In this document: in pieces, positions 1 to 64,000 of the stretch | Position numbering within the stretch: position 1 is the stretch's first letter | Layout: each line of letters begins with the position of its first letter | Assembly (NCBI RefSeq): GCF_004331995.1 | Contig: NZ_SJDT01000003.1 | Coordinates: 124,001 to 188,000 of the forward strand | Source of the DNA: Arcanobacterium bovis | GTDB taxonomy: Bacteria > Actinomycetota > Actinomycetes > Actinomycetales > Actinomycetaceae | Direction of reading: 5' to 3' | DNA length: 64,000 nt | Translations under genes and position numbers: made by a program | Notes under the pieces: generated by a model | Databases searched by the model: none | Told to the model about the DNA's origin: nothing | The model's input: the letters and a program-made list of their open reading frames with translations, nothing else

Positions 1-357
1 CAAGTCAGGAATGAATGCTTCGCCTAAAGCGTGCAGCAACGGACCGCAGAACAGAATCGGAATGCGAGACGAGCCAGCAAGCGCCTCCACTTCTGCAGGA
101 TCTGGTAGATGAATCTTGCCAGGAGTGATTTCGAGAACTCCGGCTTCTTGGTCGTAATTAACTTCTGCACCGTGTGCGCGCAGCAGCTGACTCACCACAT
201 CGACATCACGAATAAGCGGTACATTTCGCAAAACGGACGTTTCCTCTGTGAGGAGCGCGGCAACCATGGCTTTAGAAACGAAATTCTTTGCACCACGAAC
301 CGTGATTTCGCCTTGGAGTGGGTGCCCGCCCACTACCTTCAAAACGCCACTAGACAT
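1..357 (-). CDS. murA: UDP-N-acetylglucosamine 1-carboxyvinyltransferase, N-terminal part (cut by window edge)
   Basis: MurA transfers enolpyruvate from PEP to UDP-GlcNAc, the first committed step of peptidoglycan synthesis in the cytoplasm. The 119 visible codons begin with ATG at 357, preceded by an AGGAG ribosome site. They show the EPT-family opening: a short strand, then RGAKNFVSKAMVAALL, matching the family's GAKN substrate-binding turn. The rest lies beyond base 1, so the catalytic loop cannot be seen. It is co-directional with leuCD but separated from leuD by 194 bases, so it may have its own promoter. Confidence 0.87.
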   Translation of the reverse strand, partial: MSSGVLKVVGGHPLQGEITVRGAKNFVSKAMVAALLTEETSVLRNVPLIRDVDVVSQLLRAHGAEVNYDQEAGVLEITPGKIHLPDPAEVEALAGSSRIPILFCGPLLHALGEAFIPDL

Positions 358-508
358 TCATTACTCCTTCTTCGCTTGAACCCCTCAAGCGAACACTGAA
401 TACCACAATACAGGCTAAATGCCGATATTAGGCACAGAAAGAGTGCTAAGTCTACCACGTACTGCGAGAAAGGTACATGGTACTGCGTCGTCATCTAGTG
501 AACGCCTC

Positions 509-570
509 GCCGTCAGACACCTGCCGCTTCGGAGGCAATGCTACGTTGCCGTCAGACACCTGCCGCTTCG
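509..570. repeat. 39-bp-offset direct repeat across the leuD stop codon
   Basis: A 23-bp sequence occurs at 509-531 and again at 548-570, identical and offset by 39 bases. The leuD stop codon (552-554) lies inside the second copy. The arrangement looks like a short tandem duplication of the gene's 3' end plus its downstream flank. No function is evident. Confidence 0.8.
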
Positions 571-1211
571 TCGCCGTCACTCGGACGCGCAGATTCAATC
601 GGTACCGAAGGAAGATGACGCGCCGGAAGCGTGCGTGGCATAAAGGCCGGCCGCTTTGCTTCAAAATCTGCAATTGCGTCGGCGTCACGCAAGGTCAAGC
701 TGATATCATCAAGGCCTTCCATCAATCGCCAGCGCGTGTATTCATCAATCTCGAACGTGGCCACAAATTGTCCTGCCGCAACAGTGCAGTTCTCAAGATT
801 GATCTGCACCTCGATGCCAGGCTCAGTCTCCAGTATCTTCCACAGTTGCTCAATATCCTCTTGCGCCAGCACCCCAGCTAACAGGCCCTGCTTACCCGCA
901 TTACCTCGGAAAATATCAGCGAATCGCGGCGCGAATACCGCTTTGAAACCATAGTCTTTCAGTGCCCAGACGGCGTGTTCGCGCGAGGAACCAGTGCCGA
1001 AATCGTTTCCGGCAATCAACACCGTTCCCTGCTTGTATTCAGGCTTGTTGAGCACAAACTCAGGATCATTGCGCCAGGCAGCAAAAAGCGCGTCATCAAA
1101 GCCGGTGCGCGCAACGCGTTTGAGATATACCGCTGGAATGATTTGATCTGTATCAACGTTGGAGCGGCGCAGCGGAACTCCAATGCCAGTGTGCGAAATA
1201 AACTTTTCCAT
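552..1211 (-). CDS. leuD: 3-isopropylmalate dehydratase small subunit
   Basis: LeuD pairs with LeuC to isomerise 2-isopropylmalate to 3-isopropylmalate in leucine synthesis. The protein opens with [14 protein letters not shown] and carries [10 protein letters not shown] and the active-site loop [15 protein letters not shown] of the aconitase swivel domain. I start it at ATG 1211 because this matches family N-termini and has AGGAG 12 nt upstream; a GTG at 1220 is too close to that site. It lies directly behind leuC. The C-terminus runs about 20 residues past the usual PRTLP ending, and the stop lies inside a short duplicated sequence. Confidence 0.95.
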
Positions 1212-1226
1212 TCGTGTCACTTGCTC

Positions 1227-2687
1227 CTAGTTCGTTTCGGTTACGTCTGACGGCGTCGTGAAGGTGATCTCTGACGGCGCAGCATCTGCGAGATCCGACG
1301 GCGTTGCCAACATGCCACGAATCGCCGTCGCCGCTGCTACCAGTGGAGAAACGAGATGCGTTCGTCCGCCCTTACCTTGGCGCCCCTCGAAATTTCGATT
1401 CGAGGTCGACGCCGCACGCTCACCTGGCGCGAGTTGATCTGGATTCATACCCAAACACATTGAACACCCAGCGTTTCGCCACTGAGCTCCAAAGTCTTTG
1501 AAGATTCGATCAAGCCCCTCAGCTTCTGCCTGTAAACGGACGCGAGCTGAACCTGGAACCACCAGCACGCGAACGCCGTCGGCCTTTCGCTTACCCTCAA
1601 TAATCTTGGCCACGCTCCGCAAATCTTCAATTCTCCCGTTCGTACACGATCCAATAAACACCGTGTCTACAGGGATATTCTTCATCGGAGTGCCCGGAAC
1701 CAGCCCCATATACTCGAGCGCACGCTCAGCCGCCTGACGTTTCGTCTTGTCGGCGATATCGGCGGGATCTGGCACAGTGCTGGAAATCGGAACGCCCTGG
1801 CCAGGGTTCGTTCCCCACGTAACGTAAGGCTCTAAGGTGTCAGCGTCGATATCCACTTCGGCATCAAATACGGCGTCGTCGTCGGAACACAAGGTTTGCC
1901 AGTATGCAACAGCTTCGTCCCACTGCTCGCCCTGCGGCGCATGAGGCTTGTCTTTAATGTAATCAAAGGTGACGACGTCGGGTGCGATCATTCCGGCTCG
2001 CGCACCTGCTTCAATCGACATATTGCAGATAGTCATGCGAGCTTCCATCGACAGCTTTCGGATCGCCTCGCCACGATATTCGAGCACGTATCCTTGACCA
2101 CCATTGGTACCTATTTTAGCGATAACAGCCAAGATAATATCTTTGGCGGTTGTGCCAGGTTTTAGTTCTCCGCGAATGTTTATCGCCATGGTTTTGAAGG
2201 GAGCGAGCGGGAGTGTCTGAGTGGCGAGCACATGTTCCACTTCAGAGGTGCCAATACCAAAAGCAAGTGCACCAAAAGCACCGTGCGTTGAAGTGTGGGA
2301 ATCTCCGCACACGATAGTCATGCCTGGTTGGGTTAGACCGAGCTGTGGGCCAACGACGTGCACGATTCCTTGATCGGCGTCGCCCAAGGAATGAATGCGC
2401 ACCCCAAAATCCTGCGCGTTCTTGCGCAGCGTGTCGATTTGGATTCGCGAGATTGGATCGGCAATCGGCTGATCGATATTCACAGTTGGAGTGTTGTGAT
2501 CTTCGGTTGCGATGGTGAGATCGGGCCGGCGCACTGTACGCCCTGCCAAACGTAAACCCTCGAATGCCTGTGGACTCGTCACCTCATGGCATAGATGCAG
2601 GTCGATATACAATAGATCCGGAGCACCATCGCTGCCGCGCTTTACTATGTGGTGATCCCACACTTTTTCTGCGAGTGTTCGAGCCAT
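1227..2687 (-). CDS. leuC: 3-isopropylmalate dehydratase large subunit
   Basis: LeuC is the 4Fe-4S aconitase-family subunit of isopropylmalate isomerase. At 486 residues it has family length. The three cluster cysteines are visible as C348 (GSCTNGR) and C408/C411 (GCSMCLGM); the N-terminus [11 protein letters not shown] and the [22 protein letters not shown] stretch are typical. ATG at 2687 follows a GGGGAA ribosome site. It is the first gene of leuCD, and its promoter must lie in the 104-bp gap shared with the divergent IclR gene, which holds an inverted repeat that could be the operator. Confidence 0.97.
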
Positions 2688-2721
2688 ATTTCCCCACTTC
2701 TTAGGTTTGCATGTATCCCTT

Positions 2722-2751
2722 ACACATAGACTGGTAAAATTTTTTATGTGT
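2722..2751. promoter_or_regulatory. Inverted repeat in the leuC / IclR divergent gap
   Basis: ACACATA at 2722-2728 and TATGTGT at 2745-2751 form a perfect 7-bp inverted repeat with a 16-bp AT-rich spacer. It sits midway between the two divergent start codons. IclR-family regulators commonly bind such sites in the gap to their divergent target, so this is a candidate operator. Binding is inferred. Confidence 0.4.
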
Positions 2752-2791
2752 CACACTTGCGTCTCATCGTTTGGGATGGCAATATCATTAC

Positions 2792-3523
2792 ATGGACGCA
2801 ATTGATTCTGGCAGTGGTGTAGGTGTATTGGACAAAGCCGCCATGGTACTTGGTGCGCTTGAAGCAGGGCCATTAACGCTTGCCCAGCTCGTCACAGCCA
2901 CACATTTAGCACGCCCCACGGCACACCGTCTCGCTGTAGCGCTTGAACATCACCGTCTCGTAGCGCGCGATATGCAAGGACGTTTCGTGCTTGGACCACG
3001 TCTTACTGAGCTTGCCTCGGCGGCTGGCGAAGATCGCCTCCTCGCCGCCGCAAATCCGGTACTGATTGCCTTGCGCGATCATACTGGCGAATCAGCTCAG
3101 CTCTACCGCCGTCAAGGCGACCAGCGAATTTGCGTGGCCGCAGCCGAGCGCGCGATGGGCTTGCGCGATTCAATTCCAGTTGGCGCAACACTGTCGATGC
3201 TAGCTGGTTCCGCAGCGCAAATTCTTCTTGCGTGGGAAGAACCTGACCGTCTCCATCGGGGATTGCACGGTGCTCAATTCACAGCTACCGTTCTTTCCGC
3301 AGTACGCCGGCGTGGATGGTCGCAGTCGGTTGGCGAACGCGAGGCAGGCGTGGCATCAATTTCCGCCCCTGTACGTGGCCCATCTGGCCGCGTGATTGCA
3401 GCCGTCTCAATCTCAGGTCCGATTGAACGCATGGGGCGCCAGCCTGGACGCCAGCACGCTGCCGCCGTCGTCACCGCAGCAAACCGCCTCACAGAAGTAC
3501 TTAAGCGCACCGAAGGTATCTAA
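2792..3523 (+). CDS. IclR-family transcriptional regulator (LtbR-like) of leuCD
   Basis: The 243-residue protein has an N-terminal winged helix-turn-helix (about residues 10-70: VLDKAAMVLGAL, LAQLVTATHLARPTAHRLAV) and a C-terminal IclR effector domain ending in an SISGP-type motif. Divergent placement against leuC is the arrangement of LtbR, the IclR-type repressor of leucine and tryptophan genes in Corynebacterium. A similar role here is inferred. I chose ATG 2792: the hexamer CAATAT ends 6 nt before it (leaderless pattern), and the protein then opens like its relatives (DAIDSGSGVGVLDKA). The upstream in-frame TTG at 2771 is less likely. Confidence 0.88.
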   Translation: MDAIDSGSGVGVLDKAAMVLGALEAGPLTLAQLVTATHLARPTAHRLAVALEHHRLVARDMQGRFVLGPRLTELASAAGEDRLLAAANPVLIALRDHTGESAQLYRRQGDQRICVAAAERAMGLRDSIPVGATLSMLAGSAAQILLAWEEPDRLHRGLHGAQFTATVLSAVRRRGWSQSVGEREAGVASISAPVRGPSGRVIAAVSISGPIERMGRQPGRQHAAAVVTAANRLTEVLKRTEGI

Positions 3524-3526
3524 ACC

Positions 3527-4675
3527 ATGAAGAAAACCCTCTTAGTGACCAATGACTTTCCGCCACGCGCAGGTGGAATTCAAACATTCCTGGAGGGCTT
3601 CGTCGGTGAGCTTGACCCAGCTCAGCTCGTGGTTTATGCCTCGACTCCCCCAGATACCGAATCTGAATCGGGAGCCGACGCCGCTGCGCGTTACGATGCG
3701 TCTGTACCGTATGAGGTAGTGCGTTATCCAGGCACGATGATGTTGCCGATCCCTGCTGTACAGAAAAAAATGCAGGAACTTATCGCTGAGCACGCAATTC
3801 ATAATGTGTGGTTCGGTGCCGCAGCACCCTTGGGATTGATGGCAAACGCAGCGCGCAAAGCCGGAGCTCAGCAGGTCATTTCCACCACGCACGGGCATGA
3901 AATTGGGTGGTCGATGATTCCGGGCGCCCGTGCGTTGTTGCGCAAAGTTTTTCACGACGCCGATGTGGTCACCTACCTCACTGAGGCGACGTTGAAACGG
4001 CTACGCCCCCACATCGGCGATACACGAATCATGCAGCTCCACGGGGCGATAGATCCTGAGGCATTTGCATTTGATAAGCAGGCGCGTGAGAATTTGCGCC
4101 AGCGTTATGGAATTGATGAAAACGCACAGGTAGTAGTGTGCATTTCGCGCCTCGTTGAACGCAAAGGCCAAGACAAACTCATTATGGCGTGGGATCGAAT
4201 TGTGCAACGTTTCCCAGATGCCGTACTACTCATCGTAGGTAAAGGTCCGTACGGCGAGAAACTGCAGGAACTAGCTGCAAACTCAGCGGTGCGGGATTCA
4301 ATCGTGTTCACTGGCGAGATCCCGTATTCAGAGTTGGCGGCGCATTATTCGGTAGGCGATGTATTTACGATGCCATGCAGAACTCGTGGTGGTGGGCTCG
4401 ACATTGAGGGTTTGGGGATCGTTTATTTAGAGGCTTATGCTGCTGGTTTGCCAGTGATTGCTGGAGATTCAGGTGGCGCTCCTGAAGCTGTGCTTGATGG
4501 GCACACGGGAATTGTGGTCAATGGCCGGGAAGTGGGCGCGATCAGGCAAGCAGTTGAATATATGCTCGAAGACCCGCAACGTGCCGAAGCGATGGGCACA
4601 GCTGGTTTGGCATGGGTTGATGAGCATTGGCGCTGGTGTGATGTGGCGCGGCCGCTGGTGCAGCTGCTCTCTTAG
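3527..4675 (+). CDS. GT4 mannosyltransferase, PimB'-like (phosphatidylinositol mannoside synthesis)
   Basis: This 382-residue GT-B glycosyltransferase resembles PimB', which adds the second mannose to phosphatidylinositol monomannoside at the cytoplasmic membrane. It opens with VTNDFPPRAGGIQTFL, the acceptor-site signature of this group. It has the GT4 donor-site region (SRLVERKGQDKLI) and the E-x7-E motif within DIEGLGIVYLEAYAAGLPVIA. The start is 3 nt after the IclR stop, so the two are probably co-transcribed. The PimB' assignment is by family resemblance; another GDP-mannose GT4 enzyme remains possible. Confidence 0.8.
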   Translation: MKKTLLVTNDFPPRAGGIQTFLEGFVGELDPAQLVVYASTPPDTESESGADAAARYDASVPYEVVRYPGTMMLPIPAVQKKMQELIAEHAIHNVWFGAAAPLGLMANAARKAGAQQVISTTHGHEIGWSMIPGARALLRKVFHDADVVTYLTEATLKRLRPHIGDTRIMQLHGAIDPEAFAFDKQARENLRQRYGIDENAQVVVCISRLVERKGQDKLIMAWDRIVQRFPDAVLLIVGKGPYGEKLQELAANSAVRDSIVFTGEIPYSELAAHYSVGDVFTMPCRTRGGGLDIEGLGIVYLEAYAAGLPVIAGDSGGAPEAVLDGHTGIVVNGREVGAIRQAVEYMLEDPQRAEAMGTAGLAWVDEHWRWCDVARPLVQLLS

Positions 4676-4856
4676 GGTTATTAACTGGCTAGTTTTAGGA
4701 TTATTGAATGGCTAGTTAGCGGAGCACTTTCCCTAACTTTGGCGATTTTTATTCAAGTGCCGCCAAAATTGGCCGATGCCCAAAGATTCGCCTAAGTTAG
4801 GGCACGCGTTATCAGTGACCCAAATGGGCCGCCGAAAAAATCCAGTTTCAACCCTG

Positions 4857-4862
4857 TAGAAT
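4857..4862 (+). promoter_or_regulatory. -10 element of the M3 peptidase gene (leaderless pattern)
   Basis: TAGAAT is followed by 6 nt and then the ATG at 4869, with no ribosome-binding site. A start point about 7 nt after the hexamer would fall on the A of the start codon, giving a leaderless mRNA. This is the clearest example of a spacing seen at many genes in this window. Confidence 0.55.
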
Positions 4863-4868
4863 AAACAC

Positions 4869-6902
4869 ATGACCATAGAAAATAACCCATTACTACAAAA
4901 ATCGGACTTGCCATATGAGCTCCCCGATTGGGAGTTAATCAAGCCCGAACACATCATTCCCGCACTGGAACATGCAATCGCAACGCAACGCCAAGCTTGG
5001 GAAGCCGTTGCATCGGATACTTCTACTCCAACAGTTGAAAACACTGTTGAAGCGCTTGAGAACGCAGGAGAACTGATCGAATCGGTTCTTAACACCAGCT
5101 TCACATTGATTAGTTCAGTTGGCGGCGAAGCCTTTGAGAAGATCGAAGCCGAGATGGGGCCTATGATGGCTGAACATTTCAACGCTTTCTATCTCGATGA
5201 ACGAATTTATCACCGGTTGCGCGAGCTCAATCTCGATGATGCAGATGCTGAAACGCGCCATTTCGTAACTGAACTGCTGGCAGAGTTCGAGCAGCGCGGT
5301 GTGGCGCTGTCTCCTGAGCAAAAGAGCATATTGCGCCAGTTGGACACCGACCTTTCCGAAGCCGAGATTGCATTTGGTCAGCGCGTTGTGCAGGCGATGA
5401 GCGATAATGAGCTTCTTGTCACTGACCGATCGTTGCTCGCGGGCTTGAGCGAAGAGAAGATTGCATCATATACGAGCGACGACGGCACGATCCGACTTCC
5501 ACTGGAGAATTTCACTAATCAGCCATTACAAACGGAATTGCTCAATCACGACACCCGCACCGCCTTACTCGCAACATCGATGAACCGAGGGTTTGGCGAA
5601 CACGAAAGTTCGGATACTCGCCATCTCGTATTGAAAATTGCCCAGTTGCGTGCACAACGCGCCGAGTTACTTGGATACCCGCATCATTCCCAAGCCGTTG
5701 CCCAGCAAGGAATGGCAAAGGACGCCGAGGCTATCTTGCAGCTGCTCATCTCGGTTGCGAAACCTGCTGTGGAGGCAGTCAAGGTGGAATCCGATAAGCT
5801 TAAGAGCATGGCACACGACGCGGGGCAAGAGGAAGAGTTTTCAGCCGCGGATTGGATTTTCTATCAGGAGAAGCTCCGCGCTGATATTGGTCTTGACGAC
5901 GCCGCAATGGCACCATATTTCCTGCTAGAGAACGTGGTAGAGAATGGTATTTTCTTTGCCGCACATGAGCTCTACGGCATTAGTTTCGTGGAACGTACCG
6001 ATCTCCACGGTTATTTGCCCAGCGTGCGCACGTGGGAAGTTGTGAATGACGACGGCGTTGGGATCGCTTTGTTCCAGGCAGATTTTTATCGCCGCAAGGG
6101 CAAGCACGGTGGTGCATGGATGCACGAAATCGTGGCTGGTTCGAGTTTGAGCGGCAAGAAGCCACTCATCATGAACAACTGCAATTTCGAAGAGCCGCCA
6201 GCTGGTGAGCCGTGTCTGCTCACGTGGGACAACGTGGTCACTGTATTCCATGAGTTTGGCCATGCGCTTCATGGCATCTTGACGAATACGAAGTATCGTT
6301 CGACGTCGGGCACTCACGTTCCGCGTGATTTCGTGGAGACACCGTCCCAGCTCAACGAGATGTGGGCTTATAACCCGCAGGTACTAGCTCGCTATGCTGT
6401 GCATTACCGCTCTGGTGAACCGCTTCCAGAGCATCTCGTTACTGCTCTGGCTGAATCAAAGACCTTTGGTCAGGCTTTTGAAACCACGGAGTTGCTTGCG
6501 TCGGCGCTATTGGATCAGGCTTGGCACCGGATTTCCTCACAAGAGATTCCGGCTAACGTGGAGGATTTCGAAAAGGCAGCTTTGGAAGAGTATGGGGTTT
6601 ATTGCGAGCTTATTCCGCCGCGTTATCGCTCCACATACTTCAACCATACTTTCGGAGGCGGTTACGACGCCGGATACTATTCCTATATCTGGGCTGAGGT
6701 ATTAGCAGCAGATATTGAGAACTGGTTTAAGACGTCGGCTGCTGTGGACGGCGACGGTGGTCTGAACCGTGCCGCTGGTGAACGCGTTCGATCTGAGATC
6801 CTTGCGCGCGGAAACTCCCGTGCTCCAATGGATTCTTTCCGTGCTTTGCTTGGACGCGATCCTCGCCCAGAAGCTATCTTGGAACGCCGTGGCTTAGCTT
6901 AA
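4869..6902 (+). CDS. M3-family zinc oligopeptidase (Dcp/OpdA-like)
   Basis: The 677-residue protein is a thimet-oligopeptidase-type zinc peptidase that cleaves short peptides in the cytoplasm. The metal site is VFHEFGHALHG, with H461-E462-x-x-H465 and a downstream glutamate in FVETPSQLNEMW. The C-terminal part HTFGGGYDAGYYSYIWAEVLAADI is the conserved M3 substrate-binding region. Length and motif order match bacterial Dcp/OpdA. It appears monocistronic: promoter TAGAAT lies just upstream and a 20-bp stem terminator follows at 6965. Confidence 0.93.
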   Translation: MTIENNPLLQKSDLPYELPDWELIKPEHIIPALEHAIATQRQAWEAVASDTSTPTVENTVEALENAGELIESVLNTSFTLISSVGGEAFEKIEAEMGPMMAEHFNAFYLDERIYHRLRELNLDDADAETRHFVTELLAEFEQRGVALSPEQKSILRQLDTDLSEAEIAFGQRVVQAMSDNELLVTDRSLLAGLSEEKIASYTSDDGTIRLPLENFTNQPLQTELLNHDTRTALLATSMNRGFGEHESSDTRHLVLKIAQLRAQRAELLGYPHHSQAVAQQGMAKDAEAILQLLISVAKPAVEAVKVESDKLKSMAHDAGQEEEFSAADWIFYQEKLRADIGLDDAAMAPYFLLENVVENGIFFAAHELYGISFVERTDLHGYLPSVRTWEVVNDDGVGIALFQADFYRRKGKHGGAWMHEIVAGSSLSGKKPLIMNNCNFEEPPAGEPCLLTWDNVVTVFHEFGHALHGILTNTKYRSTSGTHVPRDFVETPSQLNEMWAYNPQVLARYAVHYRSGEPLPEHLVTALAESKTFGQAFETTELLASALLDQAWHRISSQEIPANVEDFEKAALEEYGVYCELIPPRYRSTYFNHTFGGGYDAGYYSYIWAEVLAADIENWFKTSAAVDGDGGLNRAAGERVRSEILARGNSRAPMDSFRALLGRDPRPEAILERRGLA

Positions 6903-6964
6903 AACTCTGCTCGTGGTTGGCGCGTGCCATTCTTGCTCAATGGTATAGTTCCGACTCGGCATGG

Positions 6965-7015
6965 CTGTGGGCTCAGTTCCTCAAATTACTTGAGGAACTG
7001 AGCCCACAGTTTTTG
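6965..7015 (+). terminator. Strong intrinsic terminator after the M3 peptidase
   Basis: A perfect 20-bp stem (6965-6984 with 6990-7009) closes a 5-nt ATTAC loop and is followed by TTTTTG. It lies 63 bp past the peptidase stop and marks the left border of the accessory stretch that follows. Confidence 0.93.
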
Positions 7016-7079
7016 TTTTGAGTGTTTTCATGTGTGTGTTTGTTTTAGTGAACACCCAAGTGTTGTTCTCCTCTACCCC

Positions 7080-7136
7080 TGGTAGCCACGCACGTTGACA
7101 TAGTTTTATGTGTTCACGCAGTATGCGTGACTACCA
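7080..7136. promoter_or_regulatory. 13-bp inverted repeat enclosing a TTGACA hexamer
   Basis: TGGTAGCCACGCA (7080-7092) pairs with TGCGTGACTACCA (7124-7136) with one mismatch, around a 31-nt centre. That centre contains TTGACA at 7095-7100. The repeat sits just before the small frame at 7158. It could be an operator flanking a promoter, or an RNA stem. No convincing -10 is visible at the usual spacing. Confidence 0.35.
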
Positions 7137-7157
7137 AGGAATTCAGAGGGAGTTATT

Positions 7158-7256
7158 GTGGTTTATGCATTCTTACGGCGAGCCGTGAGTGTACCGACAT
7201 CGGCAGCACGGATAGTAAACACGGGACTGCTACAGCTGTGCCGTAAACATACTTAG
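7158..7256 (+). CDS. Possible 32-residue peptide, unrecognised
   Basis: A GTG start at 7158 is preceded by AGGGAG at a good ribosome-site distance (5 nt). The frame stays open for 32 codons to a TAG at 7256. The peptide is basic, with a hydrophobic N-terminal third (VVYAFLRRAVSV), and has one cysteine near the end. I do not recognise it. Its position between a terminator plus inverted repeat and the tandem repeats suggests either a leader peptide or a small gene of the island. Its last third resembles a degenerate copy of the downstream 23-bp repeat. Confidence 0.3.
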   Translation: MVYAFLRRAVSVPTSAARIVNTGLLQLCRKHT

Positions 7257-7260
7257 CCCA

Positions 7261-7352
7261 GCGCCAAAACACGGGTTGCTATGGCGCCAAAACACGGGTT
7301 GCTATGGCGCCGAAACCCGGATTACTATGGCGCCGAAACCCGGATTGCCCTA
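7261..7352. repeat. Four tandem 23-bp repeats upstream of the AAA/DUF4143 gene
   Basis: The unit gcgccaaaacacgggttgct plus atg recurs four times at exact 23-bp spacing, starting at 7261, 7284, 7307 and 7330. Copies 1-2 read aaaacacggg; copies 3-4 read gaaacccgg with an altered end. Each junction creates the palindrome GGCGCC. There are no unique spacers, so it is not a CRISPR array. It ends 40 bp before the ATPase start codon, where it could be an iterated binding site or the scar of a mobile unit. Confidence 0.85.
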
Positions 7353-7392
7353 TCCTTGTATGTACCTAACTGTAACCGTACGAAGGAAAGCC

Positions 7393-8646
7393 ATGTATCT
7401 GCCGCGTGTATTAGATTCAGTTGTTGCTCGGCACCTAGACGGATTCGGTGGAGTGCTTATAGAAGGCGTACGCGCGTGTGGAAAAACTGAAACAGGCAGG
7501 CATCATGCGTCGTCGGAAATCGCACTTGATTCATCGTCATTTGGTATTCGCACTGCATTAGAGACTGATCCGAGCTTAGTTCTTCAAGGAGAGACTCCAC
7601 GTCTAATTGATGAGTGGCAAATTGAGCCACTACTGTGGAATGACATTCGGAAAGAAATAGACGCACGCGGAAAACCTGGGCAGTTTATTCTCACAGGGTC
7701 TGCAGTTCCAGCAGATAACGAGCGGAGACACCCTGGTTCGCATCGAATTATGAAGACGCGGATGCGTCCGATGACTCTTTATGAAAGAGGGATGGGAACC
7801 GCAAAAGTGAGCCTCGAAGGCCTCTTTCGTGGTAGTGCTTTCGAAACGAATCTCGAGCCTGATATTGATATCCGTGACGTACTCGAGCAACTTATCCATG
7901 GTGGTTGGCCAGGTGATTTACGAAAATCTGTTGCTCAAGCTCAAGATGGTCTACAGGCATACATTGACGAGGTTATCTCTAACGATCTCGATCGTCTCGA
8001 TAATGAACCTCGTCGTGACCCTATACGGATGTGGGAGCTCTTCCGATCCTTATCTCGCCATGTTGGAACAGAAGTTCAGTATACGACTATTGCTGGAGAT
8101 ATAGCTGCAACTACTCCGATTACACCGGAAACAGTTGTCGCATATCTGAATACTCTCCAGCGGCTGTTCCTCTTAGAATACCAAGATGCTTGGGCTCCAC
8201 ACATTCGCTCACGATACGCAGTACGTACCAGTCCGAAGATTCACCTCGTTGATCCAGCCCTAGCTGCTGCGGCCCTTGGTGTCGGCGTCGACAAGCTCCT
8301 CACTGATCTTGAGACAGCCGGGCAGTGGTTTGAATCGTGGGTCGTCCAACATCTGCGAGTTTTCGCTGAACCGATACGTGGCAGAGTATTGCATTACCGA
8401 GACAAATCTGGACGAGAAGCAGACGCTATTGTGATGCTTCCCGACGGATCATGGGGTGCGTTCGAAGTGAAGCTAGGGCAACGGCAAGTAGAAGCTGGAA
8501 AGAACTCTCTTCTCAAGTTTGCTCAAACTATTGACGTAGATAAGACCGGATCACCAGCTTTTCTCGCGGTCGTTACGGCAAATGGGCCAACAATGAGTGT
8601 GGGTGACGGCGTCATCACCTTACCAATCAGCTCTTTTGCACCATAG
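7393..8646 (+). CDS. AAA-family ATPase with DUF4143 domain
   Basis: The 417-residue protein combines an N-terminal AAA_14-type ATPase with a C-terminal DUF4143 domain. It shows a P-loop variant GVRACGKTETG near residue 25, a short Walker B region (PRLIDEWQ) and a sensor-like ILTGSA. The C-terminal part has the nuclease-fold-like strand pattern GREADAIVMLPDGSWGAFEVKLG. Such proteins are scattered in many bacteria and often horizontally carried; their role is not established. I start at ATG 7393, which follows AAGGAAA. It is an isolated gene, flanked by tandem repeats and an orphan frame. Confidence 0.88.
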   Translation: MYLPRVLDSVVARHLDGFGGVLIEGVRACGKTETGRHHASSEIALDSSSFGIRTALETDPSLVLQGETPRLIDEWQIEPLLWNDIRKEIDARGKPGQFILTGSAVPADNERRHPGSHRIMKTRMRPMTLYERGMGTAKVSLEGLFRGSAFETNLEPDIDIRDVLEQLIHGGWPGDLRKSVAQAQDGLQAYIDEVISNDLDRLDNEPRRDPIRMWELFRSLSRHVGTEVQYTTIAGDIAATTPITPETVVAYLNTLQRLFLLEYQDAWAPHIRSRYAVRTSPKIHLVDPALAAAALGVGVDKLLTDLETAGQWFESWVVQHLRVFAEPIRGRVLHYRDKSGREADAIVMLPDGSWGAFEVKLGQRQVEAGKNSLLKFAQTIDVDKTGSPAFLAVVTANGPTMSVGDGVITLPISSFAP

Positions 8647-8829
8647 GAATGTAGTGGTTAACGGGACGTATTCAGCACAGTGCGAGAGAAAATTGGGAGC
8701 GTACCAAGAGTGAGAGATTGTAATCATTCACACTGGATCTGCGCCCATATCTTGTGATTATGCTTCGACCTCTGGTGCTACTTCGACAGTTACGTATAGA
8801 AAAATTCTTTGTGAAGGAGGTGACAGTAC

Positions 8830-9165
8830 GTGCCCGAATTAGCGAAGCAAAGTTGCATACACCGTTTATGTTCAACTTGTAATGCAAAGATTCGAGCAGA
8901 ATCCTTATGTTTCATGTTTTACTGCGTCGAATGCGGCTTTAAGGGCAGGTGGGAAAACGCTCCTTCTGCACAGTATTTCACACGTCACCTGCCCCGCAAC
9001 AACATGCTTCTAAACAGGACATCGCCAGCATCAATCGCAATTCTTGGTGCAAAACCCGCAACTACTGCACATATATCGAGAAGTTGCGAAAACCGCACCA
9101 ACTTTTCGAGACCTCCAAGTTTCAGGTACGCGAAAAGTGGGCTCAAACTTATCTTCAAAGTTTGA
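8830..9165 (+). CDS. Possible small zinc-ribbon protein, unrecognised
   Basis: A GTG at 8830 is preceded by a near-perfect anti-Shine-Dalgarno match (AAGGAGGTGA, 8814-8823) at 6-nt spacing, the best ribosome site in the window. The 111-residue product has two CxxC knuckles near residues 14-36 (CSTC, CVEC), as in a zinc ribbon. The second half is compositionally unremarkable and its end runs into a terminator hairpin. The original protein may therefore have been truncated, or only the N-terminal half is meaningful. It could be a remnant of a mobile-element protein. Confidence 0.35.
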   Translation: MPELAKQSCIHRLCSTCNAKIRAESLCFMFYCVECGFKGRWENAPSAQYFTRHLPRNNMLLNRTSPASIAILGAKPATTAHISRSCENRTNFSRPPSFRYAKSGLKLIFKV

Positions 9166-9173
9166 GCCCACTT
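9135..9173 (-). terminator. Terminator of the tRNA-Gln/Glu transcript
   Basis: A perfect 16-bp stem (9135-9150 with 9158-9173) has a 7-nt loop. Read leftward it is followed by TTTTCG, so it most likely ends the tRNA transcript. It also overlaps the end of the rightward small frame. Confidence 0.85.
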
Positions 9174-9182
9174 CATGCGCTG

Positions 9183-9255
9183 TACCCCGTACCGGATTTG
9201 AACCGGTGTTACCGCCGTGAGAGGGCGACGTCCTAGGCCGCTAGACGAACGGGGC
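9183..9255 (-). tRNA. tRNA-Glu (anticodon CTC), copy 2
   Basis: The 73-nt sequence folds as a cloverleaf with acceptor GCCCCGT/ACGGGGT (G1-U72 wobble), D arm around CGTCTAGCGGCC, anticodon loop CTCTCAC and T arm ACCGG-TTCAAAT-CCGGT. The discriminator is A and no CCA is encoded. It is identical to the copy at 9323-9395. Confidence 0.95.
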
Positions 9256-9322
9256 CTATATGATCGTGAACTTGCCACGATATTTATATCCCCAACACCA
9301 ACAAGGCAGTATTGAGAATTCG

Positions 9323-9395
9323 TACCCCGTACCGGATTTGAACCGGTGTTACCGCCGTGAGAGGGCGACGTCCTAGGCCGCTAGACGAACGGGGC
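9323..9395 (-). tRNA. tRNA-Glu (anticodon CTC), copy 1
   Basis: Identical in all 73 positions to the tRNA-Glu 140 bp further along the same transcript. The identity extends only 1 nt either side, so the duplication is confined to the mature tRNA. The anticodon CTC reads GAG codons. Confidence 0.95.
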
Positions 9396-9430
9396 CAAAC
9401 GCGAAAAACGCGGAAGAATCATCTTCTTCG

Positions 9431-9502
9431 CTGGGGTACCAGGACTCGAACCTAGACTAAAGGAACCAGAAACCTTCGTGCTGCCAATTACACCATACCC
9501 CA
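9431..9502 (-). tRNA. tRNA-Gln (anticodon CTG)
   Basis: A 72-nt cloverleaf with acceptor TGGGGTA/TACCCCA, anticodon loop TTCTGGT (CTG) and discriminator G, as usual for tRNA-Gln. It is the first of three tRNAs transcribed after gltX. Confidence 0.95.
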
Positions 9503-9590
9503 TGGTGGTTTGCAGTCTTGTGAACTGCAACGGAATATTATCTTACGCAGAAACCCACCTAGACGCAAACCACAGGCTACGTGAGCGTAC

Positions 9591-11099
9591 TCACGCAGAA
9601 AGATCTTCCCTGAAGCGTCGAATGCGCTTCACAGCTTCTTCTTTGCCAAGCAAAGCAATTGAGTCAATCACCGGAAGCGACACATTTGTTCCAGTCATCG
9701 CCACAAAAAGCGGTGCGTATGCAAAGCGTGGTTTTACTTCCATACCCTGCACAACTTCAGCGTCAAATGCTTCCTTGATAGCCTCAGCGGTGAAATCTTC
9801 TACGTTCGCAAAGATTTCGGCAGCTTTATCCAGCACAGCAGCAGTGGTGTCTTTCAACTTCGCAACAGCCTTTTCGTCGTATTCCAACTCATCTGCGGAC
9901 TTGAACAAGAACGCCATGAGCGCCGGAGCTTCACCCAAAAGCTGGATGCGAGTTTGCACCAATGGAGCCGCACCGTCAAGCAAACGCTGGGCTTCGGCGT
10001 CGAGATCCTCGTAACGCTCAGCAGCTACTAGACCCTCGCGATGCAAGAACGGAACGAGGCGATCACGCAGGTCAAGGACGTCCAACCGGCGAATATGCTC
10101 AGCGTTAATTGCGATACATTTCTTATCGTCAAAACGAGCCGGATTCGGATTAACATCGGTCACGTCAAACGCCTGTGCCATTTCTTCGCGGGAGAAGATG
10201 TCGTTATCAGGAGAAATAGACCAGCCCAACAGCGCCAAATAGTTAATCAAACCCTCAGGAATCATGCCACGATCACGGTGTAGCAGCAGATTAGACTCAG
10301 GATCGCGCTTTGAGAGCTTCTTGTTTCCCTCACCCATCACATAAGGCAAGTGTCCGAAAAGCGGCATTTGCTTTGCAATGCCGAGATCGAGCAACGCACG
10401 ATACAACACGATTTGACGCGGTGTCGAGGAAAGCAAATCCTCACCACGCAGCACATGGTTGATCTCCATCAAAGCGTCGTCAACCGGATTGGTAAGAGTG
10501 TAAAGCGGATCGCCATTGGCTCGCACGATCACATAATCAGGCACCGATCCTGCCTTAAACGTGATATCTCCACGCACGAGATCGGTGAAGGTGATGTCCT
10601 CGTCAGGCATACGGATGCGAAGCACAGGTTCACGCCCTTCGGCGCGATAAGCGTCCTTCTGTTCCTGAGTGAGGTCACGATCGAAGCCGTCATAGCCGAG
10701 CTTAGGATCCTCACCCTTTGCGCGGTGACGCTCCTCCACTTCCTCCGGTGTGGAGAAAGACTCATAAGCATAGCCCGCTTCGAGCAATTTAGCTGCTACA
10801 TCGCGGTAGATATCCATGCGTTGCGACTGTCGATATGGCTCGTGTGGACCACCAAGTTCAGCGCCCTCGTCCCAGTCCAAGCCCAACCAGCGCAAAGAGT
10901 CGATAATCTGGTGGTAGGACTCCTGTGAGTCACGTGCCGCATCGGTATCTTCAATACGGAAAACGAATGTGCCACCAGTGTGACGCGCATATGCCCAGTT
11001 GAAAAGGCAGGTACGCACCATCCCTACGTGGGGAGTTCCGGTTGGCGAAGGACAAAATCGAACGCGGACGTTTTCGCCCGTCAAAGCTACAGTATTCAT
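9591..11099 (-). CDS. gltX: Glutamyl-tRNA synthetase
   Basis: The 502-residue class I synthetase charges tRNA-Glu. The HIGH-type motif is [10 protein letters not shown] near residue 17 and the KMSKS-type motif is [10 protein letters not shown] near residue 260. The C-terminal helical region is the anticodon-binding cage. Start ATG 11099 has TAAACT 7 nt upstream and an AGGAG 13 nt upstream, so leaderless and led initiation are both possible. The next genes downstream are tRNA-Gln and two tRNA-Glu. In bacteria without GlnRS this enzyme also mischarges tRNA-Gln for GatCAB; whether that applies here cannot be seen. Confidence 0.96.
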
Positions 11100-11206
11100 C
11101 GCTTTTAGTTTACTCCTATTTGGGAGCGAGCTCCTATTTTGGTATGTCTGGTCAATCGATCACGTCAATTGCGAGGCGGCGGTTCGGTTGCGACGCCGAA
11201 ACTTTA

Positions 11207-11953
11207 CTACGAAGCGACCACCGGATTGCGCAAATCCCCCATATCGCCGATAGTCACGACGACGTCGTCTCCAGCGGAAATCGTCAGCGGCTCCATAGCG
11301 TCTCCTAGCAGCACAACGTCCCCCGGAAGCAAACTGAAGACCTCGGAAACTTTCGCCACATACGCAACCACTTTATCGAAGTCTACCGAGATCGTGGCGC
11401 GCGTGACGGCGTCGTTGATCTCCGAAATCACTTCGTATTCTCCCGCGGCCAAATTCGTATCGATAATCGGGCCAAGCGGACACGATGTGTCAAAACCGAA
11501 GGCCTGAGCCGGCGAATGTGATGTAAATTCGGGTGCCGACACCGCATTAACAAGTGTGTAACCGAAAATTACTTCCTTCGCACGTTCCGCCGGAACATCA
11601 CGGCACGGACGCGAGATAATCACAGCGAGGTTAGGAGCGCTGGTCACCTGGGTTACCCACTGAGGCAGTACCACCGGGACGTCTGCACCCACAACGGCCG
11701 TATTCGGCTTGAGGTAGAATCCTGCCGACGACGGCGTCGCCATGTTTTCCTCGAAGCTTCCGATACTCCCCACCACCTTTGAACGCGGAAGCATCGGTGC
11801 CACCAGGCGCACTTCGTCGCTGTTAAAAATCTGCCCTGTCTGTTCAATTCCTGAGTAGAGAGGATCGCCAGCAATCACGTGGTAGCGCTGAGCTGGTTCC
11901 TCAATAACAGCAAAACGTGGGCCTTGTTCTAATGAGAGTCGCGCAATTTTCAT
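11207..11953 (-). CDS. FAH-fold family protein with degenerate metal site
   Basis: The 248-residue protein has the fumarylacetoacetate-hydrolase fold: KPNTAVVGADVPVVLP in mid-protein, then FGFDTSCPLGP and a C-terminal LLPGDVVLLGD. Relatives such as mycobacterial Rv2993c also sit next to gltX and keep an ExE metal pair plus an aspartate. Here the aligned positions read SAPNLAVI instead of YEGELAVV, and GYTLVNAVSAPEF instead of GYTVANDVTARD, so all three ligands appear to be lost. It probably does not catalyse the usual C-C cleavage or decarboxylation. ATG 11953 has TAGGCT 6 nt upstream, the leaderless pattern. Confidence 0.82.
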   Translation of the reverse strand: MKIARLSLEQGPRFAVIEEPAQRYHVIAGDPLYSGIEQTGQIFNSDEVRLVAPMLPRSKVVGSIGSFEENMATPSSAGFYLKPNTAVVGADVPVVLPQWVTQVTSAPNLAVIISRPCRDVPAERAKEVIFGYTLVNAVSAPEFTSHSPAQAFGFDTSCPLGPIIDTNLAAGEYEVISEINDAVTRATISVDFDKVVAYVAKVSEVFSLLPGDVVLLGDAMEPLTISAGDDVVVTIGDMGDLRNPVVAS

Positions 11954-11997
11954 GTTTCAAGCCTAAACCACAAGTGCACGTATGCCACAATGTCCAT
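11954..11997. promoter_or_regulatory. Back-to-back leaderless promoters
   Basis: This 44-bp divergent gap holds a leftward hexamer TAGGCT (11960-11965) 6 nt from the ATG at 11953, and a rightward hexamer CACAAT (11986-11991) 6 nt from the GTG at 11998. Neither gene has a ribosome-binding site. With so little room, the -35 regions of the two promoters must overlap. Confidence 0.5.
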
Positions 11998-12906
11998 GTG
12001 AATATTTTATCTCCCGACGAATGGATGCCCCGCTGGTTACACCATGATGAGCAGAGCCGCGCCCGAACTGCGGACCACATCGCGCGTCGCAAGCGCGGCG
12101 AAAAGAATCCCTTAGAGGACTTTTTGTGGAACTACTATCCGCTTCGCCCCGGTCGTTTCCATACGTGGTATCCGGGTATTGACGACGACGGTGCAGTAGC
12201 GCTCCAGCGTCCGGCGTCGTCGCTTTCAGATGCACGCGCATACTGGAGCAAAATCGTACAATCGCGCTGGTTTTGCCATTCCGACGACGAAACGTACTGT
12301 TACCTTGACCTCGAAGCGTTCACGCAGCACAGAGCGCACGGGATCAGTTTTCTGCGCACATTGCTGAGAAAAGTGCAAGATACTCAGCCAGTCTTTGGAT
12401 GTTTGGGCTGGCACGAACGGGCTATGGCGTACAAAATCGACACTCTGCGGCACCCGCTCCCTTTGCGTCTCGGCACTGAGACGACAAATACGCTCGTGGA
12501 GCAAGCACACATTCGCTGCACGCATTTTGACGCTTATCAGTTTTTTAGTCCAGCAGCTGTAGAGCTCAACACGGTTAAACCAACCTACGATTCAGTTTTG
12601 GAATTCGAGCAGCCCGGATGCATCCACGTGAGTATGGACTTGTTGCGCGCCTGTATCCAGCTTGGGCCGCTTATTCCTGGCGAGCTTTTAATCGAAAGCT
12701 ACGACCTAGCGTTACGGGCACGCACGATTGATATGGCCGCTTCGCCATATGATTGTTCAACGCTCGGTTTGGCCCCAATCCAGATTGAAACTTCCGCGGG
12801 TAAAGCACAATATATCCAAGCACAGCAGGAGCTCACCGAGCTGGCACGCCCTCTGCGCGCCAAAATCCTAGCGATTCTTGATAAAGTGCCTAATATTGCT
12901 GGATGA
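11998..12906 (+). CDS. Conserved actinobacterial protein often labelled 3-methyladenine DNA glycosylase
   Basis: The 302-residue protein opens DEWMPRWLHHDEQSRARTADHIARRKRGEKNPLEDFLWNYYPLRPG. This is the hallmark of an actinobacterial family usually annotated, without strong support, as a 3-methyladenine DNA glycosylase. No helix-hairpin-helix or known catalytic motif stands out to me, so function is open. GTG 11998 is chosen because homologous sequence begins right there and CACAAT lies 6 nt upstream. A longer frame exists, but it would run through the start region of the divergent gene. Confidence 0.75.
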   Translation: MNILSPDEWMPRWLHHDEQSRARTADHIARRKRGEKNPLEDFLWNYYPLRPGRFHTWYPGIDDDGAVALQRPASSLSDARAYWSKIVQSRWFCHSDDETYCYLDLEAFTQHRAHGISFLRTLLRKVQDTQPVFGCLGWHERAMAYKIDTLRHPLPLRLGTETTNTLVEQAHIRCTHFDAYQFFSPAAVELNTVKPTYDSVLEFEQPGCIHVSMDLLRACIQLGPLIPGELLIESYDLALRARTIDMAASPYDCSTLGLAPIQIETSAGKAQYIQAQQELTELARPLRAKILAILDKVPNIAG

Positions 12907-13047
12907 TGCACCGTTCGTAACGCACAAATTTTGGGGAGATCCAGCTGCACCAACATACGATGACAAGATGGAACGCTTATGTCACGTTTGGTGTCACTGG
13001 GATTTTGCCCGCCTGACCTTTTGGCTCTATCAAGCCATTCTAACTGG

Positions 13048-13129
13048 TGCGCGAGGAGGGACTTGAACCCTCACGTCCTAAGACACTAGAACCTAAATCT
13101 AGCGCGTCTGCCAATTTCGCCACTCGCGC
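13048..13129 (-). tRNA. tRNA-Leu (anticodon TAG)
   Basis: An 82-nt class II tRNA with acceptor GCGCGAG/CTCGCGC, anticodon loop TTTAGGT (TAG, reads CUN), a long variable arm and T arm GAGGG-TTCAAGT-CCCTC. The discriminator is A and no CCA is encoded. Confidence 0.95.
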
Positions 13130-13242
13130 GCGGCATATGATCCAAGGTCAGCACTGCCAACACTGTTCCAACCTAAGAATCGAACACCGTTAAGTGTAGC
13201 GATAAAATCGCAATATGCAAAAACCGGACAACTGATGTGTTG

Positions 13243-13722
13243 CTATTTATCAATCCCGAGCTCTTTACGGAGCCTCGCAACGTGCCCGGTAGCTTTAACG
13301 TTGTACTGCGCGAGTTTCACAGTACCGTCCTTACCGATCACCACAGTGGAACGAATCACACCACGGACAAGCTTGCCATAGTTCTTCTTTTCACCATAGG
13401 CTCCCCATGCCTCCATCACTTCCTTATCAGCGTCAGAAGCGAGTGGGAAATTCAGCGATTCTTTATCGGTAAATTTCTGCAAAGACTCGATTTTATCAGG
13501 CGAAATACCAATAACGCTATATCCCGCACTCGCCAGTGAGCTCTCTGAATCGCGGAAGTCACAGGCCTGCTTGGTGCAACCTGGAGTCATCGCCCGCGGA
13601 TAAAAGTAAACGATCACACCGGCGTCGGCCGCCTTGAGAGCTTCGCTCAACGTGACGTGACCGCCGTCAAGCGTCGGAAGCGTAAAATCAGGCGCCTTGT
13701 CCCCGACTGTCAATTGAGGCAT
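13243..13722 (-). CDS. bcp: Thioredoxin-dependent peroxiredoxin, BCP type
   Basis: The 159-residue peroxiredoxin reduces hydroperoxides using thioredoxin. The active-site stretch YPRAMTPGCTKQACDFRD holds the peroxidatic C49 and resolving C54, the five-residue spacing of the atypical 2-Cys BCP group. The N-terminus VGDKAPDFTLPTLDGG is canonical. It sits 14 bp after a small membrane protein on the same strand, so the two may share a transcript. Confidence 0.94.
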   Translation of the reverse strand: MPQLTVGDKAPDFTLPTLDGGHVTLSEALKAADAGVIVYFYPRAMTPGCTKQACDFRDSESSLASAGYSVIGISPDKIESLQKFTDKESLNFPLASDADKEVMEAWGAYGEKKNYGKLVRGVIRSTVVIGKDGTVKLAQYNVKATGHVARLRKELGIDK

Positions 13723-13736
13723 CGTATTCTCCTTAA

Positions 13737-14051
13737 CTACTCAGTGAATGTTGTTATATAAAGCTGCAAGCTAATAACCAGCACAAAAATAATAAATCCA
13801 GCGATCATCGGAATGATCCCGAACGACGTCGGCACCACGAGTCCCATCGCGAGCGCACCAGCAGCGCAAAGCATCGGCCGCCCGGTTCGTGCGCCAAAGA
13901 GCGTGACACCAAAAGCTGCCAAGCCCATAATCGACACTCCAACCGACGCCGGTTCAAGCCCTGCTCTCACAACGGTAATAACACCCAAAACGAGCATAAT
14001 TGCCGAAAACGCCACGCAAACGCCAAGCAAAGGCACCAAATATTTCTTCAC
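13737..14051 (-). CDS. Small multispanning membrane protein, unknown
   Basis: About 104 residues with four predicted membrane segments (PLLGVCVAFSAIMLVLGVI, SIMGLAAFGVTLF, AAGALAMGLVV, MIAGFIIFVLVISLQL), short loops and a conserved-looking GARTGRPMLCAAGA turn. I start it at GTG 14051 (VKKYLVPLL), which gives a normal positively charged N-terminus. A longer frame to 14108 begins with unlikely residues. It precedes bcp. No function is assigned. Confidence 0.6.
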   Translation of the reverse strand: MKKYLVPLLGVCVAFSAIMLVLGVITVVRAGLEPASVGVSIMGLAAFGVTLFGARTGRPMLCAAGALAMGLVVPTSFGIIPMIAGFIIFVLVISLQLYITTFTE

Positions 14052-14179
14052 ATATTCACTCTGCCATAGCGCCCATAGAATTAGCACACCAAATTCACAA
14101 AAACGCACTTCCGTTCACTAGCTGCCAAATATCAGCGGGAATCTACCTCTCACGGCATCGTTACTGGCACAATCGAATT

Positions 14180-14710
14180 ATGAACGAAATCGCTCCAGGA
14201 GATATGGAACCCTGGCTCTCGCCTGAAGAGCTCGAGTTTGTGCGCAACAAGGTGCCAATGCTCTATGTAGACATCGTTCCAGTTCGGCTGAACGAAGACG
14301 GTCACATCGAAGCAATTGGATTAATCCTATGCATGAACGACGACGTTCTCTCCCGTTCCCTTGTTAGCGGTCGCGTTTTGTACCACGAGTCCATCCGCGA
14401 TGCGCTGGTGAGGCATATCGATAAAGATTTGGGTTTGATGGCCTTGCCTCAGCTTCCCACGTCAATCGTGCCTTTTACTGTTGGAGAATACTTCCCCACC
14501 CCTGGCGATGCTCTATACGATCCTCGCCAACATGCAGTGTCGTTGGCGTATGTGATTCCGATGAACGGCGACTGCACCCCACAAAACGACGCCTTGGAAT
14601 TTTCTTGGTTCACACCGGGCGAAGTTGCAACTCCAGAGTTACAAGCCGAGATGAGCGAGAGCCAGGCGCGCATCTTGCGCCGGGCTCTCGCTCATCTGAC
14701 TTGCTTCTAG
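14180..14710 (+). CDS. DUF4916 / NUDIX-fold-like protein
   Basis: The 176-residue protein resembles the DUF4916 group of NUDIX-fold proteins in Actinobacteria (EELEFVRNKVPMLYVDIVPVRL near the N-terminus; YDPRQHAVSLAYVIPM and DALEFSWFTPGE later). The classical NUDIX box Gx5Ex7REUxEEx2G is not intact: the corresponding region reads GRVLYHESIRDALVRHIDKDLG. Hydrolase activity is therefore doubtful. ATG 14180 has CACAAT 6 nt upstream and no ribosome site, which fits a leaderless start. Confidence 0.72.
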   Translation: MNEIAPGDMEPWLSPEELEFVRNKVPMLYVDIVPVRLNEDGHIEAIGLILCMNDDVLSRSLVSGRVLYHESIRDALVRHIDKDLGLMALPQLPTSIVPFTVGEYFPTPGDALYDPRQHAVSLAYVIPMNGDCTPQNDALEFSWFTPGEVATPELQAEMSESQARILRRALAHLTCF

Positions 14711-14745
14711 CACAATGTGCTCATTATGTGCAGGGTTATATACCT

Positions 14746-15360
14746 TCAGTCTTTTATTAGCTCCGCTACCAGTGGGGCAATTTGCGAAAACGCATTATTA
14801 CGGTGCGAGATCTGATTCTTTTGCTCCGCATCAAGTTCTGCGAGCGTCACATCCATACCCTCAGCTTGGAAGATTGGATCATATCCAAATCCTCCGCATC
14901 CAGCGCGCTCAAACCGCAAAGCGCCAAACACCTGTCCGATTTTTACAAACTCACGCCCATCGGGCAGCACTAATGCAGCAGCACAAGTAAAGTTCGCTCC
15001 GCGATGCTCGCTCGGCACATCAGCTAACTGAGCGAGCAAAAGGTCGAGGTTGGCGGTGTCGTCGCCATGTCTCCCACTCCAACGCGCGGAGAAAATACCA
15101 GGTGCCCCACCGAGCACATCCACACAAATACCCGAATCGTCAGCTACCGCAGCAATCCCAGTATGAGCCACTATTTGCCTCGCCTTAATGAGTGCATTTC
15201 CAGCAAAAGTTACCGCATCTTCAACTGGCTCTGGCAGATCGGAAGAACGCGCCGATTGGATCTCAGCCACATCAAGACTCGGAATCTGAGCCTTGAGGAT
15301 CTGTCGCAACTCCTCTACCTTGTGTTCATTACGAGTGGCAAGCACAAGCTTTGTAGTCAT
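14746..15360 (-). CDS. rdgB: Non-canonical purine NTP pyrophosphatase (HAM1/RdgB family)
   Basis: The 204-residue enzyme hydrolyses dITP, XTP and ITP to monophosphates, cleaning the nucleotide pool. It opens with KLVLATRNEHKVEEL and has AAVADDSGICVDVLGGAPGIFSARW, GFGYDPIF and HRNNAF, all signature HAM1 elements. ATG 15360 follows GAGGAAAA. It is the last gene of the murI - MBL - rph - rdgB block, whose order is the same in mycobacteria. Confidence 0.95.
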   Translation of the reverse strand: MTTKLVLATRNEHKVEELRQILKAQIPSLDVAEIQSARSSDLPEPVEDAVTFAGNALIKARQIVAHTGIAAVADDSGICVDVLGGAPGIFSARWSGRHGDDTANLDLLLAQLADVPSEHRGANFTCAAALVLPDGREFVKIGQVFGALRFERAGCGGFGYDPIFQAEGMDVTLAELDAEQKNQISHRNNAFSQIAPLVAELIKD

Positions 15361-15426
15361 TTTTCCTCATTCATCAAGCAATCATTGTGGCAATTGCGCA
15401 TTTTATTCGTCACACGCAATCCACAA

Positions 15427-16167
15427 TCATCCACCAAGAGCCGCTCGCTGACGCTCGGCAAGCAAAGAATTGCCATGAGCAGCTAAATCCAAAAGAATAT
15501 TCAGCTCGTCGCGGTCAAAAGCCTCACCTTCGGCAGTGCCCTGTACCTCGATGAACTTACCCGATCCAGTCATCACCACATTCATATCAGTCTCGGCGCG
15601 CGAATCTTCTTCATACGGCAGATCAAGGCACGGATGCCCGTCAATGATTCCTACCGAAATGGCACTCACGGAATCTCGAAGCACAGGCTTTCCTTCCCGC
15701 GCAGTAACGAGACCTTGCTCAATCCCCCAGGCAATAGCATCGGCGAGCGCAACATAAGCACCCGTGATTGACGCCGTGCGCGTACCACCATCAGCTTGCA
15801 AAACATCGCAATCGAGCACGATCGTATTTTCGCCCAAGGCAGCCATATCAACAACTGCCCGCAATGAACGCCCAAGCAGACGCGAAATTTCTTGAGTGCG
15901 CCCGCTGACCTTACCCTTCACTGATTCACGCTGATTTCGCGTATCCGTAGCTCGCGGTAGCATGGCGTATTCGCCCGTTACCCATCCGAGACCGGAATCT
16001 TTGCGCCACCGCGGCACTCCCGCGGTAAACGAAGCCACACACAGTACCTTTGTGTTGCCAAACTCCACCAATACGGATCCCTCGCCCTGAGCGAGGTAAT
16101 TGCGGGTAATCTTTACCGGGCGCAGTTCATCGTGTGCGCGTCCATCTGCTCGTGTAAAAGTAGTCAT
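15427..16167 (-). CDS. rph: Ribonuclease PH
   Basis: RNase PH is a phosphate-dependent 3'-5' exonuclease that trims tRNA precursors. The 246-residue protein carries [15 protein letters not shown] at the N-terminus, then [18 protein letters not shown] and [26 protein letters not shown], the phosphate and active-site motifs. TAGTCT lies 6 nt before its ATG, so an internal leaderless promoter is possible, although the gene is only 18 nt downstream of the MBL gene. Confidence 0.96.
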
Positions 16168-16185
16168 GATACAAGACTACCGCGA

Positions 16186-16992
16186 TCAGAAGATGTATTC
16201 TTCACCTGCTTGAACCACATGTACCTCGCCGTCGAATACACGCTGTGCGTCCGACGTCGTTTTCTCCGGGCACGTCCACGGTTGCAGATGCGTAAGCAAA
16301 AGCTTCTGAGCTTGCGCAGCCTGAGCGACTTCACCAGCACGCAGGCCAGTCATATGCACGCCACGCACAGTATCGCGGCTCTCTTCAAAAGCCGCCTCAC
16401 ACAAGAAAAGATCAGCTCCAGCAGCTGCGGCAATAACGCCGTCACAAGTATCAGTATCACCAGAATAGGTAAATACAACGTCCTCTCCTGGCCGAGCGTC
16501 CGAAGGACCAGTAATTCTGATACTCAAAGCCGGAATTGTGTGCAACGCTTGGAAAAACTCAATCTTCATCGGGCCGATCTCCACAGTTGATCCGGCCTGA
16601 ACTCGCACAAAATCAAACTCCGAAGCATAATCTTCATCAGCTGGATCATCTGAAATTCCGCGGGTGCGAGCCGCGCCATCGCCCGGTGTATAAACCGGAA
16701 TCCGAGCTAAAGCTCCCTCAGGATACCAACGCCGATACACTTGCATACCTACGATATCGGCGAAATGATCAGCATGCAGATGCGAAGCGATAATTGAGTC
16801 AAGCATGGCCGGATCAAGGTAGTTGAGCAGCTGCCCCATCGCTCCCGGACCGAAGTCCAATACCACCGACCACGTGCGAGCCGAATCACGTTCAGCTTCG
16901 CTGGTGTGCTCTTTCGCTTGGATCAAATACGACGACGCCGCCGAGCGTTTACCAGACATTGACCCAGAACAGCCCACAATCGTCAGCTTCAT
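16186..16992 (-). CDS. MBL-fold phosphodiesterase, Rv1339-like
   Basis: The 268-residue metallo-beta-lactamase-fold protein has the two-zinc motif H71-L-H73-A-D75-H76, a [18 protein letters not shown] opening and a late [12 protein letters not shown] stretch. Its closest named relative by sequence and synteny is mycobacterial Rv1339, described as an atypical class II cyclic-nucleotide phosphodiesterase. An RNase Z-like role is less likely because the tRNA-exosite arm is not seen. ATG 16992 follows GGAGG and overlaps the murI 3' end, implying translational coupling. Confidence 0.83.
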
Positions 16993-17858
16993 TTTTCGCC
17001 TCCGGTGCCTGTAATGCTACCAACCGAGCCGACGTCGTTAACGTCGTCGTGTATGTGTACTCCGTGCACAGCACTCACCTCTGGCCCGAGAAAACGCTTG
17101 GCGAGCACCTCAAAGTACTGGGTGTCGCCCGTCGTCGAAAAGCTATGGCAAGGAGTCGGAGCGTTATTGTCACGAGTGAGATCATTGGCCACCAGCTGGC
17201 GATACACGTCTTTCGCAGTCTCTTCTGCGGACGAAACTAAGGTCACGCCGTCGCCCATCACATAGGAAATAACGCCCGTAAGCAGCGGATAGTGTGTGCA
17301 ACCAAGAACGAGAGTGTCCACCTGTGCCGCTTTTACTGGCTCCAAGTATTCGCGCGCAACATCGAGAAGTTCCGAGCCGCTAGTAATACCTTTTTCCACG
17401 AATTCAACGAATCTCGGGCAGGCAGCCATCGTAAGTTCAAGATCAGGCGCGGCTGCAAACGAATCCTCGTATGCGCGTGAAGAAATCGTTGCTTGCGTGC
17501 CGATCACGCCAATGCGCTTATTGCGCGTAGAACGCACTGCACGCCGCACAGCAGGTTGAATAACCTCCACAACCGGAATACCTCGAGAATAGGTATAGCG
17601 CTCACGGGCATCGCGCAACACCGCAGACGACGCCGTATTACACGCAATCACCAGCATCTTCACTCCAGATTCGACGAGCTGATCCATCACGTCCAAAGCC
17701 AACTCGCGCACTTGTGCGAGCGGGCGTGGACCATAAGGCGCATATTTTGTATCCCCAATATAAGAGATCGATTCATGGGGTAACTGGTCGATAATTGCAC
17801 GGGCAACCGTAAGCCCGCCAACTCCAGAATCAAAAATACCAATGGGTGCATCGTGCAT
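16989..17858 (-). CDS. murI: Glutamate racemase
   Basis: MurI makes D-glutamate for peptidoglycan. The 289-residue protein begins [15 protein letters not shown], has the first catalytic cysteine C73 in VIACNTAS and the second in [11 protein letters not shown]. The 3' end overlaps the MBL gene by 4 nt. TAGAGT lies 6 nt before its ATG, but this also contains the TAG stop of the preceding DUF2017 gene, so the promoter reading is weaker here. Confidence 0.96.
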
Positions 17859-17867
17859 AGTGTTACT

Positions 17868-18557
17868 CTAACCGCGCAAAGCTTTATTCCGAACCGAAAG
17901 TACCAGTGAATCTTGCCACCACGAGATCATGGCATAGAGCACCGTCATCATGTCCTCTGGCGTCTCGATTTCTGGCAGATCCTCCGGCGCAGTTTCTCGC
18001 TGCGTAGTAAACAGCGTTGCCCGCTCATAAACGGAATCGCCAGATTCTTCATCAAAAATTCCCAGCCGGGAAGCGAGCACCAGGCGAATATCGTTCAAAG
18101 CCGCCATCCAGGCCACGGCGTCATCATTCTTCACGACAACGATGTCGTTGTTCTCTGGTTCCTTAGAGATACCGAGGTAAAACGTGGTGAGATGATCGAT
18201 TTTGAGCCTGCTCACCGACTCTTCTGTTAATGCGCGCAGTTCACGAGCCAACTCAGGATCTTCACTCATATCAGGAAGCAAACGCGAAAGGGCATCGTCA
18301 AAAAACAGTGAGGAATCGGCGTCGTCTTGCTGGGCAAATTCGGCCTCCACCATATCGGCAATGCCATTTAGCTCGTCTTCGAACGCAGCGAAAATATCGT
18401 CGTCATCATTGAGATCACGACTGCGCTTTTCAATCTCGTGCTCCATATCGGAACCGAGCATAAACACGAGGTCACGAGCCAGACCACCGAGCATTTGCCG
18501 TTCGTCTTCACTCGCGCGCGCTAAATAGCCACCTCGAATAATTTGAAATGCCATCAT
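17868..18557 (-). CDS. DUF2017 family protein
   Basis: A 229-residue acidic actinobacterial protein of unknown function. It opens AFQIIRGGYLARASEDERQMLGGLARDLVFML, which defines the family. In mycobacteria and here it follows clpS; the two genes overlap by 4 nt at an ATGA junction. The linkage suggests a role connected with ClpS/Clp proteolysis. That is inference only. Confidence 0.85.
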   Translation of the reverse strand: MMAFQIIRGGYLARASEDERQMLGGLARDLVFMLGSDMEHEIEKRSRDLNDDDDIFAAFEDELNGIADMVEAEFAQQDDADSSLFFDDALSRLLPDMSEDPELARELRALTEESVSRLKIDHLTTFYLGISKEPENNDIVVVKNDDAVAWMAALNDIRLVLASRLGIFDEESGDSVYERATLFTTQRETAPEDLPEIETPEDMMTVLYAMISWWQDSLVLSVRNKALRG

Positions 18558-18913
18558 GGTGCGCTGATCTCCGGTTCAATCGTTGCCCACAAACCAAAAC
18601 CGTGCATTGCCTGGGCGTCTTTTTCCATCTGTTCACGGCCGCCAGCAGCAACAACGCTGCGTCCACGGTGGTGAACTTGCAACATCTTCTTTCGGGCTAT
18701 TTCAGGGCTCATACCGAAATAGGATTCAAATACCCATTGCACGTAGCTCATGAGATTGACGGGATCGTTGTGAATCACAGTCACCCATCCCGACGCCGAT
18801 AACGCGCTGTTCTCTACATCGGCACGTACGTCGCCACTCACGATGGTTTCAGGCTCCTGGTTATTCACCAGTACCTCATGATTATTATTTCCATACGCGA
18901 ATGAACTAAACAC
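18554..18913 (-). CDS. clpS: ATP-dependent Clp protease adaptor
   Basis: ClpS hands N-degron substrates to the Clp ATPase. The core VTVIHNDPVNLMSYVQWVFESYFG...HRGRSVVAAGGREQME contains the substrate-pocket residues and the ND motif. The N-terminal extension is variable. I start it at GTG 18913 because TAGAAT lies exactly 6 nt upstream (leaderless pattern). An internal GTG at 18868 with GAGGT upstream would give a shorter protein of ordinary ClpS length. It is divergent from pncB, as in mycobacteria. Confidence 0.9.
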   Translation of the reverse strand: MFSSFAYGNNNHEVLVNNQEPETIVSGDVRADVENSALSASGWVTVIHNDPVNLMSYVQWVFESYFGMSPEIARKKMLQVHHRGRSVVAAGGREQMEKDAQAMHGFGLWATIEPEISAP

Positions 18914-19020
18914 TCTCAAATTCTAAAACAACACCTGCAATATGCCACGTGATTCTACGTTTCTGTGGCGTTCACCTATTTTATGTGGCTAATATCTGCT
19001 CACACAGCTAACGTTAAACT

Positions 19021-20379
19021 ATGAATTCTTCTTACATGAGCACTGCGCTGCTCACTGATATGTACGAACTGACGATGATTGACTCTGCCCTCAAATCGGG
19101 CATGGCGAACAGAAAGTCAGTGTTTGAGCTGTTTGGACGCCGTCTTCCCGGCAATCGCCGATACGGCGTGGTGGCTGGTACTGCGCGCGCACTCCAAGCT
19201 GTACAAAACTTTCGCTTCACCGCAGAAGAAATCGACTATCTGCGCGAGACGCACATAGTGTCGGACGAAACCCTTGCATGGCTAGAAAACTACCAGTTCA
19301 CGGGCAATATCTACGGCTATCCAGAAGGCGAATGCTACTTTCCGCATTCGCCAGTAATGACTGTGACGGGCACTTTCGCCGAATGTGTGCTGCTCGAAAC
19401 CGTGCTCCTATCGATTTTGAACTTCGATTCAGCTGTAGCAACTGCTGCTTCACGTATCACTATCGCTGCTCACGACCGTCCGTGTCTTGAAATGGGATCC
19501 CGGCGTACCCACGAAATGGCGGCCGTCGCTGCTGCTCGCGCCTGCGTGGTTGGAGGTTTCACTGGAACGTCAAATCTGGAGGCCGGCAGATCCTACGGCA
19601 TACGCACGATTGGTACCTCGGCGCATTCTTTCACCCTGGTTCACGATTCGGAAGACGACGCCTTCGCAGCTCAGATTGCTACCATGGGTCCGAATACCAC
19701 GCTATTGGTAGACACATATGACGTAACGCGGGGCGTGGAACGCGCCGTGAAAGCAGCGCGCGCAGCCGGTGGCGAATTGGGCGCTGTACGCCTCGATTCT
19801 GGCGATTTGGTGGCACAAGCCTTCCAAGTGCGTGCCCAATTAGATGAACTCGGCGCCACGAGCACCAAGATCACTGTAACCTCTGACCTCGACGAATACG
19901 CCATCGCCGCGCTCAACGCGGCACCCGTTGATTCCTACGGTGTAGGAACAAAAGTTGTGACTGGCTCGGGATTCCCCACTGCGCAAATGGTGTACAAGCT
20001 CGTAGCGCGCGAAGATTCACACGGCAACATGCACGAAGTGGCCAAAAAATCCAGTGCCAAGCAATCCATCGGCGGTTTGAAAGTAGCAGGGCGCACACAC
20101 GATGAAACCGGGCGTGCAACTGGTGAGCTCGTTGTTTCTGCGCAGTCTTGGGAGCAGGGTCATGCATATCTCGATCAGCACGGCGCACGTCCGTTGCAAG
20201 TTCAGTTTGTGAACAACGGTGAGGTTGATCCGCAGTTTGTAGAGGCGAAAGCCCTCGCTGCCGCTGCCGAGCGGCACCGCAATTCACGAGCAGCACTTCC
20301 CTACGCGGCTTGGCGGTTGTCTGAAGGCGAGCCAGGAATTCCTACCAAGCTGGTTGATATTTTCGAAGGAGACGACTAA
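19021..20379 (+). CDS. pncB: Nicotinate phosphoribosyltransferase
   Basis: PncB makes nicotinate mononucleotide from nicotinate and PRPP in NAD salvage. The 452-residue protein shows LLTDMYELTMIDSAL, the FELFGRRLPGNRRYGVVAG segment, GFTGTSNLEAG, the phosphate-accepting histidine region GTSAHSFTLVHDSEDDAF and VRLDSGDL. ATG 19021 has TAACGT 6 nt upstream. It is divergent from clpS. The roughly 170 bp after it hold only short low-complexity repeats. Confidence 0.95.
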   Translation: MNSSYMSTALLTDMYELTMIDSALKSGMANRKSVFELFGRRLPGNRRYGVVAGTARALQAVQNFRFTAEEIDYLRETHIVSDETLAWLENYQFTGNIYGYPEGECYFPHSPVMTVTGTFAECVLLETVLLSILNFDSAVATAASRITIAAHDRPCLEMGSRRTHEMAAVAAARACVVGGFTGTSNLEAGRSYGIRTIGTSAHSFTLVHDSEDDAFAAQIATMGPNTTLLVDTYDVTRGVERAVKAARAAGGELGAVRLDSGDLVAQAFQVRAQLDELGATSTKITVTSDLDEYAIAALNAAPVDSYGVGTKVVTGSGFPTAQMVYKLVAREDSHGNMHEVAKKSSAKQSIGGLKVAGRTHDETGRATGELVVSAQSWEQGHAYLDQHGARPLQVQFVNNGEVDPQFVEAKALAAAAERHRNSRAALPYAAWRLSEGEPGIPTKLVDIFEGDD

Positions 20380-20552
20380 CGGTTCGTTGCTGCAACCAAC
20401 GCGTTGTTACTACAACTAACAGCCCGTTACTGCCTCGGCGTGTAAGCGTTCATCACCAGGTATTCTTCGCCGACAGCCGTCAATAACAGCGTAAATACAC
20501 TCAGTTAACAATCGGCAAGCTGGTTCTCGGCTTTATCAAGCTGGTTCTTGCT

Positions 20553-22334
20553 TTATGTGCGCCCTACGAACCAGTTTTGCAGTTTGCTAATTCGTGCTTC
20601 GACTTCCTCAAGCGAGGCGCGCGCAACTTCGGGGCCGCCGCATGCCTTGCGCAGATCCGTGTGGATCAAGGCGTGCGGGCGTCCTGTTTTAGATGCATAA
20701 GCAGACACCAATTTCGAGAGCTCTTGCCGCTTCTGCCTGCGCTTTCGCGAGTCGAGCATCGGTTTGCTTGCCGGATCCGCTTTGCCCTGCTTAGCTTGTG
20801 AAGCCTGACGAGATCGCAACAGCTCCGTCACTTCCTCAGGCTCTAATAGCCCAGGGATTCCAAGAAAGTCCGCTTCTTCATCTGAGCCAACTTCTGCCCA
20901 CATGCCAAAATCTGATCCGTCATAGACCACTCGATCGAACGTGGCATCAGCTGAAAGAGCCTGGAAGCCCACGCCTTCTAGCTCATCTGAGGCACGTTCC
21001 TCGCGTTGCGCCTGCTCAAGCGCGGCGTCGTCCCAACCTTCTTCCGATTCTTCACGCTGTAAGGCATGATCTCGCTGAGCCTCGAGTTCGCCGGCTAGCC
21101 CAAGCAGGTTCTCAACCGATGGCAAGAATACCGACGCCGTCTCCCCACGTTTCCTCGCACGCACAAAACGACCGATAGCCTGCGCAAAGAACAGCGGTGT
21201 CGCCGTCGATGTCGCATAAACCCCCACGCAAAGACGCGGTACGTCCACCCCCTCGGACACCATGCGTACGGCAACCATCCAGCGCGATGTGCCTTGGGAG
21301 AACTCGGCGATCCTGTCCGAGGCTGTTGGATCGTCAGAAAGAATCACTGCTGGTTGCTCGCCCGATACCGCTGCAAGAATCTGTGCATAAGCCCGCGCCG
21401 TCTTATGATCCGTGGCAATCACGAGCCCACCAGCGTCGGGAACACTCTGGCGCACGACGCTAAGACGCTCGTCGGCAGCTGCGAGCACTTGCTGGATCCA
21501 CTCGCCTGCCGGATCAAGCGCGGTGCGCCAAGCTTGAGCCGTCATATCTTTGGTGAGCGGTTCACCAAGCGTGGCCGAAACGACGTCGCCATGCTTCGTC
21601 TTCCAGCGCATTTGCCCCGAATACGACATAAACATCACTGGGCGTACGACGCCGTCACGCAAAGCATCCGCGTAACCGTAGGAATAGTCTGAGCGCGAGC
21701 GGAAGACGCCGTCGCCATCCGGTTCGTATTGAACGAACGGAATTGCCGCGGTATCAGAACGAAATGGCGTACCAGTGAGCGACAGGCGGTGCTTGGCAGG
21801 ATCAAAAGCGATCCGGATAGCGTCCCCCCACGAGAGATTATCACCGCCGTGATGAACCTCGTCGAGGATCACCAGGGTAGCATTGGCTGAGCTGCGATGA
21901 CGGTGGAACATAGGAGCGCGAGCAACCTGCGCATAAGTGAGACATACGCCGTTAAACGAGGAACCTAAACCACTTTGCGCATTTGAAAAATCCGGATCGA
22001 GCTGCAATCCCACTCGGGCAGCAGCTTCGGCCCACTGATATTTCAGGTGTTCAGTTGGGCAAACCACAGTGATTTCCGAAACTAAGCCTCGGGATTTCAA
22101 CTCGGTTGCGATACGGAGCGCAAAGGTAGTTTTACCAGCTCCAGGCGTTGCAACTGCCAAGAAATCACGTGGAGTGTTCTCCAGATATAAATTGAGCGCT
22201 TCTGCCTGCCACGCACGCAAGTGTCCCGCAGTTCCCCACGCAGCACGCTGTGGGAACGCCGGCGAGAGATTCTCGGCTGCGGAAACTGAAACTGATTGTG
22301 GAGGTTGGTGGTGGCGCTTTACCGCCTCACTCAC
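20553..22334 (-). CDS. SF2 DEAD/DEAH-box helicase, actinobacterial type
   Basis: The 593-residue helicase has motif Q/I LRAWQAEALNLYLENTPRDFLAVATPGAGKTTFALRIA, motif II ILDEVHHG, motif III SLTGTPFRS, and later VSEGVDVPRLCVGVYAT and AIGRFVRAR (motifs V-VI). A long acidic region follows the helicase core and the C-terminus is basic. It is a single-protein helicase common in Actinobacteria, usually coupled as here to a DUF3039 gene. The GTG start overlaps the DUF3039 stop. Its substrate, DNA or RNA, is not clear. Confidence 0.88.
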   Translation of the reverse strand: MSEAVKRHHQPPQSVSVSAAENLSPAFPQRAAWGTAGHLRAWQAEALNLYLENTPRDFLAVATPGAGKTTFALRIATELKSRGLVSEITVVCPTEHLKYQWAEAAARVGLQLDPDFSNAQSGLGSSFNGVCLTYAQVARAPMFHRHRSSANATLVILDEVHHGGDNLSWGDAIRIAFDPAKHRLSLTGTPFRSDTAAIPFVQYEPDGDGVFRSRSDYSYGYADALRDGVVRPVMFMSYSGQMRWKTKHGDVVSATLGEPLTKDMTAQAWRTALDPAGEWIQQVLAAADERLSVVRQSVPDAGGLVIATDHKTARAYAQILAAVSGEQPAVILSDDPTASDRIAEFSQGTSRWMVAVRMVSEGVDVPRLCVGVYATSTATPLFFAQAIGRFVRARKRGETASVFLPSVENLLGLAGELEAQRDHALQREESEEGWDDAALEQAQREERASDELEGVGFQALSADATFDRVVYDGSDFGMWAEVGSDEEADFLGIPGLLEPEEVTELLRSRQASQAKQGKADPASKPMLDSRKRRQKRQELSKLVSAYASKTGRPHALIHTDLRKACGGPEVARASLEEVEARISKLQNWFVGRT

Positions 22335-22672
22335 TGGTTACCGCCCGGAGCGTCGGGACCGAAAGGCCATGAATTTGAACCGCCGCCATTGAGATTTTTG
22401 TAAATCTCTTTACACGTTGGACACACGGGGAAACGATCCGGATTTCGCATCGGTGTCCACACTTTGCCACACAGGGCGACTACGGGACCTCCTTCTACTG
22501 CTGACTGAGTGATCCGATCTTTGCGCACGTAATGGGCATAACGCTCGTTATCGCCCGGGCTTTGCTGCTCTTCTGTGCGTTCGAGTAATTGGGTGCCAGC
22601 CGATTGTGCAGCGTCTGGTCCTTGTGGTGCCGACGGACTCTGCGGAGCGGAATACGGATCGTCAATACTCAT
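22331..22672 (-). CDS. DUF3039 family zinc-site protein
   Basis: The 113-residue protein has a proline/glutamine-rich N-terminus and a conserved core HYVRKDRITQSAVEGGPVVALCGKVWTPMRNPDRFPVCPTCKEIY. The histidine and three cysteines (CGK, CPTC) probably bind zinc. It is paired with the downstream helicase through a 4-nt overlap, an association typical of Actinobacteria. Function is unknown. ATG 22672 has TACACT exactly 6 nt upstream, so it is probably leaderless. Confidence 0.85.
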   Translation of the reverse strand: MSIDDPYSAPQSPSAPQGPDAAQSAGTQLLERTEEQQSPGDNERYAHYVRKDRITQSAVEGGPVVALCGKVWTPMRNPDRFPVCPTCKEIYKNLNGGGSNSWPFGPDAPGGNQ

Positions 22673-22751
22673 GCTTCAAGTGTAGTGCTTGGGATCTGAA
22701 AAATTCATCTGGCGTGCGAGCGGTCAATCCCACATTGACGAACGATAAGTT

Positions 22752-23519
22752 CTACATTGAAAAGAATTCGGTAACAAAAGGTTTCAAGATGACCATCCAC
22801 AACAGCAGCCAAAAGAACAAAAAAATTTCAAATGCGATTGAAGATTTTGGGCGATATGAGCCAAAAATAAATCCTTTCTTTTTTTGATCTTCCCGCGGCG
22901 TGGGCAAACCATCATTCTTGAACGTGGCGGCGCTCCTATCACGATCAGCCTCAGATCCAGCGTCTACGTCTTCCTCCGTCGGATTGAATAATAGGATCCG
23001 CTCAAAACCCAACTCCATCGGATCGCTTTCAACAACTTCGAATGCATCCTGATAAAAATCGACATACTTGCTTCGCCAGGTGCGTGTTTGTACAACGAAG
23101 CTATCCGATCCAGGCGCCATTGGAAAAGCTAAAGAAAACTTCTTGTCTACACGGCGCACATAGATCTGCTCGTTCACAATGCACCACAAAATATGATTTA
23201 GCTCTTCATATACACGCATGCATTGTTCGGCTACTTGCTGTGTACCCAGAGCCGGGTGTTGTTTGCTGCCAGCATCACGGTGAGACAGCTTCACAACACA
23301 TGTGTAGCCTGCACCATGTACCTTATAACGGCAACGGATAGAGAAACCTACTTTGGAAGATGAATGGAAAATCTTTAGCCGAATCCACCAGACGTTGTCG
23401 TTGATCGGTTTGATATGGAAAACGGTACTTCTACGTGAATTCTTTGTATTACGTGGAAAGCAGTCCTGCACTTGCAAACCAACTTGGGTAAATAGCTCCC
23501 TACAATCGCTGTCATTCAT
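22752..23519 (-). CDS. Hypothetical protein with C-terminal membrane anchor
   Basis: About 255 residues, not recognised. The N-terminal half looks like a soluble beta-rich domain (RRSTVFHIKPINDNVWWIRLKIFHSSSKVGFSIRCRY). A charged linker follows, then a single hydrophobic C-terminal segment (AFEIFLFFWLLLWMVILKPFV), consistent with a tail anchor exposing the bulk to the cytoplasm. The start is ATG 23519 or 23528; either overlaps the preceding small membrane gene, so the two are translationally coupled. Base composition is slightly more AT-rich than its neighbours. Confidence 0.65.
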   Translation of the reverse strand: MNDSDCRELFTQVGLQVQDCFPRNTKNSRRSTVFHIKPINDNVWWIRLKIFHSSSKVGFSIRCRYKVHGAGYTCVVKLSHRDAGSKQHPALGTQQVAEQCMRVYEELNHILWCIVNEQIYVRRVDKKFSLAFPMAPGSDSFVVQTRTWRSKYVDFYQDAFEVVESDPMELGFERILLFNPTEEDVDAGSEADRDRSAATFKNDGLPTPREDQKKKGFIFGSYRPKSSIAFEIFLFFWLLLWMVILKPFVTEFFSM

Positions 23520-23709
23520 CAATTTCATCGTCGAAAGCTCTTGCTTTAAGGAACAGATAGGCATAGCCGAGGACTCCAATGCCGAGAAGTAAAGTAATCA
23601 CCGCGATTTTCCACGGCGTAGCCCAACCTTGAATCGAAAAGAACAGCAACAAAATCCCAGTAAAAGTCATGAGGATTCCGAAATCTCGAACACGACGATA
23701 TCGCACCAT
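23512..23709 (-). CDS. Small two-span membrane protein, unknown
   Basis: A 65-residue protein with two hydrophobic segments (DFGILMTFTGILLLFFSIQGW and IAVITLLLGIGVLGYAYLFL) and an acidic tail (DDEIDE). ATG 23709 has GGAGG at good spacing; a TTG at 23721 is unlikely. It overlaps the following tail-anchored protein gene, and the two may work as a membrane pair. No family is recognised. Confidence 0.6.
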   Translation of the reverse strand: MVRYRRVRDFGILMTFTGILLLFFSIQGWATPWKIAVITLLLGIGVLGYAYLFLKARAFDDEIDE

Positions 23710-23832
23710 TGATTCCTCCAATACTCAAGCGAGCCTTTTCAAAATTCTAGGCTTTCAAATTGTCTTTACTCAAGAGAAATGTCTTATTTTGTCGCAAGAA
23801 TCGTGATTAAGGACTGCTCGTTTTTCGAAAAG

Positions 23833-23890
23833 TTGGTGTGGATTGACCAACATCTCGATATATATTCAGATGTTGCTCGATCCACACCAA
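23833..23890 (-). terminator. Long interrupted hairpin, second terminator behind hup
   Basis: TTGGTGTGGAT and CAACATCT (23833-23855) pair with AGATGTTG and ATCCACACCAA (23868-23890), 19 base pairs broken by one 4-nt internal loop. Leftward it is followed by TTTTCGAAAAA. It stands between hup and the small membrane genes. Confidence 0.7.
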
Positions 23891-23920
23891 GATTAAGCGA
23901 GCATCAGGTCTAGCACACGA

Positions 23921-23960
23921 AAGTGTGGCTCCGATTGGGTATCCAATCGGAGCCACACTT
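23921..23960 (-). terminator. hup terminator hairpin
   Basis: A perfect 18-bp stem (23921-23938 with 23943-23960) has a GTAT/ATAC loop and lies 49 bp past the hup stop. A T-run is almost absent (TTTCG), which may explain the second hairpin just beyond. Confidence 0.75.
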
Positions 23961-24009
23961 TGGTTAGTCAATGTTGACGTTCAGTGAATATTAATCCTGA
24001 ACGGCAAAA

Positions 24010-24291
24010 TCACTTAGCAACAGCCTTCTTCAAGGTGGAGCCAGCAGAGATCTTAACTCCGTAGCCTGCAGGAATCTCGATTTCTTCGCCGGTGCGTGGG
24101 TTACGACCCTTGCGAGCTGCACGCTCGGTGCGCTCAACAGACATAAGACCAGTGATCTTCACTGCTTCACCCTTTGCGAGGGAATCAACAAGCACGGACT
24201 GGAGAGCCGAAATTGCCTTGTCAGCATCTGCCTTGGTGATCTCTGCCTTAGCGGCAATCTTTGCAATAAGCTCAGTACGATTGAGGGACAT
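24010..24291 (-). CDS. hup: HU-family nucleoid DNA-binding protein
   Basis: The 93-residue basic protein is an HU homodimer subunit that bends and compacts DNA. It shows NRTELIAKIAAKAEITKADADKAI at the dimer helices and the DNA-arm region RKGRNPRTGEEIEIPAGYGVKISAG. It lacks the long lysine/alanine tail of mycobacterial HupB. ATG 24291 follows GAGGAAAG. The gene stands alone, with two hairpins downstream, as expected for a highly expressed monocistron. Confidence 0.95.
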   Translation of the reverse strand: MSLNRTELIAKIAAKAEITKADADKAISALQSVLVDSLAKGEAVKITGLMSVERTERAARKGRNPRTGEEIEIPAGYGVKISAGSTLKKAVAK

Positions 24292-24508
24292 TGCTTTCCT
24301 CTCGAATAAACGATGTTTCTTTGGACTCGATTTGAGTCGCTACCTAGAAATCTAACTGAAAACCTAGGCTAAACACCAATTTATGCTGTGTGTTGCCAAA
24401 TTTGCCACGTTTTTCTGTCACATCTATACCAATCTGCACCATTGTTCACACAAATATGAACAGAATTAAACCGCTGGTCACAGCGATCTAGAGAACGAAA
24501 AAGAAAAA

Positions 24509-26080
24509 TCACGCAAAAGCAACAATGACCGTAACTAGGATAATCTTCACCGTAATGCCAAGAGCGAAAATGGCCGCATAACCAGATTCGATCCGTTCAT
24601 CATGCTCTTTGCTGGCAGCAAAAGCCAGTACTGCAGGTTGCCCCAGAACCCCAGCCATCGCTCCAGCAGTTCGCTGAGCCGATACTCCTAGCAGCTTCCC
24701 TACAACCGCAGCGCAGAGCAATACAATAACAGCGATGACAAACGCTAAAATCAAAGCAAGCAAACCAGTTTCGGTAAAAGCAGTTTTTGCGAATGCCGGA
24801 CCAGACGCAATCCCAACAGCAGCCAAAAAGAGCAACAATCCAAGCTGCCGAATCGTCTGATTTGCTGCCTGCGGCATCTGCCACATAAGCGGACCAGTTT
24901 TTTGAAGCGCTCCCAAAATTGTGCCAACGATAAGCGGCCCCGCAGCAGCTCCGAGACTAAAAGTTGACCCACTAGGCAGAGAAATCTCTACCATCCCCAG
25001 CAGCAAGCCCAACACCATGCCAAGTCCCATCGCAATGGCGTCAACCTGCGAAATCTGACGCTCAGAGTTACCGAAGAAACGCTCCACGGCGTCGTACTCC
25101 TCGCGTGGGAACGCAACCATCAGACGATCCCCAAGCTCGATAACCGAGTTGTCTTGTGCCAGCAATTCGAGGTCGCCGCGATGGATACGGGTAATGACGC
25201 CGCCAAACCGTCCAGTAACATTCAAGGCAGCAACAGTTTTACTTGCCACTTCTTTAGCCGAAACAACGAACGATCGAAAATCTATCTTCGCCCGATAATC
25301 AGCCAAATGATCATCAACTAACTCACCAACTGCGCTAGCTGCCGCCTCAACGTCAGATTCCATTCCGACGATTACAATACGATCACCTTTGAGCAGCTCC
25401 TCACCTGGCACGAAGATACGGGTCACATCAGCGCGCTCGAGATAGGAAACTCGAATTTTCTGCTCTTTCCATCCAGGAACTGAGCGAATCGACATCCCCT
25501 CTTTTACTAACGCCGTACCCGCAAACAGGGATTTTCCAGCAAAAGACTCAACATCGTTTTTGCCTTCCCAACGCCGCGAAACAACCATGGATACAGCGAT
25601 AATCGCTACAATCACACCCACTGGATACCCCAAGGAGTACCCAACGCCCGGCACTCCTGAATGTGTAGCTTGGGTGGCTGCAGCCAATGCAGGTGTGGTT
25701 GTAAGCGCGCCAGCAAAAACACCTACGGCCATGTCTGGTGCAAGACCAAGCAATTTACCGCCGACAATAGTGGCTATCGCGCCGATCACCAGCGTAAACA
25801 CCAAGCCGAGCATCAACTTTGCCTGCTTACGTAAGTCAGCGAAAAAGGTCTGACCGGCAGAAAGACCTACCGTATACACGAAAAGCCCCAAACCGAGCGA
25901 TTGTACCAACGCTAACTTTCCGCCGAGCTCAGGCACAATATTTCCGACGAAGAGCCCCACGAAGAGAGCACCCGCAGCGCCGAGCTTTATCGGACCAAAA
26001 GGTATGATTCCCAATGCGGCACCTAACGACACCACGAGAAACACTGTGAGTAGCGGAGACGACTGTAAAATCTCGCCCAA
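24509..26080 (-). CDS. AspT/YidE-family transporter with RCK_C domains
   Basis: The 523-residue membrane protein has two five-to-six-span transporter repeats (the duplicated Asp-Ala-exchanger domain: GLFVYTVGLSAGQTFF and LLLFLAAVGIASGPAFA). Between them are two RCK_C/TrkA_C regulatory domains (KGDRIVIVGMESDVEAAASAV; LELLAQDNSVIELGDRLMVAFP). This is the AspT aspartate:alanine antiporter architecture; substrate is not deducible. I start at TTG 26080, which has AAGGA 5 nt upstream. The longer frame would run backwards into chdC. Confidence 0.85.
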   Translation of the reverse strand: MGEILQSSPLLTVFLVVSLGAALGIIPFGPIKLGAAGALFVGLFVGNIVPELGGKLALVQSLGLGLFVYTVGLSAGQTFFADLRKQAKLMLGLVFTLVIGAIATIVGGKLLGLAPDMAVGVFAGALTTTPALAAATQATHSGVPGVGYSLGYPVGVIVAIIAVSMVVSRRWEGKNDVESFAGKSLFAGTALVKEGMSIRSVPGWKEQKIRVSYLERADVTRIFVPGEELLKGDRIVIVGMESDVEAAASAVGELVDDHLADYRAKIDFRSFVVSAKEVASKTVAALNVTGRFGGVITRIHRGDLELLAQDNSVIELGDRLMVAFPREEYDAVERFFGNSERQISQVDAIAMGLGMVLGLLLGMVEISLPSGSTFSLGAAAGPLIVGTILGALQKTGPLMWQMPQAANQTIRQLGLLLFLAAVGIASGPAFAKTAFTETGLLALILAFVIAVIVLLCAAVVGKLLGVSAQRTAGAMAGVLGQPAVLAFAASKEHDERIESGYAAIFALGITVKIILVTVIVAFA

Positions 26081-26123
26081 TTTATTCCTTCCACCTGTAT
26101 CAAATGATACAAGCGTACCCCAG

Positions 26124-26873
26124 TCAATCCATTTGCTGTCTATTAGCCCATTCTCGTAGCTCCACACGTGGCCCAGTGAAGAACGGCGTATCGTCACGCA
26201 CGTAAAGTCGCGCCTCTGCCTCACGCTGTTTGCGCAGCACACTCATGATTCTGCCGATCGAATCAGCCTCAAGGGCAATCGTCCATTCGTAGTCCCCTAA
26301 AGCAAAGGCGGCAAGCGTAGAAATCTGCACGTCAAGATGATCGCGGCCATTCATGCCATGCTCACGCAACATCGCTGAGCGCCGCGCCGGTGGAAGATAG
26401 TACCAATCCCACGAACGATTAAACGGATACACCGCCACATAAGGGCGAGGCACTACCCCACCAAAACACGCTGGTAAATGGCGCTGATTGAACTCCGCCG
26501 CAATATGTGCCGCCATCGCCGACCACACTGGCTCCAACATCCGCCCAAGATTCGATTGCAAAATCGCGTGATAAGCACTTTGCAATTTCTCAGTAGAATC
26601 AGCCAAAGCCCATACCATCAAATCAGCATCTGCTCGGAATCCGCCGACGTCGTACCACCCGCGGATCTCTACTCCGGTACGCTCCAAGTCCGCTTCTAAA
26701 TCCGACACAAAATCGTCAAGTTCTGCTGCCGGCAAGGCTTTTGCCGTGCGAAACACTGCTTGTAAAGAAAAATTACTCGCTTCATTCACTTCGTCAGGGT
26801 TGATTCCTGCCGCATCGCGTGGATCTCGCACATAAGCAGGTTTGTGAGCATTGGGGTGAGCTAAATCAGACAT
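26124..26873 (-). CDS. chdC: Coproheme decarboxylase (HemQ/ChdC)
   Basis: ChdC oxidatively decarboxylates coproheme III to heme b, the last step of the coproporphyrin pathway in Gram-positives. The 249-residue chlorite-dismutase-fold protein has YPFNRSWDWYYLP with the catalytic-tyrosine region, then MLREHGMNGRDHLDVQISTLAAFALGDYEWTIALE, which is diagnostic. I use ATG 26873 with GGAAG upstream; it overlaps the ferrochelatase stop. The position after cpfC completes a working end-of-pathway pair. Confidence 0.93.
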   Translation of the reverse strand: MSDLAHPNAHKPAYVRDPRDAAGINPDEVNEASNFSLQAVFRTAKALPAAELDDFVSDLEADLERTGVEIRGWYDVGGFRADADLMVWALADSTEKLQSAYHAILQSNLGRMLEPVWSAMAAHIAAEFNQRHLPACFGGVVPRPYVAVYPFNRSWDWYYLPPARRSAMLREHGMNGRDHLDVQISTLAAFALGDYEWTIALEADSIGRIMSVLRKQREAEARLYVRDDTPFFTGPRVELREWANRQQMD

Positions 26874-27957
26874 GATTCTTCCGTTCTCGTGGATCTGGTG
26901 CTGATATTTGGTCAAATTCGGTTGGGCGCAACTGGTATCCATCGCAAGGCAAACAGCAGCTCGTCTCGCAGCGCGCAGGCCACGACACCTCTCCGCCCTG
27001 CTGCTCACCACGCTGCGCCGTCCTGTCTTGCTCTGCAGCGTCGTTGATGAGTTGAACCAGCGACTTCACAAACTCAGGATGTGTGCCAGCAGTGGCAGCC
27101 CGCCGATATCGAATCCCCAGTTCAGCGGCAGTTTTGCGGGCCTCCGTGTCAAGGTCGTAAACAACCTCCATATGGTCAGTGATAAAGCCAATTGGCAGCA
27201 CCACCACCGATTGCACTCCCGCGCTGGCCAATTCAGAAATCCGGTCATTGACATCCGGTTCTAGCCATTTTTGATGCGGCGATCCTGACCGTGAGCAAAA
27301 CACCAGATCAGCGGCTATCTTTCTGCACAGCTTGTCACTCAATTCAGCGCAAATTTTTTCCCCAAGTTCCTGGTGTTGCACCAAGTATGTTTTGTGTGCC
27401 GATGCCGGTCCCGAATTTTCGTCCATAGCCACCGGAATCGAGTGAGTCACGAGCAGAAGGTGAGCGACGTCGTCGTCCTCCATTGCCGCGAGCGCCGCCG
27501 AAACGTTCGCCGCTAAAAAACCCTCTGATCCGTAGTAAGGCGGAATCTTTGTTAATCGAAAACGATCCTGCGCACCGATCTGCGCAACCGCAGCCGCGAT
27601 ATCTTCCCGATATTGCCTGCACCCTGAATATGACGCAAAAGCTGAGGTAAACACACATAAAACCCGATGGAGGCCGCGCTGATCGAGCTCAGTCAAAGTC
27701 TGTGCAAAATACGGCGACCAATTTCGATTGCCAATCACCACTGGCACGTCAACTTGCTCGGCGATCGCAGCACGCAACTCTTCGTTTCGGGCGTTAATCG
27801 GGCTCACGCCGTCGAAAAGTTTATAGTGCTCACTTACTTGCAACAGCCGTTCATCCGGTATTCCACGCCCACGGGTGGCATTACGCATGAATGGCAGAAC
27901 GTCTTCCATCCCACGTGGTCCGCCGTAGCTGCACAACATGATGGCATCAAAGCTCAT
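26866..27957 (-). CDS. cpfC: Coproporphyrin III ferrochelatase
   Basis: This enzyme inserts Fe2+ into coproporphyrin III. The 363-residue protein opens DAIMLCSYGGPRGMEDVLPFM and has VFTSAFASYSGCRQYREDI and VVLPIGFITDHMEVVYDLD, with the conserved histidine and glutamate. The C-terminal extension ends in a cysteine cluster (ARCETSCCLPC), probably part of the [2Fe-2S] site known from actinobacterial ferrochelatases. Its start overlaps the hemA 3' end by 11 nt. Confidence 0.93.
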   Translation of the reverse strand: MSFDAIMLCSYGGPRGMEDVLPFMRNATRGRGIPDERLLQVSEHYKLFDGVSPINARNEELRAAIAEQVDVPVVIGNRNWSPYFAQTLTELDQRGLHRVLCVFTSAFASYSGCRQYREDIAAAVAQIGAQDRFRLTKIPPYYGSEGFLAANVSAALAAMEDDDVAHLLLVTHSIPVAMDENSGPASAHKTYLVQHQELGEKICAELSDKLCRKIAADLVFCSRSGSPHQKWLEPDVNDRISELASAGVQSVVVLPIGFITDHMEVVYDLDTEARKTAAELGIRYRRAATAGTHPEFVKSLVQLINDAAEQDRTAQRGEQQGGEVSWPARCETSCCLPCDGYQLRPTEFDQISAPDPRERKNHV

Positions 27958-29275
27958 GGTGTCCGCTTCCTTTTACATCGACGTCCCGATTCAAGAATGC
28001 CGACAGCGGGCATTTGCCGCCCGATGATAGTTGAGCCGGGCGAATATTGGCTTCGCGGGCAGCTTGTGATACATCGATACCTAATACGGAGTGGAGGGCA
28101 CGCACATACTCCCAGTCATTTCCTGTTTCGGCTGCTTGACGCGCCAATACGCTCGGTGTGTGAGCAATACGCGAAGCAAAATGACCTAAGGCACGCGCTA
28201 CTTCTTCCTTGGTGAAAGTCTCTTTCGCAGGCAAACGATCTACTTCGCCGGTGCATAAATCAGTAATATGCTCACGAAAGGCTACCACTACCGGATCGAT
28301 ACGACGTGAATCCATCTGCGCGATAACATCATCAACACCTTGTTTAATGAGCTTTTGCGCACGGTGTACGTGAGATTGCGCCGCGTCTGGAGCCACACGC
28401 TGGATATCCTCCAAAATTACTAAGCGAACTCCTGCCATTGTGCCCACGTCGCTCTGTACGTCCGTTTGCAAAGCCAAATCCAAAATGATTAGCTCTGTAT
28501 CTCGCATCGGCATTACCTGTGCTAACAGCTCAGCCGTAATGATGGGATTGCCAAGCCCTCGGCATGCCACAACGATGTCTGCCTGAGCGAGAGCCGATAC
28601 GAAATCTGCTTCGTCCACAGCTACAAGTTCATGGGCTTGGGCAAAAGATTGCGCGCGGCCAGAGTGCGAATACACACTGATTTGTTCTATTTGCCGCCCG
28701 CGTAGCTGCGACACCGTGGCTCCAGCATAGGCACCTGTGCCGATCAACAGAACACGTGCTTCGTTTGGAGCGTCCTGCCACCGCTCAGCCACGCAGTCCA
28801 AAGCTAGTGAAACAATTGACCGCCCTGTTCCCGCAAGGCCGGTACTATGAGCCACTTTACGGGAGATGCGCAAAGCACTATCAACTACCCGCGATAAGTC
28901 GCTATTCGTGGTGTGCATATTGATAGCTTGGCGATGAGCTCTGCGCAATTGTCCGCTGATCTCGCGCTCGCCTATCACCATGGAATCTAAGCCGGCCGCC
29001 ACACTGAAAATGTGTGTGATCGCTGCCTTACCATGCAAAAAACTTGGGAGCGCATTGAGTTCGCGCGCGATAGCACATTCAGCTTCTGCTGCGGGCACAC
29101 CCTTTGCACTGTCAGCATAAATATCCACACGATTGCAGGTAGTGAGCACAATAGCTGCGTCGATAGAGTCATGTTCGAGAAGGCGGCGCGATATTCCATC
29201 AAGTCGGCGCGAAACTTCCGCCACTTGCGAAAGTCCATGTATGTTATGCCGCACCGATGCACTAATGATTACCAC
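27947..29275 (-). CDS. hemA: Glutamyl-tRNA reductase
   Basis: HemA reduces glutamyl-tRNA to glutamate-1-semialdehyde and commits glutamate to tetrapyrroles. The 442-residue protein has the nucleophile C47 in LTTCNRVDIY, the GEREISGQLRRAH catalytic segment, a Rossmann region VLLIGTGAYAG and the C-terminal dimerisation helix. It is the first gene of hemA-cpfC-chdC, divergent from hemE across a 95-bp gap. The C-terminal tail (QLSSGGKCPLSAFLNRD) is longer than in many homologues and ends inside cpfC. Confidence 0.94.
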   Translation of the reverse strand: MVIISASVRHNIHGLSQVAEVSRRLDGISRRLLEHDSIDAAIVLTTCNRVDIYADSAKGVPAAEAECAIARELNALPSFLHGKAAITHIFSVAAGLDSMVIGEREISGQLRRAHRQAINMHTTNSDLSRVVDSALRISRKVAHSTGLAGTGRSIVSLALDCVAERWQDAPNEARVLLIGTGAYAGATVSQLRGRQIEQISVYSHSGRAQSFAQAHELVAVDEADFVSALAQADIVVACRGLGNPIITAELLAQVMPMRDTELIILDLALQTDVQSDVGTMAGVRLVILEDIQRVAPDAAQSHVHRAQKLIKQGVDDVIAQMDSRRIDPVVVAFREHITDLCTGEVDRLPAKETFTKEEVARALGHFASRIAHTPSVLARQAAETGNDWEYVRALHSVLGIDVSQAAREANIRPAQLSSGGKCPLSAFLNRDVDVKGSGHHEL

Positions 29276-29370
29276 AGCACCCCATTCAAACAGATATATC
29301 CGAACATCTCAATTTTAGATTACACCCTAAAGATTACCCGCTAGGAATGAATGTCTGAGACAATAGTTTT

Positions 29371-30387
29371 GTGACTTCAAATTTTCTCTCAGCACTCGCC
29401 GGAAAACGACCCGAGATTACGCCTGTTTGGTTCATGCGCCAAGCCGGACGATCCTTGCCAGAATACCGAAAAGTCCGTGCCGGAACGAGCATGCTAGAGT
29501 CTTGTTTAATCCCAGAACTCGCGGCGGAAATTACCGCCCAACCGGTGCGTCGGCACGGTGTAGATGCGGCAGTTTATTTTAGCGACATCACTGTCCCGCT
29601 CAAGCTTGCGGGAGTAGGCGTTGAAATCAAACCCGGCGTGGGACCCGTAATGGACAAAGCTTACCGAAGCGCCACAGATATACGCGAACTGATCGCCCAT
29701 GATCCTGGTGATGCCAGCGCCGTTGCCGCTGGAGCTGAACTCGCCTGCGCCGAGTTAAACGTGCCAGTGCTTGCCTTCGCCGGAGCGCCATTCACTCTAG
29801 CAGCGTATCTTGTTGAGGGAAAGCCCTCCCGCGATCACCTCGCAGCCCGAAGCCTCATGCACACCGACCCCCACTCGTGGTTCGCGCTTGCCGACTGGTG
29901 CGCCAAAATCTCTATAGAATTTCTCAAAGCGCAGATAAAAGGCGGCGCCGAGGCATTCCAGCTTTTCGATTCTTGGGCAGGATCACTCTCGAAACGCGAC
30001 TACCTACGTTTCTGTGCACCGTCGTCGGCATCAATACTCAAGCATGACTTCGGCGTTCCTTCGATACACTTCGGGCTTGGAACGGCAGCTATGCTCGAAG
30101 AATTCGCACGCCATACCAATTGTGTAGGTATCGACTACCGAACCGATCTCGCCGAAGCAATCAAGCGCCTACGAGCAGCAAACAGTCCGAACCCGCTCGT
30201 AGTACAAGGCAACATTGATCCTGCATTACTGGCATGTCCTGCTGAGATTCTCGATGCACACGTCGATGCCGTTCTTAGCGCCGGCAAGCAAGCCGATGCC
30301 CACATCCTCAATCTTGGCCACGGCGTGCCTAAAGACACCGATCCCGACGTTCTCACCCGCCTCGTCGCGCGTGTACACGAAAGCTAG
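29371..30387 (+). CDS. hemE: Uroporphyrinogen decarboxylase
   Basis: HemE removes four carboxyls from uroporphyrinogen III to give coproporphyrinogen III. The 338-residue protein contains TPVWFMRQAGRSLPEYRKVR, the N-terminal substrate loop, PFTLAAYLVEG and NLGHGVPKDTDPDVL. GTG 29371 has GACAAT 6 nt upstream and no ribosome site, so it is probably leaderless. It heads the rightward heme operon hemE-cgoX-hemC-hemD-hemB-hemL, with gaps or overlaps of only a few bases through hemB. Confidence 0.95.
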   Translation: MTSNFLSALAGKRPEITPVWFMRQAGRSLPEYRKVRAGTSMLESCLIPELAAEITAQPVRRHGVDAAVYFSDITVPLKLAGVGVEIKPGVGPVMDKAYRSATDIRELIAHDPGDASAVAAGAELACAELNVPVLAFAGAPFTLAAYLVEGKPSRDHLAARSLMHTDPHSWFALADWCAKISIEFLKAQIKGGAEAFQLFDSWAGSLSKRDYLRFCAPSSASILKHDFGVPSIHFGLGTAAMLEEFARHTNCVGIDYRTDLAEAIKRLRAANSPNPLVVQGNIDPALLACPAEILDAHVDAVLSAGKQADAHILNLGHGVPKDTDPDVLTRLVARVHES

Positions 30388-30390
30388 ACA

Positions 30391-31875
30391 ATGCACGAAA
30401 CAGTCATTCTTGGCGGTGGGATAGCTGGTCTCACCACGGCATATGCTCTGGCAAAGCGCGGTATTCTCTCCACAGTGATCGAAGCTCGGATGAGTCTCGG
30501 TGGTCTTGCCGCAGGTGGGAGCATTGCTGGTGTCAGGATTGATTTGGGTGCGGAATCCTTCACGCTGCGCTCAACAAAAATTCTTGAGCTCTGCGCCGAA
30601 CTTGGAGTCGAAGTTCGCTATCCACATGGGAGTTCTTGGGTGTGGGACGACGGCGTCGCCTCACCTATCGCCCACGGTATCTGGGGTATTCCGAGCAGTT
30701 GGGACGATCCAGCATTCACGGTGCTTAGCGCAGAAGAACTTGATACGGCACGCAAACTTGATTCCACAGTTTCTAGTTACGGTAGTCAAGCGCATACCTT
30801 GGCTGAGCTAGTGCGGGTGCGCCTAGGTCAGGCAGTGCTCACTAAAATGGTAGAGCCGGTGGCTGGTGCAATTCATGGTATTTCCCCTGAGAAACTTGAC
30901 CTTGATGCGGTGGCGCCTGGTTTACGTGAGGCGTTACTTCACGAAGGCTCACTCATCAAGGCAGTACATTCACAGCGTGGTGAGGAACAAGCTAGTATCG
31001 TCCAGCCCGTTGGCGGGATCAATGCACTCGTGGATGCTTTGTCGGCGCAACTCCAGGCAATGGGTACGTCAATCGTCACCGGGCACATGGCAATTGATCT
31101 TATGTACGATGATTCAGCTGCTAGCTCCCAAACGAGCACCCCTGTGAGCAGCTCTACGGGATCCTCCTCACCTTCTGCTTCGGACTCCCCCGCGCCTTTC
31201 GGAATCCTCCTTGCCCGCAGTGACGGCGACAAAAAGAATCCCCAGCCTTGCCCTGGTACCGAAGAAGTAGTATTTGCAAAACGGCTTGTCGTTGCGCTGG
31301 ACGGACCTCACGCCCGCGCGCTGGTAGCTCCGGTGCTTCCAACGCCACCAACCGGCGTTGACTACGAGTGGACGATCCCGCATAGTGACCCGATTTCAAC
31401 AGCTATTTTGGCTATCGATGACGAACGTCTCGATCCAGCCCCGCTCGGTTCGGGCGTATTGGTGAAGCCGGGCTCGTCACTGCCAGTCAAGGCACTCACA
31501 CATTACTCGATGAAATGGCCGTGGGCTGCCCAAGAATTAGCTCGCGCACATGGCGGCAAACACGTACACCTATTGCGGCTATCGTATGGACGTCCGGGCG
31601 AACCTTCCCCGAGCCCAACAATTGACCAAGCCCTACAGGACGCGAGCGCGCTGTTCGGCGTCGCAATCAAGCGTCATGCATTGATCGAAGGCAGAATAAT
31701 CGAATGGGGTCCGTCGTTAATCGCTCACAGCCCTGAGCACAAGAAGAATGTGCAATCTTTCCTGCGCAGTGTTGACGATGTTCTGGGCTTGGCTGTTACG
31801 GGAGCATGGGTTGCAGGCACTGGACTCGGCTCAGTAATTCCGCACGCATACAAGATTGGTGAAAACATTGACTAA
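30391..31875 (+). CDS. cgoX: Coproporphyrinogen III oxidase, FAD-dependent (CgoX/HemY type)
   Basis: The 494-residue flavoprotein oxidises coproporphyrinogen III to coproporphyrin III. It has the dinucleotide fold ETVILGGGIAGLTTAYALAKRG, VIEARMSLGGLA, and the C-terminal GAWVAGTGLGSVIPHAYKIG FAD motif. A low-complexity serine-rich stretch (DDSAASSQTSTPVSSSTGSSS, about residues 236-256) interrupts the substrate domain and is probably an exposed loop. Its place next to cpfC and chdC supports the coproporphyrin rather than the protoporphyrin substrate. Confidence 0.92.
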   Translation: MHETVILGGGIAGLTTAYALAKRGILSTVIEARMSLGGLAAGGSIAGVRIDLGAESFTLRSTKILELCAELGVEVRYPHGSSWVWDDGVASPIAHGIWGIPSSWDDPAFTVLSAEELDTARKLDSTVSSYGSQAHTLAELVRVRLGQAVLTKMVEPVAGAIHGISPEKLDLDAVAPGLREALLHEGSLIKAVHSQRGEEQASIVQPVGGINALVDALSAQLQAMGTSIVTGHMAIDLMYDDSAASSQTSTPVSSSTGSSSPSASDSPAPFGILLARSDGDKKNPQPCPGTEEVVFAKRLVVALDGPHARALVAPVLPTPPTGVDYEWTIPHSDPISTAILAIDDERLDPAPLGSGVLVKPGSSLPVKALTHYSMKWPWAAQELARAHGGKHVHLLRLSYGRPGEPSPSPTIDQALQDASALFGVAIKRHALIEGRIIEWGPSLIAHSPEHKKNVQSFLRSVDDVLGLAVTGAWVAGTGLGSVIPHAYKIGENID

Positions 31876-32932
31876 AATTCTTTTAGGTACCCGTGGGAGC
31901 GAACTCGCCCGCACCCAGTCCGAAATGGTGGCACAATCCCTGCGTGAACAAGGATTTGACGTAGAGCTACGCATCGTAAAAACCTACGGTGACGAGTCAG
32001 CGCGCTCACTCTCGCAGCTTGGCGGAGTCGGAGTTTTTGCCGCCGCGCTACGCCACGCGCTTTTGGATGGATCGTGCGATATTGCTGTTCACAGCTTCAA
32101 GGATCTACCTACAGCTCCGGTACCTGGTCTTGCGATTGCCGCTGTCCCCTCAGGAGTTTCCAACCATGATGTGCTGTGCGCTCGCGATTCGCTCACCCTT
32201 GCCACGCTTCCAGCTGGCGCCTCAGTAGGTACCGGATCGCCCCGCAGAGCTGCACAGATTCGCGCGATTCGCCCTGACCTTCAACTTCTCGATATTCGTG
32301 GCAATATCGGCACCCGTTTGGCGCGCGTCAAAGGAATGTCACGCACGGTGCCTGGGGATCTAGACGCCGTGGTGCTCGCCTATGCCGGTCTGGACCGGCT
32401 CGGTAAAACAGGTGCAATCACTGAACATCTCATTATTTTGCCCGCTGCTGCACAGGGACGCCTGGCAGTTGAGTGCCGAGAAGCTGATGCGCCGTGGAAT
32501 TCTCATTCCGACTTGGCACGCGCCTTGGGCGAGCTCAACGATCCGCAATCGCGATTCGCTGCGGTAGCTGAGCGCGCCGTTTTGGAAGGCTTGCAGGCTG
32601 GATGCGCTGCTCCGGTAGCAGTTCGCTACCACGATTCTTCACTCACGGCAGCAGTGTTTTCTCCCGACGGCGGTGCTCAGGTGTGCGTGACGCTCTCGTG
32701 CGATATGGCAACAGTTTCGGTCGATTCTTCTATCGCAGAATCGGACCACTATGCACGCGAATGTGGTTTGGAGGCCGCAAAGCTGCTGCGCAAGAAAGGC
32801 GCCGGCGACGTCACTGATTTACAAGCGAGCAAGCCGCGTGGGATGGATGGCGCCCACGATGCCGAATCTCTATGGCGCCCTGGGATCAGTGGACCGAACG
32901 ACGATGGCGCTGATGTTTCCGTGCATGAGTGA
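31868..32932 (+). CDS. hemC: Porphobilinogen deaminase (hydroxymethylbilane synthase)
   Basis: HemC condenses four porphobilinogens. The protein begins TKILLGTRGSELARTQSEMVAQSL and has VHSFKDLPT, VGTGSPRRAAQIRAIRPDL, DIRGNIGTRLAR and the cofactor cysteine in LQAGCAAPVAV. I favour TTG 31868 (GGTGA 5 nt upstream) overlapping the cgoX stop; GTG 31859 is the alternative. The C-terminus extends about 40 residues past the usual end (from about GDVTDLQ) with a glycine/aspartate-rich tail that I do not recognise. Confidence 0.94.
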   Translation: MTKILLGTRGSELARTQSEMVAQSLREQGFDVELRIVKTYGDESARSLSQLGGVGVFAAALRHALLDGSCDIAVHSFKDLPTAPVPGLAIAAVPSGVSNHDVLCARDSLTLATLPAGASVGTGSPRRAAQIRAIRPDLQLLDIRGNIGTRLARVKGMSRTVPGDLDAVVLAYAGLDRLGKTGAITEHLIILPAAAQGRLAVECREADAPWNSHSDLARALGELNDPQSRFAAVAERAVLEGLQAGCAAPVAVRYHDSSLTAAVFSPDGGAQVCVTLSCDMATVSVDSSIAESDHYARECGLEAAKLLRKKGAGDVTDLQASKPRGMDGAHDAESLWRPGISGPNDDGADVSVHE

Positions 32933-32944
32933 GAGTATCGCGCA

Positions 32945-33901
32945 ATGAAAATCCTTCTAACTCAAGATTCGGGGCGTTTAGCCAAGGAGCTTAAGCAGCT
33001 CCTGGCTGAACGACCGCTCTTGGTCGAACACTCACAGCGAGCACAAAAACGATCTGGCATTTCTACCGACGCCGTTGCTACCGCCAGTTTCGGTGCCAGT
33101 ACTGGCAATGATTTTTCAGTGTTACATGCTGGACTAACCAGCTTTGAAGCACTCGATTTTGACATCCCAAGCACCCCATTGAGCTGGATTTTCATCACTT
33201 CTGCCCGCACAATTGAGCTAATGCCCGCCCATAAAAGGTCGGCACTTGTGCGTGCTGCTGAGCACGGAACTCGTTTTGCCTGCGTCGGTCAACGTACCGA
33301 AATGGAACTGTGTAAACTCGGGATTGAGCTCAGTATTCCAAGCGCACACAATGCACGCAGCCTCCTTGATGTTTTCTTGTGTTCAACAACAGCACCAGAA
33401 GCATCTGCAATGGAGCACGCTGTGTGGTTGCCAGGTTCTCAAGCGAGCAAGCGCACTCTCGCACACGGTTTACAGATTGCCGGATACAACGTAATCGAAA
33501 CCCCAGTGTACCGCCCATACGCACGCACTGAGTCACCGCCGCAATACATTGGTGCCGATGTGGTGGTGGTGACGTCCGGTTCAGCAGCTAGAGCTTACGC
33601 CCAGCTCAACTCGGCAAAATTTGATTATGAGCAGTCCGCCACTGCTCCAGTTATTGCGCTCGGCGAGCAAACTGCTCAAGACTGCGAAGCCGCTGGATTA
33701 TCGCTCGCGGCTGTAGCTTCTTCGCCCGATGCGCTGGGCATCTATGAAGCGCTAAAGCGAGCGTTCGAGATTCTAGACTTTTCGAAATTATCCCATACCA
33801 ATTCTGCGTCACTCGGCAATGTGAGTAGCGATAACAATCGCGCGAGCAGCAACAGTACAAGCCATAACACCAGCCACGACACAAAGGAAGTGAAGAAATG
33901 A
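32945..33901 (+). CDS. hemD: Uroporphyrinogen-III synthase
   Basis: HemD cyclises hydroxymethylbilane with inversion of ring D. HemD proteins are poorly conserved; this 318-residue one shows LSWIFITSARTIELM, FACVGQRTEMEL, VIETPVYRPYA and VVVVTSGSAARAY, the two half-domains of the fold. Its place between hemC and hemB confirms the call. The C-terminal 30 residues are a Ser/Asn/His-rich low-complexity tail that overlaps the hemB start by 4 nt. Confidence 0.9.
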   Translation: MKILLTQDSGRLAKELKQLLAERPLLVEHSQRAQKRSGISTDAVATASFGASTGNDFSVLHAGLTSFEALDFDIPSTPLSWIFITSARTIELMPAHKRSALVRAAEHGTRFACVGQRTEMELCKLGIELSIPSAHNARSLLDVFLCSTTAPEASAMEHAVWLPGSQASKRTLAHGLQIAGYNVIETPVYRPYARTESPPQYIGADVVVVTSGSAARAYAQLNSAKFDYEQSATAPVIALGEQTAQDCEAAGLSLAAVASSPDALGIYEALKRAFEILDFSKLSHTNSASLGNVSSDNNRASSNSTSHNTSHDTKEVKK

Positions 33902-34866
33902 AAGATCGTCCCCGCCGTCTTCGTACTACTGCAGCAATGCGTGCACTTGTGGCCCAAACGCACGTACTACCTCAGCAATTGATATATCCGGCATTTGTGC
34001 GTGAAGGAGACGGCGATCCTACCGAGATCACTGCTATGCCTGGGCAGTTTCAGCACACTCTCGATTCGATTCGGGCTCTTGCCTGCGAACTTGTTGAGGC
34101 CGGAGTTGGCGGGATCGACTTGTTCGGAGTGCCTGATCAAGTCAATAAAGACGCCGCTGGATCGCAAGCTTGGGCTCCAGCGGGCATCTTGAATCGCGCC
34201 ATTGAGGCGGTGCGGGCCGAAGTCGGCGACGAGCTTGTGATCTGTGCGGATACCTGCTTAGACGAGTTCACGAGCCACGGACACTGCGGCGTCCTCAACA
34301 ATCAAGGGATTGTCGATAACGACGCAACACTTGATCTGTACGCGCGGATGGCACTCGCGCAAGCCCAGGCAGGCGCACATATGGTAAGTCCGTCGGGAAT
34401 GATGGACGGACAAGTAGAACATATCCGCACCGTGCTTGATACACACGGCTTCACTGATGTGTCGATTATGGCGTACTCGGCGAAATACGCCTCAGCCTTC
34501 TTCGGTCCTTTCCGTGAGGCAGTCGCTTCAACGTTATGTGGCGATCGAAAAACCTACCAGCAAGATCCTGCCAATCGCAAAGAAGGAGTGCGCGAGGCGC
34601 TCCTAGACGCCGCGCAAGGAGCAGATATTGTGATGGTCAAGCCTGCGAGCCACTATCTTGATGTGCTTGCAGATGTAGCTCAGGTGGTAGATATTCCAGT
34701 TGCTGCGTATCAAGTGAGCGGCGAATATGCGATGATCGAAGCCGCTGCCCGCAATGGCTGGATCAATCGGGAGGCGGCCATCGACGAATCACTCGTGTCG
34801 ATTGCCCGCGCGGGCGCAGATGTGATTTTGAGCTACTGGGCATTAGAATATGCTCGGCGCTCTTAG
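33898..34866 (+). CDS. hemB: Delta-aminolevulinic acid dehydratase (porphobilinogen synthase)
   Basis: HemB joins two 5-aminolevulinates. The 322-residue protein has [11 protein letters not shown], the Schiff-base lysine regions [16 protein letters not shown] and [14 protein letters not shown], and SPSGMMDGQ. The metal-site stretch reads [16 protein letters not shown]. It keeps two of the three zinc cysteines of the classical site (an Asp replaces the middle one), a mixed type. It overlaps hemD by 4 nt. Confidence 0.95.
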
Positions 34867-34934
34867 AAACTTTTGCTCAAACTGAGCCTAAATCAGCTGT
34901 TAACGAGCCTAGAATACGAGTTAGAAAGACGACG

Positions 34935-36335
34935 ATGAGTTCCCACGATTCCTTTCAACGTGCAAATATCGCTATCCCTGGCGGAGTAAATTCTCCTGTT
35001 CGCGCCTTTGGTTCGGTTGGCGGTGATCCACGCTTTATTGCCGCTGCTTACGGACCTTATGTGCGCGACAATGAAGGGCGTGAGTACGTCGATTTGGTGT
35101 GCACCTGGGGACCTTCTCTCTTGGGACATGCCCATCCAGAAGTTATTGCGGCAGTGCAAAAAACGGCTGCTCAAGGCTTGAGTTTCGGCGCGCCCACTGA
35201 TCGCGAGACTGATCTGGCAAATGCGATCACCGAGCGCGTTCCGGCTGCTGAGCAAGTTCGACTGGTGTCCACCGGCACTGAAGCTACAATGACGGCGATC
35301 CGCTTGGCTCGCGGCGTCACGGGGCGCGACCTCATTATCAAGTTCGCTGGCTGCTACCATGGACACTCTGACGCATTGCTCGCCGCTGCTGGTTCAGGCG
35401 TCGCCACCCAAGGCTTGCCGGGTTCTGCCGGCGTCACAGCTGGTACAGCCGCCGATACGATAGTTCTTCCGTATAACGACGCCGCTGCCTTGCGCGAAGC
35501 TTTTGCCTTGCGTGGCTCTGAAATCGCGGCAGTAATCACTGAAGCCTCACCTGCCAATATGGGTGTAGTGCCACCTGTTGACGATTTCAATACCGTGATC
35601 AGGCAAGAAACTCAGCGCGCTGGAGCCTTGATGATTATGGACGAAGTGCTTACTGGATTTAGGTGTTCACGATCCGGTTATTGGGGCTTCGAAACCGGCT
35701 TGAGCGCACGTAATCGCACGCTTGGCTTGCCTGAAGCCGCAACGGTAGATGCACAAGCTCGCCGCACATGGGTAGCAAACGAGTTGGAAGGGCTAACTTA
35801 CGTGCCCGATATTTTCACCTTTGGCAAAGTGGTGGGCGGTGGCATGCCGCTCGCAGCTTTAGGAGGATCGGCACAGGTTATGGCACATCTGGCTCCGCTT
35901 GGTTCGGTGTATCAAGCGGGTACTCTCTCAGGTAACCCGCTCGCTACCGCAGCAGGCTTGACCACTCTCAAGCTTGCAGATGAGCAGGCGTATCGTCACA
36001 TTGATGCAACTGCAGATTCTCTTATTGACTTAATAAGCGGGGCTCTGAACAGTGCAGGCATACCTTTTAGGATCAATAGGGCGGCAAATCTTTTCAGCGT
36101 GTTCTTTGGCGAAGAGCCAGCCCAACATGGCGTGGTCAATTATGAGCAGGCACAACGACAAAATGTGGCAGCTTACCGCGCGTTCTTCCATGCCATGTTA
36201 GATGAGGGAATTATGTTGCCGCCATCTGCATTTGAATCATGGTTTGTATCCGCAGCTCATACAGCAGAGCAAGTGGATCGAATCGCAGCAGCTTTGCCAC
36301 GGGCAATTTCTGAACTCAAGAAAACCTTGAGCTAG
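34935..36335 (+). CDS. hemL: Glutamate-1-semialdehyde 2,1-aminomutase
   Basis: HemL is the PLP enzyme that converts glutamate-1-semialdehyde to 5-aminolevulinate, the step after HemA. The 466-residue protein has [46 protein letters not shown] and the PLP lysine in [24 protein letters not shown] lies upstream near 34910 with a short AGAAAG-containing leader, so it may also have its own promoter. The strong hairpin at 36411 ends the operon. Confidence 0.95.
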
Positions 36336-36410
36336 CCAGCTTAGTGCCATCAGAGTTCTCAATCCGCTAATATGGCACGATCAAACGCCGCTTTTGCCGG
36401 TGCTTAATAT

Positions 36411-36460
36411 GGTGTGGGGTGTTGGAACGCTACCGCGTTCCAACACCCCACACCTGTTTT
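36411..36460. terminator. Bidirectional terminator between hemL and the sialidase
   Basis: A perfect 20-bp stem (36411-36430 with 36435-36454) with a TACC loop is followed rightward by TGTTTTC. It separates convergent hemL and sialidase genes and probably serves both. Confidence 0.9.
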
Positions 36461-36470
36461 CTAACTTTCG

Positions 36471-39410
36471 TTAGATGGTCTCGCTTCTAACTTTGCGTCC
36501 CCTTCCTTTTTTGTTCGCAAAGAGAGTTGCTACACCTCCACACAGGAACAACACAAAGCACGAAACAGGGGCAATCAGATCACTGCCAGTGCGGGCAAGT
36601 TGTGGATCGCCAGCCGCCGTCCCCATCTTAACGGAGTTCTTTTGATCCAACGTAAGCACCGGCGTCGGTGGCACTGCGGTAGCTGTCGCTGCCAATGCCG
36701 TCGACGCGAGATCTGCTGTTTCTAAGCGATGATCAGTTCCATATACGTCTGCAAATGCTTTCAAAATTGAAAGCGAAGCAAGAGTGCTGCGTGTGGGACC
36801 ATAAGTTGAAATGATCCGCAAACGCACATACGTTTCTTTCGAATTTAATGCGTCAGGCGTGAGCGAAGGAAGATCCATCATCCGCACTACCCGAGCGTTG
36901 CCGAACGTTTTACCGGCTCCAGTGCCGAGTCGCATTGCCATTGGCTTGGACGGAGTTGCCGAACCAGAACCTTCAGATTGCTTGGCTAACGCAGCGGCAA
37001 CGTCTACTGGAATATCGACTTCAGCGCCAGAATTCTCTGCCGTGCCGTGAGCGACCTTAATGAGGTTATCTTTGCTCGTGCCGACATAGAGTTCGTACTC
37101 AGCAATCCGGCCGTTTTCTGAATCTTGCCGGTTGATGAACTGTACTGAACGCACCTCGGACGGACTCTTCTTAAGAGTGAAGTCGATATCGAGCGGAAAA
37201 TTCATGGCCTTGCTCCACGGTGTGTGCCAAATGGTGTCGAGTTTACCATCGAGAATATTGGAAAAAGCTCCATTTTCTTTGACTGTTTCTGCAGGTAGAT
37301 CACTAACTAACTTGACTGGAACAGAATCGATGCCTTTTTCGCCAACGTAGAGACGCACCTCAGGCTCGGCGGTGAATTGAGATTCACGAGTTCCAGCTTT
37401 GACCACAAAAGGAATCTGAACCTTGCCCGGATTTGCGTTAGCCGCAACCGTAATCGGTACGTTAACATCTACGGTTTTTCCGGCTTCAAGATCAACCGAA
37501 ACGGGGCGCGTCAACGACCATCCTTTAGGTAGGGTTGGCACGATTTTTGCTCCTTTGACCGCTGAGCCAAGGTTCGATACACGCACCGTGATCTCTGATG
37601 CCCCGCGATGAACGACGGCCGGTTCAGCCTGCGCAATTACCGGTAGACCGCCGATCCAATCAAGTGAAATCTGGGTGTACTTGATCTGGTAGCCATCTCC
37701 ACCAGTGCCGTCACGACCTTCGAAGAGCAATCCGTAGGTGCCCGGCTTTGCCAGCGGTGTGAGCGTCGAATAATCCATTCTGTTAGGCTCGAATACTTTC
37801 GACTGCAACCAAGTCTTGCCATCATCGTAACTAATGCGCACTGTACCTTTTTCACGTGCCGTCTTTGATGCCGCATTGGTGAACAACAGAATCTTCGCTT
37901 CTGGCGATCCTTGCTCCGCATTCGGGAATGCACGAATAATCGCACCATTATTGTTCGGGTCGATCAAAGTGTCATCAACAGAGGTTTTCCTAGTCTCACC
38001 GGGAAGATTGGCGTATGTGTGGCCTCCATCATGCGAAATGCCAATCTTACGTGCCTTAGTGAAAGAATCGGAAGAACGCGAGTTGAGCATTACCGAGCCA
38101 TTGGAAAGCTCCACTACCTTGTTCTCATCCATGTCGGTGCCGAATGGTTCACCACTCTGCCACGTTGCGCCGTGATTGTCCGAATAAACAGACACAGCTT
38201 GGTTCTTCCCATTCTTACGAACTGTGTACTGCTGAATTAGACGCCCTTTATGAGTTCCATATTTAAGCTGGATTCCTTGGCCAGATGCCGCAAAACGGCT
38301 GGCAATAGCGGAATCCTTTGTTATGTCTTTAGTAATGACACGCGGGGTTGTCCAAGTCACACCGTTGTCCGTTGAAGACATTGTGGCAGCATGTAAAACA
38401 TTACGATCCGAAGGATCAGTTCCCGGTAGTGACTCAGTGAAGCGTTTATTAAAGCTCTTGACGAAGAACATATGGATTGTATTAGTTTCACTATCTACCA
38501 CATACGATGGATCGGAATATCCATAATAATCGCTTCCACCTTGTTTACCAGCAGCAATCACCTTGATTGGTTCCCAAGATTTTCCACCGTCTTTGGAAAT
38601 ACGCTGAATAATCGAGTTGGCTTGCGGGGCATCAGCACAATCGTTCGGACGTCCGTCCCATGCAGCCAACAACCAACCATTCGGAGCCATCGTGATAGCC
38701 GGAATACGATGACAATTGAAACCAGCAGATTTATGCGTGCCCAGCACTACCGTTTCGCCTTCTTTGCGAACTGTGGGGATCGTGGCTGGATCAGGAGCAA
38801 CTGGACGTTCGCCGGACACCACCTTGACCACAGAAGCCTCAACCCGAATATTGTCTTGGAGAATCTGTTTGCCATCACGGTCTTTAGTGGCTTTCCAAAC
38901 GGAATATGCCGAGAACGATCCTTGATTTAGGTCTTCAGTAGTTACGCGATGCTGGGCAAAATTGCATTCTTTCGTAACCCCTGCAGCAAGATCGCTCCAA
39001 CGACAATTTTTTGCGTCACCTACTCGTACATTGCTCAGATTCGTTTCTGCAGGATATGCAGTAAGTGGTTGCGTTGACAAATTTGTGTAGCGAACGCGAT
39101 ATGTGAGCGTATCCCCCACAAATACCTTGTCCCCCAGCGAATCACTGCGTGTGAGCTCAACTCGCAAATACTGTTGCTCCGCAGACGTCGCCGCGGCTGG
39201 CGCAGTCTGTTCAGCACGTGCGACGCCGGTACTCTCAGCAGCACCGTTATGTGCAGTATCGTCTGCACCCTGGGCAGCTACCGCCGGAGTCATGGCAAAC
39301 AAAACTGCAGTAACCATCGCTCCGCTTCGACGGAATCGACGTGTGCGAATTGAATAATTTTTGTCTTTCTTGAAAGACTCTTCTTCCTTGAAGTGGCGAA
39401 GAATTTGCAT
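36471..39410 (-). CDS. Cell-wall-anchored sialidase (neuraminidase)
   Basis: The 979-residue GH33 sialidase releases sialic acid from host glycans. Residues 1-46 are a long signal peptide with a YSIR element (19-22) before the hydrophobic core. An adhesion-like beta domain follows, then the catalytic propeller (about 220-590) with R235-I-P and five Asp boxes (SKDGGKSW, STDNGVTW, SDNHGATW, SHDGGHTY, SYDDGKTW). Next come a NEW3-type domain (about 615-695), a discoidin/F5-8C-like domain (about 710-870) and the sorting signal LARTG (938-942) with hydrophobic segment and RGRKVR tail. A GGGGGAA ribosome site precedes ATG 39410. Confidence 0.94.
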   Translation of the reverse strand: MQILRHFKEEESFKKDKNYSIRTRRFRRSGAMVTAVLFAMTPAVAAQGADDTAHNGAAESTGVARAEQTAPAAATSAEQQYLRVELTRSDSLGDKVFVGDTLTYRVRYTNLSTQPLTAYPAETNLSNVRVGDAKNCRWSDLAAGVTKECNFAQHRVTTEDLNQGSFSAYSVWKATKDRDGKQILQDNIRVEASVVKVVSGERPVAPDPATIPTVRKEGETVVLGTHKSAGFNCHRIPAITMAPNGWLLAAWDGRPNDCADAPQANSIIQRISKDGGKSWEPIKVIAAGKQGGSDYYGYSDPSYVVDSETNTIHMFFVKSFNKRFTESLPGTDPSDRNVLHAATMSSTDNGVTWTTPRVITKDITKDSAIASRFAASGQGIQLKYGTHKGRLIQQYTVRKNGKNQAVSVYSDNHGATWQSGEPFGTDMDENKVVELSNGSVMLNSRSSDSFTKARKIGISHDGGHTYANLPGETRKTSVDDTLIDPNNNGAIIRAFPNAEQGSPEAKILLFTNAASKTAREKGTVRISYDDGKTWLQSKVFEPNRMDYSTLTPLAKPGTYGLLFEGRDGTGGDGYQIKYTQISLDWIGGLPVIAQAEPAVVHRGASEITVRVSNLGSAVKGAKIVPTLPKGWSLTRPVSVDLEAGKTVDVNVPITVAANANPGKVQIPFVVKAGTRESQFTAEPEVRLYVGEKGIDSVPVKLVSDLPAETVKENGAFSNILDGKLDTIWHTPWSKAMNFPLDIDFTLKKSPSEVRSVQFINRQDSENGRIAEYELYVGTSKDNLIKVAHGTAENSGAEVDIPVDVAAALAKQSEGSGSATPSKPMAMRLGTGAGKTFGNARVVRMMDLPSLTPDALNSKETYVRLRIISTYGPTRSTLASLSILKAFADVYGTDHRLETADLASTALAATATAVPPTPVLTLDQKNSVKMGTAAGDPQLARTGSDLIAPVSCFVLFLCGGVATLFANKKGRGRKVRSETI

Positions 39411-39744
39411 ATTTCCCCCTTTGGCTTAGCAAAATTCTTAATCACTAGGATAACAAAAAATTGTCAGACATCAGACTAGTTTTGAGAAGTAATTTAATTT
39501 GACACCACTTCACTATGTCACGTCTATAAAATTTGCAAGCAATTACTTATCAAATACGGCTACATTTACAGCAGTTTTACAACCTCTATAAATAAATACA
39601 ATTTTTCATCTTAGCTTATTGATTCACGCCTCGGTGGCGACGACGCCGCACAGCAACACGCGACACCGCCTGGACACATCTGGCCAGTACGCCGTCGTCA
39701 CTCCAAGACGCAAGGATCAAGCGCAACTCTCCCTACGGCGCAAC

Positions 39745-40062
39745 TCAAACCGTGGGCGTGCCAAGATCAGGTGCCGGACCGCCGTCGTGAGAAAACGAAC
39801 CGTATTCCATCCCTGCTTCAACAGCGCTCCACACTTCTCAGTGGCAAATCCACTAGAACTCCCCGTGCTCAACTTACTCAGCACAACCGTTTGATTGTCG
39901 TTTACATAACCGGTCACCGAACGCGGTTCGCCACTGCGATATTCGAGCGAGAGTTCATACACTCCATCAGCTGGCACATACACTTGATTGAGCGTCGCAT
40001 CATTGCCAACTCCACCAAACTGAAGTGCTCCCTTGAGCATTATGCATGTTACGCATGCACGC
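39745..40062 (-). pseudogene. CBM35-like carbohydrate-binding domain remnant, frameshifted
   Basis: Reading leftward, about 95 codons encode a typical alpha-galactosidase C-terminal carbohydrate-binding module: FGGVGNDATLNQVYVPADG, ELSLEYRSGEPRSV, GYVNDNQTVVLSKLSTG, KQGWNTVRF. An extra T in the run at 39792-39795 shifts the frame. After correction it ends SHDGGPAPDLGTPTV and stops at 39745, matching the family's (G)WAPDLD ending. There is no catalytic domain: the fragment abuts and slightly overlaps the 3' end of brnQ, so a larger glycosidase gene was deleted. The rest of 39411-39745 is AT-rich sialidase upstream DNA with no gene that I can see. Confidence 0.65.
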
Positions 40063-41386
40063 GCTTTGAACCATTCAGTGCGAACAATACCGCACCGATC
40101 ACGGCTCCAATACCTGCTGGAACAATCCATCCCAAACCAAGATCGAACATCGGCAGGAAACTTCCCGCCCAGCTCACATCAATCCCCCATGGCAAGGTCT
40201 TGATGAAGTCGAAGATAGCACCAATAGCTGCGCCAAGAGTCACGCAGACGTACACAATACGCGGCACGGATACGTAGACATCCACTAATGCTAGAAGAAT
40301 TAGCGAAATTGCCAAGGGATAGAGCAGCATCAACATCGGAATGGCATAGGCGATGAGCGCAGTGAGCCCTACATTTGCCATCAAGAATGAGAACACCGAG
40401 AAAATGGTCACCAAGGTGTTGTAGCTAATCTTGCCTTTCAAAAGCGGCTCAAAAGCTTGACCACATGCCGTAATCAGGCCAATCGCTGTCTTAAAACAGG
40501 CAAAAGTGATCGTCAGTGCCAGCACCAGCGCGCCCGCATTACCTAGGTAGTGGCTTGAAATCTGCGCGAGGGCGATTCCACCATTCTCTGACGTCTCGAA
40601 AAGTCCGCGGCTTTGTACACCGACGATAGTGATAAGTACGTAGATGAATGCCATCAAGAGTCCTGCAAAAACTCCGGCCTTGAGCGTGGAGCGAGCAATA
40701 GCACGCTCGTCTGTAATGCCAGCCGAAGTGATCACGTTGATGATTACGATTCCGAAAGCGAGAGACGCAATTCCATCCATCGTATTGTAGCCATCGAGAA
40801 GTCCCTTGAAGAAGACGCCGGATTGGTACGTGGCGTCCGGGGTTACGTTCGCCACCGACGTCGCAGGATTCCACAGTGCCGCCACCACAAGAATCGCAAG
40901 GAAAACAAGGAAAATTGGATTCAGAATCTTTCCGATCCAGGTGACGATTCCAGACGGGCGCAACGAAAAGAACAGCGCCGCGGCAAAAAATACCGCAGTG
41001 AAAACTAATAGCGCTACGCTCTTGGCAGATGCCTCGCTCACCAGCGGTTCCACACCAATTGCGAAGGAGGTTGTTGCTGTGCGCGGAATTGCAAAAAACG
41101 GACCAATGGTCAGATAGAGCAAAGCGGTGAAGATTTTTGCATAACGTGGACTGATACGAGAGGAAAGTTCTTGCAGGCCACTTGAATGGGTAGCGCCAAT
41201 CACCACGACGCCGAGGATGGGCAAGCCAACAGCGCTCACGATGAAGCCAAGTAGCGCCCAAAATGCGTTCGCTCCGGCAAGTTGCCCAAGATGAACTGGG
41301 AAAATAAGGTTTCCAGCTCCGAAAAACAAGCCGAATAATGTGCTGGAAACTAGTGCGAGTTCACCAGCATTTAATTTCGTTTTCAT
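40049..41386 (-). CDS. brnQ: Branched-chain amino acid:cation symporter
   Basis: The 445-residue, 12-span LIVCS-family permease imports leucine, isoleucine and valine with Na+ or H+. The N-terminus LALVSSTLFGLFFGAGNLIFPVHLGQLAG and the AIPRTATTSFAIGVEPL and DGIASLAFGIVIINVI segments are diagnostic. ATG 41386 has AAGGGA upstream. Its 3' end meets the carbohydrate-binding-module remnant, so the last codons may lie at a recombination joint. The gene looks intact. Confidence 0.94.
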   Translation of the reverse strand: MKTKLNAGELALVSSTLFGLFFGAGNLIFPVHLGQLAGANAFWALLGFIVSAVGLPILGVVVIGATHSSGLQELSSRISPRYAKIFTALLYLTIGPFFAIPRTATTSFAIGVEPLVSEASAKSVALLVFTAVFFAAALFFSLRPSGIVTWIGKILNPIFLVFLAILVVAALWNPATSVANVTPDATYQSGVFFKGLLDGYNTMDGIASLAFGIVIINVITSAGITDERAIARSTLKAGVFAGLLMAFIYVLITIVGVQSRGLFETSENGGIALAQISSHYLGNAGALVLALTITFACFKTAIGLITACGQAFEPLLKGKISYNTLVTIFSVFSFLMANVGLTALIAYAIPMLMLLYPLAISLILLALVDVYVSVPRIVYVCVTLGAAIGAIFDFIKTLPWGIDVSWAGSFLPMFDLGLGWIVPAGIGAVIGAVLFALNGSKRVHA

Positions 41387-41602
41387 AAGATCCCTTTAAC
41401 ATTGCTCATGCAGGAAAATGTGTGAGCAGCCCGTCAAGCCGTCATATTTATAGCACAAGATTTTTATGCGCCGAGCACCCACACATATTGTGAAACTGCA
41501 AAATGGCACTTCAATCATCCAAAATAAGCGATTTACAAGGGAAAACTAGGATCGTGCGGTTCAGCAAGAAGAATTACCTGTGGGAGGAAACACAGCCAAG
41601 CG

Positions 41603-43171
41603 TCAATCCTGTACCTCAATCGTCACCCGCGCACCGCGTTCGGCTACCGACATCACGTGATTCACTGCCTTATAGTGACCCGTCTGCGCAAATGTCAGTT
41701 CAACGAATCCTCCTTGAGCTGGTTGTAGCGGCAGCACTTGTGCTCCGACATCGTGCAGAGCCGGCACTGATCCCACGCTACTCGCTACGCCTCGATGGAT
41801 CAGATATGCACCCTCGGTCCAGGTAGTGTCGAATTGCCCACCAACCACGTGAAAAGCGAGATTCTGATCTGGTCCGGCATTAAGCACCCAGAATCTTACT
41901 CGTTGATTCGGTTTTACTTGGATCGGATACTGTAGATATTGGTCAGAAATGCCATTAAACACCACGCGATCGGGTGTACCGGCAAGAATCTTTTGTGCAT
42001 CCAGCTCTTTCGCTGACTCGGCGTTATGCGCCGCATTGGCCAAATATACCTCGGACTGTACCAACACGTACGACGCATCTACCGGCTCAAGGTCTGGCGG
42101 CTCAATCACCACAGCACCGTGCATACCTGCCGCAATATGTGTTGACATCGGCATCGTCGAGCAATGATACATCCAAATGCCAGCCCGCTCTGCTTTGAAC
42201 ACATATTCGAGCGATTCACCAGGCTTAATGGTTCGCATTGGCTGGTCAGGTGCCACAGCGCCAGCATGAAAATCAATCGAATGGCCCATCGAACCATCGT
42301 TGATGAGCGTCACAACGAAAGTGTCCCCAACTCTTCCATGTAGCGTGGGCGCTACCGATTCTCCATTAAACGTCCAACGGCGCTGGTACAAGCCAGGCGA
42401 GACTTCCAGATTGACTTCTTGGACGCGAAGAGTGACTTTGCGCGTCTGTGATCCAGTATTAGGCTCAAGTGGTTTGAGCATCGGGTCAATATGATGGCTT
42501 AACTTCGCCCCAGAGACATCGGCAATATTAACAGGCATCGCATGATGAGCGCCGCTGGCACTATTCGCTGTCGAGGAATGATCGTGGCTATCCCCCATGC
42601 TTTCATTCTTTGCCGACGACGCACTGGTCACCACAATTTCGAGCGTCATTCCCATTTGTTCGTGACCGGCTACCGAGCAATGTCCCATCGTTGATTCACG
42701 CATCACCCCAGCATTTAGCTGCGCAGATTTTCCTGGTTGCACTCTAGGTGTGGCTGAATCACCAATAACGAGATCATGGCCCGATACCGGATCCGTGTTT
42801 ACCAAAGTTACGATAAGCTCATTACCAGCTGGAACTTCAATCCGGTTCGGTGAGAACGTCATATCCGCACGGGCCTGAACTTCTACTTCGGTGGTTTCGC
42901 CGGTAGGAAGTATATTCGCATTTTGTGATTCCCCGCTGCTGGGCGTTGCAAGATTTACAGATGCACGCGGTGTTGTTTCGAAAACTAAGCCAAACACCAC
43001 AGCACACAGTATCGCAAGAGTAGCCCACATCGCACCTGTCTGCGTCCATACGCTGGGAATGGATGGCTTCTTTTGCTCGTTTCGCGATGTGGCAACCTTT
43101 TCATCACTTTGTGCGCTAGTGCCATGTGCGAAGCTATTCTCAGCGTTATGCGGCGTATTCATTGGTTCCAT
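41603..43171 (-). CDS. Copper nitrite-reductase-like multicopper oxidase with extra N-terminal cupredoxin
   Basis: The 522-residue exported protein has a signal-anchor (GAMWATLAILCAVVFGLVF). An N-terminal cupredoxin follows with type-1 ligands GHD and MGHCSVAGHEQMGM, then a His-rich linker (DSHDH, GAHHAM). Two cupredoxin domains come last, arranged as in NirK. MGHSIDFHAG and WMYHCSTMPMSTHIAAGMHG supply type-1 and type-2 ligands; LAFHVVGGQFD gives the third type-2 histidine. Nitrite-to-NO reduction is the best guess; laccase-like activity is possible. ATG 43171 is 1 nt past the stop of the membrane protein before it, so the two are coupled. Confidence 0.8.
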   Translation of the reverse strand: MEPMNTPHNAENSFAHGTSAQSDEKVATSRNEQKKPSIPSVWTQTGAMWATLAILCAVVFGLVFETTPRASVNLATPSSGESQNANILPTGETTEVEVQARADMTFSPNRIEVPAGNELIVTLVNTDPVSGHDLVIGDSATPRVQPGKSAQLNAGVMRESTMGHCSVAGHEQMGMTLEIVVTSASSAKNESMGDSHDHSSTANSASGAHHAMPVNIADVSGAKLSHHIDPMLKPLEPNTGSQTRKVTLRVQEVNLEVSPGLYQRRWTFNGESVAPTLHGRVGDTFVVTLINDGSMGHSIDFHAGAVAPDQPMRTIKPGESLEYVFKAERAGIWMYHCSTMPMSTHIAAGMHGAVVIEPPDLEPVDASYVLVQSEVYLANAAHNAESAKELDAQKILAGTPDRVVFNGISDQYLQYPIQVKPNQRVRFWVLNAGPDQNLAFHVVGGQFDTTWTEGAYLIHRGVASSVGSVPALHDVGAQVLPLQPAQGGFVELTFAQTGHYKAVNHVMSVAERGARVTIEVQD

Positions 43172-43172
43172 A

Positions 43173-44495
43173 TTATTTTGCCACCTGTCCGTGACGTTCT
43201 TTCGATCCACTTCCAACAGAACTTTTATTTCCTTGGAGCAGGTTTTGCCGCCGGTGCGGATCAGGATCGACGAAGAATGCTCTATTTTCGCCAGATTCGC
43301 GCCGTACTCGAAGTCCAGTGAATATCGCCGACATCATAACGGGAATAAAAGCTGCATAGACTAGTACTGTGAGTGCCATGAGCGCCGCGCGCACGCCGTC
43401 TTCCGTTGGGAAAATCCACAGCAGCAATGCCACGTTCGGGGTAACAAGCCTAAAAGTAGCGGCAAAATTCATCCGGGCTTGCACAGCTCGCACTGTTGCC
43501 GGCCCCTGCCCGATCAAGCTCGGAATGAGATAGCTCAGTGCGCCAATGAGAATCTGGATTCCGAACCCAGCAGCAAAAAGCACACCAATAAAAGGCAAGT
43601 ATTGCGTTACATCACCCCAGCTAGGAGATGTAACGAGTGCCCAACCGACGACGCCGAGGCCAAGTAGCGCCCACAGCGCTGCGCAAGCCACCGCAGCAGG
43701 TGCATACTCGCGGATTCCTTTTGCCCGCATGGGAGAGATAAGGCTACGCCCCCACCACAGTAGTCCTACCAGATAAACAACTAAGCCCATTGCTGTGATC
43801 AGTCGGTAACCACTCAATGCCCCACAAACAATTACAAAAAGACCGCAACACAACGGGGCTAACGCCTGCTTAGCCCATTTTTGAGCTGAATCGTGCATTC
43901 GCGTACGCAATAACGTGGGCCAAAGCGTGATGAGCGTACCAATCACCGTAAAGCCCACCCAGCCCAAGAGATTCACTGAAATATGAGCAATAAGCAATCG
44001 ACCTCGCCACTCGTCACTCACACCCCAAGCTAAAAGCGCGCCAAAGGTAGCTCCAATCGGCAATAGAATCCCAGAGATTTCGTAGTAACGCACCACTATT
44101 AAGAAACGTCCCGGCAACGACGTTCTTATTTTTCGTTCCAGATGGACAACATGCCATATAACAGCAATCACAACGAGAACAGCGCCGACTAGTACGCAGA
44201 TCCATATTTTCGCCAGATAGCCAATAAATACCGCCAACGCTCCAGCTGCAAAGGCGAGGATTCGCGCATCTTGCCATTTATTTTCTCGCTGAGTAGGCGG
44301 CGATTTGAGCAACGTATGGGCAAAATATTCTGACCATACCAGCACAGAATGACTCACTGCACCCAATAAAATCATATGGATGGCAAGCCATTCATATCCA
44401 GGAAATATTGAACGCCCGAACACCACAAAGACGGCACAAAGCATCCAAAATAGAGCGACGAAGTCACGCAAGCGGCGAGTGCGAGGCTTAGACAT
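43173..44495 (-). CDS. Polytopic membrane protein of the copper oxidase locus
   Basis: The 440-residue protein has about twelve predicted membrane helices with scattered histidines (HMILLGAVSHSVLVWSEYFAH, AHISVNLLGWVGF, HVVHLERK). The pattern resembles NnrS-type or heme/copper-handling membrane proteins, without a clear signature. It ends 1 nt before the oxidase start, so the two are co-translated. It may deliver copper or electrons, or protect against nitric oxide; all are inference. The C-terminal tail (RRQNLLQGNKSS onward) is cytoplasmic and basic. Confidence 0.7.
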   Translation of the reverse strand: MSKPRTRRLRDFVALFWMLCAVFVVFGRSIFPGYEWLAIHMILLGAVSHSVLVWSEYFAHTLLKSPPTQRENKWQDARILAFAAGALAVFIGYLAKIWICVLVGAVLVVIAVIWHVVHLERKIRTSLPGRFLIVVRYYEISGILLPIGATFGALLAWGVSDEWRGRLLIAHISVNLLGWVGFTVIGTLITLWPTLLRTRMHDSAQKWAKQALAPLCCGLFVIVCGALSGYRLITAMGLVVYLVGLLWWGRSLISPMRAKGIREYAPAAVACAALWALLGLGVVGWALVTSPSWGDVTQYLPFIGVLFAAGFGIQILIGALSYLIPSLIGQGPATVRAVQARMNFAATFRLVTPNVALLLWIFPTEDGVRAALMALTVLVYAAFIPVMMSAIFTGLRVRRESGENRAFFVDPDPHRRQNLLQGNKSSVGSGSKERHGQVAK

Positions 44496-44693
44496 GTGCT
44501 ACCAACACTCCGATATTGTTCTTGCTTGAGGCCTCGGTGGATCGGACCTCAAATAGCACTGTGTCTTTCGCTCGCTTCTTATTTGCGTACATAGCTACAT
44601 CAAATCAAGACTCATCATGTTTCACAACAGCAGAATTAAAGCCATACCGTTTTGTGCGCAAATAGATAACGTTCGTGTAGATCATGCACACAC

Positions 44694-46229
44694 TCAACGC
44701 ACGTCAACAAACCTTTTTTCAATCCATTTATGAGCAACAAGAAGCATCAATCCGAGAACGATAGAGGCACTTCCTAACACAATAAAGAAGGTATTTTCTG
44801 CCCGGATATCCTCCGGATGGTAATATCCGGCGAGCGTTCCAGCCAGCGATGTACCCATCGCGATTGCCATGAGCCACACCGCCATCATCGTCGAGGGAAA
44901 TGCCTTGGGAGCCACCTTCGTAGCAAGGGCATTTCCAACCGGACTCAACAGCAACTCACCGAGCGTGAACAGGAACAGAATCCACACGATTGCCAATAAT
45001 GGCGTGGAATTTTCCGCACCTCCAGAGAACGGGATAAAGAAGAATAAGGAAATTCCAATCACGATATTAGCTATTGCAAATTTGATAGGGGTAGACCATT
45101 GCCGTTCGCCCAGCTTCGTCCATATCGAGGCAAAAACACCCGCGAATACGATGATGAACAGTGGGTTAATCGCCTGCACCCAAGCTGGCGACACTTCAAA
45201 CCCAAGTATATTCCTGTTGAGCCGCACGTCGGAATAAATCGCCAAAACCGTAAACTGCTGCTGAAATATCCCGAAAAATACTACCGCCGACATAAATAGC
45301 GGCACGAAACCGATCAAACGCGACTTTTCGTCCGTCGTCGTCAATGGCGAACGATACATATGCAACCACATCACTACCGCAGCCACCAGTGCGAGCGCTG
45401 AAACTAACACCGCAAGGTACTCGAGCGGAATGATTCCGGTTCCAATGAGGACGACGGCGCCGCCCGCCGTCGCGAGCGCAATTGCACCCCACCGAACGTA
45501 CTGCGAACGTGGAAGCGGATTTGGAATCTCATGACCAGCCGCACCAATCGTGGTATTACGCATGAGCATGTACTGGATCAGGCCTGCAGCCATACCGATT
45601 GCCGCGAGTCCAAATCCCCAATGAAAGCCCTTCATTCCCCAAATCCATCCGGTGAGGAGCGGACCAAAAAGAGCTCCAATATTGACGCCCATATAGAAAA
45701 TCGAGAAGCCTGCGTCACGACGAGGGTCGGTGCGTTCGTATAATTGCCCCAGCACTACCTGAGCATTCGTTTTTACACCGCCGGAACCGACGGCGATGCA
45801 GGTGAGTCCGAGAGCTAGTCCAGGCACACTAGGTATTACCGCCAAGGAGATGTGTCCAACCATTACCAGAATTGCCGAGTAAAACAACGTGCGTTCAGAG
45901 CCGAGGAGACGGTCAGCCACAAGCGAGGCGACGAGAGCGGCCATGTAGACGAGACCGCCGTACGCTCCCATTACCGACGTCGCAGCGCCGCGATCGATAC
46001 CAAGGCCACCGTCGGTGACGGCGTAGTACATGTAATAAAGAAGGATGCCTTGCATTCCGTAGAAACTGAAACGCTCCCACATTTCGACGCCGAAAAGGTT
46101 TGCTAGACCCCACGGTTGACCGAAGAATGTGCGCCCGTTGTTGGAGTGCGGTTCATTCCCTGCGATTGCGTTCTGGGAATCGTTTACGCGCGAGTTCACG
46201 GCTTTTGCTTCAGTACCATCGGTATCCAT
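44694..46229 (-). CDS. POT-family proton:oligopeptide symporter
   Basis: The 511-residue MFS protein imports di- and tripeptides with protons. The PTR2 signature is complete: FGVEMWERFSFYGMQGILLYYM near residue 45, then GSGGVKTNAQVVLGQLYERTDPRRDAGFSIFYMGVNIGALFGPLLTG. Twelve to fourteen spans are predicted. Its hydrophilic N-terminus of about 35 residues is longer than usual. ATG 46229 follows AAGGGG. No operon partner is seen. Confidence 0.93.
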   Translation of the reverse strand: MDTDGTEAKAVNSRVNDSQNAIAGNEPHSNNGRTFFGQPWGLANLFGVEMWERFSFYGMQGILLYYMYYAVTDGGLGIDRGAATSVMGAYGGLVYMAALVASLVADRLLGSERTLFYSAILVMVGHISLAVIPSVPGLALGLTCIAVGSGGVKTNAQVVLGQLYERTDPRRDAGFSIFYMGVNIGALFGPLLTGWIWGMKGFHWGFGLAAIGMAAGLIQYMLMRNTTIGAAGHEIPNPLPRSQYVRWGAIALATAGGAVVLIGTGIIPLEYLAVLVSALALVAAVVMWLHMYRSPLTTTDEKSRLIGFVPLFMSAVVFFGIFQQQFTVLAIYSDVRLNRNILGFEVSPAWVQAINPLFIIVFAGVFASIWTKLGERQWSTPIKFAIANIVIGISLFFFIPFSGGAENSTPLLAIVWILFLFTLGELLLSPVGNALATKVAPKAFPSTMMAVWLMAIAMGTSLAGTLAGYYHPEDIRAENTFFIVLGSASIVLGLMLLVAHKWIEKRFVDVR

Positions 46230-46339
46230 ATAACCCCTTCATTAGGCGGAAATGCTTGTTACATCAGTCCGAAAAACCAATTTGCAAGCAAATAGTAATG
46301 AAAGGTTCATAATATCGCACAACTGATACATATGTGACG

Positions 46340-46381
46340 AACCCGTGGAAGGATGTACATATTTTCACCCTTCCACGGGTT
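46340..46381. terminator. Hairpin between POT and HAD genes
   Basis: AACCCGTGGAAGG (46340-46352) pairs with CCTTCCACGGGTT (46369-46381), a 13-bp stem with a 16-nt loop. No good T-run flanks it. It lies 38 bp beyond the HAD gene stop and probably ends that transcript. Confidence 0.6.
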
Positions 46382-46418
46382 CATTTCGCTGTTAGCGGCA
46401 ACCGCTATACGAGTAGTG

Positions 46419-47180
46419 TTATACGAGATCTACCACGTCAGCAATAGAGTTATGCACATAGTGCGGGCGGAATGGATACTTCTCAATATCCTCGCGTCGC
46501 GTGGAACCAGTGAGCACTAAGTGAGTGTCAAGACCAGTCTCTACACCGGCAAGCACATCTGTATCCATACGATCTCCCACAATGGAAGTTTCTTCCGAAT
46601 GTGCGCCAATCTTATTCAGACCATTGCGCAACATCACCGGATTCGGCTTGCCAACAAAGAATGGCGAACGGCCCGTAGCCTTTTCAATAAGCGCTGCCAC
46701 TGCACCAGTTGCGGGGATATCTCCATGCTCAGATGGACCCGAGTTATCTGGGTTCGTAGCAATAAAACGTGCGCCTTTTTGAATCAAACGAATTGCCTGC
46801 GTGATGGCATCAAAGGAATAGGTGCGTGTCTCACCCAATACGACGAACTCTGGATCCGCCGTCGTCATAATAAATCCTTCTTCATATAAGGCTGTGGTGA
46901 GACCGGCTTCGCCCACCACATAAGCACGGCGAGTTTCCGTCTGCTGCGCAAGGAAACGGGCCGTAGCCAAAGCAGAAGTCCAAATACGGTTCTCTGGAAC
47001 TTCTAATCCAGATGCCTCAAGACGTGCCGCAAGATCACGACCCGTGAAGATTGAGTTGTTTGTGAGGATTAAGTAAGGGATTTCTTTTTCTTGGAGGCGC
47101 GCGAGAAAATCAGCAGCGCCAGGGATTGCCTTGCCCTCGTGAACGAGGACTCCATCCATATCTATCAACCATGATTTCAT
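46419..47180 (-). CDS. HAD-IIA hydrolase, NagD-like phosphatase
   Basis: The 253-residue phosphatase has motif [20 protein letters not shown], motif II LTNNS and motif [27 protein letters not shown], with the C2 cap of the NagD/AraL group between. It probably acts on small phosphometabolites in the cytoplasm; substrate unknown. TACAAA lies 6 nt before ATG 47180, a weaker leaderless match. It is divergent from the cytolysin across 289 bp of AT-rich DNA. Confidence 0.92.
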
Positions 47181-47469
47181 ACTTAATTTGTATCACAACA
47201 AGGTTGCTCAAAGGTTACTTTTTCGCTACAAACGTGCAACATCGGGCGGTTTGCGCGCTATTACGATTCTATTCCATTAAATAGTACTCGCAGTATAAAA
47301 TAATACAAGCTACTATTCACATAAGAAACTACACATTCCCCCAGCCCATGTAGTTAAATATTAAACCGAATTTGTGTTATGTTGTGCGATGATACAAAAT
47401 TAAAACATGACCACAAAGTGACGTGGATCATATTAATAACAATTTGTCACTACTAAGGCAGGCAAGACC

Positions 47470-49041
47470 ATGAAAAGGAAATTTTTTGCAACAGTAGTAA
47501 GCGGTGCATTTGTAGCAACTGCAATATTGCCTACAACGGCTCTCGCAAGTTCCTTCGGAGACTCTGCCCTCATCACGCCCCCAACCTCGGAATTCATCAC
47601 AACTATGGCACCTAATATGCAGATTGCAAACGGAGTAGATCAGTATATTCGCGGCCTCCAATATGATCCCCGAGGCGTCTTAGCAGTTCCAGGCGAATCC
47701 GTCAAAACTGTTCCGGTAACTCGCGACCAGTTCAAAGATGGCACCTATACTGTATTCAAGCACGAACGCAAGAGCTTTAATAATCTGCGATCAGATATTG
47801 CAGCATTAGAAGCTAACAATGCCACGATTTTCCCAGGCGCATTGGTATTGGCGAACCAAAGCTTGGCAAAAGGAACGCCAATACCAGTAGGAATTGATCG
47901 TGCTCCTCAGACTATCAGCGTAGATTTGCCCGGGTCAACACGTGGTAGCAACCGGATCACTATCCAAAATCCTTCCAAGAGCACCGTTGAACAAGGAATT
48001 AATGATCTTCTACAGCGTTGGACGGATCGCCACGATAGTTATCCAGAGCATGCAGCAAAGATGTCTTACGACGAGTCGATGGTCACTTCTAAAGAACAAC
48101 TCAAGGCGAAGTTTGGACTTGGATTTGAAAAAATCGCGGCTAAGCTCAATGTAAATTTCGAAGCTATTCACAAGCATGAACGGCAAGTTGCAATTGCATC
48201 CTTCAGGCAGATCTATTACACCGTAGCTATGGATACGCCAACAAATCCTCATAAGGTATTCGCGCCGAACGTTACCCGTGATGATCTTGTAGCACGTGGA
48301 GTGAACAATAAGAATCCGCTAGGCTATGTATCCAGCGTTAGCTATGGTCGACAAATATTCGTAAAGCTCGAAACCACATCCACCTCCAACGATGTCAAAG
48401 CGGCATTCAATGGCGTATTTAAGGCAAGTTTCGGTAATGTCAAAACGGATGTGGACACAAAGTATGCGAATATCTTGAAGAACACGCGCGCTACCGTTTA
48501 CGTCATGGGCGGAAGTGCCAAACGAGGTGTGGAAGTTGCTACTGGCAATATCGCAGATCTTAAGAGGATCATTAAGGAAGAAAGCACCTTCTCAACCAAC
48601 GTACCAGCAGTACCCGTCTCATATGCCGTGAACTTCCTAAAGGATAATCAACAAGCAACTGTTCAAAACAGTGGAGACTACATTGAAACCACTGCAACCA
48701 CCTACACCGCTGGCGCAATCACGCTTCGTCATGCAGGCGGGTATGTTGCAAAGTTCGATCTGACCTGGGACGAGATCAGCTTCGATGCCAAAGGAAACGA
48801 AATCCGCACACCAATGAAGTGGAGCGGGAACTGGAAAGCCCGAACTGCCGGATTCCGCGAAACGATCCACTTGCCGGCCAACGCTCGAAATATCCGAGTA
48901 GTTGCAGGTGAAGGAACTGGACTCGCATGGGATCCGTGGTGGACGATCATCAACCAAAAGGGTCTGCCACTAGTTCCACATCGCGAAATCGTCCTCAAGG
49001 GCACGACTCTCAACCCTTGGGTCGAAAACAACACCAAATAA
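47470..49041 (+). CDS. Cholesterol-dependent cytolysin, pyolysin/arcanolysin type
   Basis: The 523-residue secreted pore-forming toxin binds membrane cholesterol, oligomerises and perforates host cells. Residues 1-27 are a signal peptide (ending TTALAS). The undecapeptide loop at 481-491 reads EGTGLAWDPWW: the usual cysteine is glycine and a proline is inserted, as in pyolysin (EATGLAWDPWW). The cholesterol-recognition Thr-Leu pair is T513-L514 in KGTTLNPW. ATG 47470 follows AAGGCAGG. The upstream 289 bp and the gene look more AT-rich than the neighbours. Arcanolysin or a close relative is my best identification. Confidence 0.94.
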   Translation: MKRKFFATVVSGAFVATAILPTTALASSFGDSALITPPTSEFITTMAPNMQIANGVDQYIRGLQYDPRGVLAVPGESVKTVPVTRDQFKDGTYTVFKHERKSFNNLRSDIAALEANNATIFPGALVLANQSLAKGTPIPVGIDRAPQTISVDLPGSTRGSNRITIQNPSKSTVEQGINDLLQRWTDRHDSYPEHAAKMSYDESMVTSKEQLKAKFGLGFEKIAAKLNVNFEAIHKHERQVAIASFRQIYYTVAMDTPTNPHKVFAPNVTRDDLVARGVNNKNPLGYVSSVSYGRQIFVKLETTSTSNDVKAAFNGVFKASFGNVKTDVDTKYANILKNTRATVYVMGGSAKRGVEVATGNIADLKRIIKEESTFSTNVPAVPVSYAVNFLKDNQQATVQNSGDYIETTATTYTAGAITLRHAGGYVAKFDLTWDEISFDAKGNEIRTPMKWSGNWKARTAGFRETIHLPANARNIRVVAGEGTGLAWDPWWTIINQKGLPLVPHREIVLKGTTLNPWVENNTK

Positions 49042-49128
49042 ATAGGTAGAACTATTCAGCAATGCTGAGACAAACTCAGTTGGAGATAGTTTTGTAGAAC
49101 GCATTGCCAAATACAATGTAAACTACCG

Positions 49129-49178
49129 TGAAGCTCTGCGAGACCAAGCTAGGATGTTTTCGCAGAGCTTCATTTTGC
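49129..49178 (+). terminator. Terminator after the cytolysin gene
   Basis: TGAAGCTCTGCGA (49129-49141) pairs with TCGCAGAGCTTCA (49160-49172), 13 bp, followed by TTTTGCTT. It makes the toxin gene monocistronic. Confidence 0.88.
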
Positions 49179-49288
49179 TTAAGTTCATGGTGTGTCCATT
49201 TGGGCGTCGTCATACTACACACCGACTTCATTACGCTACATGCCGACGTCGTCACTACGCATTTGCCCCTCACGCAAGGTGAGGCACA

Positions 49289-50098
49289 ATGATAAATGCC
49301 ATGAGCAGAAAAGAAAGCGGTGAACTACTCACCGTAGGCGAAGTTGCAAAACTTCTGAAAGTATCTGTGCGCACCTTGCATCACTGGGAGGAGCGTTCAC
49401 TTGTTGTGCCCGCCGAGCGGAGCTGGACTAATTATCGCTTGTACAGTGACGACGACGTGCGGCGTGCACAGCACGTATTGGTATACCGCGCCGCAGGCAT
49501 GCCTTTGGATGCGATTGCCGAAGTATTGGACGACGTCGATCCCTTGCGTCATCTACGGCGCCAGCGTGATCTCCTCATAGAGAAACAAACCGAACTGCAC
49601 AATATGATTGCAGCTCTTGACTTAATTATGGAGGATGCCATGGACAAGAATGAACTCTCAACACACGAGATTGCGCAGATTCTTGGGGACACCCAGTTTG
49701 CACAATATCAGGAGGAAGCTGAGCATAATTGGGGCGAAACCGAAGATTGGCGAATCAGCCAAGAACGCGCACAGCAGAAAACTGCCGGCGAATGGGCTGA
49801 TTACAAAGCTAAAACAGAGTCACTACATGCGCGACTTGCTCAAGCCATGCAAAAGGGAGTTGAAGCCGATTGCGAACTCGCTCAAACACTTGCTGAGGAA
49901 CACCGCGAGTTACTCTCGGAGTGGTTCCCAGTTAGCCACGCTAAGCACGTGATTATTGCGCGAGGCTATGTAGGCGATCCAAGATTTGCTAACTACTACA
50001 ACGAAATCGCTCCAGGCTTGGCAGGGTGGTTGAAAGCGGCAATCGATTCTAATGCGCACGCACATGGGGTCGATCCTGACTCAGCTCAATGGCAATAA
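49289..50098 (+). CDS. MerR-family regulator with TipAS-like domain
   Basis: The 269-residue protein has an N-terminal MerR winged helix (LLTVGEVAKLLKVSVRTLHHWEERSLVVPAERSWTNYRLYSDDDVRR, about residues 12-58) and a dimerisation coiled coil. Its C-terminal TipAS-type helical ligand domain ends in ARGYVGDPRFANYYNEIAPGLAGWLKAAID. TipA regulators bind thiopeptide-like or other xenobiotic ligands. ATG 49301 is an alternative start. It is next to the toxin gene but separated by a terminator, so regulation of the toxin is speculative. Confidence 0.9.
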   Translation: MINAMSRKESGELLTVGEVAKLLKVSVRTLHHWEERSLVVPAERSWTNYRLYSDDDVRRAQHVLVYRAAGMPLDAIAEVLDDVDPLRHLRRQRDLLIEKQTELHNMIAALDLIMEDAMDKNELSTHEIAQILGDTQFAQYQEEAEHNWGETEDWRISQERAQQKTAGEWADYKAKTESLHARLAQAMQKGVEADCELAQTLAEEHRELLSEWFPVSHAKHVIIARGYVGDPRFANYYNEIAPGLAGWLKAAIDSNAHAHGVDPDSAQWQ

Positions 50099-50215
50099 TG
50101 CCGCTATCTTGGTCCTTTCCCTACTAAATACGACATATTACACATAGCTAATATTTCACGTTTCCCTCCTGCTTGGGCCAGGATTTTTCATACCACAGGA
50201 GTACAAAATCCAGCG

Positions 50216-50252
50216 AACCAAGAGCCATTCTGAATTAGAATGGCTCTTGGTT
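50216..50252 (+). terminator. Hairpin between TipA-like regulator and DedA
   Basis: A perfect 16-bp stem (50216-50231 with 50237-50252) has a 5-nt GAATT loop. There is no T-run, so it may be a factor-assisted terminator. It lies 117 bp past the regulator. Confidence 0.7.
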
Positions 50253-50336
50253 ATAAATGCCTATTTAGTTTGCAAAGATCCATAACAGCCTAAAAGCCGT
50301 TGCGCTTTTGGGGCACATCAATAGCAAGAGGAACTC

Positions 50337-51029
50337 ATGGGAATCATTGATTGGATACACCAACTTTCGGATCCAGCTGCCCTCATTGCGCATTTCGGTG
50401 CTTACGCGTTGCTCGGAATCGCCATCATTATATTTATTGAGTCGGGTGTTCTGTTTCCGTTCCTACCTGGCGATTCTCTCCTCATCACTATGGCCGTGCT
50501 CCACCATGCCCTCGGCTACCCCCTGTGGGTGATGGTATTGGTGGCTTGCCTTGCCGCTATTGCAGGAGATCAGGTTGGCTTTTGGCTCGGGCGTCGTTAT
50601 GGTAGAAAACTCTTTTCGCCTGATGCCAAAATCCTGAAAACCGAACGGCTTGACCAGGCAGAGGAATTCTTTGCCAAATACGGACCACTAGCGTTAGTTC
50701 TTGGCCGTTACTTAGCATTCGTTCGCACCTATGTGCCGCTTGGAGCAGGGATTTCCTCCATGCGTTATCGCCATTTTGTGTTCTGGAATGTCATGGGCGC
50801 AATCACCTGGGTGTTCTCGATGGTGATTATTGGCGTGCTCATTGGGCAGATTCCAGGAGTCACTCAATCTATCGAACGCATCATGCTGGTGTTCGTAGTA
50901 GTAACAGGGATTCCAGTGATCGTTGGAATTCTTAAGGGTGGCAAGAAATCGAATTCGGCTGAGAAATTGGCAACACAACCTGTGGTAGCTCAATCGCCAA
51001 GTGTCAATGAATCACAACTCGTTCGCTAA
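50337..51029 (+). CDS. DedA-family membrane protein
   Basis: The 230-residue membrane protein belongs to the DedA/SNARE-associated group, implicated in undecaprenyl-phosphate or phospholipid scrambling. It shows FIESGVLFPFLPGDSLLITMA, GDQVGFWLGRRYGRKLF and the G-RY-x-F-R-T-Y-V-P-G motif as VLGRYLAFVRTYVPLGAGISSMRYRHF. An AGAGGAA ribosome site precedes ATG 50337. The C-terminal 35 residues are a hydrophilic tail. Confidence 0.92.
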   Translation: MGIIDWIHQLSDPAALIAHFGAYALLGIAIIIFIESGVLFPFLPGDSLLITMAVLHHALGYPLWVMVLVACLAAIAGDQVGFWLGRRYGRKLFSPDAKILKTERLDQAEEFFAKYGPLALVLGRYLAFVRTYVPLGAGISSMRYRHFVFWNVMGAITWVFSMVIIGVLIGQIPGVTQSIERIMLVFVVVTGIPVIVGILKGGKKSNSAEKLATQPVVAQSPSVNESQLVR

Positions 51030-51049
51030 TCTTTAGTTGGTACATACTT

Positions 51050-51087
51050 AGATCGGCTCAATACGCGAAAACGTATTGAGCCGATCT
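51050..51087. terminator. Shared hairpin between convergent genes
   Basis: A perfect 16-bp stem (51050-51065 with 51072-51087) with a CGAAAA loop lies in the 79-bp gap between dedA and the convergent TIM-barrel gene. There are no T-runs on either side. Confidence 0.72.
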
Positions 51088-51108
51088 TGTACGTGGCGTT
51101 GCTATAAT

Positions 51109-52005
51109 TCAGCGATTAATTGAACGCGCCATTCGCGAAACCGTGTGTCGCTGCCCGCGAATCGCTTTGCTGAGCGCGAAGATATTTTCAACCGGAGCTA
51201 AGCCACCATAGCCGGAATCGCCAATATGCTGAATATCCACTCCGCACACCTTGTTTCGGATCGCAATATCAACGATTACTTCTGGCTGAGAACTTTCTTG
51301 ACTCGTACCTATCGCTGACATCACCAGCGCCCCAGCGCGGTGAGCCGCCAGCACCGCATCACGCAGCTCGACATCAGTGAAGCCAGGTACTGTACCCACC
51401 GCAGGCACGAGAATCACGTCAGCTCCGACGTCCACCAACGCTTGTACTGTTTGCGCATTAACGACGGGCTCATCAACAGCGGCTCCGTGCATCTTTCCAG
51501 CAATAATGAGTCCACTAAAATGTTCTTTTGCTATCTTCGTAGCATCGATGATAGCGCTATTAGTTACACCCGTGCCCGGATTGCCCGTAAAACATACGAA
51601 ATCTGCACCGAGCTCTTCCAAGCGCTGCAAGGTCTGCACATTTGCGGTGCGCCCCTGCGAAATATGTGTGCGTTCTTCGAGCATCGAGGCTTCGAAATCA
51701 ACAGGCTCGAGATTCACTCCGATTGGACAGCCCACTAGTTTATGCAGCTCATCCACAAAGTTCATCTGATCCTTGATCCCGTGAATTTGTGGGGAAAACA
51801 CGTCCACCAGATTGAGCAAAATCAGATCTGCGCCAAAAGCGTGCGCGATCTCAGCATTGGTCAAATCAGGCAGGCTCGGTTGATGCACCACAATATTTTC
51901 AGAAAGCACCACACGGCCTTCAGAAGCCTTAATGCTTTGCATAAGTTGAGCTGCATCCATCGCCAGTATTTCAGAAGAATTTGCGCTAATAAGCCGAGTT
52001 ACCAT
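51109..52005 (-). CDS. TIM-barrel protein, DUF7916-like
   Basis: The 298-residue protein looks like a PEP-mutase/HisA-type TIM barrel: GRVVLSENIVVHQPSLPDLTNAEIAHAFGADLILLNLVDVF at the N-terminus, a GADFVCFTGNPGTGVTN phosphate-type loop, LIIAGKMHGA and GADVILVPAVGTVPGFT. I recognise the group now called DUF7916, of unknown reaction; the phosphate-site signature suggests a phosphorylated or small organic-acid substrate. AAAGG precedes ATG 52005. No operon partner indicates the pathway. Confidence 0.72.
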   Translation of the reverse strand: MVTRLISANSSEILAMDAAQLMQSIKASEGRVVLSENIVVHQPSLPDLTNAEIAHAFGADLILLNLVDVFSPQIHGIKDQMNFVDELHKLVGCPIGVNLEPVDFEASMLEERTHISQGRTANVQTLQRLEELGADFVCFTGNPGTGVTNSAIIDATKIAKEHFSGLIIAGKMHGAAVDEPVVNAQTVQALVDVGADVILVPAVGTVPGFTDVELRDAVLAAHRAGALVMSAIGTSQESSQPEVIVDIAIRNKVCGVDIQHIGDSGYGGLAPVENIFALSKAIRGQRHTVSRMARSINR

Positions 52006-52056
52006 GAGAAGAACCTTTCTCTTGCGGTGAGGAATCCACCGTGAACAGTTTATAGT

Positions 52057-53283
52057 TTACGGAACTAACCACGCCGATGCTGCAACCACCGCAGCTTCTA
52101 GCCCCCGATCCAAAGTCGGCTGAAGGTCGGGAGCAAATGCTGGGTTGTGATTACCCGGCGCTGAATCTGGATCAGCAAATCCTCCCAAGCCCCAGAAAGT
52201 GTAAGGAACTCCCAAGGCTGACGGAATAATGGAGAAATCTTCCGATGCCGGAACTTGATCCATATCGTGGGTTTCGCCCGGAAAATACTCGTCAAAAGCC
52301 GCGCGCACCCGATGAGTGACTTCGGCGTCATTGCTGGTCAAAGGATACTCATCGTAATACGTAAATCGAGCAGGTTCAGGGCAACGCGCAGCTTCGCATT
52401 CGGCATTCACAACCCGTTCAATTGCTTCTTTGAGATGATTGGCCACGTCTTGATTGAAAGCCCGCGTATTGATCAGCAACTCGGCAGTTTGCGGAATAAT
52501 ATTGGACTTCGCTCCGGCATGCACTGCCCCGACCGTGAGTACCGCGCTATTCGATGCCGCAATTTCGCGCGAAACAATCTGTTGTAGCCGCGTAATAATA
52601 TTCGCAGCAAGTAGCACAGGATCCACGCTCAGCTCCGGCATTGAACCGTGAGAGCCACGCCCCGTTAGCTCTATTTTTAGCGAAAATGCAGCTGAAAGTA
52701 CCGCACCAACTCGCGTCCCCACGTGTCCGCCAGGCAAATTCGCCAAAACGTGTTGTCCGAGGTAAACATCGGCACGCGGAAGCTCTTGTGCGACGCCGTT
52801 TTCGAGCATGTCTCGAGCACCAGCAGCTATCTCTTCTGCCGGTTGGAAAATACCGATAAACGTACCTTGCCAGTCATTTTTGTGGGAATTTAAAGCTTGT
52901 AGCGCACCAAGCAAGCTCATGATGTGGAAATCATGCCCGCAAGCATGGGAAGTGCTCACAAGTGCGCCAGTACTTTCATCTTCCTGCACCGCATGAGAGG
53001 CATAGTCCTTACCCGATGTCTCCTTGATAGGCAAACCATCGATGTCCGCACGAAAAGCGACCACTGCGCCGTCGCCATTATTGATAGTGGCAACGATACC
53101 TGTGCGACCAATCCTGCGGTACGGTATCTGATAAGATTCCAGCTCTTCCACGATTTTCTGGCTAGTGAGTGTCTCTTGCATAGAAAGCTCGGGGTGTTGA
53201 TGGAAATACTTATACAGCTCTTCGCGCTGCGAACGAGTCGCATCGAGATCTGCCAAAATCCGACGAACGGCATCTATACCCAT
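52057..53283 (-). CDS. M20-family amidohydrolase (IAA-amino-acid / hippurate hydrolase type)
   Basis: The 408-residue metal-dependent amidohydrolase of the M20D group has HQHPELSMQE, AFRADIDGLPI, the metal-site TSHACGHDFHIMSLLGAL, FQPAEEIAAGARDMLENG and the dimerisation domain RGSHGSMPELSVDPVLLA. The ligand cysteine and histidines are present. Substrates of the group are N-acyl amino acids; this one is not predictable. GGGGAG precedes ATG 53283. It lies 52 bp from the TIM-barrel gene on the same strand, so co-transcription is possible. Confidence 0.93.
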   Translation of the reverse strand: MGIDAVRRILADLDATRSQREELYKYFHQHPELSMQETLTSQKIVEELESYQIPYRRIGRTGIVATINNGDGAVVAFRADIDGLPIKETSGKDYASHAVQEDESTGALVSTSHACGHDFHIMSLLGALQALNSHKNDWQGTFIGIFQPAEEIAAGARDMLENGVAQELPRADVYLGQHVLANLPGGHVGTRVGAVLSAAFSLKIELTGRGSHGSMPELSVDPVLLAANIITRLQQIVSREIAASNSAVLTVGAVHAGAKSNIIPQTAELLINTRAFNQDVANHLKEAIERVVNAECEAARCPEPARFTYYDEYPLTSNDAEVTHRVRAAFDEYFPGETHDMDQVPASEDFSIIPSALGVPYTFWGLGGFADPDSAPGNHNPAFAPDLQPTLDRGLEAAVVAASAWLVP

Positions 53284-53405
53284 TTGTCACTCCCCTACTC
53301 ACTACTCGCGTCTCTATCCGTATTCTCGCACAGCACCGTATCGATCCACATGGAATGGGCGAAACTAGCTATGCAACACCAGTTCCCGCAATTCCCTTCG
53401 GTCAC

Positions 53406-55760
53406 CTAGACTTCGTTCAATGACGGCGCCACATGCTCATCCCAATACTCGCGTGTAGCAGCGCGCAAGGACTCGATATCGTCGTCATTATGCAATACAT
53501 AGTCTGCTACCTCTTCGCGTTCCTCGTCAGTAATCCGAGTGTCAAGACGTGCCCAAGCATCTTCTCGGGAAAGACCTTTCTCCTCCATCAAGCGCTCCAC
53601 GCGTCGTTCGACGGGTGCAGACACCGTAATCACTTGGTCAAAACGGCTCGCCAACCCCGATTCGACAAGGAGCGGCACGGTCACTACCGCAACGCTTTCT
53701 TCGCCGATTTCACGCGAAATGCGGTCAATCTCGTCGATGATTCGCGGATGCATGATTTCTTCAAGCCGCAATCGAGCCTCACGCGAAGCGAACACAAGCC
53801 GACCGAGCGCGCTACGATCCACTTCACCATCAGCTGAGACAATGTCCTCACCAAAGACTGCTCGGATTTCATCTTGCACTTGCTCGTCGTTCGTTAAGAC
53901 ATCTCGCGAGATTTCATCTGCGTCAATAACGACCGCACCGAGTTTCGCTAGCTCATCAGCAACCAAAGAAGCTCCGGCTGCCGCACCGCCAGTGACGGCG
54001 ATTCGCAGTTTTGGCATTCCCGCTTGGGCTTCGAGCACTGCTGCCGTCGTCGGGGTATGAGTCTCAAATTCGGGTTCGGTGCCAGGCTCGAACTCTGGAG
54101 AGATAACGAAACCTTCCACATCTTCGTCGGGATCTTCCGCGCGTCGTTCATACTCTTCAGCAGGAAGAACACGCTTCCACTGGCGCGTACGAATCGGCTT
54201 CGCTGCACCTGCGTCCTCACGCAATGCTTGGATAACCATCAGCATCTGCACGAACGTCATAAGAACCACTGGGAAACCGACCACAATAATCACTTCTTGA
54301 AGTGCGGTTAGACCATTCTCTCCAGCGGTGAGCAGGATCGAGGCACATACGCCACCAATGGAAAGTCCCCAGAACACCCGCTGCTTCAGTGGCGACAAAT
54401 CTTCATGACCATTCGCCATCGCGTCCATCACCAATGCGCCCGAATCAATCGAGGTGATAAAGAACAGAAGGACGACGACGAGCGCGAGCACCGCCGTCGC
54501 CTGATACCACGGGAAGCCGTGCAAAAACTGGAACAGCGCTGCTTGAACGTTTCCCTCGTCAACAATCGTCTTCGCGAGCGCGCCACCTGTGCCGGAAGTA
54601 GGAGCTGAAGCGCGATCCTGCACAACGGCGTTGTAGCCGTAGATTGCCATCCAGATCATCACGAAGATGCTTGGCACGCCCATCGTACCCAGCACAAACT
54701 CCCGAATTGTACGCCCTTTGGAAATCTTAGCCACGAACATTCCCACGAACGGCGCCCAAGTAACAGTCCAAGCCCAGTAGAACACAGTCCATTGGCCAGA
54801 CCATTGACCATTACCACCTAAGTCGTTAAAGAATGACAGCGTGGGCAGGTGCGAAATATACCCACCGATGGATTCCACCATCGCTCGCATTGTGCCCATT
54901 GTGGAGCCAAAAAGGAGCACAAAGATCATCAAGATGGTGGCAAGTACGATATTGATGTACGACAGGCGTTTGACGCCTTTGTCCATACCCGCGATCACAG
55001 ATCCAAGCGCTACACCAGTGATAATCGCCAAGATTAGAGCCTGTACCCAAGGAGCTACCGGGACTCCGAGCACATAATTTGCGCCCGAGTTGATCTGCAA
55101 CGCGCCAAAACCTACCGACACCGACAAACCGAACACGGTTGCGACAATCGCTAGAATGTCGATTATTTTGCCTACAGGGCCATGGATTCCGTCGCCGAGT
55201 AGCGGCTGAAAGGCCGAAGAAACGCGCGGCGGAAGTTTGCGCTTGTATGTGAAGTATCCGAATGCCAAGCCAGGGACGACGAAAATTGCCCACATATGCA
55301 GGGTAAAGTGGAAATTGGCAATCGCCATAGCATCAGACAACGCGCGATCACTGAAGGCCGCGGTACCCTCGAGCGGAGGCTTCGCATAATGAGTCATTGG
55401 CTCGGCGATGCCCCAGAACATCAGCACAGCGCCAACTCCGGCGGCAAACAGCATGCCAAACCATGCCACGCCTGAATACTCAGGTTTGGAATCGTCGTCG
55501 CCAATCTTGATGCGGCCATAGCGGGAGGCGGCGAGCACAAGCGAAAAAATCACGAGAAGCGTGACCGACAGGGTGAAAAACCAGCCGAGGTCGTAGCGGA
55601 TAAACGTGGCAAGATGCCCAAAGAATTTTTGCACCGGCCCTGGGAAAATCGCCATGAGCGCAGTAAACAGAATTACCACAAAGGCAGATCCAAAAAAGAT
55701 CCCAGGTGAAGTTCGTAGTCCCAGCAGGTCGTGTAAGCGTTTCGCAGTTTCTTTCATCAT
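53406..55760 (-). CDS. BCCT transporter fused to a degenerate dephospho-CoA-kinase-like domain
   Basis: A single 784-codon frame. Residues 1-525 are a 12-span betaine/carnitine/choline transporter: AAGVGAVLMFWGIAEPMTHYAKPP and the Trp-rich TM8 motif FYWAWTVTWAPFVGMFVAKISKGRTIREF. A charged linker (about 525-580, rich in E, P, D) follows. Residues 582-784 have the CoaE layout: nucleotide loop, VVIDADEISRDVL, IMHPRIIDEID, VVTVPLLVESG and RLDTRITDEEREEVADYVLHND. The Walker A reads GGAAAGAS (591-598) instead of GGIGSGKS, so the catalytic lysine is Ala597 and kinase activity is unlikely. The domain may sense CoA or nucleotides and gate transport. Confidence 0.9.
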   Translation of the reverse strand: MMKETAKRLHDLLGLRTSPGIFFGSAFVVILFTALMAIFPGPVQKFFGHLATFIRYDLGWFFTLSVTLLVIFSLVLAASRYGRIKIGDDDSKPEYSGVAWFGMLFAAGVGAVLMFWGIAEPMTHYAKPPLEGTAAFSDRALSDAMAIANFHFTLHMWAIFVVPGLAFGYFTYKRKLPPRVSSAFQPLLGDGIHGPVGKIIDILAIVATVFGLSVSVGFGALQINSGANYVLGVPVAPWVQALILAIITGVALGSVIAGMDKGVKRLSYINIVLATILMIFVLLFGSTMGTMRAMVESIGGYISHLPTLSFFNDLGGNGQWSGQWTVFYWAWTVTWAPFVGMFVAKISKGRTIREFVLGTMGVPSIFVMIWMAIYGYNAVVQDRASAPTSGTGGALAKTIVDEGNVQAALFQFLHGFPWYQATAVLALVVVLLFFITSIDSGALVMDAMANGHEDLSPLKQRVFWGLSIGGVCASILLTAGENGLTALQEVIIVVGFPVVLMTFVQMLMVIQALREDAGAAKPIRTRQWKRVLPAEEYERRAEDPDEDVEGFVISPEFEPGTEPEFETHTPTTAAVLEAQAGMPKLRIAVTGGAAAGASLVADELAKLGAVVIDADEISRDVLTNDEQVQDEIRAVFGEDIVSADGEVDRSALGRLVFASREARLRLEEIMHPRIIDEIDRISREIGEESVAVVTVPLLVESGLASRFDQVITVSAPVERRVERLMEEKGLSREDAWARLDTRITDEEREEVADYVLHNDDDIESLRAATREYWDEHVAPSLNEV

Positions 55761-56036
55761 TCTTTATCTGGTAGACGGAGGCTACGCCACTGGGATTTGT
55801 CCCGACGACGACGCCTTGGTGCACTTTGGGCACGTTGTGACCCTACCGGAAGAGTGCGTTGGCTTTCACGTTTTTAGTTTCGCACTCAGAAAACATACGG
55901 GCAGAGAACATACGGAACAATATGATCTGACGATGATCCAGAACGTAACCACCTAATTATCCACCGATTAACCGCTCATTTATCTAGCAATATCGTCTAG
56001 GTATGCTGAAAAAGATCCAGCGAGGCTCATACAATT

Positions 56037-57236
56037 CTAGTTTGTGAGCGGATGATGCATGCCAGGGCTGGTCGCATCAATGGGTAGGAACGTGTAACCG
56101 TTCGCCAAACCCCATTCGATTATCCGCGCCACGGCATCCACACTGTAGGATTTGGTGTCATGTTGAAGCACCATCGACACATCATGTCGTGCAATACCTT
56201 GCACCACATTGGTAAATACTTGGTCGGCTGTGTGTACGCTACCGGCGTCGCCACTTTCAACGTTCCAATCGAAATAGTAAAAACCACGCTTGGTCAATTC
56301 GTTGGTAATCGTCGTCATAATTCCCGGATTAAAGCGACTCACCGTGTTGGAGCTACCGCCCGGAAGGCGAACTAGATTCGACCGCTTGCCGGTTTGAGCT
56401 TCAATAATATTATTGATGGCATCCAAATCCGCCATATAGGCATCGAGACTACTGTAGACCTGCCGATAGTTATGCGTGAGGGTGTGAATCGCTACTGTGT
56501 GTCCCTCGTGAGCTTCGCGCGCCATGAGCGACAGATCACCGAAGCCGGTGACAAAGAACGTCGCTTTCACGTTATGCGCCTTCAACACGTCCAACAGACG
56601 CGCAGTTTGGTTACTTGGCCCGTCGTCAAAGGTCAGGTACACAACCTTATGCCTCACCTGAGTCACGCGTGGCGGTATCACCGTGACCTCGCGGCTTACA
56701 CTCGCCGACTTCCCTGCTTTATTCGTCACTTCATACGTCACAACATATTTTCCAGGTGTATGCGAATCGACGGCGCCAGAAACCTTCACTTCCGACGTTA
56801 AATCGCCATCGACGTCGTCCTGCGCTGTTACGCCCGGATCAACGAAATCTGAGCCGGCCTCCAGCGTTGGTGCGGCTTCGCCGTTCAACTTCAACTCGGG
56901 CGGCGTGGTATCAACGACGTGTACAGTGCGAGTCGCTTCACCGTGCCACCAGCCCCAGCTCGCTGAATACGTGATGGTAGTGTCACCCACGCGATCGGTA
57001 CGTACTTCCTCCGACGCCGACACTGGCAACTCAGCGATCGACTCCGGAAAATGTTTCGCCCCTATATGAGCGGAAGCGCCCGGATCAGTGAATTTCTGCC
57101 CCACACCAACGTTGATTTCGGCTTCGCCGCGCAGTTCTACGCGTACACGCAGCGGATTAACGACGGCGAGTAGCACCGCCACCAGCACTAAGATTGCGGC
57201 ACCTACTAGGGCGATAACATATCGGCGTTTCATCAC
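56037..57236 (-). CDS. Membrane-anchored polysaccharide deacetylase with Ig-like domains
   Basis: The 399-residue protein has an N-terminal signal-anchor (YVIALVGAAILVLVAVLLAVV) and two DUF5011-type Ig domains (about 35-105 and 112-190; the second is PPELKLNGEAAPTLEAGSDFVDPG). The C-terminal CE4 NodB domain shows YLTFDDGPSNQTARLL, the metal-site HTLTH, LVRLPGGSSN and VLQHDTK. It probably deacetylates peptidoglycan GlcNAc or another wall glycan outside the membrane. It is isolated; a 14-bp palindrome lies 45 bp upstream of its start. Confidence 0.92.
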   Translation of the reverse strand: MMKRRYVIALVGAAILVLVAVLLAVVNPLRVRVELRGEAEINVGVGQKFTDPGASAHIGAKHFPESIAELPVSASEEVRTDRVGDTTITYSASWGWWHGEATRTVHVVDTTPPELKLNGEAAPTLEAGSDFVDPGVTAQDDVDGDLTSEVKVSGAVDSHTPGKYVVTYEVTNKAGKSASVSREVTVIPPRVTQVRHKVVYLTFDDGPSNQTARLLDVLKAHNVKATFFVTGFGDLSLMAREAHEGHTVAIHTLTHNYRQVYSSLDAYMADLDAINNIIEAQTGKRSNLVRLPGGSSNTVSRFNPGIMTTITNELTKRGFYYFDWNVESGDAGSVHTADQVFTNVVQGIARHDVSMVLQHDTKSYSVDAVARIIEWGLANGYTFLPIDATSPGMHHPLTN

Positions 57237-57280
57237 TGCTCACTATACGTAATATGGTTTGAGCCAAGATACCCAGACTC

Positions 57281-57294
57281 TCGTAACGTTACGA
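57281..57294. promoter_or_regulatory. 14-bp perfect palindrome upstream of the deacetylase
   Basis: TCGTAACGTTACGA is a perfect 14-bp palindrome, 45 bp before the deacetylase start. It is a candidate dimeric-repressor operator. The rest of 57237-57548 is AT-rich and holds a TATAAT (57384-57389) and a 20-codon frame, described separately. Confidence 0.35.
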
Positions 57295-57414
57295 TTTTGC
57301 AATATTTCTTACAAAGGAAAAGGGTTGCTTTTTCGAGTCAAGTCCTAAAATTTCGGCAGCGATAATCCTAAATTTGTGGCGATTATAATCCCCAATTTAT
57401 AGAGATGGGGTCAG

Positions 57415-57496
57415 ATGATGAGTGAAATTAGGACATTAAACACCCCGGCATATGAAGCCCGAATATCACTGTGCTAGGCTCTTCGTCAAAGAGCCT
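57415..57496 (+). promoter_or_regulatory. Possible leader peptide plus hairpin before the small membrane gene
   Basis: Downstream of TATAAT (57384) and GGGGT, a 20-codon frame runs from ATG 57415 to TAG 57477 and ends in Leu-Cys. Its stop codon is the first base of a hairpin (AGGCTCTT, 57476-57483, with AAGAGCCT, 57489-57496) followed by TTTAG. The gene for an 81-residue membrane protein starts 52 bp later. The layout resembles transcription attenuation but the stem is short. Confidence 0.3.
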
Positions 57497-57548
57497 TTAG
57501 AGGCGAACAGTGCCATAACAACAGGGCCATAACGTCGTGAGGTGAATT

Positions 57549-57794
57549 ATGATGAGTATAGAACCGAAACGAATGTATTGGACGGGGATGATCGTCGGCC
57601 TTTTGAGCATCCCTTTCTTCGCCCTTATCGTCCCGCAGATTGCTGCGCTTTATATCTGCCAAGATGAGCTGCGCAAAAACCCTGACGTCAAGTGGCCAAG
57701 CGTGCTCGGTATAGTTGCCGCATCGATAGCCTCCGTCATCGTCGCGCTCATCCTATTAAGAGTCCTTTCTACAATCGTCTGGCCAGTAGATTAG
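57549..57794 (+). CDS. Small two-span membrane protein, unknown
   Basis: The 81-residue protein has two clear membrane helices (WTGMIVGLLSIPFFALIVPQIAALYI and VLGIVAASIASVIVALILLRVLSTIVW) joined by a short charged loop (CQDELRKNPDVKW). AGGTGA precedes ATG 57549 at normal spacing, which supports expression. I do not recognise the family. It is the only rightward gene near here and is preceded by a possible leader frame and hairpin. Confidence 0.65.
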   Translation: MMSIEPKRMYWTGMIVGLLSIPFFALIVPQIAALYICQDELRKNPDVKWPSVLGIVAASIASVIVALILLRVLSTIVWPVD

Positions 57795-57960
57795 TAACTT
57801 CTGTGCTCGAGAACGCTCAGATTATTGCGTTCACAAGCCAAAATACGCTTCCCAAGACAGCAAAAAGGACGCCCACTTTATATCAAAATGAGCGCCCTTC
57901 AAGTGCCGGTAAGTATGCATAGCAAGCTTACCAGCACAACTTACTCAGCCTCACGAATGA

Positions 57961-57994
57961 GAAAGCCGAACGGCTTGTTCACCGTTCGGCTTTC
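57961..57994 (-). terminator. tmRNA terminator
   Basis: GAAAGCCGAACGG (57961-57973) pairs with CCGTTCGGCTTTC (57982-57994), a 13-bp stem. It lies 7 nt beyond the 3' end of tmRNA and is followed leftward by TCATTC. The 166 bp between it and the small membrane gene hold nothing else that I can identify. Confidence 0.75.
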
Positions 57995-58001
57995 GTTACT
58001 G

Positions 58002-58370
58002 TGGAGATGCAGGGAATTGAACCCTGGTCCGATAGCGCAAAACCCAAGTCTTCTCCGGGTGCAGTTTGCTAAACGTTGTTTTCGGCTCCAGCACTCACGC
58101 AAACAAGTCGCTGACGAACCTAGTTAGCTAAATATGTTTTGCCAACCACTAACGAGCGGGCAAAACAGCGGCTTTCAAAAACGACGCCACGAATCTAGCG
58201 CGAAAGCAACGCTAGTGTGACGGACTTAGGCGCTCGCTCAGGCGGCGAGGGCGAAGTCAGAATGCTGCTTGTTGGCAACTAATTTTTTGCAGAGAATCGT
58301 TAAAGAGATGACTCTACATCCTCTACCCGCTTCCCTTCGGCAGTCACTACCGTCGAAACCGATCATCCCC
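58002..58370 (-). ncRNA. ssrA: Transfer-messenger RNA
   Basis: The 369-nt RNA begins GGGGATGATCGGTTTCGACGG, the near-invariant tmRNA 5' end, and its tRNA-like 3' end closes with CATCTCC plus discriminator A, which pairs with GGGGATG. The T arm has GGTTCAATTCC. The tag frame (58276 to 58238) follows the conserved TTAGTT and encodes ANKQHSDFALAA then TGA, close to the actinobacterial pattern. CCA is not encoded. It is next to smpB, its protein partner in rescuing stalled ribosomes. Confidence 0.95.
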
Positions 58371-58568
58371 ATATTTAGTTTTCAAACCGCATCACCCGAG
58401 GTCATGCGAAACTATGCACTTACACTACCGTGTTTGCAACAAAAAATCTAGTGTCGTCTGTTTTACGCCACAACTCACTCTTTGGGCACTAAGTTCCCTG
58501 CTAAGTACCCTGTTCAGTGACCTGCTACGCACCTTTTGCTCAGTACCCGCTAGCACCCTGCTACGTAT

Positions 58569-59102
58569 TTAATACCGCTGATTCTTACGCGCCTCAGACA
58601 TCGCCCGCTCCGCTTCACGATTGTCTTGACGACGTCGTAACGTCTCACGCTTGTCCCATTCGTGTTTTCCACGTGCCAGCGCAATCTCGACTTTCGCCCG
58701 TCCGCGAATAAAGTACAGCTCCAAAGGCACCACTGTTGTGCCCTTATCGCGCACTTTCAAGGCGAGCGAGCGAATCTCATCCCGATGCAACAAAAGCTTG
58801 CGCTTTTGAGTCGGCCGATGATTGGTCCACGAACCCATCGCGTAGATCGGAATATTGGCGCCGATGAGCCACGCTTCACCGTGACGGTCAAACTCGATCC
58901 ATGCCTCGGTAAGCGAAGCTCTACCCATTCGCAAAGCCTTGACTTCCGTGCCCGAGAGCACCAGCCCCGCTTCATAAACCTTATCGATGTGATAATCGTG
59001 GCGCGCCTTCTTATTGCGCGCGATCACGTGTTTGGCATCGGCCTCCGCTTTAGCCTTCTGCGCAGGAGTAAGTTTCGGCGCAGATTGACTCTTCTTAGCC
59101 AT
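58569..59102 (-). CDS. smpB: tmRNA-binding protein SmpB
   Basis: SmpB delivers tmRNA to stalled ribosomes and mimics the anticodon arm. The core NKKARHDYHIDKVYEAGLVLSGTEVKALRMGRASL, YAMGSWTNHRPTQKRKLLLHRDEI and FIRGRAKVEIALARGKHEWDKRETLRRR are canonical. At 177 residues it carries a basic N-terminal extension (KKSQSAPKLTPAQKAKAEAD) of about 20 residues. GGAGGAG precedes ATG 59102. tmRNA lies 198 bp downstream on the same strand, across a stretch of short degenerate repeats with no gene. Confidence 0.96.
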   Translation of the reverse strand: MAKKSQSAPKLTPAQKAKAEADAKHVIARNKKARHDYHIDKVYEAGLVLSGTEVKALRMGRASLTEAWIEFDRHGEAWLIGANIPIYAMGSWTNHRPTQKRKLLLHRDEIRSLALKVRDKGTTVVPLELYFIRGRAKVEIALARGKHEWDKRETLRRRQDNREAERAMSEARKNQRY

Positions 59103-59352
59103 GCGAATCTCCTCCTCAATGCATGTAAAGTCATCTTCATACAGCGTACGTGCTGCAATAAAATACTAGGCATTACTTTAACAACAGAAGCGCCCGCGCG
59201 TCGAACTGCGCACGCGCCACTTACGCACCTTCCATGTGTGCAACTACCACGCAACGCAATCACTCACCGCGCTAGACATTCGCTCCCGCACACAACCTAG
59301 CGCTCGCACAACCCAGTGCTCACGCAGCACGTCAGCAAAACCGCACCACGTG

Positions 59353-60684
59353 TCAGTAGTCGCGCTGCGTAAAGCCCGGAAGTGTCATCGGATCGATAGC
59401 GACGCCGTCTTTCCATACTTCGTAGTGAACGTGGCAACCTGTCACGCGACCCGTCTGACCAGTCGTACCGATCACCTGACCTTGGCTCACCTGCTGCCCT
59501 ACCTGCACACCGATAGTCGTAAGGTGGAGGTGCACAGTAATCCATGACGACCCATTCACCACGCCGTGGTTGATCCACACTTGGTTTCCGCCGAAGCCAC
59601 CTACCGATGCTGGCACTGTTTTCACGACGACGCCGCCCGCGCCTGCACGCTGAACCTCGCCACACGGCGAACGCAAGTCCACGCCCTCGTGATACGTCCA
59701 TGAACCCGTCACCGGATGGTAACGCCTACCCATTGGGGACGTAACGTACATCGGAGCAGGAATCGGCGGGTGTAGCCAATAGGCACCACCGGAGGTATTT
59801 GCATCTCCGCCACCGTTTTGCCCGGCTGCCGCAGCCGCCGCAGCTGCTTCAGCAGCTTTTCGCCGGTTTTCTGCATCGATTTTCGCAATTTCAGAAGCAA
59901 TTGCTTGCTGTTCTGCTTGAGTTTGCAGAATCGAAGCATTCGTTACAGTTTTCAGATTTTCAAGCGCCTGGTGCTGCTGGTCGATGTTCACCAATAGAGC
60001 GTCAAGTTCTTTGCGCTTCTGATCGGCAGTAGCTTTTCGCGCTTTATTCTCAGCTACCAATGCGTCAGCCTTGGCCTTGAGCTCCGCGATCGTACTTTCC
60101 ACGGCGCTCTGGCGAGCTTGGCGGTTCTTGGCACTCGCCGTCGCCTGCTCGTGGGCAGTCAAAGCGGTGGTTTGGGTACGAGAGATGGCAGAATTTATGC
60201 GATAAGAATCGACGAAATCTTGCGCGGAACTCGAACCGAATACGAGGTCGACGGCGCTTGGGCCAGTCTCGCCCCGATAGGTTGCGCGAGCAAACTCCCC
60301 TAGTGAGAGGCGCGATTGTTCCGCGGCCTCTTTCGCTTTGTCGATATCGCGCGAAATATTTTTCAATTCCGTCTGGGCAGCGCTGAGCATTGCCGCATTA
60401 GTTTCTGCTTCACGTTGCGAGGCGGAAAGCTGATTCTGTGCGTCGAGAACTGCTTGTTCGGCAGCCGGAAGCTGCGAGCGAGTTTTTTCAAAATCAAGGT
60501 ACGTTTTTTGGATATTAACGTCTACACCCTCGAGCTGAGACACCAAGGATTCGATACGTTTTTCTTTTTCGTTTTGCTGGTTGACGAGGTCGTCACGATC
60601 CGCAGCATTGGCCGGACCACTCACATAAAATCCGGACATCGCTACAGCAACCACCGCCACAGCTGCTGAAAATTTCTTCCTCAT
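59353..60684 (-). CDS. M23 peptidoglycan hydrolase with coiled coil, FtsEX partner
   Basis: The 443-residue exported protein has a signal peptide (AVAVVAVAMSGFYVSGPANA) and about 230 residues of coiled coil (LVNQQNEKEKRIESLVSQLEG onward). An alanine/glycine linker leads to a LytM/M23 domain with HEGVD and HVHYE zinc motifs and the HLHLTTIG strand; all ligands look intact. This is the EnvC/RipC design, in which FtsX in the membrane unlocks the hydrolase. It is 47 bp downstream of ftsX on the same strand. I start at ATG 60684, with AAAAGG upstream. Confidence 0.91.
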   Translation of the reverse strand: MRKKFSAAVAVVAVAMSGFYVSGPANAADRDDLVNQQNEKEKRIESLVSQLEGVDVNIQKTYLDFEKTRSQLPAAEQAVLDAQNQLSASQREAETNAAMLSAAQTELKNISRDIDKAKEAAEQSRLSLGEFARATYRGETGPSAVDLVFGSSSAQDFVDSYRINSAISRTQTTALTAHEQATASAKNRQARQSAVESTIAELKAKADALVAENKARKATADQKRKELDALLVNIDQQHQALENLKTVTNASILQTQAEQQAIASEIAKIDAENRRKAAEAAAAAAAAGQNGGGDANTSGGAYWLHPPIPAPMYVTSPMGRRYHPVTGSWTYHEGVDLRSPCGEVQRAGAGGVVVKTVPASVGGFGGNQVWINHGVVNGSSWITVHLHLTTIGVQVGQQVSQGQVIGTTGQTGRVTGCHVHYEVWKDGVAIDPMTLPGFTQRDY

Positions 60685-60731
60685 AACAATACGCACCTTT
60701 TACTAGTCGCTTTACTAGTTGCTCATAGCCG

Positions 60732-61640
60732 CTAGACTCGCGTGTACCTTCTGAGTGCAAAGAATGAGGCAAAGGAAGCAATCAAGATTGCCGCACAAAG
60801 CAAAAGCGGCGCCAGTATCAACACATCTTTGGTGCTAACGATTTGCACCCATGTTGAACCGAACCAATCCTTAATCAGGAATTCAACCACAACCCACAAA
60901 CTCAAAATTGCCAACACCGCTCCGAACAGCGAAGCAATAATTCCCTCAAGAATGAACGGGAACTGAATCATCTTGTTTGAGGCACCCACATAGCGCAAAA
61001 TTTCGGTTTCGTTTCGCCTGAACATTGCCGAGAGCCGAATAGTTGATGGAATCAGCAACACAGCGGTAAGTACCATCACCACAGCAAGACCACCAGAAAC
61101 TAAGGTGAAATTGTTAAGCGTTCTGAATAAGGGCTCGAGCTGTTTTCGCTGATCGACGACGGATTCCACGCCGGCACGCCCTTCAAGTGCGTCTGCAACA
61201 ACCTTGTATTCTTGTGGATTGACAAGTTTGACTCGATACGAAGGTTGCATCTGATCGGCAGTCATAGCATCGGCCCAGGCAGAGTCCGCCATTTGTTTTT
61301 TGAAAGCCTTGAGAGCATCTTCCTTCGACTCGAAGTAAACCTCATCAACGTAAGGCTTCATATCCTTCGATTTGAGGAATGCAGCGATATCGTCAATCTG
61401 CTGCTGCGATGCTTCACCAGCAGCGCATTGCGCGCGCTGGGAATTTTGCGGACACATAAACGCCGAGACTTCCACCTTGTCGTACCAGTCGTTTTTAAGG
61501 TTTCCGATCTGGATCTGTAACAACACGGCAGCGCCGATGAAAAGCAGCGACACGAAAGTCACGAGGGTTACGGAGAATGCCATTGCGAGATTGCCGCGTA
61601 GACCTTTGAAAGTCTGAGAAAGTATAAAACGTAACTTCAT
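60732..61640 (-). CDS. ftsX: Cell-division ABC transporter permease
   Basis: The 302-residue FtsX has four membrane spans (AFSVTLVTFVSLLFIGAAVLL, LVSGGLAVVMVLTAVLLIPS, FILEGIIASLFGAVLAILSLWVVVEF and the C-terminal one). A large extracellular loop after the first span holds the hydrolase-contacting region; it includes two cysteines (CPQNSQRAQC). RRNETEILRYVGASN is the conserved cytoplasmic coupling segment. It overlaps ftsE by 1 nt and is followed by its likely hydrolase partner. Confidence 0.95.
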   Translation of the reverse strand: MKLRFILSQTFKGLRGNLAMAFSVTLVTFVSLLFIGAAVLLQIQIGNLKNDWYDKVEVSAFMCPQNSQRAQCAAGEASQQQIDDIAAFLKSKDMKPYVDEVYFESKEDALKAFKKQMADSAWADAMTADQMQPSYRVKLVNPQEYKVVADALEGRAGVESVVDQRKQLEPLFRTLNNFTLVSGGLAVVMVLTAVLLIPSTIRLSAMFRRNETEILRYVGASNKMIQFPFILEGIIASLFGAVLAILSLWVVVEFLIKDWFGSTWVQIVSTKDVLILAPLLLCAAILIASFASFFALRRYTRV

Positions 61641-62329
61641 TACAGCGTTCCTCCGTATGCTCCACGCTCTTGATCTCGCACAATGCGACCATCCGATAAT
61701 TCGACCACACGTTTACGTAGCTGATCCACGATGGCACGATCATGCGTTGCCATCACCACTGTGGTGCCCTGACGATTAATCCGATCCAAGAGGCGCATGA
61801 TACCGAGCGCGGTTTCGTGATCGAGGTTTCCAGTCGGTTCGTCTGCCAGCAAAAGCTCCGGGCGATTGACCATCGCCCGCGCGATAGCCACGCGCTGTTT
61901 TTCACCGCCCGAAAGTTCATACATGCGGCGGTTCTCTTTGCCGTCCAGTCCGACCAATTCAAGCACCTTGGGCACTTCTTTGCGGATCGCGTGGCGTGGC
62001 TTTCCAAGCACTTGCATTGCTAATGCCACGTTATCGAAGACGTTCTTCTCCGAAAGCAGGCGGAAATCTTGGAAAACGTAACCGATTTGCCGGCGCAAAA
62101 ACGGCACTCGACGTGCAGAAACACCAGCGAGATCTTTGCCAAGCACAAAAACTTTGCCCGAGGTCGGAGCCGTCTCTGCAGAAATCAACGACAGCATTGT
62201 TGATTTTCCCGATCCAGATGCTCCCACGAGGAACACAAAGTCTCCGCGTTCGATGGTGAGAGACACTTGATCGAGCGCAGGGGCAGCCCCCTTCGCATAA
62301 AGTTTTGTAACGTTTTCAAAATTGATCAT
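61640..62329 (-). CDS. ftsE: Cell-division ATP-binding protein
   Basis: The 229-residue ABC ATPase drives FtsX. Walker A is GASGSGKST, the signature [15 protein letters not shown], Walker [13 protein letters not shown] and the switch HD. The opening [29 protein letters not shown] is typical of FtsE. It is preceded by prfB, the usual actinobacterial order prfB-ftsE-ftsX-(hydrolase)-smpB-ssrA, with 173 bp between prfB and ftsE. Confidence 0.96.
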
Positions 62330-62502
62330 CAGTTTTCACGCCCTAGCAATGGGTATTTGTCAATAGTTACCCTATTGTTATTTATTTTGGACGGAAAAAG
62401 GCGCGCCGATACGTATAGCAAAAAACGCATATACCGCATCACATCACAATTTTGACTTAGGCTTCTTCTGCGGATCCGACAACGCCAGCGCAGGCAGGAA
62501 TA

Positions 62503-63633
62503 TTATTGCTCTTGTGCGAGTTGCCCATGACGCCAACGGATGCCCGCGTCAATGAAACCGTCAAGATCGCCGTCGAACACAGAATCCGTGTTGCCCACTT
62601 CGTAGTTCGTACGCAGGTCTTTCACCATCTGATAAGGGTGCAAGACGTAGGAGCGCATCTGATCGCCCCACGAAGCCTTGACATCGCCAGCTAGTTCCTT
62701 CTTTTTTGCCTGCTCTTCTTCGTGGCGCAGTTGCAAAAGGCGAGACTGCAACACTCGCAAGGCAGACGCACGGTTTTGGATCTGCGATTTTTCATCCTGC
62801 ATCGACACCACGATGCCGGTAGGGATATGGGTCATACGCACTGCGGAGTCCGTAGTATTCACCGACTGTCCGCCCGGTCCAGAGGAACGGAACACGTCGA
62901 TTTTGAGTTCCGATTCCGGAATTTCAATGTGATCGGTCGTTTCGATCAGCGGAATAACTTCGACGGCGGCGAAGGACGTTTGGCGTCGTCCCTGGTTATC
63001 GAACGGCGAGATACGCACGAGACGATGCGTGCCCGCCTCAACGGAAAGCGTTCCGTAGGCATAAGGTGCCGAGACTTCAAACGTTGTGGATTTGATACCC
63101 GCTTCTTCAGCGTAGGAGGTGTCCATCACTTTGGTGGCGTAGCCATGACGCTCCGCCCAGCGCAAGTACATACGTTGCAACATTTGCGCCCAATCCGCCG
63201 CGTCCACGCCGCCAGCTCCCGAACGAATAGTGACGACGGCGTTTCGCTCGTCGTATTCTCCAGAAAGGAGCGTTTTCACTTCAAGGTCAGCTAGGGAAGC
63301 TGAAACTTTGGCGAGTTCTTCGTCCGCTTCGGCGAAAAGTTCTGCGCCGGCGTCGGCATCGGTGACCGATTCCTCTTGTGCCATTTCGACGAGAGTTTCG
63401 ATGTCCTCAATGCGTGACTTCATCTGTTCAACTTTTTCCAGCACCGATTTCGCATGAGAGAGCTTGGAGGTTACGGCTTGAGCGGCTTCTGGATCATTCC
63501 AGAGCTCAGGGTTCGAGGATTCTTCAGTGAGTTTTTCAATGAGCTCGGTAAGTTTAGGTACGTCAGTTACCGCCTCGATCTGCGTATAGGTTCGGCGGAG
63601 CTTATCAATTTCAACGTTATAATCAGTGGCCAC
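62503..63633 (-). CDS. prfB: Peptide chain release factor 2
   Basis: RF2 reads UAA and UGA stop codons. The 376-residue protein has the GGQ loop ([24 protein letters not shown]), the SPF stop-codon motif in [15 protein letters not shown] and the [16 protein letters not shown] tail. The reading frame is continuous, so there is no programmed +1 frameshift near codon 25. GTG 63633 has no ribosome site; TAGACT lies 8 nt upstream, near the leaderless spacing. Confidence 0.96.
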
Positions 63634-64000
63634 GATTCAATAGTCTACTTCATTGATTGCGATTGCTCTGCAAGGAAGGCCGTGAAAGCGCTTACGCCTT
63701 GGCTGGCACGTTTGCTGAGCGCCGAGCCTGTCAGAAATATTTGCGCCTGTCACGCTTTTTCTGAACATCTGCGATACCTGACCCAGATGCGAATGAACAG
63801 ATACAGTACTAATCCATATGCGAGGAACAGGGGATTTTGCCGACCCCGACCAATTCGCCAGCGAACGTGGCGATTCTGCACGCGAGACCAGGGACCTTTT
63901 GAGCCCTGAAAGAATCACAAAGATAGGGTGTGATCCGAGCATTACAGGCCTGTGCGGAGTGTGAAATGTTATTTTTGTTCATTTCTCGATAACTTTGAGA
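63634..64000. other. Right-edge stretch without an assignable gene
   Basis: These 367 bases upstream of prfB contain a 101-codon leftward frame and an antisense continuation. Neither has a recognisable motif, a good ribosome site or protein-like composition. The last 60 bases are AT-rich and probably belong to a promoter region. Any gene beyond the edge cannot be judged. Confidence 0.4.

Follow-up and report, generated by a model that had tools for sequence, protein, structure and literature searches.

A CoaE-type domain fused in frame to a BCCT transporter in five genera: a candidate non-catalytic module

Background

In this work we ask why a single gene of Arcanobacterium bovis encodes both a transporter of the betaine/carnitine/choline (BCCT) family and a whole domain of the dephospho-CoA kinase (CoaE) type, and what the second domain may do there. 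The gene lies in a 64,000-nucleotide stretch of the genome (GCF_004331995.1, contig NZ_SJDT01000003.1, positions 124,001 to 188,000 of the forward strand), here called the window. An earlier note, made from this sequence only, had taken the tail for a CoaE-like domain without its P-loop lysine, which might sense a nucleotide or CoA and regulate uptake, or might be a relic of an ancestral coaE, and had called the system undescribed. The last statement agrees with our search: no description of a BCCT-CoaE fusion was found in the literature covered, whose scope lay outside most subscription journals and the pages of domain-architecture databases.

The fusion gene and its domains

As the earlier note had it, one frame joins a BCCT transporter to a whole CoaE domain; the frame is open throughout and both Pfam matches lie far above their cut-offs. 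The parts of the gene, in window coordinates, are as follows.

53406..55760, minus strand: BCCT transporter-CoaE-like fusion gene, 784 amino acids, frame open for 784 codons
54213..55700, minus strand: BCCT transporter domain, residues 21-516 (Pfam PF02028, E 9.4e-164, 545.9 bits, model positions 1-485 of 485)
54015..54212, minus strand: inter-domain linker, residues 517-582 (alignment of fusions)
53409..54014, minus strand: CoaE-like tail, residues 583-784 (Pfam PF01121, AlphaFold2 model and PDB sequence relatives)

The Pfam CoaE match (PF01121) covers residues 587-762 (E 6.2e-49, 166.5 bits against a cut-off of 27). The fusion protein reaches 480.1 bits on the BCCT profile TIGR00842 (cut-off 407.55), and the tail 133.2 bits on the dephospho-CoA kinase model TIGR00152 (cut-off 65.55); on the CoaE-type model PRK03333 the fusion protein scores 180.1 bits, below the equivalog cut-off of 215. 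The linker is conserved as well: at 25 of the 59 positions from residue 517 to 575, 35 or all of the 36 fusions agree. When the sequence upstream of Met582 was read by eye for an internal start at this codon, no convincing ribosome site was seen.

The best PDB sequence relative of the BCCT half is 8zw8, a trimethylamine transporter (E 2.8e-113), followed by the BCCT family transporter 8ybq and then by choline transport proteins and BetP entries. The tryptophan motif of TM8 is a hallmark of the BCCT family. In the BCCT half (window 54090-55760) it reads WAWTVTW, versus WAWWIAW in two PDB relatives, and its Thr is the consensus of a 28-row alignment that has the fusion protein itself among the rows; a BCCT subfamily with this Thr may carry a different substrate. 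At nine BCCT positions all 36 fusions share a residue that five close tail-less relatives lack, a weak signal with so few relatives. Among plasmid records, none covers 80% of the fusion protein in one place.

The tail has 6n39, 2if2, 4i1u and 12 other PDB entries as sequence relatives. Its AlphaFold2 model, built on an 11-row alignment with ordinary CoaE rows among them, has a pLDDT of 92.2 and a pTM of 0.84, so the domain is predicted confidently and the remainder of the CoaE fold appears well kept, as the earlier note had assumed.

Catalytic residues and the lid-helix tryptophan

The following positions of the tail are referred to below.

53967..53990, minus strand: P-loop GGAAAGAS, residues 591-598, with Ala597 for Lys
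53916..53924, minus strand: DAD motif, Asp613 and Asp615 kept
53745..53750, minus strand: His671-Pro672, His present in the window tail
53592..53594, minus strand: Arg723, equivalent of mycobacterial CoaE Arg140 (alignments matched by eye)
53553..53555, minus strand: Trp736 of the lid helix, fusion-specific, in 37 of 37 fusion tails
53535..53549, minus strand: lid RLDTR, residues 738-742, with Arg742 for Gln

The altered P-loop with Ala597 is read directly from the sequence. For the lid the earlier reading holds in part: residues 738-744 are RLDTRIT, in which the Gln is now Arg742 and the lid Arg738 is retained. Codon 597 is GCT in the window genome (G000) and in its sister genome G002, and since GCT differs from both lysine codons at all three bases, a single-base error does not explain the alanine. 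The frame runs open from one domain into the other, where the earlier note had considered a sequencing error or a stop.

The tails were compared with 56 other CoaE rows, all actinobacterial and from one order. The counts below give presence in fusion tails, presence in other CoaE rows and the fewest changes on the tree, the last obtained with the trait columns retained in the alignment.

P-loop Lys: 24/36; 56/56; 3 changes
First Asp of DxD: 22/36; 55/56; 5 changes
Second Asp of DxD: 27/36; 56/56; 2 changes
HP His: 9/36 (lost in 27/36); 56/56; 2 changes
PLL Pro: 9/36; 56/56; 2 changes
Lid Arg: 14/36; 56/56; 2 changes
Lid Gln: 6/36; 56/56; 2 changes

In mycobacterial CoaE, Lys14 and Arg140 are reported to bind ATP, Arg140 also to stabilise the transfer, Asp32 to be catalytic and Leu114 to bind the leading substrate (PMC3019153). 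The equivalents of Asp32 and Arg140 are present in the window tail as Asp615 and Arg723 (numbers matched by eye). Tails of the window's genus have lost the Lys and the lid Gln and kept His and Pro, while those of g130, g66 and the Kocuria type have lost His, Pro and the lid Gln; Arg replaces the P-loop Lys in 8 of 13 g130 tails, and the Kocuria-type tails have lost the Leu114 equivalent in 12/12 and the Asp32 equivalent in 9/12. As judged from these alignments, catalytic residues have been lost repeatedly and by different routes across lineages. The change from Lys to Ala, whose fixation the earlier note wanted checked, is by the same reading local and no mark of the family: the residue is Thr in G001, the third fusion-bearing genome of the window's genus, and most fusion tails keep the Lys. 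The variation of ligand-facing residues among lineages argues against one common ligand.

What marks the family instead is the lid-helix tryptophan. Trp736 is found in all 36 fusion tails of the tree and in 0 of the 56 other CoaE rows; it is residue 154 of the tail and falls within helix 150-157 of the model, the lid helix. Also constant in 37/37 fusion tails are, among others, the P-loop glycines 591 and 596, Phe707, Arg723 and Ala735. A fold and a lid Trp conserved while ligand-facing residues drift, together with a conserved linker, are what one would expect if the tail were a structural module, one that gives the transporter trimer stability or order, or sets its membrane level, and senses no ligand. 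We regard this main rival to a regulatory role as rather unlikely, because the two glycines and Arg723 are invariant, seemingly beyond the needs of a pure scaffold, and because tail-less BCCTs exist within the same clade.

The separate coaE gene

The earlier note proposed a search of the genome for a second, intact coaE, and one is present: the window genome has two CoaE matches, the fused tail and L002, a gene of its own with the P-loop GGIAAGKS and 134.8 bits on TIGR00152 (cut-off 65.55). With L002 intact, CoA synthesis apparently does not need the fused domain. L002 (1159-2064) carries a C-terminal extension of about 100 residues, which evolves faster (dN/dS 0.308 versus 0.159). One genome of the window's genus, G004, given as 96% complete, has no CoaE match, likely owing to a gap in its assembly of about 130 contigs.

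Another reading would have the tail retain enzymatic activity, either as a genuine kinase in g133 or as one of altered chemistry elsewhere. In g133, six of seven fusion tails keep every motif checked (GGIASGKS, DAD, HP, PLL and RxxxQ). These six (L225, L226, L227, L229, L232 and L233) have an intact coaE directly downstream and perhaps encode a bifunctional transporter-kinase. As an account of the family we nevertheless find a retained enzyme highly improbable: the window tail lacks both the Lys and the lid Gln, the latter occurs in no fusion tail outside g133, and an intact coaE was also found in every checked genome with a fusion.

Distribution and gene order

A search of related genomes for the same fusion, also proposed earlier, found it in the window's genus and in four others. 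The fusion frame occurs in 3 of 10 genomes of the window's genus, in 11/11 of g130 (two with two copies) and in 2/2 of g66; among 395 genomes of the family of g130, it is present in at least 7/8 of g133 and at least 9/27 of g135, to which G645 of g135 is added with its broken tail frame. In an even sample of 396 genomes from the order, matches that span the transporter and reach the end of the tail occur in at least 6 genomes: three from the window's genus, one from g130 and two from g66. The order-wide and family-wide protein searches scored the two best candidates per genome. In total, 36 in-frame fusion genes were counted in five genera (G645 of g135 and two second copies included), drawn from 34 genomes or records; the tail frame of G645 is broken near residue 737.

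Among the 80 loci listed, Kocuria salsicia (L055) carries the fusion and K. atrinae (L057) has it in broken frames. As the K. salsicia rows are identical to those of G612, g135 is taken as Kocuria, and from this identity and the taxonomy of Kocuria we take f5, the family of g130, to be Micrococcaceae. In Rothia, among the loci listed, coaE and BCCT are separate neighbouring genes; the order in L058 is rpsA, a frame that we take to be YigZ-like, coaE, BCCT and uvrB. In g66 (L223) it is fusion, coaE and uvrB.

Outside the window's genus an intact coaE is the next CoaE-type frame downstream for 31 of 33 in-frame fusion genes, and in the remaining two (G565b and G573b) a second fusion gene comes first and coaE after it. 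Such proximity would suit a coupling in the reverse direction, in which a membrane-held pseudo-CoaE pairs with the adjacent active CoaE and adjusts CoA synthesis or its placement at the membrane, the more so as the coaE of g66 is from another lineage and adjacent all the same. We consider this improbable, since fusion and coaE are apart in the three fusion-bearing genomes of the window's genus and since adjacency elsewhere may only reflect an origin by tandem duplication.

Genes for an M20 amidohydrolase and a DUF7916 protein come after the fusion in G000 and G002, and a DedA gene lies past them; in G001, one flank of the fusion holds DedA genes and the opposite flank GNAT and GntR-type genes. 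The M20 amidohydrolase and DUF7916 genes lie just downstream in the window (51109-53283) on the strand of the fusion, with similar frames in G002, and are possibly tied to the substrate transported.

Several variants of the arrangement were also seen. Two fusion genes stand in tandem in G565 and G573 (L196, L197), and in G568 (L198) a tail-less BCCT copy adjoins a fusion. Kocuria palustris (L056) and two further loci (L242, L243) have a BCCT gene with a fusion-type linker end and no CoaE tail, and about 0.8 kb separates BCCT from coaE in genes of this type. A search behind them for a remnant of the CoaE tail matched the linker end only; they have either lost the tail or represent the pre-fusion form. 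In g132, G574:C1:1638430-1639524 matches part of the BCCT half (residues 103-484, 64% identity) and is a fragment or a broken copy.

Origin and transfer of the fusion

Trees were made for the tail and for the BCCT half by quick searches, with SH-aLRT as the one measure of support. In the tail tree, from which G645 (present in the 37-tail table) was left out and to which further CoaE rows were added from 10 loci chosen from the family search (8 passed the filter), the 36 fusion tails lie on one side of a branch with a support of 95. They fall inside a group (99) to which the neighbouring coaE genes of g130 and g133 also belong, and the nine coaE genes proper to the window's genus form a separate group (99). 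In the BCCT tree the 36 fusion halves also lie on one side of a branch (99), a single origin for which the comparison rows were one Kocuria row lacking the tail, four from Rothia and 12 more, with the tail-less copies of G780, G659 and G568 missing. The window's genus stands beside g130 and g66 in this tree (97). Six g133 rows group with the window's genus and g130 in the tail tree (91) and with Kocuria in the BCCT tree (90).

When the 12 CoaE rows of the window's genus were constrained together, the resulting tree was mildly rejected (p-AU 0.03); a tree in which the g66 fusion tails were made to group with the coaE that adjoins them was rejected strongly (p-AU 4e-40). A derivation of the fused domain from the coaE of the window's genus was set aside on its placement elsewhere in the tree, the p-AU of 0.03 being only a mild argument.

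These trees support a fusion that arose once, in Micrococcaceae-type relatives. A later transfer of the fused gene into the window's genus has moderate support from the same placements, and its transfer into g66 strong support. The simplest history would be a BCCT gene beside coaE, a tandem copy of coaE and then the fusion.

Selection on the tail

The pair G000 and G002 is the single measurable one in the window's genus, the two pairs with G001 being saturated at synonymous sites. For this pair the tail has a dN/dS of 0.075 (0.059 on a slightly different stretch), with non-synonymous differences at 20/456 sites versus synonymous ones at 62/150 (Fisher p 4e-26), as expected of the purifying selection that was to be checked. 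The values are 0.033 for the transporter, 0.026 for the linker and 0.159 for the first 205 codons of the genomes' own coaE. In 16 other computable pairs the tail dN/dS ranges from 0.087 to 0.304; it is below that of the adjacent coaE in 7 and above it in 9, and exceeds that of the transporter half in 12. All are simple Nei-Gojobori counts, and the linker value is undefined for one near-identical pair. These counts leave the tail clearly under constraint, roughly as tight as that on an active coaE and usually looser than that on the transporter.

That the tail is a relic of an ancestral coaE, or the product of an assembly error, can thus hardly be credited and was rejected on multi-genus conservation and purifying selection. 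The loss of catalytic residues and the frame break of G645 are all that speak for it; against it stand 36 in-frame genes in five genera, the low dN/dS of the tail, the confidently modelled domain and the invariant, fusion-specific Trp.

Proposed role and comparison with known systems

Our preferred reading, to which we give about an even chance, is that the tail is a non-catalytic cytoplasmic module recruited from the CoaE fold, probably regulatory, after a single fusion and transfer. In a Micrococcaceae-type actinobacterium, a coaE duplicate would have joined the 3' end of a BCCT gene in a single event, and the window's genus would have acquired the product later. The window tail probably does not work as a dephospho-CoA kinase, CoA presumably being made by the other coaE, and its CoaE fold would have stayed on as a part of the transporter in the cytoplasm, most likely with a regulatory task. 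It may still bind a ligand of the CoA pathway or a nucleotide, with no transfer of phosphate (binding need not be abolished by the change of Lys to Ala), and the lid helix with Trp736 would touch the transporter or a neighbouring tail. Several observations count against a regulatory module, among them the apparently intact catalytic motifs of six of the seven g133 fusions; the tail is also absent from K. palustris-type BCCTs, and outside the window's genus its dN/dS exceeds that of the adjacent coaE in 9/16 pairs and that of the transporter half in 12/16.

The C-terminus of BetP is a short extension and holds no enzyme-derived folded domain, unlike the fusion tail with its 202 residues of CoaE type. 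Like the fusion, BetP of Corynebacterium glutamicum is a BCCT protein, and its cytoplasmic ends are reported to regulate it (PMC6406002, PMC10710835). It is described as a homotrimer that forms without need of the C-terminal domain; an engineered monomer transports and has lost its regulation, probably through the terminal domains, and work on heterotrimers spoke against protomer crosstalk (PMC6406002). Mycobacterial CoaE is in turn reported to be in a trimer-monomer equilibrium, said to be unique to it, which dephospho-CoA shifts to the monomer and CTP opposes, and which is not shifted by ATP alone, CoA or CoA thioesters; its trimers were proposed to restrict the lid, and E. coli CoaE is given as monomeric in solution, with a crystal trimer tied to sulphate (PMC3123319).

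By analogy with these proteins, it is plausible that three tails on one BCCT trimer are brought together into a crown, whose state a ligand would alter and so set uptake. The specific form, in which dephospho-CoA, opposed by CTP, would switch the crown from closed to open and gate osmolyte uptake through the Trp736 helix, we hold to be unlikely. If true, a CoA precursor would control a transporter's gate, and an enzyme would have become a sensor step by step, with motif-intact (g133) and eroded versions alive together. A works-like model is offered by SbtA-SbtB and AmtB-GlnK, where, as described for the former, trimeric nucleotide-bound SbtB docks on trimeric SbtA (PMC10710835). SbtB and GlnK differ from the tail in being separate PII proteins of unrelated fold, and the tail is so far a candidate regulator.

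With CoaE proper (PDB 6n39 and 2if2, and the mycobacterial enzyme) the window tail shares the whole domain, DAD, HP, PLL and the Arg140 equivalent; it differs in lacking the P-loop Lys and lid Gln, in its fusion to a transporter, in the presence of a separate coaE and in the lid Trp736. Proteins of the CoaE-UPF0157 (PRK03333) type also combine CoaE with another domain (for UPF0157 see PMC2765170), but there an active CoaE precedes a partner that is no transporter. A further comparison is with transporters that have fused CBS, cyclic-nucleotide-binding, PAS and UspA domains, usually C-terminal, as listed in a review of transporter regulation; they are alike in being plug-in regulatory domains, and none of those named there is CoaE-derived (PMC10710835).

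Conclusions

Regulatory domains fused to transporters are a known theme, and what appears new, in the literature covered, is a CoaE domain as the C-terminal module of a BCCT transporter. The tail (window 53409-54014) is also a trap for annotation, as it passes the TIGR00152 equivalog cut-off despite its missing P-loop lysine; on its sequence we do not class the fusion tail as a working dephospho-CoA kinase. The genomes compared hold a natural series of separate coaE and BCCT genes, motif-intact fusions, eroded fusions and tail-less forms, and with this series at hand the change of an essential enzyme into a non-catalytic module becomes directly testable.
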